Origin: Synergistaceae bacterium
GTDB lineage: Bacteria > Synergistota > Synergistia > Synergistales > Synergistaceae
Reading direction: 5' to 3'
DNA length: 33,995 nt
NCBI GenBank assembly: GCA_031258255.1
Contig: JAIRNC010000021.1
Location: forward strand, 1-33,995
Shown here: positions 1 through 33,995 of the stretch, in pieces
How positions within the stretch are numbered: the first letter of the stretch is position 1
Layout of the letters: each line of letters begins with the position of its first letter
Notes under the pieces: generated by a model
Database searches by the model: none
What the model saw: only the letters and a program-made list of their open reading frames with translations
Told to the model about the DNA's origin: nothing
Translations under genes and position numbers: made by a program

Positions 1-279
1 CAGAAAAAATTCATCCTTGAGTTTGCGGGCAGGATATTCAGGCTGGACGATCCTGAAATAAGCCAGGAAGTTAAGGAGGAGTACAAAATGCAGACTATAT
101 CGCTTGAGCAGTACGTGGCTGAAATCGACAAAGAGGAAGCCAGGATGGAAGGCATGGAGGAAGGCAAAGCAGAAAAGGCTTTTGAGGTAGCCCGCTCAAT
201 GCTAGCCCGCAGAATGCCTATTAGCGACATCGCTGACATAACCGGTTTGGATGAAGGTTCTATACTTTCACTGAGGTGA
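1..279 (+). CDS. Rpn-family nuclease/putative transposase, C-terminal part only
   Basis: The reading frame is open from base 1, so the gene begins outside the window; 92 residues and the TGA stop are present. The visible part is a charged helical linker rich in Glu, Lys and Gly (the EGMEEGKAEKA stretch), followed by a small helical motif reading ARRMPISDIADITGLDEG. This is the usual tail of Rpn (PD-(D/E)XK) recombination-promoting nucleases, which end in a Glu/Gly/Lys linker and a short HTH-like 'L.....I..ITGLS..EI' segment. The catalytic domain is not in the window, so activity cannot be judged. An internal ATG at 88 is unlikely to be the start because the frame continues upstream with coding character. 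These genes are often multicopy and mobile. Confidence 0.6.
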   Translation, partial: QKKFILEFAGRIFRLDDPEISQEVKEEYKMQTISLEQYVAEIDKEEARMEGMEEGKAEKAFEVARSMLARRMPISDIADITGLDEGSILSLR

Positions 280-304
280 CTGATGGTATAGAATATCTAG
301 GACG

Positions 305-339
305 AAAAAAAGGCGGGCAAGACAATGCCGCCCGCCTTT
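305..339 (-). terminator. intrinsic terminator closing the minus-strand T2SS run
   Basis: A perfect 10-bp stem (309-318 with 330-339, core GGCGGGC/GCCCGCC) has an 11-nt loop. Read on the minus strand it is followed by a run of T residues (complement of 305-311). It lies about 50 bases past the gspF stop and so terminates the secretion run. It also sits 25-60 bases after the plus-strand gene and may stop that transcript less efficiently, since only three T follow on that side. Confidence 0.85.
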
Positions 340-389
340 AGTCGTGTTCGTCTGACTTTCATTAGTAGTTATGAATGCCACAGGTTCCC

Positions 390-1541
390 TTACCTAGCCA
401 GGTCTGACAGGTTGAATATCGGCAGGAGCACCGCCAGCACGACAAAGCCTACCATGGCGCCCATCACTATGATGATGAGCGGCTCCGCCAGCGTCGACCA
501 CTTTTGCATGGAGTTCTGGGCGAACTCCCACGAGTTCTTGGCTATCCTTTCGAGGCAGTCCGGGAGGTTCCCGCCCACCTCGCCTATGCGGACTATCGCG
601 ATTACGTCCTCGGGGAACGTGCCCTGCCTTTCGAGGCTCTGTGAAAAACGGTAGCCCTTCCGCACCTCTTCGGCCAGAAACGGCAAGCGCCCGGCCCTGT
701 CCATCGGCGCGGACATCTCAAGGGCCTGGACGAGGGGCACGCCGGCCTTGATGAGCGTGGCGAGCTGCGAGAAGATCAGGGAGACAGAAAGGTTGTCGCG
801 TATGTCCTTAAACAGCGGCAACGATAGGCTCTTCCCCCGTTTTTTGAAATGCCTGTAGGAGAGGCACGATATCAGGATGACGGGCAAAATGCCTACCTTG
901 ACGGCGGATGAAACCCAAAGGAGCATCCGCGTGACGAGCGGCAGCGTCCCCCCGGCGTCGGTGACGATGCTCGTGAGCTGCGGCACGACGTAAGTGAGCA
1001 GGAAAATGACCACGAACGCCCCCACGGCCATCATGAGCAGAGGGTAGATGAGCGCGGACTGGAGCCTGCGACGGAGCGTTATCTCGCCCTGGAGGAGGGA
1101 CGACGCCTTCTCAAGGACGTCCGGCAGCGACGAAGAGCGCTCGCCCGCCTCAACCATCCCGACGATCGACTGCCTGAACACGCCCGCTGCCCTCATCGAC
1201 TGCGCCAGCGACCTGCCCGATTCCACAGAGGCGGACAGTTCCGAAAAAATCTCCTTCAGCGACTTGTCGCGAGTCTGGCGGTGCAGCAGGCCGAGCACCT
1301 CGGTTATGGATAGCCCGCTGCGGAGAAAGGCAGAGAGCATCGTGCAGAAGAGGTTCTGGCTGTCGAGGCTCAGTTGCTTCGCCCTCTTAGCGCCCGCCTT
1401 TTTTTCATCTGCCTTCACCGAAACGGGGACGAAACCTTCGAGCTGCATGGCCCGCAGCAATTCCTCCTCCGTGGCGGCATCCCTGCGGAGCGTCTTCATG
1501 ACGCCCTTGGCGTCGTAGCCCTTTACCTTGAAAAGGGGCAT
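390..1541 (-). CDS. gspF: Type II secretion system inner-membrane protein GspF
   Basis: This 383-residue polytopic protein is the inner-membrane platform of the T2SS, which couples the ATPase GspE to pseudopilus assembly. The N-terminus (MPLFKVKGYDAKG) is the typical soluble start. Two repeated cytoplasmic GspF domains follow at roughly residues 60-185 and 265-383, each ahead of long hydrophobic helices (about 165-195, 215-235 and 350-375). The length is slightly below the usual 400. The start abuts the gspE stop without a gap, which indicates translational coupling. It is the last gene of the run before a strong terminator. PilC of type IV pili is homologous, but the neighbours C, D, K, L, M and N mark a secretion system. 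Confidence 0.93.
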   Translation of the reverse strand: MPLFKVKGYDAKGVMKTLRRDAATEEELLRAMQLEGFVPVSVKADEKKAGAKRAKQLSLDSQNLFCTMLSAFLRSGLSITEVLGLLHRQTRDKSLKEIFSELSASVESGRSLAQSMRAAGVFRQSIVGMVEAGERSSSLPDVLEKASSLLQGEITLRRRLQSALIYPLLMMAVGAFVVIFLLTYVVPQLTSIVTDAGGTLPLVTRMLLWVSSAVKVGILPVILISCLSYRHFKKRGKSLSLPLFKDIRDNLSVSLIFSQLATLIKAGVPLVQALEMSAPMDRAGRLPFLAEEVRKGYRFSQSLERQGTFPEDVIAIVRIGEVGGNLPDCLERIAKNSWEFAQNSMQKWSTLAEPLIIIVMGAMVGFVVLAVLLPIFNLSDLAR

Positions 1542-3041
1542 CTACGCCTCCCCCACGACGCGGATCATCTCTTCTGGCGTCGTCTCTCCCGACGCGACGT
1601 TCTCCACGCCCAGATCCAGCAGGGTGCGCATACCGTTCTTCTTCGCCATGTTCTTCAGCGCGGCCGTGCTCTCGCCCGACGATATCGCCTCGGCTATCTC
1701 GAACGTGACGTCGAACTGCTCGTAGAGGCCGAACCGCCCCCTGTATCCCGTATCGCCGCAGAAGCCGCATCCCTCGCCCCTGTAGACGCGAGAGAGGCCG
1801 TACTTCTTCATGGCGGCCGGCGCGGGGAACTCCTTGCGGCATTTCGGGCAGACCCTCCGGACGAGCCGCTGGGCGACGACGCCTAAGAGGGAGCCCGCGA
1901 TGAGGTACGGCTCTATGCCCATATCGACGAGGCGTGACACGGCGCTCACCGAGTCGTTCGTGTGGAGCGTGGAGAGGACGAGGTGCCCGGTCAGGGAGGA
2001 CTGGACGCCGATGTGGGCCGTGTCGAAGTCGCGCATCTCCCCTATCATTATAATGTCCGGGTCCTGCCGCAGGATCGAGCGCAGCGCGCTTGCGAACGTG
2101 ACGCCGGCCTTCTCGTTGACCTGCACCTGCCCAATGCCGGGGACGTCGTACTCTATGGGATCCTCGACCGTGATTATGTTGACCTCCGGGCGCGCCAGGG
2201 CCTGGATGATGGCGTACAGCGAGGTGCTCTTCCCAGAGCCGGTGGGGCCGGTCAGCAGGATCATGCCGTGGGGGTTGCGTATGAGAGAGTCCAGCCTCTC
2301 CTTCTCCTTCGGCGCCATGCCGAGATCCTCCAGCGTCAAAAGCCCCCTGGCCTTGTCAAGGATGCGCATGACCATCCGCTCCCCGTGCTGAGTAGGGAGC
2401 GAGCTCACGCGTATGTCGACGGCCCGGTCGCCCAGCGTGATGCCGATCCTGCCGTCCTGGGGGACGAAGCGCTCGGCTATGTCCATCTTGGCCATGACCT
2501 TGACGCGGCTCGTCACCGGCGACTGATGCCCCTTCGTGAGCTCGTACTTGTCGTGGAGCACACCGTCTATCCTGTATCGCACGAGCAGCTTGTCCTCGAA
2601 CGGCTCCAGGTGGATGTCGGTGGACCTCTCGCGTATGGCTTCCAGCAGTATGCCGTTCACCAGCTTTATGACGGGCGCGTCCACCGTGTCGCTCAAGACC
2701 TCCTGGCGCGCGAGCTGGGAGAGGTCATCCACTGACTCTATCGCGTCCAGCGTCTCCGCGCCCACCCTGCTCTTTAGGTCGTATAGGTTCCTGATGACGG
2801 CCGATATCTCGGCCTCCGGGTATATTGCCACCTGGGCTATCTTCCCGGCGCCCATGGCGAGTATTTGGGCGTCCAGCGTCGCCGACGCGCCCGACGCGGC
2901 TACGACCATGCAGGAACCCCGCAGGTCGATGGGGATTATGCCCTTCTCACGGAGCGCGTCGATGCTCACGCCCTTGGGGATTAGCTCCAGCACGTGTTCG
3001 GACGAGGGCAGTTTTTTAGGCGCTGGCGTCATCCCGCTCAT
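1542..3041 (-). CDS. gspE: Type II secretion system ATPase GspE
   Basis: This 499-residue cytoplasmic AAA-type secretion ATPase powers pseudopilus assembly. An N1E-like domain occupies about residues 1-140. It is followed by the Walker A motif GPTGSGKST near 265-273, the Asp-box segment ITVEDPIEYDVPGIGQVQVN, the Walker B stretch DPDIIMIGEMRD near 327-338, and the His-box TGHLVLSTLHTND. Four cysteines in two pairs (CPKC near 396-399 and CGFC near 425-428) form the zinc-binding element seen in GspE and PilB. The motif GEMRDFDTA replaces the more common GEIRDxETA, a conservative change. It overlaps the gspD stop by four bases and touches gspF. A PilB role is the alternative, but the surrounding gsp genes favour GspE. 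Confidence 0.95.
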   Translation of the reverse strand: MSGMTPAPKKLPSSEHVLELIPKGVSIDALREKGIIPIDLRGSCMVVAASGASATLDAQILAMGAGKIAQVAIYPEAEISAVIRNLYDLKSRVGAETLDAIESVDDLSQLARQEVLSDTVDAPVIKLVNGILLEAIRERSTDIHLEPFEDKLLVRYRIDGVLHDKYELTKGHQSPVTSRVKVMAKMDIAERFVPQDGRIGITLGDRAVDIRVSSLPTQHGERMVMRILDKARGLLTLEDLGMAPKEKERLDSLIRNPHGMILLTGPTGSGKSTSLYAIIQALARPEVNIITVEDPIEYDVPGIGQVQVNEKAGVTFASALRSILRQDPDIIMIGEMRDFDTAHIGVQSSLTGHLVLSTLHTNDSVSAVSRLVDMGIEPYLIAGSLLGVVAQRLVRRVCPKCRKEFPAPAAMKKYGLSRVYRGEGCGFCGDTGYRGRFGLYEQFDVTFEIAEAISSGESTAALKNMAKKNGMRTLLDLGVENVASGETTPEEMIRVVGEA

Positions 3042-5110
3042 CGACCCTCTGATTGCTGGCCGTCCGGCTGACTGGCGTCGGCTTCCGGGCCGTCCTGAGC
3101 CCTGGGCGGGAAAATATCCCCGCTGGACAGCCGCATGGACCCTTGGCTCACGCCCTCCTGCTTGTTCGACTTCTGGAACTCCTCGTAATTTTTTATGAGC
3201 GTCTTAAGCTCGCCCTCGCTCAACGCGGGCTGCCCGACCGTCACGTCGAACGTGGCTTCCGACGCCTGTCTTGGCGTCTCGATGATGCTCGGCGTGAGGA
3301 AGACCATGAGATCGACCTTCTCGCGCTCCCTCGTGGACGACGTGAACAGGTTTCCGACCAGCGGGATATAGGAGATTCCCGGCACCCTGTTTTTGAGGGT
3401 CCTCTCGACCTCCCTGATCAGCCCTCCCAGGATTATCGTGTCGTTGTTCCCCACCTGCACGTTCGTCTGGATGAGCCGCTTCGACGTGGTGGGGGTCTGC
3501 TGGCCCGTGGTCGAGACCAGCTCCTCGATGGTCTGCTCTATGTCGAGCGCCACGAGGTTGCCGCTGCGGATGTGCGGGGTTACCTTCAGGATGAGCCCCG
3601 TGTCCTTGTACTCGTAGCTGCTCTGCACGGCGGATGGGTTGCTCAAGTCCGACGTCGAACCCCTGAGCTGCGGGATGACCTGCCCCACCTGGAGGACGCT
3701 CGGGAGGTTGTCCGTGCACATGAGCCTCGGCATCGAGAGGATGTTTATGGCGTTGAACGTGTTGAGCATCCTTATGTACGCGTAGACGAGCCCCATGCCC
3801 TGCGTGCTGCTCGTCGTGACGAGGTTGCCGTGGGCGTCGTAGTACGTGTCCTCCTTTTTGGTCATCTCCCTGAACCACTGGAGGAACTCCGCCGGGACGC
3901 TCTGAGAGCCGAACTGTGCGTTGCCGCCCACCAGCAGGTTGTCAGCCGCGTTCCCGCCCCATGCCGACCAGTCGATCCCGGCGTTGTTGAGCTTGGAGAG
4001 GTTGACCTCAGCGATGAGCCCCCGCAGCAGAACCTGCTTGGGCTGCGTGTCCAGCTCCTCTATTACCCCCCGTATGGCCGAGTACTGCTCCTGGGTGGCC
4101 GTCAGGATTATGCTGTTAGTGGGCAGGTCCGGCACCACCGTGGAGGGGAACGTCCCCTGCTGATCCGGCTGGAGGCGCGCCGCTACCGAGAGGACCTGGC
4201 TCAGTTGCTCCGAGACGGTCTTGGCGTCCGCGTTCTGGAGCTTGTAGACGTGGAAGTTGCCCACGGTGGCCGGGATGTCCAACTCCGCCAATATCCTCTC
4301 GGCCTCTCGGATGGACTGCCTGGAGCCGACCAGGATGACCTGGCTGCTGCGCTCGTCCCCTATCGCGAACAGCCCCGCGAGCTTTGAAGCCACGTCCTTG
4401 CCGATGGCGTTAAGGTGCCCCTCCACGAGCTTCGCGGACGTGTACTGGAGCGGGATCGTCTTTATCGCCCGGACGCCGTCCGGGACGTCGAGGGCCCTTA
4501 TGATGCTGGCCGCCCGGTTCAAGAGCACGGCCTTGCCCGTGAGCAGGACGCCGGAGCCGGTAGCCAATGGGACGAGGTTTACCCCAGGCGTGCCTAACCT
4601 GACTGGTTCTATGACGTAGCCCGCCTTCACGTAGTCAAGGGGCACTATCTGTATGACGATCTGCTCGCTGGGCGTGACGCTCTGAGGCCCCTTTACGACT
4701 TCGTTCCTGGTGGATGGGCCGGAGCTTATCGGCATCACCTTCGAATAGCCGCCCATGCCCTGGAGGGACAGCCCGTTCATCTCAAGTATGGAGAGCATCA
4801 CCTGCCGCGCCTCGCTGATGGAAACCGTCTTCGGTGAGACCACGGAGACGGCGCCCTTCACGCCTGGGTTCACGACGATGTTCTCGCCCAGCAGCTCCGA
4901 CATGAAGCGTATGAACTGGATGATCTCAAGATCCTTGAAGTTGAACTGCACCCTCCCCGAGGCCCGCATAGCCTGTGCCGCCGCTATGAGGTTCTGCTCG
5001 CTCTCACCGTTCCCGCCGTCCGTCTCGGCGGCGCGGGCCGGCGTCACGAAGACGGCGGCGGCGAGCGCGAGCGCCAGGAGAAAATATGATAAGGCCCCTT
5101 TTCTTGTCAT
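3038..5110 (-). CDS. gspD: Type II secretion system secretin GspD
   Basis: This 690-residue outer-membrane secretin forms the exit channel. An N-terminal signal peptide (basic MTRKG, hydrophobic core, cleavage near ARA-AE at about residues 27-28) is followed by N0 (about 50-115), two to three N1-N3 ring domains rich in the pattern 'VI.L..AD...V...L' (about 150-340), and the secretin core (about 345-630), which ends with the conserved VPGISYIPLVGNLF and a DLMVFLTPSII strand. The C-terminus is a polar tail, where a pilotin-binding segment would lie; no pilotin gene is visible. The ATG is well placed behind GAGGAG (nine bases). An outer-membrane secretin implies a diderm cell. Confidence 0.95.
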   Translation of the reverse strand: MTRKGALSYFLLALALAAAVFVTPARAAETDGGNGESEQNLIAAAQAMRASGRVQFNFKDLEIIQFIRFMSELLGENIVVNPGVKGAVSVVSPKTVSISEARQVMLSILEMNGLSLQGMGGYSKVMPISSGPSTRNEVVKGPQSVTPSEQIVIQIVPLDYVKAGYVIEPVRLGTPGVNLVPLATGSGVLLTGKAVLLNRAASIIRALDVPDGVRAIKTIPLQYTSAKLVEGHLNAIGKDVASKLAGLFAIGDERSSQVILVGSRQSIREAERILAELDIPATVGNFHVYKLQNADAKTVSEQLSQVLSVAARLQPDQQGTFPSTVVPDLPTNSIILTATQEQYSAIRGVIEELDTQPKQVLLRGLIAEVNLSKLNNAGIDWSAWGGNAADNLLVGGNAQFGSQSVPAEFLQWFREMTKKEDTYYDAHGNLVTTSSTQGMGLVYAYIRMLNTFNAINILSMPRLMCTDNLPSVLQVGQVIPQLRGSTSDLSNPSAVQSSYEYKDTGLILKVTPHIRSGNLVALDIEQTIEELVSTTGQQTPTTSKRLIQTNVQVGNNDTIILGGLIREVERTLKNRVPGISYIPLVGNLFTSSTREREKVDLMVFLTPSIIETPRQASEATFDVTVGQPALSEGELKTLIKNYEEFQKSNKQEGVSQGSMRLSSGDIFPPRAQDGPEADASQPDGQQSEGR

Positions 5111-5151
5111 TTATTCCACTCCTCTATGAAAAATTATAGGTTCCACGGCGA

Positions 5152-5604
5152 TTATTGGCCAGAGCGACTGTCACCGGAAGCAGTGAGGTCGCCGGACGCG
5201 GCGGCGAGTTCGGAAAAGGGCAAGAACAGCCTTATGGACTCGTCCCCCTTCTTGAGCTCCATCTCCCTCCACCTGTACTCCCTCTCCACCAGCTTCTCGA
5301 TGTCCACAGACACCGACTGCTCGCTGAACAGCTTCAGCCCCTCCAGGACGAGGGCGCTGTCTAAAAGCTCGTTCATGCTCCTCTCCTCGACCTCCCAGGA
5401 CACGTCGCCGCTCACCCCGAAATCGTTCGTCGGGTCGACGGCGAGCTCAACCATATACCTGTTCGCCTCATCGAGCAGATCCTCCTTCACCCGCACCTGC
5501 GCCAGCCCGCGCTCGGAGAGCATGACGAGCTTGAGCGAGGCGGTGACCACCAGGCCCAGCACCAGGACCGCTATCAAAGCCTCTACCAGCGTGAACCCCC
5601 TCAT
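5152..5604 (-). CDS. Minor pseudopilin, GspI-like
   Basis: This 150-residue type IV pilin-like protein has a three-residue leader and the class III cleavage motif MRG-FTLVEALIAVLVLG, with the conserved Glu at position +5 of the mature protein. A hydrophobic helix is followed by a charged C-terminal domain. I chose the ATG at 5604, not the upstream in-frame start at 5664: it places the leader at the normal three residues and lies one base after the gspC stop. The position between C and D and the FTLVEALIAVLVLG helix fit a minor pseudopilin (GspI or GspH); the C-terminal domain is too divergent for me to separate these two. Confidence 0.75.
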   Translation of the reverse strand: MRGFTLVEALIAVLVLGLVVTASLKLVMLSERGLAQVRVKEDLLDEANRYMVELAVDPTNDFGVSGDVSWEVEERSMNELLDSALVLEGLKLFSEQSVSVDIEKLVEREYRWREMELKKGDESIRLFLPFSELAAASGDLTASGDSRSGQ

Positions 5605-5605
5605 G

Positions 5606-6574
5606 CTATCGCACGGAATAGCGGAGCATCCCGCTTTCCTGCCCCCGTGACATCTGCAGGTCAAATCTGTTGCCCTGCAAGAGCGACTTCATCACGTTCA
5701 GCATGTCCGTGCCGTTGTTGATGGGGATGCCGTTTATGCCCGTGAGGAGGTCGCCCTGCTTTATGCCGAGCTGCGCCAGCAGGTTGTCCGAGCGCACACG
5801 CTGTACCCTCATCCCCTCTGGTTCCGGGACGAGCCTGATGGTCCTCAGTATTTCCATTGGGTTCGCTATGATGTCGTCCAGGAGCTCGCGCGTCAGCGTC
5901 CCCTCGTTGCCGTTGAACTCAGCAGCGGCGATCGACGCGCCCGCAGCCGGCTCGCTCGCCCTGGGCGGGGGCTGTGGCGTTGGCGGCGTCGGGGAGGAGG
6001 CGCCCCTGGGGCCGGAGAGGTTCAAGAAGAGCGGGAAGCTCTCGCCATCCCTCGTGAAGATGACGTCCCCTCTGGCGACGCTCTCCAGCACGTATCCGTT
6101 GAACTCCTGCGTCCTGAGCACGAGCGACGTGGCGCCGTCGACGTTGATCCACGCGCCGACCCTGGGGAGCGTGCCCACCAGCGAGAACGAGTCTATGGGC
6201 TTTGCCTCCGCGACCTCCTCCTTGTCTGCCGAGAGTGGCGTCACGTCGGCTACGCCAAACGCGGCGAACTTGATCTCAGCGTCTTGCCGCATGGCCTCCC
6301 CGGAGACGAAGGGGCTGGGCGGCCTGCGGGACAGCGCCCCGGCCAGGGCTATCTGCTCGCCCGTCGCCCTCGAGGCTATCACCCCGGACAGGGCGGAGCA
6401 GAACACATAGGCTGTCACCAGCCCGATTAGGATGAAGCACGTATACGACGAGAAAGCAAAACGCGCTATGAGGCCCACGACAGGGCGCTTGCGGCCTCCC
6501 TGCGAAATCATGGAGTCTCGGTGCCTCTGGAGGAAATCCTTCAATTTCGCCGCGGCGTCAATTCGATATCGCAT
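5606..6574 (-). CDS. gspC: Type II secretion system protein GspC (HR and PDZ domains)
   Basis: This 322-residue inner-membrane protein links the platform to the secretin. A cytoplasmic N-terminus is followed by a membrane helix (about residues 42-64). The periplasmic homology region (PIDSFSLVGTLPRVGAWIN and the following beta strands, about 130-200) normally binds GspD N0. A Pro-rich linker (PTPPTPQPPPRA) leads to a C-terminal PDZ-like domain (about 245-322) with QLGIKQGDLLTGINGIPINN. The ATG follows GGAGGG by about eight bases and overlaps the preceding gspN-like gene by 17 bases. The domain order is canonical. Confidence 0.9.
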   Translation of the reverse strand: MRYRIDAAAKLKDFLQRHRDSMISQGGRKRPVVGLIARFAFSSYTCFILIGLVTAYVFCSALSGVIASRATGEQIALAGALSRRPPSPFVSGEAMRQDAEIKFAAFGVADVTPLSADKEEVAEAKPIDSFSLVGTLPRVGAWINVDGATSLVLRTQEFNGYVLESVARGDVIFTRDGESFPLFLNLSGPRGASSPTPPTPQPPPRASEPAAGASIAAAEFNGNEGTLTRELLDDIIANPMEILRTIRLVPEPEGMRVQRVRSDNLLAQLGIKQGDLLTGINGIPINNGTDMLNVMKSLLQGNRFDLQMSRGQESGMLRYSVR

Positions 6575-7199
6575 TCTCTTTGACCCTCCACTCGCCAGGG
6601 CCGGCTGATTCCAGATATCTGCCGGCGTACTGCGACCCGACGCCCTTCAACATGACGTCGATGTTTTCCGGCACCTTTATCAGCAAGCTGTTCTCGGTGA
6701 ACGCCCGTTTTCCAGCGTCGTAGCCGAGATCCCCTGTCACCTGCAGGTCGCCGCCGACAGACGCGCCCGTGACTTTGACGCCCTTCCCTGAAAGGGAGAG
6801 CCAGAGCCTCCCGCCGTCGTGGCTGAATATATCCTCCAAGACGTTTTCCATCACGCAAAGCGACGTAGCGCCGCCCGAGAACTCCACGTAGCAGACGGGA
6901 GCGCCGGAGAGGGCGCTTGACAGCGGCAGAAACCTGACCTTGACATCCTTGAGGGTCGTCTTCAGGAGCTTGCCCTCGATGTCAAGGCTCCTTATCCTGT
7001 ACTCGGGAAATATCACCCCGCTGGGCTCAAAGCCGCTATAGGAGACGTACCACCCTTTTTCAGCGGCGGCCAGCCTAGCCTTGCCCCAGGCGTAACGCCC
7101 GCCCTCCTCCCAGGGCGCGAAAAACCACGCGCCCACGAGGAAGGCCGCGACGGTGAGGAGGGCTGAGAGCATGACCCTTAAAATCTTCATCGCGCTCAC
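6558..7199 (-). CDS. Type II secretion system GspN-like protein
   Basis: This 213-residue protein has one N-terminal membrane helix (about residues 8-28) followed by a beta-rich periplasmic domain with the pattern 'F..SG.IFPEYRI.....EG' near 58-75, typical of the GspN family, an accessory T2SS component. It starts with GTG overlapping the preceding stop (GTGA); an ATG three codons further in (7190) is an alternative. It sits between the M-like gene and gspC, an order seen in T2SS clusters of deeper-branching diderms. Function within the family is poorly defined; possible roles are stabilising the inner-membrane platform or periplasmic contact. Confidence 0.7.
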   Translation of the reverse strand: MSAMKILRVMLSALLTVAAFLVGAWFFAPWEEGGRYAWGKARLAAAEKGWYVSYSGFEPSGVIFPEYRIRSLDIEGKLLKTTLKDVKVRFLPLSSALSGAPVCYVEFSGGATSLCVMENVLEDIFSHDGGRLWLSLSGKGVKVTGASVGGDLQVTGDLGYDAGKRAFTENSLLIKVPENIDVMLKGVGSQYAGRYLESAGPGEWRVKENAISN

Positions 7200-7663
7200 T
7201 CCAACAGGAAGCTCGCGTTGAGTACCAGCCCTTCCTTGGTGGAGAGCGTCTTCACCTCGGCCGTCCTCACGCGGAGCCCCTTTTTTTCGATGGCGTCAAG
7301 GAAATCGCCCATCTCCTTGCCGTAAAGGCGATCCAACTGTAGCTGCACCCCTGACGCGTTTGCCTGGAGCTGCGACATCCTGCCCCTCAATTCGAGCGCC
7401 TCCGCCACATCGGAGACCGCCGCCAGCGAATCCGCCCCGGACTGGGGCGCCGGCGCCTGCTGCGCGTCCGGGTATGACCTGTAGACCATCGCGGCGTTTA
7501 TCACCTGGTCGGCGCTGCTCAGGTTGAGCGTTATTTCGTCCTCCATCGCGCTCACCCGCAAGAAGAGCGCGATGAGGGCAACCCAGAGGACGAGCGCGAC
7601 CAAAAAGAGGCGGAACACCCTCCTTGCCTCAGGCATCTCCCTTATCTCGTCGATGGAGACCAT
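7196..7663 (-). CDS. Type II secretion system GspM-like protein
   Basis: This 155-residue bitopic inner-membrane protein has a short cytoplasmic N-terminus, a single hydrophobic helix at about residues 18-36, a periplasmic coiled-coil-like segment (QLQANASGVQLQLDRLYG) and a small alpha/beta domain ending LNASFLLE. This is the GspM (PilO-like) topology. The start chosen is the ATG in the TGATG overlap with gspL; a GTG one codon earlier is also possible. Primary sequence similarity within this family is low, so the call rests on topology, size and position after gspL. Confidence 0.65.
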   Translation of the reverse strand: MVSIDEIREMPEARRVFRLFLVALVLWVALIALFLRVSAMEDEITLNLSSADQVINAAMVYRSYPDAQQAPAPQSGADSLAAVSDVAEALELRGRMSQLQANASGVQLQLDRLYGKEMGDFLDAIEKKGLRVRTAEVKTLSTKEGLVLNASFLLE

Positions 7664-8808
7664 CACTTGCCACCTCTCGATATCGTCAGGTTGAACCGCA
7701 GATAGCCTCCCGGTATCTGCTGGATGTTGTCGCGGGCAGGGACGAAGCCCTCGTCCTCCAAGAACGAGCGCAGACGCTGGATGGACTCGTTGCTCTTGGC
7801 CTTGCCCGTCAAGTCGGTGTTGTCAGCCCCGTATCTCAGTATCTCTATCGAGATGTCGTCCGATGCGCTGAAGTTCTCCCAGGCGGAGGATATGCCCCTC
7901 ATCACGCCGTTAAAGGAGACGTCAGATTCAGGGCCCCCAACGGCCCGGAGCTTCGCGACGGCCGAGCTGAGGGGCGACCCGGCGCTCGCCTCGCCGAACG
8001 CCGCGGCGTAGGCGGCGGCGGATGACGCCCTTCCAGCGGCCAAAACCCTCGAGTCGTGCAGATAAACGCCCAGCGTCAGCAGCAAAAGGACGGCGGCGCT
8101 CGCTACGGCGGCACGCCCAGCCACTGTGAGGGAAGCCACTAGCTTCTCCCGGCGTTCCAGGAGGTTCGTCCCCCTGTTGGAGAGATCCAGGAGGCCGTAG
8201 GCCGGACACCCTGCGATAGAAGCCCCCCCCATCCTCTGCACGTCAAGACGAGAGAGGGCCTTCGCGTCAGCCACGAATACGTTCTGTGCGTCGCGCCCGC
8301 AGGAGGCGACATAAGCCAGCGCCTCCCCCTTCTCGGCCTGTACGTCGCTGTCCTGGGCGCTCGCCGTCTTATAGTACGCCGGCGCCCATCCGTCCAGCCA
8401 GACGGTGGTGATAAAATCGCCGTCCGCCCAGACGATCACCCCGTTGCCGCCGACCTCTGCCGCCGCCACGAGGGGGGCCGGCCACACGGTGTAATTCCCG
8501 TAGCGCCCGCTCTCCCCTATCTCCTCGGTTTCGCCGCCGAAGAGGGTGAACACGCAGCCGCTCGACAGCTTTCTCTCGCTCTTCACGAAAAAGGGCACGA
8601 GCGACACGCCGCCGGACCCCTCGCCCAAAAGCGGCCTGAACTGTATCATGAGCGCGTCCCTGACCCTGGATATGCCGGAAAACGGGAAGGTGAACGCGTG
8701 CGCGGTCATATTCCTGAACGGGTAAAGCAGGACGGCGTTCTCCGGCTGCGCCAGCGCTTCGTGGCTGTCGTCAAAAAGGACAAATTTGTGCGACTGGTTA
8801 TTTTTCAT
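7663..8808 (-). CDS. Type II secretion system GspL-like protein
   Basis: This 381-residue protein has a large cytoplasmic N-terminal half that resembles an actin-like fold in layout, one membrane helix around residues 228-248, and a periplasmic ferredoxin-like domain at the C-terminus (about 290-381, beginning near SDVSFNGVMRGISSAWENF). GspL recruits GspE through the cytoplasmic part and pairs with GspM in the periplasm. It starts nine bases after the gspK stop, with no strong ribosome site, and shares bases with the next start. Cytoplasmic-domain conservation is weak, so exact contacts cannot be read from the sequence. Confidence 0.7.
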   Translation of the reverse strand: MKNNQSHKFVLFDDSHEALAQPENAVLLYPFRNMTAHAFTFPFSGISRVRDALMIQFRPLLGEGSGGVSLVPFFVKSERKLSSGCVFTLFGGETEEIGESGRYGNYTVWPAPLVAAAEVGGNGVIVWADGDFITTVWLDGWAPAYYKTASAQDSDVQAEKGEALAYVASCGRDAQNVFVADAKALSRLDVQRMGGASIAGCPAYGLLDLSNRGTNLLERREKLVASLTVAGRAAVASAAVLLLLTLGVYLHDSRVLAAGRASSAAAYAAAFGEASAGSPLSSAVAKLRAVGGPESDVSFNGVMRGISSAWENFSASDDISIEILRYGADNTDLTGKAKSNESIQRLRSFLEDEGFVPARDNIQQIPGGYLRFNLTISRGGK

Positions 8809-8817
8809 CCCGAATAT

Positions 8818-9738
8818 CTACTCTCTCCAGTTGAGTATTTGGCATCTGCCGCTCCCCCGTCTCATCGTCACCGTGAAATTACGCTCCCTCGCGCCATCTC
8901 CCACGCAGATCATGACAGAAAAATAACTGCTCTTGCCCGATATCACGCCTCCCAGCCGCGTAGCCGCCGCCGGTGAGAAGCCAGGGACCTTCGCCAGGTC
9001 TGACGCGCTTTTCAGGTCGTTGCCCTCCCGATAGGTTATTATAGCGTCAGCCACGTCCGGCCCCGCGTCCTGGTCCAGCACCGCCAGCACGTGCCGGGGC
9101 GCGAAGTTCACGTTGATCTTGTCGTCCCCATAGACAGTGAAATAATCGGCTAGGGAGACGCTGTCGGCGGAGCTGCCGTAAACCATGTCTGCCGTTATCT
9201 CAGGGAGGTGCAGCAGCTCGCTCAGGTCGCTTATCTTCCCGTTCACGAAGTAGTCCTCCTCCCTGCCCCCCGCCCTGGCTTCCATGTCGCTGTCGAGGAA
9301 GTCGAGCGTCACGGTGCCCGTGTTGCCGCCTCCGAAGCGATCCCATATCCCCGTCCACGGGTATTCGTACTCCGCCCTCGTCGTGACGCCGTCCGGCAGG
9401 AAGACGCCGTTTATCGGTATGTGCGCGTCCAGCGGCGTTATCTTGATGCTCACGTCCCATTCGTCGAAGGGCAGGGCTATCGTGAAATCCGGCGCGTACA
9501 GGAACTCCCTGGCAGAGTCGTAATCGTTGCTGTCGCTCGCTATCCACTCTGAGACAGCGCCGCCCGCGATAGCCGCCAAGGTCCTTGAGACGAGGGCGAA
9601 CTCCTCGTCAGAGGCGCGGCGCATCTGTGACCTCGCAAAGAGCGCGAAACTCGTCGAAGCGCCCAGGAGGATGACCGACAGCATGAGGACGGCGACCAGG
9701 ATGAACCCGCCTTCAGCTTTTCGGCAGCCAGATGTCAT
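8818..9738 (-). CDS. gspK: Type II secretion system minor pseudopilin GspK
   Basis: This 306-residue minor pseudopilin is probably part of the I-J-K tip complex. The prepilin signal reads GG-FILVAVLMLSVILLG and lacks the Glu at +5, which is characteristic of GspK among pseudopilins. A large periplasmic domain follows, containing a helix-hairpin-helix-like segment (REGNDLKSASDLAKVPGFS, about residues 230-250) typical of the family. The ATG lies behind a GAGGAGAGG site inside the 3' end of gspJ and overlaps it by 26 bases. The length is close to the usual 300-330. Confidence 0.88.
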   Translation of the reverse strand: MTSGCRKAEGGFILVAVLMLSVILLGASTSFALFARSQMRRASDEEFALVSRTLAAIAGGAVSEWIASDSNDYDSAREFLYAPDFTIALPFDEWDVSIKITPLDAHIPINGVFLPDGVTTRAEYEYPWTGIWDRFGGGNTGTVTLDFLDSDMEARAGGREEDYFVNGKISDLSELLHLPEITADMVYGSSADSVSLADYFTVYGDDKINVNFAPRHVLAVLDQDAGPDVADAIITYREGNDLKSASDLAKVPGFSPAAATRLGGVISGKSSYFSVMICVGDGARERNFTVTMRRGSGRCQILNWRE

Positions 9739-10318
9739 AGTTCCTCTCCTCTTCGCCCCTCTCCTTGCCGTACTTGAGGAAGACCCTTAGAGCCTGCGGC
9801 ATGTCCCCCGTGTACTCGTCCAGCCACTCCCCCCCGCTCAAGGCCTCGAAGCCGACGCTCTCTACCCCTGCCAGGATCAGTCGCCCGTTTTCGGGTTTGA
9901 ACTCATCTACGTTTATCACCCCGGGCCGCCTGTCGTCCGACAGAAGCCACCTGTAAAGGCCTTTCGGGTAGTCACCGCCGAGGACGCTGTCCTGTGGCAC
10001 ACCGAATGCGACCGTACCCATCGGCAGCCGCGCGTAGGACGGGAAGAGCGTCCAGAGCAGGAGGTAGTCCTGTCTCTTGCCCAGAGCGTCGTTGCGCATG
10101 AGCCGCAACGGGCCCGACACGCCGCCAGAGACGAGTTCCCTGGCGCCCTGGGCTATGGCGTTTATCGCGTTGCGCTCCCTGCTCTCCGCCGTGAACGCCG
10201 CCCTGGCCTCGGACATCAGCCTGACGGAGTATACCAGCGGCGCCAAGCCGACTGCCATGATCAAGCCGGCGATCCCTACCACGATGATTACCTCTACGAG
10301 CGTGAAGGCCCTTTTCAT
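9713..10318 (-). CDS. gspJ: Minor pseudopilin, GspJ-like
   Basis: This 201-residue pilin-like protein has the leader MKRA and cleavage before FTLVEVIIVVGIAG, with Glu +5 present. Ala replaces Gly at -1, a known tolerated variant. The periplasmic domain contains WLLSDDRRPGVINVDEF and ends FLKYGKERGEEERNYDIWLPKS, matching the size and layout of GspJ. It lies 13 bases after the O-antigen-ligase-like gene and overlaps gspK. GspJ normally forms the pseudopilus tip with I and K. It is the first clear secretion gene of the run. Confidence 0.78.
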   Translation of the reverse strand: MKRAFTLVEVIIVVGIAGLIMAVGLAPLVYSVRLMSEARAAFTAESRERNAINAIAQGARELVSGGVSGPLRLMRNDALGKRQDYLLLWTLFPSYARLPMGTVAFGVPQDSVLGGDYPKGLYRWLLSDDRRPGVINVDEFKPENGRLILAGVESVGFEALSGGEWLDEYTGDMPQALRVFLKYGKERGEEERNYDIWLPKS

Positions 10319-10331
10319 TCGGACATCCGGG

Positions 10332-12215
10332 CTATTCCAGGGCCTCTTCAGAGCTGTCGAGCTCGGTGAGCCCCTCCACCATGCCGGGGTTGAAATATGT
10401 CGACAGCACCTCCAGAAGCCCCGTGTTCCCGATCTGCCGCGCGTAGTAGGTGACCTCGAACAGCAGTTTCGACGTGGGGCGTCTGTTAAATGCCATGTAG
10501 AGCTGCTCCATGCCTTTGAGGAACGCCTCTTTGTCTTTCTGCGTCATCCCCGCCTCCACCAGGAGGTAGCCGTACTGCTCACGCGCGTCGTCCCTGGACA
10601 TCAGGTACTTTTCAGCGCGTTTCAGCAGATCGTCCTTCTCCCGGAACGTGCTTGGGCTGGCCAACGACTCGAATATCAGCTTGTCCCCCCGCATCCCCCC
10701 GGCGAGAAATACGAAGCCGCAGATGGACACCGCCGCTATGAACACGCCGAACGCCCTGTATACCCACGCGCTGTCCACTGCCGTCCACTTCACGCGCTGC
10801 GGGAGGAGCGACCTGTTGGAAATAGCGAAGGCCAAGGCCATCCAGACGGAGTTTTCGATCCTGTGGAAAGGCCTGCTGAAGAGCGCGTCGAACCAGAGCA
10901 AGAAGAGCATCGCGCAGCCCCAGATGGCTTCCGGCGGCAGTTCCTTTTTCTTCGCCAGGGCCATGAGGAAGGAGTAAAGCCACCATACTGCCATAGCGGC
11001 AAGCAGGAGCGCCCCGGCGAGGCCCGTCTCGCAGAGCCACTGAATGTATTCGCTGTGAGCCCAGTACGTGAACTGCCATTCGTACTCCAGGTCGTCGATG
11101 AGTTCCGGGTGGGAGCGATAGAAGCGCCTCTGCCCGTCGAGGAAGTGCCACTTGTAATGGCCGATGCCTACCCCGGTCAGAGGCCGTATCTTGAATACCT
11201 CGAAGCTCGTCTTCCAGATGCTTATCCTGTTCCCTATAGAGGTGGGGTTTCTGACCATGTCCATCATCTTCGTGACGAGCGTGCTGCCGCGGCCTATCCC
11301 AAAGAGCGAGCCGCCGACTAAGATCACGGCCAGAAGGGCGACCACGACGCCGAAGACCTTGTACGACCGTTTGAGCGCCAGGACGTAACCGCTGCGCCAA
11401 AGCGCCGCGACGAGGACTACAAACGCCACTACGAAGGAGAGGATGCCTCCGCGCGCCGTTGAGTTCCAGAGGCCCCACGAGTTCACGGAAAGGAAAAACA
11501 GGTTGGCCAGCATTGGCGCGAGCAGGCGGGGACGGTCGAGCCACCTCTCGCCCTCATTCCGCAGGCCGACGTATTGCAGGTGGAGGTAGATGCAGTTCAG
11601 CGCCGCCATGGCCATCCAGAGGCCGAACATCTCCTGCTGCGCCGTGTTCCCTATGTAGTTTCCCGGGACGTCGAGTATAAAGTCGAAACCCTTGTTCGCG
11701 CCCGTCATCAGCATCTCGGCGAAGAGCACGTTCACGGACGCGTTCAAGCTGCTGCCCCACATGAGCGCGCGGAGCAGCGTCCCGCCCTTGCAGGCGTTGT
11801 ACGCCAGCATATAGGCCGCGAAGAGGCAGGAGAAGTAAAACCACTCCTTGCCGAACGTGGAATAGCTCGTCATCGGGGTGAAGAGCGGCTGGGCCGTCAC
11901 AAAGAGGACGAGCACGAGCCAGAGCGCGCCGAACGGGTCGAGGATGAAATCGATCCGCTCCAGCTTGCGGGACGCCAGGATCACGCCGGCGGCCAAGGCC
12001 AGCACGCCGATCGGGACCATCGTCACGGCCCACTTCATGATATGCAGCGTGTCGAACCAGTAACGGCCGGAGAAGACGAGATTCGGCAGGGAGAAGGAAA
12101 TCAAAAAGCAGACCCATAGCAGCCACTGCGGGACCAGCGGCGCCTTTCCCGCGAGTTTGCCGCCATTGCCCTTATATTTCGCCCTCTGTGCGGGTTTTTC
12201 GACGATGCCGTCCAT
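10332..12215 (-). CDS. O-antigen ligase/polymerase family membrane protein (Wzy_C-like)
   Basis: This 627-residue polytopic protein has about ten to twelve hydrophobic helices (about residues 25-480). The large periplasmic loop contains the signature-like segment TGVGIGHYKWHF and, further on, WAHSEYIQWLCETGLAG, matching the Wzy_C/WaaL/PglL pattern with an essential His. The C-terminal 150 residues are soluble and helical. The ATG at 12215 overlaps the preceding stop (TGATG); an upstream in-frame start at 12308 would lie inside the ParB-family gene and is less likely. Members either ligate O-antigen to lipid A-core, polymerise O-antigen, or glycosylate proteins (PglL/PilO type). Placement directly upstream of pseudopilin genes raises the protein-glycosylation option, which is inference only. 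Confidence 0.75.
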   Translation of the reverse strand: MDGIVEKPAQRAKYKGNGGKLAGKAPLVPQWLLWVCFLISFSLPNLVFSGRYWFDTLHIMKWAVTMVPIGVLALAAGVILASRKLERIDFILDPFGALWLVLVLFVTAQPLFTPMTSYSTFGKEWFYFSCLFAAYMLAYNACKGGTLLRALMWGSSLNASVNVLFAEMLMTGANKGFDFILDVPGNYIGNTAQQEMFGLWMAMAALNCIYLHLQYVGLRNEGERWLDRPRLLAPMLANLFFLSVNSWGLWNSTARGGILSFVVAFVVLVAALWRSGYVLALKRSYKVFGVVVALLAVILVGGSLFGIGRGSTLVTKMMDMVRNPTSIGNRISIWKTSFEVFKIRPLTGVGIGHYKWHFLDGQRRFYRSHPELIDDLEYEWQFTYWAHSEYIQWLCETGLAGALLLAAMAVWWLYSFLMALAKKKELPPEAIWGCAMLFLLWFDALFSRPFHRIENSVWMALAFAISNRSLLPQRVKWTAVDSAWVYRAFGVFIAAVSICGFVFLAGGMRGDKLIFESLASPSTFREKDDLLKRAEKYLMSRDDAREQYGYLLVEAGMTQKDKEAFLKGMEQLYMAFNRRPTSKLLFEVTYYARQIGNTGLLEVLSTYFNPGMVEGLTELDSSEEALE

Positions 12216-13447
12216 CAACTCTCCGCCTTCTCCGCTATGGCGCTTTCCAGCAGGTCGACTGAAATCTCCACGACCAAGGAGCTCTGGTTCATCTGCTTCA
12301 CGCGCCACTGCGCCGACACGCCGTTGTTCCTGTGCCTCGTCACCAGCGCGGCCAGGTCGCCCAATAGTTCCCCCGCCGGGCCGTCCGACGATGGCTGCTT
12401 TTTCTTTTCCGCCCTCTTGGCGCTTGGCTGGCGCTCGTTCCAGTTTTCGGCCAGCGTCTCAAGCGCCCTCGCGCTCAGATCCTCGTCCACTGCCTTCTGG
12501 GCGAGCAGCCTCTGCTCGTCTACGGAGAGGCTCAAGAGTGACCTCGCCTGTCTTTCCCCCAGCTTGCCGGAGATCACGAGCTCCTGCACGGACGGATCCA
12601 GCCGGAGCAGCCTCAGCTTGTTGGCGATCGACGCCTGGGAGCGCCCCGTCCTCCTGGACAGCTCCGTCTGGCTCCACCCCGTCTTTTCCTGGATGTCCCG
12701 CAGACAGGCCGCCTCTTCTATCGCTGAGAGGTTCTTCCTCTGTATGTTTTCGACCAGCGCGATAATCTGCTGAGTCAGCGGCTCAGTCTCGATCAGGATC
12801 GCCGGGATTTCGCCCAGCCCCGCCCTCTGCGCCGCGCGCAGGCGCCTCTCGCCGGCCACCAGCTCGTAGCCGGTCTCCAACTGCTTGACCAGGATCGGCT
12901 GCAACACGCCCAGCTCTTTTATGGATTCCGACAGCTCCGTGATCTCGTTTTCGCCCATGACCTTCCTCGGCTGGAAGGGGTTTGGCTTTATATCAGACGG
13001 CGATAGCCTGAGCAGCTTTTCGCCGGGCTGCTCACTGTTTTTCTCCAAGTCGGCCCGTTTTTCCGTCCGGGCTGGCCCGCTTCCTGCCTTAGACGAGGCC
13101 TCTCTTGCCGGTTCGGGGGCGCTGGCCTTGAGCGACGGGGAGGCAGGGGGCTTTTGAATCGTCTGCTTCGGGGCGCCGCGCTGCGCGTCGGGCGGCATCT
13201 TTTGGAGAGGCACGGCCCTGGGATGGACATGGGTTCCATGCGCACCCAGTTCGCCCGCAAGGGGCCCGGGCCCGTCGCTTCCAGCCGCATCCTGACCGCC
13301 GCTCGCGGAATCGGCAAGCGACTCAGCCAGCCGCGCGTCGATCAGCCCTTTCTCGGCCTCAGCGTTCGCTCTCGCGGCGTCGTCCTGGCTTAGATCCCCG
13401 TCCGGAGTTTTAAGAAATCGAAGAATGTCCCACATCTTGTCCGCCAC
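12215..13447 (-). CDS. ParB-family DNA-binding protein with Noc-like features
   Basis: This 410-residue protein has the ParB/Spo0J/Noc core: LSPSDIKPNPFQPRK begins near residue 143, the CTP-binding motif GERRLRAA lies near 195, and a helix-turn-helix reads WSQTELSRRTGRSQASIANK. The HTH carries Gln, Lys and Arg where published ParB/Noc comparisons have Gln/Lys/Lys in Noc and Arg/Thr/Ala in ParB, and ERQAR resembles Noc's ERHAR, not ParB's GHAR. The N-terminus (ADKMWDILRFLK) can form an amphipathic helix, followed by about 120 low-complexity residues, a layout like membrane-bound Noc but with a much longer linker. No parA is adjacent. GTG start behind GGGGAGG. It could be a true ParB; a Noc-like role is inferred. 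Confidence 0.8.
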   Translation of the reverse strand: MADKMWDILRFLKTPDGDLSQDDAARANAEAEKGLIDARLAESLADSASGGQDAAGSDGPGPLAGELGAHGTHVHPRAVPLQKMPPDAQRGAPKQTIQKPPASPSLKASAPEPAREASSKAGSGPARTEKRADLEKNSEQPGEKLLRLSPSDIKPNPFQPRKVMGENEITELSESIKELGVLQPILVKQLETGYELVAGERRLRAAQRAGLGEIPAILIETEPLTQQIIALVENIQRKNLSAIEEAACLRDIQEKTGWSQTELSRRTGRSQASIANKLRLLRLDPSVQELVISGKLGERQARSLLSLSVDEQRLLAQKAVDEDLSARALETLAENWNERQPSAKRAEKKKQPSSDGPAGELLGDLAALVTRHRNNGVSAQWRVKQMNQSSLVVEISVDLLESAIAEKAES

Positions 13448-13586
13448 AGCAACGCCTCCCCGGGAGTGTCAGTCGTAGTCTATTTCATTCGGATCAGTTT
13501 CGCAGTGTATATTTGTACAAGGATACCAAAATATCGCGCCGTAGTCACTAGGATCAGGCCCGTGGCCGCAAATAAGCCTTAGCGCG

Positions 13587-14936
13587 TCAGCCTTGCAGGC
13601 GGGCGAGGTTCTCGAACCTGGAGTACTCCCTGTAGAACAGGAGGTCGGCCTTCCCAGTGGGCCCGTTCCTGTGTTTGGCTATCGCCACCTCTGCCGTGGG
13701 ATCCGCCGACTCCTTATCCTGCTGATAGTACGCCGGCCTGTAGAGGAACGCCACGAGGTCTGCGTCCTGCTCGATGGCCCCGCTGTCCCTGAGATCCGAG
13801 AGCATCGGGCGTTTGTCGGACCCGCGCTTCTCGACCTCGCGCGAGAGCTGCGACAGGGCGATCACGGGCACCGAGAATTCGCGGGCCAGGCCCTTCATGG
13901 CGCGGGAGATGTCCGATACCTCCTGCTGGCGGTTTTCCGCCCTCCTGGAGTTCACCATGAGCTGTAGGTAGTCGACGATCACGAGGCTCTTGGCGTTCCT
14001 GTGCTCCGCGAAGAACCTCCTGCAGCGGGATCGGAGCTCCATCGTGGACAGGGTGGAGCTGTCGTCTATAAAAATCGGCGACTTGCTGAGCCTGGCCACG
14101 GCATCCGTGAGCGCGTTCCACTGGTCCTTCCTGACGTTTTTAGACTGCTGGAGTTCCCGCAGGTTCACCCTGGCCACGGAGCTGAGGAACCTCCCCGCGA
14201 GCTGCTCCGCCGACATTTCGAGGCTGAATATCAGCACCGGGACGCCCTCGATCAATGCCGCGTGTTGCGCTATGTTCAGGGCGAACGCGGTCTTCCCCAT
14301 CGACGGGCGCGCGGCCACGATGTTGAGGCTCCCGGGCTGGAAACCGCCCGTAAGCTTGTCGAAATCGGTAAAGCCGGAGAAAACCCCGTTAGCGGACGGC
14401 CCTTCGGAGAGGCCCCTCTCTATCTCGTCGAAAGTCGTCAGGACCACGCTCGCGATTTTGCGGATGCGGGACGCAGTTCCGCGCGCGATCTCGAAAACCT
14501 GCTTCTCGGCGGAGGAAAGGGCCTCCGCGGACTCCACGTCCTCGCTGAACCCGGTGCGGGCGATTTCGGCGCCGACCTTGATGAGCTCCCTGTGTACGGA
14601 CTTGTCCCGCACTATGTCACAGTGATACTCGACGTTCGCTGTCGTCGTCACCGCGTCCACCAGCGACGTAATGAACGGCGCGCCGCCTACTCGCTCAAGC
14701 AGGTCGCGCCTCGACAGCTCGTCCTGGAGCGTCAGCGAGTCCACGGATTTATCCCTCTCAGCCATATCGGCCATGGCCTTGAAGACCATGGCGTGACGTG
14801 GCTCGTAGAAATCCTCCGGGCGCAGCGTCTCCACCACGCGCAATAGCGCGTCACGCTCCAAGAGGCACGCGCCGAGCACGGCCCTTTCGGCGTCCAGGTT
14901 GTTCGGCGGTATCCTCTCTGCCCCCGGTGAGCGCAA
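13587..14936 (-). CDS. dnaB: Replicative DNA helicase DnaB
   Basis: This 449-residue hexameric helicase unwinds DNA at the replication fork. The N-terminal domain (PPNNLDAERAVLGACLL, about residues 10-110) is followed by a linker and the RecA-like C-terminal domain, with Walker A ARPSMGKTA around residue 210, Walker B VIVDYLQLM, and the ALSQLSREVEKR and SDLRDSGAIEQDADLV segments. The length is normal (440-470), with no intein. The start appears to be a TTG one base after the rplI stop, so translation is coupled to rplI. The order rplI-dnaB is common in Gram-positive and Synergistota-like genomes. Confidence 0.95.
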   Translation of the reverse strand: MRSPGAERIPPNNLDAERAVLGACLLERDALLRVVETLRPEDFYEPRHAMVFKAMADMAERDKSVDSLTLQDELSRRDLLERVGGAPFITSLVDAVTTTANVEYHCDIVRDKSVHRELIKVGAEIARTGFSEDVESAEALSSAEKQVFEIARGTASRIRKIASVVLTTFDEIERGLSEGPSANGVFSGFTDFDKLTGGFQPGSLNIVAARPSMGKTAFALNIAQHAALIEGVPVLIFSLEMSAEQLAGRFLSSVARVNLRELQQSKNVRKDQWNALTDAVARLSKSPIFIDDSSTLSTMELRSRCRRFFAEHRNAKSLVIVDYLQLMVNSRRAENRQQEVSDISRAMKGLAREFSVPVIALSQLSREVEKRGSDKRPMLSDLRDSGAIEQDADLVAFLYRPAYYQQDKESADPTAEVAIAKHRNGPTGKADLLFYREYSRFENLARLQG

Positions 14937-14937
14937 T

Positions 14938-15384
14938 CTAGCCAGCCTCTACCGAAAGCGTCATCTCCGCCTCCACCCCTGACGCGAGCCTTACCTTGAA
15001 TGGATACCTGCCGAGCCGCTTTATCTGCTCGTCCAGCTTGATCTCTTTTTTGTCGACGTCGACGGAGAGCTGCTGGCAGAGGGCCAAAGCCACCTGCTGG
15101 CCCGTCACGCTCCCAAAGAGCCGTCCCTCGTCGCCGGAACTCATCCTGACCGTCACCATCTTGCCGCCGATCTTCTTCTTTATCTCGACCGCGTTGGCGT
15201 GTTGCCTCGCCTCGCGGCTTTCCTTGGCCTTCTGCTGCTCCTCCCACTCCTTGACCTTGCCTGGGGTCCCTTCGACGGCGAGCTTTTTCTTGAGCAGGAA
15301 GTTTCTGCCATATCCCTCGGATACCTCAACTAAGTCGCCCTTGTATCCCACTTTGTTCACGTCCTGAACCAAAATGACCTTCAC
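14938..15384 (-). CDS. rplI: 50S ribosomal protein bL9
   Basis: This 148-residue protein has the N-terminal RNA-binding domain (VKVILVQDVNKVGYKGDLVE, GYGRNFLLKKKLA), a long central helix and a C-terminal domain ending MTLSVEAG; the length is standard. I chose the GTG at 15384: it follows GAGGAGGAG by about six bases and overlaps the DUF2232 stop (GTGA). A longer frame reaching 15699 is an artefact through the upstream gene. bL9 binds near the L1 stalk base of 23S rRNA. Confidence 0.95.
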   Translation of the reverse strand: MKVILVQDVNKVGYKGDLVEVSEGYGRNFLLKKKLAVEGTPGKVKEWEEQQKAKESREARQHANAVEIKKKIGGKMVTVRMSSGDEGRLFGSVTGQQVALALCQQLSVDVDKKEIKLDEQIKRLGRYPFKVRLASGVEAEMTLSVEAG

Positions 15385-16334
15385 GGCTGTCTCCTCCTCG
15401 CCCTTTTTCGCAGGTCGAACCCCATGTCGATTATCCCGACTATGGAAAATAAGCTCCCCAGATATTGGGTTATCGGGGTTAACAGTATGATAGCAATTCG
15501 CAAGGCTTTGGGAAACCCTCTCGCCTCCATAAAACAGCACGCCACGGCAAGCCCCTGGATCGCGAAGAGAACCTGGGTGAGCGAACCCAAGTTGGCGCTG
15601 ACCTGGGCCAGGAAATAAGCGCCTGGGCTGACCCGCGACGCGTACCCGCAGACCAGCCCGACCACGAGGGCCCCCAGGATGTTCCTCGGGAACGACCACT
15701 CGCCGAAGGGGGGCAGCTTGAAGAAAGCCTCCCCGCCCCTGGACGCGTTTACCTTAGACGACAGGGCATACGAAAGCAATACCTCCACGGACACAAAGAG
15801 GATCATGTTGAAGGGGACGAGCAGCAGGACGCGCCGCACCGATCCGGAAATATCGTCCCGAATGGCTGACGCGTCGACGCCAGGCAAGGAGGCCATGCCG
15901 CTTTCGAACAGGGCCAAGAGCGTCTGCTCCACGTCCGCCGGGTCTGGCGAGAGCAGATTGAAGCCGGTCACTCCGTACAGGAAATACATCGCGGCCAGCT
16001 TGCAGCAGAGGGAGCAAATTATGCCGACGAGCAGGGCGTCCGCGCCGTGAAGCCTCCTCGCCGCCGCCCCGAGCAGGATTGCGACTGAGCCGATCGACAA
16101 AATGTATATGATGGACGGCACAGCCAGAAACGCGGCCCACAGCGCGCATGAGACGCACAGCACGGAGAGCGCCCCCGCCCGGGCGCCGCGCCGATAGGTG
16201 AGCAGGGCCTGCGGGAATGGGCATATCATCAGTATTATCGGGGAGAGCGCCGGAAGCGCCAGGCACGCGACGGAGAGGGCCAGCCCGGCCGCCGAGCACA
16301 TAACCCACTCGCGCCTCACTGTGTCGGAAGACAT
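15381..16334 (-). CDS. DUF2232 (YybS-like) polytopic membrane protein
   Basis: This 317-residue integral membrane protein has about eight hydrophobic helices and is almost without polar domains. The helices include a cluster at residues 10-70, one pair near 85-125, one near 175-200 and several from 230 to 305. The family is found between rpsR and rplI in Firmicutes and related phyla and is often described as YybS/DUF2232; its biochemical role is not established. It lacks the GdpP phosphodiesterase neighbour seen in Bacilli. The ATG start at 16334 lies 75 bases after rpsR, downstream of a hairpin. Its stop overlaps the rplI start. Confidence 0.8.
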   Translation of the reverse strand: MSSDTVRREWVMCSAAGLALSVACLALPALSPIILMICPFPQALLTYRRGARAGALSVLCVSCALWAAFLAVPSIIYILSIGSVAILLGAAARRLHGADALLVGIICSLCCKLAAMYFLYGVTGFNLLSPDPADVEQTLLALFESGMASLPGVDASAIRDDISGSVRRVLLLVPFNMILFVSVEVLLSYALSSKVNASRGGEAFFKLPPFGEWSFPRNILGALVVGLVCGYASRVSPGAYFLAQVSANLGSLTQVLFAIQGLAVACCFMEARGFPKALRIAIILLTPITQYLGSLFSIVGIIDMGFDLRKRARRRQP

Positions 16335-16375
16335 CGTATCACCATGTAAGCCATGTAATTATTTTAAAGAGAAGA

Positions 16376-16396
16376 AGGAGGGGCAATGCCCCTCCT
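16376..16396 (-). terminator. hairpin after rpsR, attenuator or weak terminator
   Basis: A perfect 9-bp stem (AGGAGGGGC/GCCCCTCCT) with a three-base loop lies in the 75-base gap between rpsR and the DUF2232 gene. On the minus strand it is followed by TCTTCTCTTTAAAA, a pyrimidine-rich but interrupted tract. It probably attenuates and does not fully stop transcription from the ribosomal-protein promoter into DUF2232-rplI-dnaB and the genes beyond. Confidence 0.55.
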
Positions 16397-16409
16397 GTCC
16401 GACGCTCGT

Positions 16410-16646
16410 TTAGTCTGAGGTAAAAGGCAGGAGCGCAAGGAAACGCGCCCGCTTTATCGCCCTCGTCAACTGGCGCTGGTGCTTTGCGCAGGTGCCTGTG
16501 ACGCGCCTGGGGATTATCTTGCCCCTGTCCGTTATGTATCTGCGGAGCTTCTCAGACTCCTTGTAATCCACGTGGTCGATCTTGTCCACGCAGTAGTGGC
16601 ACACCTTCGGACGGCGCTTGCGCCTTTTCCTGAACTGATTATCCAT
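16410..16646 (-). CDS. rpsR: 30S ribosomal protein bS18
   Basis: This 78-residue protein matches bS18: a basic N-terminus ([13 protein letters not shown]), [49 protein letters not shown], and normal length. Three cysteines are present (VCHYC and GTCAKHQ), so this is the zinc-type (C+) variant, though with three of the usual four ligands plus His. bS18 pairs with bS6 on the 30S platform, and the two are encoded three genes apart here, with ssb between them, as in most bacteria. Confidence 0.96.
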
Positions 16647-16667
16647 ATTTAAAATCCATCTCCTTCG

Positions 16668-17231
16668 CTAAAACGGGACATCCACGTCCCCGCTCCCCTG
16701 CGAATCCCCAAGTTCGGAAAAATCGAGGGGAAAATCCTCCTCGAAGTCTATCTCGTCCCTCAGGCTGCCGACATCCCCTTCCACCGCCTCGGGCTGAGGC
16801 GCGCGCCTTGCGCCCGCAGCCGGCGCCTGGCTCTGATACGACTGCTGCGGGCGCAGCGCCGGGATATCGCCATACGCGTCATCCTCCCTGCGTCCGCCGG
16901 GGAGCAGCGTCAGGTTTTCGGCTACGACCTCGGTCACCCACTTCCTGACGCCCGTCTTCTGGTCGTCGTAGTCGCGAACCTGCATCCGCCCCTCTACCAA
17001 AACAGGCTTGCCCTTGCGCATATAGCGTTCGCATACATCCGCAAGCGAGCCCCAGACGACGACTGGAATGAAGTCAGTCTGGCTCTGGAGCTCCCCGGTG
17101 GCCTTGTTCTTCCACTGACGGCCTACGGCCACTGTGATCCTGGCGACCTTCTGCTTGCTGGGCGTATACCTCACATCGGGGTCTCGCGTGAGGTTGCCCA
17201 TGATTATCACTTTGTTAAAACCTCTGGCCAT
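16668..17231 (-). CDS. ssb: Single-stranded DNA-binding protein
   Basis: This 187-residue protein has an N-terminal OB fold (ARGFNKVIIMGNLTRDPDVRY to about residue 110), a Gln/Ala/Pro linker and the acidic C-terminal tip ending DVDVPF that recruits repair and replication partners. It lies nine bases after rpsF and 21 bases before rpsR. Its position between the two ribosomal protein genes is conserved and marks it as the housekeeping SSB. Confidence 0.96.
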   Translation of the reverse strand: MARGFNKVIIMGNLTRDPDVRYTPSKQKVARITVAVGRQWKNKATGELQSQTDFIPVVVWGSLADVCERYMRKGKPVLVEGRMQVRDYDDQKTGVRKWVTEVVAENLTLLPGGRREDDAYGDIPALRPQQSYQSQAPAAGARRAPQPEAVEGDVGSLRDEIDFEEDFPLDFSELGDSQGSGDVDVPF

Positions 17232-17240
17232 GGCAGTATT

Positions 17241-17525
17241 TTACTCCTCGTCCATAGATACGATAAGATGCCGCAATACCTGAGAGCGCAGGCTGAGCAG
17301 CCTGTCAAGTTCCCGGATCTGCTCGGACGGGGCTTTCATAGTTATCATGGAGTAGAAGCCTTCCATCTGTTTCTTGATGGGATACGCGAAACGCTTCTTG
17401 CCCCAGAAATCGACCTTCTCGATCTCCGCTCCCAGCCCGCGCGCGACCTCCGCAATCTCCTCGGTCGCCGCTTTGTGGTCCTCCAGTTCTGAAACGAGGA
17501 TTACAGTTAATTCGTATAGCCGCAC
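17241..17525 (-). CDS. rpsF: 30S ribosomal protein bS6
   Basis: This 94-residue protein (RLYELTVILVSELEDHKAATEEI, DFWGKKRFAYPIKKQMEGFYSMI) has the bS6 ferredoxin-like fold and standard length. A longer frame starts with GTG at 17534, but that codon is part of the AGGAGGTGA ribosome site; the GTG at 17525, eight bases downstream of AGGAGG, is the better start and gives VRLYEL, which matches the family N-terminus. It is the first gene of the long minus-strand run. Confidence 0.94.
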   Translation of the reverse strand: MRLYELTVILVSELEDHKAATEEIAEVARGLGAEIEKVDFWGKKRFAYPIKKQMEGFYSMITMKAPSEQIRELDRLLSLRSQVLRHLIVSMDEE

Positions 17526-17614
17526 ATGAGTCACCTCCTCCCTATGGTCTACGGCCGCGCAAACGGCCCGTTGGCCTCCATCTGGCGAAGGAGGCAGGGA
17601 TACGACAGCGCATT

Positions 17615-17643
17615 ATTATATCCTGAGGCACGCCATCGCGCAA
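17615..17643 (-). promoter_or_regulatory. sigma70-type promoter of the rpsF run
   Basis: On the minus strand, TTGCGC (complement of 17638-17643), a 17-bp spacer and a perfect TATAAT (complement of 17615-17620) lie about 90 bases ahead of the rpsF start. No other promoter of this quality is visible down to gspF, so it may drive the whole run, with attenuation after rpsR. Confidence 0.65.
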
Positions 17644-17696
17644 GTAGGCAAACGCATGTTAAAATCAGCGGGTGAGAGGGTGAGAGGGGTGTCGAA

Positions 17697-17765
17697 ATGA
17701 CAAGGCTGGACACAGGCGGCGGCACGGCGTGCCGCGGGGGGCAGGGCAAACCATATGGCTTATGA
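17697..17765 (+). other. possible 22-codon leader ORF with hairpin ahead of the AraC-GH39 gene
   Basis: ATG at 17697 follows a GAGAGGGG site by about six bases and opens a 22-codon frame whose TGA overlaps the start of the regulator gene by 11 bases. A 7-bp GC hairpin (17719-17735, GCGGCAC/GTGCCGC) lies inside it, directly upstream of the regulator's own CAGGG site. This arrangement permits translational coupling. The peptide itself has no recognisable similarity. Confidence 0.3.
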
Positions 17766-20163
17766 CGGCGGCCCGTCGCGCCGTTCTGCGGCCTCGCCGT
17801 TCGGCGACATATTCGACCTGTCGCTGCAAAGCGCAGGGGCGCGCCCGCGCAGCATGATGCGCGGGATAGGCGCGTTCATGATGCTAAAGGGGAGCGCCGT
17901 CCTCGAGGTAAACGGCGTCCGCTGCGCATTGCGAGCCGACGACATCGCCCTGGTCAACGACGGGGATATTTACTCACTCTCTTCCGACGCGTCCGGCGCG
18001 CCAGATATCGCGCTGGCGTTCAGGGTATTTAGGGCGTACCTGGAGCGCGAGTGTCCGGAGACGCTCGATTTCCGCTACGATTGCAACTCAGCCGCGCAGG
18101 GCTCGCGGCTCGCGGCGGAAAATAAGTTCTTTGGCGTGAAGCGGTCGCTGGTGCGGATGATGCTGGCGCGCTACAAGAGGGACGACGGATACGCGCTGGA
18201 GGCGAGGCGCGCGCTGATGGACCTGCTGCACGAAATCTACATGAACTTCCGGGCAATCGAGGCGAAGCCGGCCTCCAAGGGCGAGAGCAGGGGCGATTCG
18301 GGCGGCATCCGCGAGGCCGTGTCCTACATACACGAAAATTACCGCTACGGCGTCAGCCTGGCAGGCGCGTCCGCCCGCGCCGGCATGTCGCCGCACTATT
18401 TTTCCAGGCGCTTCAAGCAAAAGATGGGGCTGGGTTTCTTGGAGTACCTGAATAAAATCAGGCTGGACGGCGCGGTGCGCGACCTGCTTGGCACGGACGA
18501 GTCCATTTTGAAGATAGCCATGAACAACGGTTTCTCCGGCTCCAAGCCGTTCACGGCGCTCTTTAAAAAAACGTACAGCCAGACCCCGCAGAGCTACAAG
18601 CAGAAGGAAGCAGGGCGGAAGCGCGCCGGGAAGGCCGCCGGGGACGAAAGGGCCTTCAGCGTGGGCGAGCGCGACGGCCTGGAGAGCCTGCTGAGGTACA
18701 TCGCGATTTACGACATCAGCCACGGCGAGGGCACGTCTGGCGCGCCTGTGTCGGCCACGGTACCGCTTGCGCCGCTCTCGGGGGATTTGCCAGGGCCTCG
18801 CGGCATACCGCTCCCGGGGAAGATTTTCAAGATCGGGCGCCTGTCCGAGGCTATCGACAGCGAGGTGAAAGAACAGCTGGCGGAGGCCCAGAAGAGGCTG
18901 CGCGGCGACTATATCTACTTCCGGGGGATATTCGATGACGGCATCTCGCGTCAGCCCGACGGTTCGTTCTTCAGGAAATACGATTACTCGCGCGTTTTCA
19001 GCTTTTTCATGGAGCTGGGCCTCACGCCCTTCGTGAGCGTGGACCTCTCCTTGCCCCGCGCCGGCGACGCCCCGCCCGGGAAGCTGGTCTCCGAGTTTTT
19101 GGCCGTCATGCTGGAAAACCGCCCGGCCCCGCTCTGGAGGAGCGGCATACGGATCGAGGTCCTGCGCTCCGGCGAGACGGCGGAGCGCGGCGCCGCGCAG
19201 ACGTTCGCGGAGGAGTTCGGCCATGTCTACCGCGCGGCGAAAGCGTTTTCCCCGGGCATCGGCGTCGGCTTTCACTCCCTGTCGTCCAGCCGGCCCGGCG
19301 AACGGGAGCGCCTGGCTGAAAAAATGTCCGCGTGCGGCGCGGCAGGGATTGCCCCGGACTTCCTCTCTATCACCGTAGACCCGTCGCTGGAGGATGGCGT
19401 CGAGCCATCATACGGGTCTATCAAAAATTACGGCGCGCGGCAGGTGGAAGAGGCCATGCGCGTCTACGGCGAAATCTTCGGCGACGATGGCGCCAATCGC
19501 CCGCAGATTTACGTCACGGAGTGGAACACCCTCTCCGGGCGCACCTCCATAGAGTCGTCCGCGTTCTTCCGCGCCGCTCTCATCGCCTCCGACCTCCTGT
19601 CCTTCGGCCGCAACGTCTCCGCCGCCGCGTACTGGCTCAACAGCAAGTCCAAGGAGACGCTGACCGACAAGGTTGACAACAGGGTGCTGGCGCTTTATTT
19701 CCACGGCCTCGTCCGGCGGCCTCCGTTCTACGCGCTCTACATGGCGAACAAGCTGGAGGGGCGCGCCGTGTACCAGAGCGACAGGCTCGTCGTCACGTCC
19801 CCCGGGCCGGGCGAGTACGCGGCGCTTTTCATGAACCCTCGCTACTTCGACCCGCTATACTCCCTGGAGGACGCCTACGTCGCGATGGAGAGGATACGCG
19901 TCGAGGCTGAGGTCACGGGCATCCCAAAAGGGCTTTACCGCCTCAAGGTGTTCGTCTTCGAGAAGAAGCACAGCAGCGCGTTCGACCGCCTGAGCAAGGT
20001 CGGCCTCATGAGCCTGAACGACGAGGACATGACCGTCTACCTCGAACACGCCATACTGCCGGAGTTCAACGTCTTCGAGGAGGAGATAAATTCCACGTAC
20101 ACGTTTGCCCCGAACCTGGGATACAACGGCGTGGCGCTCTATCTGTTCAAAAAAATCGGATAA
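17755..20163 (+). CDS. AraC-family regulator fused to a GH39-like glycosidase domain
   Basis: This 802-residue protein has a cupin-like N-terminal sensor (about residues 25-105) and a double HTH of the AraC type (about 184-283: VSLAGASARAGMSPHYFSRRF and ILKIAMNNGFSGSKPFTALF). A C-terminal (beta/alpha)8-like domain with a beta-rich end follows (about 360-802) and resembles GH39 beta-xylosidases. The GH39 nucleophile motif is present as VTEWN (Glu589). The acid/base strand that normally reads 'WNEP' instead reads IEVLRSGET, with Arg471-Ser472 where Asn-Glu would be, so the domain is probably catalytically weak or dead and may bind sugar as a sensor. It is transcribed divergently from rpsF. No xylan-utilisation genes are adjacent. 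Confidence 0.8.
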   Translation: MAYDGGPSRRSAASPFGDIFDLSLQSAGARPRSMMRGIGAFMMLKGSAVLEVNGVRCALRADDIALVNDGDIYSLSSDASGAPDIALAFRVFRAYLERECPETLDFRYDCNSAAQGSRLAAENKFFGVKRSLVRMMLARYKRDDGYALEARRALMDLLHEIYMNFRAIEAKPASKGESRGDSGGIREAVSYIHENYRYGVSLAGASARAGMSPHYFSRRFKQKMGLGFLEYLNKIRLDGAVRDLLGTDESILKIAMNNGFSGSKPFTALFKKTYSQTPQSYKQKEAGRKRAGKAAGDERAFSVGERDGLESLLRYIAIYDISHGEGTSGAPVSATVPLAPLSGDLPGPRGIPLPGKIFKIGRLSEAIDSEVKEQLAEAQKRLRGDYIYFRGIFDDGISRQPDGSFFRKYDYSRVFSFFMELGLTPFVSVDLSLPRAGDAPPGKLVSEFLAVMLENRPAPLWRSGIRIEVLRSGETAERGAAQTFAEEFGHVYRAAKAFSPGIGVGFHSLSSSRPGERERLAEKMSACGAAGIAPDFLSITVDPSLEDGVEPSYGSIKNYGARQVEEAMRVYGEIFGDDGANRPQIYVTEWNTLSGRTSIESSAFFRAALIASDLLSFGRNVSAAAYWLNSKSKETLTDKVDNRVLALYFHGLVRRPPFYALYMANKLEGRAVYQSDRLVVTSPGPGEYAALFMNPRYFDPLYSLEDAYVAMERIRVEAEVTGIPKGLYRLKVFVFEKKHSSAFDRLSKVGLMSLNDEDMTVYLEHAILPEFNVFEEEINSTYTFAPNLGYNGVALYLFKKIG

Positions 20164-20183
20164 AAAACAGCCCCCGTTTTTTT
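20162..20183 (+). terminator. weak candidate terminator after the AraC-GH39 gene
   Basis: AAAAAAC and GTTTTTT can pair around a 7-base C-rich loop, leaving a T run at the end. The stem is almost entirely A-T, so it is weak; placement directly at the stop codon supports it. Confidence 0.3.
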
Positions 20184-20245
20184 ACCTCTGGGTCTCGCGT
20201 AAAAAATAAGCGTAATATTGCGCTCGATTGCCCGTAATTTTCTGA

Positions 20246-20274
20246 TCGAAATTCTGGCCGCCAATCCATAAAAT
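20246..20274 (+). promoter_or_regulatory. candidate promoter of the DUF5058-M20 module
   Basis: TCGAAA (20246-20251), a 17-base spacer and TAAAAT (20269-20274) lie 75 bases before the DUF5058 start. Each hexamer is an imperfect match, so this is a candidate only. It is followed by a perfect 12-bp palindrome at 20289-20300. Confidence 0.35.
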
Positions 20275-20288
20275 AAATGGCGTCCACT

Positions 20289-20300
20289 ATGCCATGGCAT
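20289..20300. promoter_or_regulatory. perfect palindrome, candidate operator
   Basis: ATGCCATGGCAT is a perfect 12-bp palindrome about 15 bases downstream of the candidate -10 box and 35 bases upstream of the DUF5058 ribosome site. The position fits an operator for a dimeric repressor. No repressor is assigned; the neighbouring AraC-type regulator would normally prefer direct repeats. Confidence 0.35.
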
Positions 20301-20349
20301 GTTTTCGGTCTCGTTTTTCAAACATTTCAATATCAAAGGAGGCAGTACA

Positions 20350-21066
20350 TTGAATTACCTCGAAGTGGCAAACAGCAACACCATGTTCTTTATGTGCGCG
20401 CTCGTCGTTCTCTTCGTCATGCTGCAAGCCGTCCTGTTCATCAAGGTGGCGTGGAAGCGCGGCATGGAGATCGGCATCGAACGGCCTGTAATGAAAAAGG
20501 CCATGACAAACGCGGCCCTGTTCTCCGTCATCCCGTCCCTGCCGATAGTGATAATGCTGATGGTGCTATCCGTCAACCTGGGACAGTATTTCCCGTGGCT
20601 CCGCCTCTCCGTAGTGGGTTCCGCGACATACGAGAATATGGCGGCGGACATAGTGGCGAAGGCGTCGGGCCTCGCTGGCATCGCCGACCCTGGTTTCGAC
20701 ATTCCGATCTTTGCCATGTCTATGTGGGTCATGAGCGTCGGCATCATCTGGGGTATCGTTTTTAACATATTCTTCATGAAATCCCTTGACAAATTTTCCA
20801 AAAAGGCAAAGGAATCCAAGAGCCACTTCATCCCCGTGCTGTCCGGCGCCCTCTTCATCGGGATGCTGGCGCTCATGTCCGCGCCCTACATAACGAACAC
20901 CAAGAACACGACGGCCATCGTCTCGTTCATCTCGGCCGCCATAGCCGTGCTCCTGTGCGGCAAGGCATCGAAGGTCTCCGGCATAAAGATGATCGACGAG
21001 TTCTCGCTGCCCATCAGCCTGATCGTCGGCATGGCCTCGGCAATCGTCTACACGAGCGCTTTTTAA
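20350..21066 (+). CDS. DUF5058 family membrane protein
   Basis: This 238-residue protein has about six hydrophobic helices. The conserved-looking core is VIPSLPIVIMLMVLSVNLG followed by PWLRLSVVGSATYEN, which I recognise as the DUF5058 pattern. The start is the TTG at 20350, seven bases after a strong AAAGGAGG; the earlier ATG at 20299 lacks a ribosome site and adds unlikely residues. The family has no assigned function. Here it is followed by a second membrane protein of the same length and an AbgB-like amidohydrolase, which suggests a substrate carrier for an amidated compound. Confidence 0.75.
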   Translation: MNYLEVANSNTMFFMCALVVLFVMLQAVLFIKVAWKRGMEIGIERPVMKKAMTNAALFSVIPSLPIVIMLMVLSVNLGQYFPWLRLSVVGSATYENMAADIVAKASGLAGIADPGFDIPIFAMSMWVMSVGIIWGIVFNIFFMKSLDKFSKKAKESKSHFIPVLSGALFIGMLALMSAPYITNTKNTTAIVSFISAAIAVLLCGKASKVSGIKMIDEFSLPISLIVGMASAIVYTSAF

Positions 21067-21080
21067 CGTTCGTCTTATAC

Positions 21081-21169
21081 CGATTTGCAATCAGGGGCAT
21101 AAAGTTAAAAGATTTCAGTGGCAGTGTTTATGGGCCGCGAGACGCGCCATTGACGCCCGATTGAAATCG
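21081..21169. repeat. imperfect inverted repeat between the two membrane-protein genes
   Basis: CGATTTGCAATC (21081-21092) pairs with GATTGAAATCG (21159-21169) with a single bulge, and the pairing extends with mismatches into GGGGCAT/GACGCCC. It could fold as a long hairpin in the 139-base gap between the DUF5058 gene and its partner, giving RNA processing or differential expression, or it may be a dispersed palindromic unit. Confidence 0.45.
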
Positions 21170-21205
21170 AATTGGCATTACTCGACTATGAGGAGGATGG
21201 CAAAC

Positions 21206-21922
21206 GTGAATATGACAGACACAGAAAGATCCAGGGCTTTTGACGACACGATCAACAACCTCGGGCGGATCACCAGCATCATCTCCCTCGCCCTCATGCT
21301 TTCGGTACCTTTGGTCATAACGCTGTTCTATAAAATAGAGCTGAACATGACGGAGATACTGGCAGCCGCGGGCGGGCTCATCGCGATGTTCGCACCGATG
21401 GCCGTGGTGGAGAACATATCCTACTACCCGATCATCGGAGCGGGCGGCGTGTACCTGAGCTGCATAACCGGCAACATCATGAACATGAAGCTCCCGAGCG
21501 CCCTCTCCGGCATGAAGCTCGCGGGCGTGGAGCCAGGGAGTTCCGAGGGGGACATCGTCTCCATCCTGAGCATTGCCGCGTCTTCGTTCGTCACCGTGTC
21601 GATTTTGATGCTCTCCATGTTCATCATAGGGAAGTACATCACCCCGTATCTCTCCAAACCGATACTTCAGCCAGCGTTCGCCAACATCATGCCGGCGCTC
21701 CTGGGCGCGCTCGTGACGCCCTTCGTCATAAAGAGCGTAAAGGTGTCCGTCACGCCCTTCGCGCTCTCCATAGCCCTCTGCCTGGCGCTGGGCGGCGGGT
21801 TCGTGCAGCGGTATCAGAGCTACTTCCTCCCCTTGATCATGCTCGCGTCCGTGGGCGCGGCCTACTACATGTACAGGGGCAGGATGCTGGAGCTGAAGCC
21901 TGATATGGGCAAATCGAAGTGA
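21206..21922 (+). CDS. Polytopic membrane protein, partner of DUF5058
   Basis: This 238-residue membrane protein has about six to seven hydrophobic helices (examples: SIISLALMLSVPLVITLFY, ILAAAGGLIAMFAPMAVVEN, IMPALLGALVTPFVIKS, LPLIMLASVGAAYYMY). I do not recognise a named family with certainty. Several in-frame starts exist; GTG at 21206 lies nine bases after AGGAGG and is the best, whereas the ATG at 21197 touches the site and the frame from 21161 has none. It sits directly before the M20 gene and overlaps its possible GTG start. Equal size and similar topology to the DUF5058 protein suggest two subunits of one transporter, by inference. Confidence 0.6.
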   Translation: MNMTDTERSRAFDDTINNLGRITSIISLALMLSVPLVITLFYKIELNMTEILAAAGGLIAMFAPMAVVENISYYPIIGAGGVYLSCITGNIMNMKLPSALSGMKLAGVEPGSSEGDIVSILSIAASSFVTVSILMLSMFIIGKYITPYLSKPILQPAFANIMPALLGALVTPFVIKSVKVSVTPFALSIALCLALGGGFVQRYQSYFLPLIMLASVGAAYYMYRGRMLELKPDMGKSK

Positions 21923-21936
21923 CGGGGGCGCGGGAG

Positions 21937-23385
21937 ATGTCAAACCCAGACGCCAAAAGAGAGTTAGCCGCGTTAATCGACGCCAAAGCACGGATATTCA
22001 CAGACGCGAGCGACAGCATCTGGGGATATGCCGAGACTCGCTTCGACCTAAAGAAGTCGGCCGGCCTGCTGATCGCCGCGCTTGAAAGCGAGGGGTTCCA
22101 CGTGGAGCGCGGCGCGGCCGGCATGGAACACGCGTTCGTGGCCTCTTACGGCCAGGACGGCCCCGTGATAGGGATACTGGCGGAGTACGACGCCCTCTCA
22201 AACCTCAGCCAGGTGTGCGACGCCACGGAGAAGCAACCCCTCGAAGCGGACGGCAACGGGCATGGATGCGGGCATAACGCGCTGGGCGCAGGGGCGCTGG
22301 CTGCCGCCGTCGGCCTGAAGGATTTTCTGGCGAAGTCTCGTAACGGTGCCGGCGCCACGATAAAGTTCTTCGGCTGCCCGGCGGAGGAAAGCGGCTCAGG
22401 CAAGGCTTTCATGGCCAGGGACGGCGTATTCGACGGCACGGACATCATGCTCACCTGGCACCCGTGGACCGAGACGAGGATATGGGGCGTAAGCTCGCTG
22501 GCGAATTACCAGGTATATTTTAATTTCAAAGGGGTGAGCGCCCACGCCGCGGCCGCGCCCGAGATGGGGCGCAGCGCGCTGGACGCGGCGGAGCTGATGA
22601 GCGTCGGCGTCAACTACCTGCGGGAACACATCATACAGGACGCGCGGATACACTACGCGTACACCAACGCTGGCGGGGCGTCGCCCAACGTCGTCCAGCC
22701 GAACGCCAGCGTGCTGTACTTCATCCGCGCGCCGAAGTCCAGCCAGGTGAGGCCCATATTCGAGCGCGTGACAGACATAGCGAAGGGCGCGGCGCTCATG
22801 ACCGGGACGAAAGTGGAGATAGAGTGGGACAGCGCCTGTGCTGAGTACATCGTAAACGACACTCTGGCGCGAACGATGCACGAGAACATGCGCGAACTGG
22901 GCGAACTGAAATACTCCGCTGACGAACTGGATTACGCGCGAAAGTACGTCGCAACCCTGCCAGAGGAGAACGCCAAGAACGTCGCCGCCCTCATCAAAAA
23001 AAGCTTCCCCGACATAGGGCAGGGGCAGGCGGACGCCATGGCGTCAGAGCCTGTGCAGGGCGAGCTCTTCCCCTACGCGATGAGCGACGAGGCCATGAAG
23101 GGCTCGACGGACGTGGGCGACGCCAGTTGGATCGCGCCGACCGCGCAGGCGCTCGTGACCTGTTACCCGACGGGGACGGTGAGCCATTCGTGGCAGTGGG
23201 TGGCTTCCGGGAAGTCGCCGATAGCCCGCAAGGGCCTGATCTATGCCGGCAAGGCGATGGCGATGACCGCCCTTGACGTGATCGACGACCCGTCGATAGC
23301 GGAGAAGGCGAAACAGGAGCATCTGGAGAGGCTCGGCGGCGAGCGGTACCACTGCGCGATCCCGAAGGACGTGACGCCGCGCTGA
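21937..23385 (+). CDS. M20 family amidohydrolase, AbgB-like
   Basis: This 482-residue zinc amidohydrolase (M20/AbgB type) has the metal-site signatures GHGCGHNALGAGA (about residues 110-122), PAEESGSGKAFM and a TWHPW segment. The lid/dimerisation domain begins near GVSAHAAAAPEMGRSALDA, and a C-terminal DVGDASW and SHSWQW close the catalytic domain. AbgB with AbgA cleaves p-aminobenzoyl-glutamate; other relatives act on indole-acetyl or peptide amides. The start is ATG at 21937; a GTG at 21919 overlapping the previous stop is the alternative. No AbgA or AbgT partner is present; the two upstream membrane proteins may provide uptake. The actual substrate is unknown. Confidence 0.85.
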   Translation: MSNPDAKRELAALIDAKARIFTDASDSIWGYAETRFDLKKSAGLLIAALESEGFHVERGAAGMEHAFVASYGQDGPVIGILAEYDALSNLSQVCDATEKQPLEADGNGHGCGHNALGAGALAAAVGLKDFLAKSRNGAGATIKFFGCPAEESGSGKAFMARDGVFDGTDIMLTWHPWTETRIWGVSSLANYQVYFNFKGVSAHAAAAPEMGRSALDAAELMSVGVNYLREHIIQDARIHYAYTNAGGASPNVVQPNASVLYFIRAPKSSQVRPIFERVTDIAKGAALMTGTKVEIEWDSACAEYIVNDTLARTMHENMRELGELKYSADELDYARKYVATLPEENAKNVAALIKKSFPDIGQGQADAMASEPVQGELFPYAMSDEAMKGSTDVGDASWIAPTAQALVTCYPTGTVSHSWQWVASGKSPIARKGLIYAGKAMAMTALDVIDDPSIAEKAKQEHLERLGGERYHCAIPKDVTPR

Positions 23386-23389
23386 CGGC

Positions 23390-23438
23390 GCGGCACACGG
23401 ATCTGGGCAGTTAAATTCTGCCCGGGCCCGTGTGCCGC
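23390..23438 (+). terminator. long GC hairpin after the M20 gene
   Basis: An outer 11-bp stem (GCGGCACACGG with CCGTGTGCCGC) encloses an inner 6-bp stem (GGGCAG/CTGCCC). It begins five bases after the stop codon. The following bases are only moderately T-rich, so termination may be partial. Confidence 0.6.
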
Positions 23439-23520
23439 CGTCGCGATTTCGATTTCAACGGATGCCCTGAATGAAATCAGATCAGCCTCGGGCGAAAGAC
23501 ATTGCCGGCCAAATATGATT

Positions 23521-23526
23521 TATAAT
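23521..23526 (+). promoter_or_regulatory. candidate -10 box of the BamB-like gene
   Basis: A perfect TATAAT lies about 50 bases before the start codon in an AT-rich patch of an otherwise GC-rich region. No good -35 hexamer is found at 16-18 bases; upstream TGATT gives partial support for an extended -10 context. Confidence 0.4.
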
Positions 23527-23576
23527 TCATCAGTGGAGTCTTCAAAAAATATTTATACACTGAGGGGGCATCACTC

Positions 23577-24689
23577 GTGAAATCGACGATCAGGGCAATC
23601 GCGGCAACGCTGGCTTTGGCGGCGCTCGTACTCCCCTGCCAGGACGCATCGGCGGAAAGCTGGCCTACGTTCAGGGGCAACGCGCAGCGGACGGGCGTCA
23701 TCGCGCCTCCGGCTCAACTCGCGGGTACCGTCACGGGGCAGCTCGTCTGGCAGCGGAGCGTGCCGAGCGCGATCCAGTCCTCGCCCGCTGTCTCTGGCGG
23801 GCGGATTTTTTTCGGCTGCAACGACGGCAACCTGTACGCCGTCAGGGAGTCAGACGGCGGGCTGCTCTGGCGGTTCAGCACGGACAACTGGGTGACGTCC
23901 TCCCCCGCCGTGGCTGACGGCCTGGTGGTGTTCGGCAGTTTCGACAGCAAGGTGTACGCCGTGGACGCGGCCACTGGCGCGCTCAAATGGCAATTCACGA
24001 CGCACAACATGGTGGCGTCCTCCCCGGCCGTGGCTGACGGCAGGGCCTACATCGGAAGCCTGGACGGCAACGTCTACTGCGTGGACATGAAGACGGGCTG
24101 GCAGAAGTGGAGCTACAAGGCGGGGCGCGAGGTCTACGGCTCTCCGTCCGTGGACGGCGGGACGGTCTACATCGGCAACCACGACGGCAAGATGATGGCG
24201 ATAGACGCCGCCACGGGCAAGCTCAAGTGGCGCGCCATAGTCGGCGGCCCGGTCGTGACCGCACCGGCGATTGCGGACGGATACCTTTACTTCGGCAGCT
24301 GGGACGGCAAGCTGTACTGCGCCGACATCAAGAACCAGGCCGTCATCTGGAGGCATGACTCCGGCGGTTCCATCGAGTCATCCCCGCTGGTGGCGAACGG
24401 CAGGGTCTACTTCGGCAACATAAAAGGCCGGATGACCGCGCTGGACGCCAAAAGCGGCCGCGTGGCATGGCAGGCCGAGACGGGGCAGACCATCGCCTCG
24501 TCGCCGTCCATTCGCGGGAACCGGATATTCTTCGGCAACAACGCTAACGAGATATACTCCCTGGACGCGTCCAGCGGGGCCGAGCAGTGGAAGATAGCGA
24601 CGAGCGGCTTCGTCACCACTGCCCCAGCCGTGACGCCGGCCGCGGTATACGTCACAGGGATGGACGGCATACTGCGAAGCATAAAATAA
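23577..24689 (+). CDS. Secreted PQQ-like beta-propeller protein (BamB-like)
   Basis: This 370-residue exported protein has a signal peptide (residues 1-26, cleavage near ASA-ES) followed by eight repeats of about 40 residues. Each carries a version of SSPAV-x-G-x-V-Y-x-G-x-x-D-G-x-L-Y-A, then W. Eight repeats fit an eight-bladed propeller as in BamB or PQQ dehydrogenases, but the quinoprotein catalytic residues are not seen, so a scaffold role is more likely. The GTG start follows a GAGGGGG site. The Cys at residue 21 is not in a convincing lipobox. Blades 2 and 3 are nearly identical over 24 bases at DNA level, 120 bases apart, which suggests recent blade duplication. Confidence 0.8.
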   Translation: MKSTIRAIAATLALAALVLPCQDASAESWPTFRGNAQRTGVIAPPAQLAGTVTGQLVWQRSVPSAIQSSPAVSGGRIFFGCNDGNLYAVRESDGGLLWRFSTDNWVTSSPAVADGLVVFGSFDSKVYAVDAATGALKWQFTTHNMVASSPAVADGRAYIGSLDGNVYCVDMKTGWQKWSYKAGREVYGSPSVDGGTVYIGNHDGKMMAIDAATGKLKWRAIVGGPVVTAPAIADGYLYFGSWDGKLYCADIKNQAVIWRHDSGGSIESSPLVANGRVYFGNIKGRMTALDAKSGRVAWQAETGQTIASSPSIRGNRIFFGNNANEIYSLDASSGAEQWKIATSGFVTTAPAVTPAAVYVTGMDGILRSIK

Positions 24690-24758
24690 AGGAACCGCTG
24701 ATTAAATAACCTTTGGCTACAGATTCCTAGACGCTGCCCGGGAGATGTGTAAAACCTG

Positions 24759-26477
24759 ATGAAGCTTTTCTGGAAATTCGCGCTCTATTACGTGCCTCAC
24801 ATACGGCTTTTCGCTGCGGACATGGCCTGTTCCCTGTCCGTCGCCATCTGCAACATGTTCTATCCCATGATCACGCGCAGGATCATAAACGTCTACGTGC
24901 CTGGCCGTCAGATGGGCATGATCGTGAACTGGGCCATCGCTCTCTTCTTCATATACCTCCTGAAGGCGGCTTTCGCGTACTTCATACAGTACTACGGGCA
25001 CGCGATGGGCGTGAGGATACAGGTGGACATGAGGCGCGACGCGTTCAGCCACCTCCAGAAGCTGCCCTTTGCCTTCTTCGACAAGACACGGACAGGCGCC
25101 ATAATGTCGCGGGTGATAAACGACACCTTCGAGATAGCCGAGCTGGCCCACCACGGCCCGGAGGATCTCTTCCTGTCGCTCGTGATGCTCGTCGGGTCCT
25201 TCGCGCTGCTCTGCACGATGAACGTGCGGCTGACGCTGACGATCTTCGCCTTCATCCCGCTCTTGCTCTGGTTCGCCATGCGCCAGCGCCAAAAGCTCTC
25301 CCGCACGTCCATGGTGACGAGGGCGCAGATAGGCGAGGTGAACGCCGATCTCCAGAACAGCATCGCGGGCGTCAGGGTGGCCAAGGCGTTCGAGACGTCA
25401 GAGCACGAGCAGGAGCGCTTCCAGCTCGGCAACAAGTCATATGAAAAGGCGCGCTCGATGCAGTACAGGGCGATGGCGGAGTTCGGCGCCGGGACAGGCT
25501 TCATACTGGACGTGCTCATGCTCGTGACGCTCTTCGCCGGCGGCGCCTACACGTACTACGGCAAGATCGGGCCGGGGGAGCTGGCGGCCTATCTCCTCTT
25601 CGCCGGCCTCTTCACGGAGCCGATAAAGCGCCTGATCAACTTCATCGAACAGCTGCAGTCGGGGATGACCGGCTTCGTCCGCATCCAGGAGCTGATGGAG
25701 GCAGAGCCGGAGGAGGACGCGCCTGGCGCGGTCGACATAGGCTCGGTGAGGGGCGCCATATCCTTTGAGGACGTCTCGTTCCGATACGACGGAGGCGAGC
25801 GTGTGCTCAAAGGCATCAATATCGACATCGAGCCGGGCGAGACCGTCGCGATAGTAGGTCCCTCCGGGAGCGGCAAGTCCACGCTCTGCCACCTCCTGCC
25901 CAGGTTCTACGAGCCGGAGTCCGGGAGGATAACGCTGGACGGGCGGGACATCCGCGATTACAGACGGGTCTCGCTGAGGGGCAGTATCGGGATCGTCCAG
26001 CAGGACACGTATCTCTTCGCCGGGACCATCAGGGACAACATAGCCTACGGCGACTTCGCCGCGTCCGAGGACGAGATACGCGAAGCCGCCAGACGGGCCA
26101 GCCTGGACAGCTTTCTGGACTCTCTGCCGGACGGGCTCGACACCTATGTGGGCGAGCGGGGCGTCACGCTCTCCGGCGGGCAGAAGCAGAGGATAGCGAT
26201 AGCCAGGGTCTTTCTGAAAAACCCTCAGATACTGATACTGGACGAGGCCACGTCCGCCCTGGACAACGCGACGGAGGCGGCCATCCAGGACGCGCTCGAA
26301 AGCCTGAGCGTAGGCCGGACGACGCTTGTGGTGGCACACCGGCTCACCACGACGCGTAACGCCGACAAGATAATCGTCCTGACGAACGACGGCATACAGG
26401 AAACGGGGACGCACGAAGAGCTGCTAGCCGCAGACGGTGTTTACGCGTCGCTCTGGGGGGCGCGGGAGCGTGGGTGA
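24759..26477 (+). CDS. ABC exporter, fused permease-ATPase (MsbA-like)
   Basis: This 572-residue half-transporter has six membrane helices in residues 1-310 and a nucleotide-binding domain at about 335-570. Walker A GPSGSGKST lies near 367, the Q-loop reads IVQQDTYLFAGT, the signature LSGGQKQR, Walker B ILILDEATSALD, and the H-loop VVAHRL. All catalytic elements are intact, so it should work as a homodimer. Substrates in this family include lipids, lipid A precursors, peptides and drugs; the sequence does not decide. It lies 69 bases after the propeller gene, on the same strand, with no terminator seen between them. Confidence 0.9.
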   Translation: MKLFWKFALYYVPHIRLFAADMACSLSVAICNMFYPMITRRIINVYVPGRQMGMIVNWAIALFFIYLLKAAFAYFIQYYGHAMGVRIQVDMRRDAFSHLQKLPFAFFDKTRTGAIMSRVINDTFEIAELAHHGPEDLFLSLVMLVGSFALLCTMNVRLTLTIFAFIPLLLWFAMRQRQKLSRTSMVTRAQIGEVNADLQNSIAGVRVAKAFETSEHEQERFQLGNKSYEKARSMQYRAMAEFGAGTGFILDVLMLVTLFAGGAYTYYGKIGPGELAAYLLFAGLFTEPIKRLINFIEQLQSGMTGFVRIQELMEAEPEEDAPGAVDIGSVRGAISFEDVSFRYDGGERVLKGINIDIEPGETVAIVGPSGSGKSTLCHLLPRFYEPESGRITLDGRDIRDYRRVSLRGSIGIVQQDTYLFAGTIRDNIAYGDFAASEDEIREAARRASLDSFLDSLPDGLDTYVGERGVTLSGGQKQRIAIARVFLKNPQILILDEATSALDNATEAAIQDALESLSVGRTTLVVAHRLTTTRNADKIIVLTNDGIQETGTHEELLAADGVYASLWGARERG

Positions 26478-26498
26478 AGCACCGGGCCGCGCCGATAG

Positions 26499-27293
26499 CT
26501 ACGCCGGCCTTCTCCCCTTAAAAAACGATATCTCCTCAAAGCCCGCCTCTTTCAGCAACGCTCCGGCCTCGGGTATCCCCACGCCGACTGAGGGCGCTTC
26601 GTGCGCGTCCGAGCCGGTCGTGACGATCTCGCCGCCCGCCGCCTTGAACATCTTCATTATTTCAAGGGATGGAAGTATCCCGCCAAGGCCTCCCTTCAGG
26701 CAGCGGGAGTTGGCCTCTATGCCCTTTCCGTGCCTGGCCAGCGACGAGAGCGCTTCGCAAAGCAGCTCGTTAAATGCGCTCAGGTCAATTCTCGCCTTCT
26801 GCGCGTCGCTCATAGACCGCAGCGGATAGTTTATGTGTCCCATGACGTCGAAGCAGTCGCACGACGAAAGCTCGATGAGTTCCTCGTAATACTTCCTGAG
26901 AACGTCCATAATATCCGGGCGGTCATAGTCCATGACGTAAAAATCATCCTCGCCGCGCACCCTGTGGACTGAGCCGATGACGAAATCCATTCCAGGCCCC
27001 CCCGCAAGCTCGCGGGCTAACGCCATGTCGTGGTGCGGCTCTCCTATCTCGAGGCCCATGGCGATTTCAAGCGACGGGCCGAACGTCTCCCGGGCGCGCA
27101 GAACTTCTTCCCAAAGTGCCTCCTTGACGGCAAGGCAAGCGCGTGAGCCCAGATGCATATCGCAGTGATCCGTAAACGCGATCCCCGCGAGACCCGCGCG
27201 AATCGCCGCCTCGCATATCGCCTCAGCGGAATCGCGCCCGTCGAAAGAGTTTCTAGTGTGGACGTGACTGTCGTAAATAGCCCTCTCCCCCAT
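26499..27293 (-). CDS. PHP-domain phosphoesterase, HisJ-like
   Basis: This 264-residue protein of the PHP superfamily has the HxH metal motif DSHVHT at residues 8-13, FTDHCD near 40-45, a Glu in GLEIGE, GSVH, VMGHINY and the C-terminal TTGSDAHE. This full set fits an active trinuclear-metal phosphatase of the histidinol-phosphatase HisJ type. No other histidine genes are adjacent, so the physiological substrate is open. It is convergent with the ABC exporter gene, with 21 bases between the stops. The ATG has a close ACAGGGA; a better AGGAGAGG lies 11-12 bases upstream. Confidence 0.8.
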   Translation of the reverse strand: MGERAIYDSHVHTRNSFDGRDSAEAICEAAIRAGLAGIAFTDHCDMHLGSRACLAVKEALWEEVLRARETFGPSLEIAMGLEIGEPHHDMALARELAGGPGMDFVIGSVHRVRGEDDFYVMDYDRPDIMDVLRKYYEELIELSSCDCFDVMGHINYPLRSMSDAQKARIDLSAFNELLCEALSSLARHGKGIEANSRCLKGGLGGILPSLEIMKMFKAAGGEIVTTGSDAHEAPSVGVGIPEAGALLKEAGFEEISFFKGRRPA

Positions 27294-27385
27294 TCCCTGT
27301 CACAGCCTCTCCTGATCCTTATCACGCGCTCAGATTTTATCACAACAGGATCGACCTCGTCTGGCGCAGGTTCACCGGCTCGCGG

Positions 27386-27593
27386 CGCGACCGGGGCGGG
27401 TGTCATTTTTCGTGTCGCACTGCTTCGCAACGGCAACCCGAAAAATGCCCCCCGCCCCGCCCCCGTCGCGAAGGACGCGCCAAGCGCACCGAATCCGCAT
27501 TTGGCGCGTATTCGTCAGTAATACGAACAGTACGCTGAGGACGGCGAGCGAGGCAAGCGTGAAGCAGTGCCAGCGAAGACGCGCCAAACGCAC
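27386..27593. repeat. palindrome-rich intergenic repeat region upstream of guaA
   Basis: The 359-base gap between the PHP gene and guaA holds no convincing gene. It carries an imperfect long inverted repeat (27392-27412 with 27439-27459, core CATTTTTCG/CGAAAAATG inside GC-rich arms). A second stem is CGCGCCAA/TTGGCGCG (27476-27483 with 27501-27508), and GCACTGCTTC (27417-27426) is complementary to 27561-27570. A 16-base direct repeat GACGCGCCAARCGCAC occurs at 27474 and 27578 with one mismatch. This looks like a compound REP-like or degenerate mobile element; it also forms part of the guaA leader. Confidence 0.6.
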
Positions 27594-27652
27594 GAGTGGA
27601 CGGCAGGGCCATACTATGTCATACTCTCGCGGAGAGAGGAGGCTTTTAAGGA

Positions 27653-29203
27653 ATGAAGCACGATGACAAGAGCGGGGGCATCCTGATACTGGACTTCGGC
27701 TCTCAGTACACGCAGCTGATCGCGCGGAGGGTGCGCGAGTTCGAGGTGTACAGCGAGATACTGCCCTGTAACGCGTCGGTGGGCAAAATCGAGGCGCTGC
27801 GCCCCAAGGGGATAATCCTCTCAGGCGGCCCGCGGAGCACGGTCGGGCCGGACGCGCCCGACATCGACCCGGCCATCATAAAAGGAGGCATCCCGGTGCT
27901 TGGCATATGCTACGGGATGCAGCTCATAGCGAAGACGCTGGGCGGCAGCGTCGAAAAGGGAAGGCTCGGCGAGTACGGCAGGACCCGCGTCAAGTTCGAC
28001 GCGTCGCGCGGAGCCAAGATCATGAATGGCGTCCCTGGCGCGATAGACGTCTGGATGAGCCACTGGGACGAAGTGCGCGAGCTGCCTGTGGGGGCGCTGA
28101 GGCTGGCGGAGAGCGAGTCCGGCGCGTGCGCCGCCTTCTCGATGGAGGGCGACAGGATTACGGCCCTACAGTTCCACCCGGAGGTCGAGACGACCCAGTA
28201 CGGGCGCGAGATGCTGTCATCCTTCGTCTTCGACATCTGCGGATGCAGCGCCAACTGGAAGCTCGGGGACTGGGTAGAGCGTACTCTCGCCGACATAAAG
28301 GAGCAGATCGGCGAGGCGGACAGGGTCGTGTGCGGCCTTTCAGGCGGCGTGGACTCCACCGTAGCGGCAGTCCTCGTATCCAAGGTCGCGGGAGACAGGC
28401 TTGACTGCATCTTCGTCGACCACGGCTTCCTCCGAAAGGACGAGGCGGAGCGCGTGCTGGAGATGTACGAGGCACTTAACCTGCGGGTGCGCCACGTAAG
28501 GGCTGAGGATCGCTTCATGGACGCGCTTGCCGGCGAAACCAGCCCAGAGCGCAAGCGGAAGATAATAGGAGCGCTCTTCGTCCGGATCTTCGAGGAATCA
28601 GCCAGGGCTTCGGGCGACGCGAAGTGGCTGCTCCAGGGGACGATCTACCCAGACGTGATAGAGAGCGGCTTCGTGGGCGGGGACGTCATAAAGAGCCACC
28701 ACAACGTGGGCGGGCTGCCCAGCGACATGAAGATGAGCCTGCTGGAGCCGCTTCGGGAGCTATTCAAGGACGAGGTGCGGAAGATAGGCCCGCTGCTCGA
28801 CATACCGAGTCATTTCCTCAAGCGGCACCCCTTCCCCGGGCCGGGCCTAGCCGTCCGCTGTCTCGGCAGCCTCACCAAGGAGAGGCTGGACACGCTGAGG
28901 GAGGCGGACGCCATTTTCGTGTCGGAGATAAAGTCAGCCGGGCTGTACGACTCGATATGGCAGGCCTTCTGCGTGCTGCTGCCCGTCCGGAGCGTAGGGG
29001 TAGCCGGCGACGCGAGGACTTACGGCGAGACCGTGGCGCTGAGGGCCGTGAAGTCGCTGGACGCGATGACCGCCGAGTCCGTGCGCCTGCCCTGGGATCT
29101 GGTAGACAGGGCAGCCAAGCGGATCTGCGGCGAGGTCCCCCACGTAGGCCGCGTAGTGATGGACGTGACCGGCAAGCCACCCGCGACGATCGAGTGGGAG
29201 TAG
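27653..29203 (+). CDS. guaA: GMP synthase (glutamine-hydrolysing)
   Basis: This 516-residue enzyme converts XMP to GMP with glutamine and ATP. The class I amidotransferase domain has the catalytic Cys86 in GICYGMQ and His175/Glu177 in FHPEVE. The ATP-pyrophosphatase domain carries the P-loop SGGVDST near 230, and the C-terminal dimerisation domain ends KPPATIEWE. The length is normal and all catalytic residues are present. The start lies about 11 bases after GAGAGGAGG. The 3' end is a known integration site of genomic islands, and a lower-GC island begins just after the stop. Confidence 0.97.
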   Translation: MKHDDKSGGILILDFGSQYTQLIARRVREFEVYSEILPCNASVGKIEALRPKGIILSGGPRSTVGPDAPDIDPAIIKGGIPVLGICYGMQLIAKTLGGSVEKGRLGEYGRTRVKFDASRGAKIMNGVPGAIDVWMSHWDEVRELPVGALRLAESESGACAAFSMEGDRITALQFHPEVETTQYGREMLSSFVFDICGCSANWKLGDWVERTLADIKEQIGEADRVVCGLSGGVDSTVAAVLVSKVAGDRLDCIFVDHGFLRKDEAERVLEMYEALNLRVRHVRAEDRFMDALAGETSPERKRKIIGALFVRIFEESARASGDAKWLLQGTIYPDVIESGFVGGDVIKSHHNVGGLPSDMKMSLLEPLRELFKDEVRKIGPLLDIPSHFLKRHPFPGPGLAVRCLGSLTKERLDTLREADAIFVSEIKSAGLYDSIWQAFCVLLPVRSVGVAGDARTYGETVALRAVKSLDAMTAESVRLPWDLVDRAAKRICGEVPHVGRVVMDVTGKPPATIEWE

Positions 29204-29282
29204 TGATGAAACGATGCCAATGAAACGGAACGTTGGATAAACCCTTTATTCATGCGGGTTTGCGGATTCTTGATACCATCTG

Positions 29283-29301
29283 TGGCAACGTTTTGGCAAC
29301 A
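29283..29301. other. tandem TGGCAAC motifs beside the guaA end, possible recombinase sites
   Basis: TGGCAACG (29283-29290) and TGGCAACA (29294-29301) are spaced 11 bases apart, one helical turn, about 80 bases after the guaA stop. Such direct repeats resemble arm-type binding sites of tyrosine integrases near an attachment site. No integrase gene is in the window. A second pair, ATGAAACG at 29206 and 29220, lies just after the stop. Confidence 0.35.
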
Positions 29302-29321
29302 CTAATTGTATTATCCATAAG

Positions 29322-29361
29322 AAAAGAGCTAACTGATTTTGAAGTCAGTTAGCTCTTTTTT
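29322..29361. terminator. strong bidirectional terminator between guaA and abiEii
   Basis: A perfect 15-bp stem (AAAAGAGCTAACTGA with its complement at 29345-29359) has an 8-base loop, T residues after it on the plus strand and A residues before it. It can stop guaA transcription and, in the other direction, the convergent abiE transcript. It lies 119 bases past the guaA stop and within the low-GC region. Confidence 0.88.
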
Positions 29362-29423
29362 GTTTTCGTGCCGTTTGCAACAAACGCAATTTTAGTGCGG
29401 TGTCCATAGGCTCATTACCCCCT

Positions 29424-30257
29424 TCATTCAGAATTCACTGTTGCTAACTTGCGAAGCGCATCGATTGCCACTTCCCAAGTTATATCGGCGGCATAACTGA
29501 ATTTTTTCTGATATCGGTTCCATTGGCCGCTCATTTCCACGCTTGCGGCAACCCGCTCGATAGTGATACCGGCCTCGGCCATCTGGTCGACGGTTTTTCT
29601 CTTGGCGACGGTTTTTTCAAGCGCCGCCCGAAAGATACCGGAATCGATTTTCTGCGTGGAGGTCAGGACATAAATGTCGTAGAAATCCCTCATGCGCGTA
29701 TTCGTCAAGCCTCTCGCTATAATGGTCTCGAACTTCTCCGCCAGCACGGTTTCGAGGTTATATGCGAGAATGCTGATAGACCTATCCTCGAACATGAGCC
29801 TGAAGCTGTATTCGATTTCACTTGGCGTGACAAAGTCGCCGGTCGTGATGTCGATATGCATGGTCTGGCGCGTCTTGTCCAGAACGGCATCGACTGACAC
29901 GCGATAGCCGGGGTAGTCGGCTTCCTCGCGGATTTCCTCGATTCCATGGAAGGAGAACAAGACGTTGTCATCTAAGGGTACGCTTATCACGTTCTTGATG
30001 ATTTCCGTAATCTGTTTTTCCGTCAGCGTTTGCCCTTTGATGGTTGCGTCCATATCCATCGTAGTTCTGGTGTCGATACCGACCATAGCGGCAATCAGCA
30101 TACCGCCTTTGAGTATGAAATTCCCTTTGTATCGGGAAACAGAAACGCGCTCTAAAAACCGTTCGAGCATGAAGTTACGCAGGATGATTTCAGCTTCCAC
30201 ATTTTTTGCCTTGGAAAGATTGCGGACAAGCGCTTTCAGTTGCGTCGATGTTTTCAT
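29424..30257 (-). CDS. AbiEii/AbiGii-type nucleotidyltransferase toxin
   Basis: This 277-residue DUF1814-type nucleotidyltransferase is the toxin of the type IV AbiE toxin-antitoxin system. The nucleotidyltransferase core shows LKGGMLIAA (Gly51-Gly52), the metal-binding pair in DMDATI (Asp68, Asp70), and a downstream RMRDFYDIYVL motif typical of the family (about 190-200). AbiEii toxins modify tRNA or otherwise transfer nucleotides and block growth, giving phage abortive infection. The start ATG overlaps the antitoxin stop by four bases (ATGA), so the toxin is made only after the antitoxin is translated. GC content is clearly lower than in guaA and the genes before it. Confidence 0.88.
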   Translation of the reverse strand: MKTSTQLKALVRNLSKAKNVEAEIILRNFMLERFLERVSVSRYKGNFILKGGMLIAAMVGIDTRTTMDMDATIKGQTLTEKQITEIIKNVISVPLDDNVLFSFHGIEEIREEADYPGYRVSVDAVLDKTRQTMHIDITTGDFVTPSEIEYSFRLMFEDRSISILAYNLETVLAEKFETIIARGLTNTRMRDFYDIYVLTSTQKIDSGIFRAALEKTVAKRKTVDQMAEAGITIERVAASVEMSGQWNRYQKKFSYAADITWEVAIDALRKLATVNSE

Positions 30258-30844
30258 AAGAGTACCTCCATGTAGCTTCGGAGCGGCTTGGCGACACGGA
30301 AAGCCTCCGCCATCTCCATAAGTGTGTTTAGATTCTTGTCGTTTCGCTTTGCGTATCGTTTCATGGCGTCGGTTACAATGGCAATATCCATCTGGTTGCG
30401 ACTTCGGATACAGTCACAGATTGTCCGCTCCAGACCATAGACTGTCACCGTATTCCCAAACATCGTTTTTGCTTGCGCCGCGCCGACGTCGTGGAGTTCT
30501 CGTTTTACAGTAAAGACGTTGATTCTGTCTCCGCGAAGCCGCGCCGCGCTATATCCTGTCGGCACGGTCACGGTATAGTTGATAGGGTCACGGTCGGTGA
30601 GGTCATGCAGGAACAATGCGGTTTCGTGGGAGTAGATGATTTTGGGGCGGCGCAATTGCGCCACATACATTCTGTCGAGAAACTCGTCAGGCGCGATATA
30701 GACACCGTGTGCCACACGCTCCAATTCCCCCGCGTTCGCCAGCAGCCGCAGCCGCTCGTTTGAGATGCCGATAGCATTGGCTTCGGCGGTAGTGATGACA
30801 CCGCCGTTTTGAGACAGCGCGTCTTGTAGTTCAATTGGCGGCAA
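30254..30844 (-). CDS. AbiEi-type antitoxin/transcriptional regulator
   Basis: This 196-residue antitoxin of the AbiEi_4 type has an N-terminal winged helix (LQDALSQNGGVITTAEANAIGISNERLRLLANAGELERVAHGVYI, broken across about residues 5-50) that binds the operator. A C-terminal domain follows, with YSHETALFLHDLTDRDP and YGLERTICDCIRSRNQMD, needed for antitoxicity. I chose TTG at 30844, eight bases after AGGAGG; the GTG at 30853 lies inside the ribosome site. The antitoxin is encoded first, as usual, with the toxin coupled downstream. Its own promoter lies at about 30877-30905. Confidence 0.85.
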   Translation of the reverse strand: MPPIELQDALSQNGGVITTAEANAIGISNERLRLLANAGELERVAHGVYIAPDEFLDRMYVAQLRRPKIIYSHETALFLHDLTDRDPINYTVTVPTGYSAARLRGDRINVFTVKRELHDVGAAQAKTMFGNTVTVYGLERTICDCIRSRNQMDIAIVTDAMKRYAKRNDKNLNTLMEMAEAFRVAKPLRSYMEVLL

Positions 30845-30876
30845 AGCGGCCACCTCCTTTTGATTATCGTGCCTAT

Positions 30877-30905
30877 ATTATAAAGCGAACTCGCACAAAA
30901 ATAAA
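30877..30905 (-). promoter_or_regulatory. candidate promoter of the abiE pair
   Basis: On the minus strand TATAAT (complement of 30877-30882) is perfect, with TTTATT as a weak -35 at 17 bases. It lies about 30 bases ahead of the start codon, so the leader is short. AbiEi is known in the family to repress its own promoter by binding inverted repeats; I see no clear repeat pair between the promoter and the start. Confidence 0.5.
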
Positions 30906-30941
30906 CCCCACGAGGGTGGCGGTAGCCGCTCCTATGGGGTT
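30904..30941 (-). terminator. hairpin terminator of the recombinase remnant
   Basis: AACCCCA (30904-30910) pairs with TGGGGTT (30935-30941), and the loop holds a second small GC stem (GCGG/CCGC). On the minus strand it is followed by TATTTTTG. It lies just after the stop of the recombinase remnant and overlaps the -35 region of abiE. Confidence 0.55.
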
Positions 30942-30951
30942 CTGAGGTGGA

Positions 30952-31020
30952 TTACGCCTGAATCTCCGTGCCGTTTTTGAAAGTGAACCGCTCGTCGAAG
31001 TCGGCTATCAGCCCGCCCTG
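30952..31020 (-). pseudogene. C-terminal remnant of a serine site-specific recombinase
   Basis: On the minus strand a short open stretch ends LIADFDERFTFKNGTEIQA then TAA. Large serine recombinases of Firmicutes ICEs commonly end with a segment 'IxEFDE' and, some 15-20 residues later, 'I(R/T)FTFK(D/N)G(T/S)EI'. Here the two are joined directly, as if by internal deletion. Upstream coding is lost where the 59-bp repeat begins. No catalytic domain is present, so this is a fossil of the element's recombination gene. The assignment rests on recall of the motif and is moderate. Confidence 0.45.
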
Positions 31021-31078
31021 CGCGGTGTATCATGTATGTCCCCTGAGGTCTGGTGTCTGCGCGTCGCTCTTTCTCTGA
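31020..31078. repeat. 59-bp direct repeat, left copy
   Basis: This stretch is identical in all 59 bases and in orientation to 33793-33851. It begins GCGCGGTGTATCATG and ends GCTCTTTCTCTGA. The pair encloses the small regulator, methyltransferase, putative endonuclease and broken vsr gene. The left copy joins the recombinase remnant on one side and an inverted repeat on the other. Confidence 0.95.
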
Positions 31079-31079
31079 T

Positions 31080-31170
31080 ATAATACTCACTCAAAACTTA
31101 GAACCGTTGCGGCATAAAGGATTCATCCCTAAAAATGGCTGTTTTGAGTGTGTATTATCCCATTTTTAGG
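31080..31170. repeat. two interlocking inverted repeats ahead of the RM operon
   Basis: Arm A (31080-31097, core TAATACTCACTCAAAAC) pairs with 31141-31158 with one mismatch. Arm B (31128-31138, CCTAAAAATGG) pairs perfectly with 31160-31170. The arms alternate A-B-A'-B', so the stems either form a pseudoknot or exclude each other in RNA. A further short pair is CTTAGAA/TTCTAAG (31097-31103 with 31185-31191). The outer arm also carries TA at its ends, as in small non-autonomous elements that insert at TA. It starts two bases from the end of the 59-bp repeat. Confidence 0.6.
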
Positions 31171-31208
31171 TTATAAAGCAGAATTTCTAAGCCGGATAAA
31201 AGATTATC

Positions 31209-31237
31209 TTGATGTTTTCTTTTCTGCGAGTTACAAT
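31209..31237 (+). promoter_or_regulatory. promoter of the restriction-modification operon
   Basis: TTGATG (31209-31214), a 17-base spacer and TACAAT (31232-31237) form a good sigma70-type promoter 43 bases ahead of the small regulator start. I see no clear C-box in or after it. Confidence 0.65.
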
Positions 31238-31279
31238 ACGTAGTAGGAAAATGCGCCCACCCGCTTGAGGAGACACAAT

Positions 31280-31489
31280 ATGTCGATCAGTTATGATAAG
31301 TTATGGAAACTGTTGATAGATAAGAAAATGAATCGTACCCAATTGAAAGAAGCGGCGGGTATCAGTTTCAATGTATTGGCAAAAATGGGCAAGCGCGAGC
31401 CGATATCAATGGAGAGCATGTTGAAGGTATGCAAAGCGCTTGATTGCGACATATCAGATGTGATGGAGATTGAAAAGGCGGAACAATAG
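31280..31489 (+). CDS. Small Xre/Cro-C1 type HTH regulator
   Basis: This 69-residue protein consists of one helix-turn-helix of the Cro/C1 (HTH_26) type: LWKLLIDKKMNRTQLKEAAG, then ISFNVLAKMGKREPISMESMLKVCKALDCDISDVMEI. The start at 31280 lies seven bases after GAGGAG; the frame's earlier ATG at 31265 has no site. It precedes the methyltransferase by 37 bases and is the likely controller of the cassette, similar in position to C proteins of type II systems, although the family is broad and a general regulator is possible. Confidence 0.8.
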   Translation: MSISYDKLWKLLIDKKMNRTQLKEAAGISFNVLAKMGKREPISMESMLKVCKALDCDISDVMEIEKAEQ

Positions 31490-31526
31490 GATTTTGCGGA
31501 AACTTTGCTCAAAAGGAGATCTGAAA

Positions 31527-32663
31527 ATGGCGATAATACAGGAATTGAAAACGCAACAAGTTGATTTGTCCAATGCGCCTTGGACAATGCACGAGTTTTT
31601 CGCCGGAAGCGGCCTGGTCGCCTATGGATTAAAAGATATGTTCAGCCCAATATGGGCAAATGATATCAGCGACAAAAAGGTTGCGGTTTACCACGCGAAT
31701 TTCAAGAGCAATCATTTTGTTTTAGACGATATAAAGAATATAAATGGGACGGATTTGCCCTATGCGCATTTGTCTTGGGCGAGTTTTCCCTGCCAAGATT
31801 TATCCCTCGCCGGGTCATTGGGCGGGATCGACGCGGCGCGCAGCGGGCTTGTGTGGGAATGGCTCCGCATACTGCGTGAGATGCCGCGCCGTCCGGCGAT
31901 TTTGCTGGTGGAGAACGTTGCGGGATTGCTTTCAACGAACAAGGGCGGGAACTACGCCAAACTTCATTACGCTTTAATGGAACTTGGTTATAAGAGCGGC
32001 GCGATGCTGATCGACGCGGTTCATTTTGTCCCACAATCAAGACCGCGCGTGTTTATCATAGCAGTCAGAAGCAATATTGACGTTCCGCGCGAATTGACGG
32101 ATATCGGGCCAAATTGGCTGCACAATAAGGCTGCCGCCGATTTGGGGAAGATTTTGCCGGGATGGATTTGGTGGCGCGCCGAAAAACCGCGAAAACGGCT
32201 CGGACAGTTGACGGACGTGATTGACTTTTCCATTCCCTACGATAAGGACAATGTGCTGCGGCTCATGTCTCCGCGCCACAAAGCAAGGCTTGACAGTATG
32301 GAGAACGCCGTTGTAACGGGTTATCGCAGGACGCGCGACGGTAAACAGTGCTTGGAATTGCGTTTTGACGATGTGGCGGGATGCCTGCGGACGCCGAAGG
32401 GCGGCAGCAGCAAACAATTTCTCATTGTCAAGCGCGACGGCGAACTGCACGCGCGGGTATTGTCTCCGCGCGAAACCGCGCGGTTGATGGGCGCACCGGA
32501 TAGTTTCGTATTGCCGGACGCCTATAACGACGGCTATAAGGCTATGGGGGATGCCGTAGCCATGCCCGTTGCGACATTTATCGGGGAATCATTATTGACA
32601 AAATTAGCGGAGGTGGCATATGGTGAGCGATGCGACGTCGAATCAGTACAGATATCCGTCTGA
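31527..32663 (+). CDS. DNA (cytosine-5) methyltransferase
   Basis: This 378-residue C5 methyltransferase transfers a methyl group from SAM to cytosine in a specific DNA site. Motif I FFAGSGLVAYGL is near residue 24, the catalytic Cys89 lies in SFPCQDLS, ENV at 129-131, QSRPRVFII at 170, the target-recognition region is about 190-300, and motif IX/X reads LSPRETARLMGAPDSFVLP and YKAMGDAVAMPV. All key motifs are intact. The ATG follows AAAAGGAG by about nine bases; an in-frame ATG at 31470 overlaps the regulator. It overlaps the next gene by 44 bases. The recognition site cannot be read from the sequence. Confidence 0.93.
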   Translation: MAIIQELKTQQVDLSNAPWTMHEFFAGSGLVAYGLKDMFSPIWANDISDKKVAVYHANFKSNHFVLDDIKNINGTDLPYAHLSWASFPCQDLSLAGSLGGIDAARSGLVWEWLRILREMPRRPAILLVENVAGLLSTNKGGNYAKLHYALMELGYKSGAMLIDAVHFVPQSRPRVFIIAVRSNIDVPRELTDIGPNWLHNKAAADLGKILPGWIWWRAEKPRKRLGQLTDVIDFSIPYDKDNVLRLMSPRHKARLDSMENAVVTGYRRTRDGKQCLELRFDDVAGCLRTPKGGSSKQFLIVKRDGELHARVLSPRETARLMGAPDSFVLPDAYNDGYKAMGDAVAMPVATFIGESLLTKLAEVAYGERCDVESVQISV

Positions 32664-33609
32664 ACCTGATGAATCAAGTTCATCAATTAAATTATGTGAA
32701 TTTCAAACAGAATACAAAACGGTTACAAAAGGCCCGCTCGCTTTGCTGATTCAATTGACAAGACAAGCCAGTACCAAAGATTTTCCTCTCAATCCAGATG
32801 ATTTTTTGACTGAGAACAAAGGGCAGGTTGCGGGCTTGGGCGGCGCAAATCTCAAGAAAATACTTAAAGAGCATGGCATCACCCAAATGTTGGCCTCGGA
32901 GGGCGGCAGGACAAGCCGAGGCAATATGGGTCTGATGATGAAGTATATTGGTTTCTTGAATGAGCTGCATGATAATATAGGAAGCGTGGATTTCAAAGCG
33001 TTGGAAGCCAATTGGGCTGAACAAATACGTGAGTTTTTTCGCAATCAGCCCTTTGTATTGACCGCCGATACGTCAAGAACCGTGGCTGCAAGCCTCAACG
33101 AGCTATTTGACCAAGCGAGAGCGCGGCAGAAGCAGAATCAGGGAACACAATACTTGGGCGCAATGCTGCAACACTTGGTGGCGGCGAAACTGATGGTTGT
33201 CATGCCGCAGGACAGCTTTGAAATACACGGCGCCTATGTCGCCGATTCACCGACCGTCAGAAGCGGTGATTTCGTAATCGGCAAAACCATTATTCACTGC
33301 ACGACCGCTCCGGGCGAGCCTTTAATCCAAAAATGCGCCGCCAATATCCGCGCAGGATGTCAGCCGATTATCATTACGATATTTGAGCGCGTCCGCACGG
33401 CGTTCGATTTGGCCGCCGACGCGGGTATAAGCGGACGGGTTGACGTTTGGGACGTGCAGCAATTCCTGTCAACCAACGTGAATGAACACAGCCTGTTTGA
33501 CGGCACCGCGAGAAACGCCAAGTTGGCGGATATTATCGAGAAGTACAACGCGATTATTGAGGAAGTTGAAACCGATCCAAGTCTGCGGATTGAGTTTGAG
33601 GCGAAGTGA
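32620..33609 (+). CDS. DUF4928-type protein, putative type II restriction endonuclease
   Basis: This 329-residue protein overlaps the methyltransferase by 44 bases and starts with ATG behind GCGGAGGTGG. It resembles the DUF4928 family, which is regularly encoded beside C5 methyltransferases. A candidate nuclease core is SGDFVIGKTIIHCTTAPGE (about residues 218-236), where an Asp is followed by a beta strand and a His/Thr-rich strand, and then 'LIQKCAANI.AG..PIIIT'. A canonical PD-(D/E)XK pair is not obvious. No other domains are recognised. Its position strongly suggests the cognate endonuclease, but this is inferred from context and family recall. Confidence 0.6.
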   Translation: MVSDATSNQYRYPSEPDESSSSIKLCEFQTEYKTVTKGPLALLIQLTRQASTKDFPLNPDDFLTENKGQVAGLGGANLKKILKEHGITQMLASEGGRTSRGNMGLMMKYIGFLNELHDNIGSVDFKALEANWAEQIREFFRNQPFVLTADTSRTVAASLNELFDQARARQKQNQGTQYLGAMLQHLVAAKLMVVMPQDSFEIHGAYVADSPTVRSGDFVIGKTIIHCTTAPGEPLIQKCAANIRAGCQPIIITIFERVRTAFDLAADAGISGRVDVWDVQQFLSTNVNEHSLFDGTARNAKLADIIEKYNAIIEEVETDPSLRIEFEAK

Positions 33610-33615
33610 TAGATT

Positions 33616-33726
33616 ATGCCCGATATGTTTGACCCGCAAAAGCGGAGTGAAATCATGGCGAAAGTTCATGGCGCCAACACCACGCCGGAGATTCGCGTCT
33701 GTAAGTTGCTCCATAGCATGGGTTAA
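33616..33726 (+). pseudogene. Very-short-patch-repair endonuclease (Vsr), truncated N-terminus
   Basis: The frame reads MPDMFDPQKRSEIMAKVHG, then ANTTPEIRVCKLLHSMG and stops with TAA after 36 residues. Vsr proteins are about 130-150 residues long and begin in this way (MPD.F...KRS.IM..I...NT.PE..VR..LH..G(Y/F)R). The catalytic Asp and His residues that follow are missing; the sequence after the stop is unrelated and runs into the right 59-bp repeat. Vsr corrects T:G mismatches arising from deamination at 5-methylcytosine, so the complete gene once served the methyltransferase. It starts six bases after the endonuclease stop. Confidence 0.75.
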
Positions 33727-33792
33727 GCGCAAGCGCAGGCGCGGACCTACGGCAGGGCGAGATGCGCAATATTTTTATAGCGGGGACGCGCG

Positions 33793-33851
33793 GCGCGGTG
33801 TATCATGTATGTCCCCTGAGGTCTGGTGTCTGCGCGTCGCTCTTTCTCTGA
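33793..33851. repeat. 59-bp direct repeat, right copy
   Basis: Perfect copy of 31020-31078 in the same orientation, 2773 bases further on. Beyond the repeat, GTCCCCTGAGG (33811-33821) is partly complementary to CCTTGAGGGGAC (33862-33873), giving a hairpin that the left copy cannot form because its flank differs. This copy may therefore represent the more complete version of the repeat unit. Confidence 0.95.
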
Positions 33852-33995
33852 GGCGTCGTCCTTGAGGGGACTAGGGCGGGGACGATTGTTAGGCCGCTGA
33901 GTGAAATGATATTGTTTTTTCTGGGCGAGTCCTGTAGAATATAAATACAGCATCCGTGCGTAGATTTAGTCGTCCGTATTTTATGTATTTTTAAA
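33852..33995. other. terminal non-coding stretch, no gene seen
   Basis: I see no supportable gene here. A GGGGAC-rich segment (33868-33890) and a small hairpin CTGTA/TACAG near 33941-33960 are present. Short minus-strand frames exist but have no recognisable similarity. The region is cut by the window edge. Confidence 0.5.

Follow-up and report, generated by a model that had tools for sequence, protein, structure and literature searches.

A type II restriction-modification gene set between perfect 59-bp direct repeats within a guaA island of a Synergistaceae bacterium

Some restriction-modification (R-M) systems are known to insert without the help of a mobile element while generating long target duplications of variable length, on the order of 100 bp (PMC3874152; see also PMC3031569 and PMC1643837), and this type of insertion is credited, as cited in these three articles, to Nobusato et al. 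2000 and Furuta et al. 2010. The 3' end of guaA, with the core sequence GAGTGGGA, is a known integration site for integrative mobilizable elements (IMEs) and islands (PMC9376610), and one such IME is ATE-1, which carries a tyrosine integrase and a MobV relaxase (PMC5704250).

In the current work, a repeat-bracketed R-M gene set was analyzed in a stretch of 33,995 nucleotides (hereafter referred to as the window), which represents the whole of contig C36 of a Synergistaceae MAG; this contig stops 144 bp past the right-hand repeat copy, because of which the right side of the locus is poorly known. The arrival of the gene set, previously proposed to be lost or gained as a free unit of 2.8 kb, is better explained by an IME that integrates at guaA.

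The direct repeat and the DNA between its copies

From guaA to the right-hand copy of the repeat, the window contains the following features:

27653-29203, + strand: guaA (GMP synthase; NF000848, 715 bits), with the 3' end GAGTGGGAGTAG at 29192, the attachment (att) core of guaA elements
29276-29364, + strand: element-end segment, similar to the end segment of the guaA-type element in locus L076
29427-30853, - strand: AbiEi/AbiEii toxin-antitoxin pair (PF13338, PF08843; PADLOC AbiEi, AbiEii), island cargo between guaA and the left repeat
31020-31078, + strand: left copy of the 59-bp direct repeat (from the sequence and a repeat search)
31079-31174, unstranded: 96 bp of non-R-M DNA adjoining the left repeat, to the left of the start of homology to the R-M region of L052
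31280-31486, + strand: small HTH regulator (HTH_26) of 69 aa (Pfam PF13443, E 1.7e-16; 100% aa identity over 69 aa to L052)
31527-32660, + strand: C5-cytosine DNA methyltransferase, M (PF00145, E 2.3e-47; 83% aa identity to L052 and L053)
32620-33606, + strand: DUF4928 protein, probable restriction endonuclease, R (PF16280, E 5.9e-54; PADLOC REase_II, E 1.1e-42)
33616-33723, + strand: Vsr mismatch endonuclease, V, truncated after 36 codons (PF03852, E 4.2e-8, profile positions 2-35 of 74)
33726-33792, unstranded: 67-bp segment between the Vsr break and the right repeat
33793-33851, + strand: right copy of the 59-bp direct repeat, within a stretch rich in GGGGAC/GTCCCC

The two 59-mers, reported as perfect in the preliminary description of this locus, are indeed 100% identical, with a start-to-start distance of 2773 bp, and such a match is far above chance: 59 bp is the longest exact direct repeat of the window, while 30 first-order Markov simulations reach 13-17 bp. 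When the repeat is extended leftward to 65 bp, identity between the copies amounts to 97%, and only three of 80 other loci (855 kb) contain exact direct repeats that are 40 bp or longer and spaced 1-5 kb apart. The perfect identity had also been taken as a sign of recent origin, which is a weak argument because a repeat of 59 bp limits divergence only loosely.

Within its own assembled genome (a 2.3-Mb MAG consisting of 130 contigs and 85% complete) the 59-mer is present in two copies, with none elsewhere, so that it does not have the distribution of a common dispersed repeat, the pattern named in the preliminary description as speaking against a cassette-associated repeat; the further copies with other cargo which that description envisaged were absent as well. 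No match to a 20-nt core of the 59-mer was obtained in 85,000 GTDB species genomes or in IMG/VR, and a search of 60 relatives for this core, allowing up to 3 mismatches, returned unrelated near matches alone, mostly in coding sequence. The best two of these lie inside an OppB-like coding region and were attributed to chance, and the six matches to an 18-mer of the repeat in IMG/VR reach just 22-23 bp and were discarded as being near chance. Comparison of the cassette with 53 genomes of the family generated matches to R-M coding sequence only and none to the flanks.

The 59-mer itself has no tendency to fold (z = 0.55) and does not coincide with any tRNA or gene end that could be found; an Rfam and tRNA search of the repeat and cassette region returned nothing, and joining the two flanks in silico as an empty site restored no notable ORF. 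The outer flanks differ from one another, as first described, and the right side is GGGGAC-rich (three GGGGAC and one GTCCCC at 33782-33883), but the supposed recombinase remnant on the left could not be confirmed: it comprises 24-25 aa and has no Pfam, plasmid or phage match. This candidate was rejected, no similar C-terminus being present in the fetched loci and the one PF07508 recombinase of the genome having a different end.

As predicted from its genes, the cassette is a type II R-M system composed of a C5 methyltransferase and a DUF4928 predicted endonuclease, with its M and R genes intact; their alignments to relatives are uninterrupted. The Vsr homology, as compared with five intact Vsr genes, breaks off sharply at 33725. 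The repeats therefore enclose the R-M genes, yet not simply a whole operon as had been proposed, since the last gene is a truncated Vsr and the enclosed DNA includes 96 + 67 bp of non-R-M sequence. Homology to L052 begins at 31175 and continues to the end of R (82% DNA identity over 2435 bp), and the R-M homology overall spans 31175-33725; both of its breaks are sharp and located between the 59-mers, from which they are separated by the 96-bp and 67-bp segments. The former segment, single copy in its own genome, contains an imperfect inverted repeat (arms 31080-31097 and 31140-31157) with a significant DNA fold (z = -4.08), and the latter matches nothing in V homologues, relatives, plasmids or phages. 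No transposase or integrase is present among the genes identified between the 59-mers, and a composite transposon was rejected on the grounds that the repeats are just 59 bp and that no transposase was identified between them. Related R-M systems were not found in IMG/VR.

The guaA island and relatives carrying the same genes

The window has the arrangement of a guaA element, with island sequence immediately following guaA and an att core at 29192, and the DNA behind guaA varies among relatives in the family. The element-end segment matches that of L076 with 85% identity over 91 bp (E 1.7e-18; alignment score 70 versus a shuffle maximum of 32), and in L076 the matching element end comes after a GAGTGGGAATAA core. 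A search for a second att core in the own genome, using the 20-nt guaA-end pattern with up to 3 mismatches, yielded one match only, the contig ending early, and a search of the window alone with a shorter att core revealed no second copy at the far end. Of the genes identified from guaA to the end of the contig, none encodes a tyrosine integrase or a relaxase. The AbiEi/AbiEii pair of the island has its nearest homologues in the family at only approximately 45% identity.

The most informative relative is L052, from a Clostridiales Family XIII MAG, which contains a complete guaA IME (1679-12097) with GAGTGGGA att cores at 1679 and 12086 and the gene order guaA, tyrosine integrase (PF00589), NikA-like protein, Mob_Pre relaxase, regulator, M, R, AIPR and Vsr. 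Its regulator is identical to that of the window in 69 of 69 residues, and M and R each show 83% aa identity. The L052 element has an AIPR gene inserted between R and Vsr, and also encodes a membrane protein (8xMP).

In L053 (Synergistales), guaA and the same element end are followed by a regulator truncated at its 5' end, M, R and an intact Vsr (5813-8450), with no integrase or relaxase homologue between guaA and the R-M genes; as judged from this gene order, L053 is an internally decayed, putative derivative of the same guaA element. Integrase, helicase-like and Mob_Pre genes are located upstream of homologous M-R-V genes in L076, L080, L081 and L082. Because the L052 relative carries the same genes in a complete guaA element, we take the R-M genes found in the window to be putative cargo of a guaA IME, the transfer genes of which would have been lost or be located elsewhere. 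Loss or gain as a 2.8-kb unit, as proposed in the preliminary description, found no counterpart in the assembly or in relatives, where no excised, circular, empty or single-copy junction form was detected.

Several further relatives illustrate other contexts. Downstream of M-R-V in L076 (8477-11349), a second C5 methyltransferase and a GmrSD_N-domain protein make up a defence-gene cluster. L025/L098 (G015:C68) has homologous M and Vsr genes near an hpf-like gene, together with an endonuclease gene carrying an internal deletion, and represents an R-minus relic. L122 (5538-11992) harbors a degraded methyltransferase relative in a segment flanked by a 46-bp tRNA 3'-end repeat, which is a different type of integration site.

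Origin of the 59-bp repeats

The account that we tentatively favor, and to which we assign a little less than an even chance, combines guaA IME cargo with a secondary insertion involving a 59-bp target duplication. The block consisting of regulator, M, R and truncated Vsr would be surviving cargo of an IME which uses the 3' end of guaA and which would move between phyla of gut bacteria. This block, with its ragged ends (Vsr cut at 33725 and 96 bp of hairpin DNA left), would have been inserted or rearranged within the guaA island, 59 bp of target DNA being duplicated in the process, and the duplication would now persist as a passive 59-bp pair, from which homologous recombination could in principle delete a 2.77-kb unit. 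Recombination between repeats of 59 bp is possible, and, should R be active, post-segregational killing could act against loss of the unit.

Target duplication is the most likely reading of how the 59-mers arose, though at below even odds. The perfect repeat, the absence of a further copy in the assembly and the lack of a transposase or integrase inside it are consistent with such an event. An empty-site allele was not found in any relative, and no relative carries the site or its flanks. A simple target duplication is argued against by the fact that the 59-mers do not abut the breaks in R-M homology: with 96 + 67 bp of other DNA inside the repeats, an inserted unit would have carried extra DNA. 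Uniqueness in the assembly favors target duplication and other local duplication alike, and a relative, L077, provides a warning that dispersed elements have to be considered.

The L077 locus contains a homologous cassette, with its Vsr broken, between copies of a 74-77 bp sequence (a 74-bp perfect repeat), and a third copy of this sequence is present on another contig (G077:C36:824-900) near a toxin-antitoxin-like gene pair, where it shares a longer element with the right copy of L077. It was considered as a second case of target duplication and was ruled out by the third copy and the longer common element, which identify it as a dispersed repeat. By analogy, the 59-mer could be part of a small dispersed element (a REP, a MITE or an IS end), two copies of which happen to flank the cassette; the right copy, equipped with GGGGAC/GTCCCC arms, would be the more complete of the two and would have cut the Vsr gene upon arriving. 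This reading, unlikely although the foremost of the competing ones, is in line with the position of the right copy in the GGGGAC/GTCCCC cluster and with the frequent loss of dispersed repeats from MAG assemblies, but is opposed by the presence of only two copies in 2.3 Mb, by the failure to find a similar copy in the 60 relatives (3 mismatches) or, for the core, in GTDB or IMG/VR, and by a 59-mer that does not fold. Moreover, the genome shows no enrichment of GGGGAC-GTCCCC palindromes (4 sites versus 9 control sites); a REP/GGGGAC family was rejected on this count and because the other three sites lie inside coding-like sequence.

The 59-mers might also be what is left after the locus underwent a tandem duplication or an unequal exchange, the ragged ends having been created by subsequent deletions. 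From the breaks at 31175 and 33725 it is evident that rearrangement took place several times, and only part of a longer repeat unit may survive, yet nothing outside the 59-mer (65 bp at 97%) is present twice, and we regard this origin as improbable.

Two other readings carry a lower probability still. The R-M block could be an autonomous mobile unit that left the IME and inserts itself with long target duplications, perhaps by means of restriction-generated breaks and copying of the target ends, with the left-end hairpin perhaps being within the unit; we consider this to be a rather distant prospect. Equally doubtful is an assembly artefact, in which the second copy, or a join near the contig end, would be false. 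The proximity of the contig end to the right copy, the 130 contigs and 85% completeness of the MAG, and the coincidence of the repeat length with an assembler k point in this direction; 59 is among the default k values of MEGAHIT, and contigs of related MAGs bear MEGAHIT-style 'k119' names. However, the two 59-mers lie inside a single contig and differ in their flanks on either side, and an ambiguity of the assembly graph at k = 59 would as a rule cause a contig break, while longer k values span the 59-mer.

That the 59-mers represent attL and attR of a site-specific R-M-carrying element mobilized in trans is very improbable, even though direct repeats of such length are known as att sites and the degraded methyltransferase of L122 lies between tRNA-end repeats, because the integrases associated with these genes belong to a family whose site is GAGTGGGA at guaA, and the 59-mer, being without this core, with no tRNA or gene end found at it and no integrase nearby or between its copies, is on sequence grounds not the predicted att site of the guaA element.

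Comparison with described systems

The window agrees with guaA IMEs and islands (ATE-1 and GIsul2, with a tyrosine integrase) in its position at the guaA 3' end and in the GAGTGGGA core on the guaA side, and its cargo is homologous to that of the complete guaA element in L052. Unlike these elements, the window copy is without an integrase, relaxase or second att core and is a remnant. As in SGI1-related Marinobacter elements (PMC9035990), a C5 methyltransferase, a DUF4928 protein and Vsr occur together on an integrated island; in contrast to the M-R-V set of the latter, the window adds a small HTH regulator and its Vsr is broken. One R-M family (M, DUF4928 R and Vsr) is accordingly tied to guaA-integrating mobilizable elements that Synergistota and Clostridia have in common among gut bacteria.

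As regards the R-M insertions of Nobusato et al. and Furuta et al., in the form in which the citing articles present them, the window differs in the 96 + 67 bp of non-R-M DNA inside the repeats, in the truncated Vsr, in its guaA-island location and in that no empty-site allele was found. It shares with them a type II R-M system between long perfect direct repeats, no transposase, and a repeat without dispersed copies in the assembly. Should an empty site be found, the manner in which R-M genes move without a transposase would become testable at a defined junction. The repeat-bracketed cassette resembles a pattern already described for R-M gene sets, and is a candidate for extending R-M insertion with long target duplication to organisms other than those in which it was originally described.
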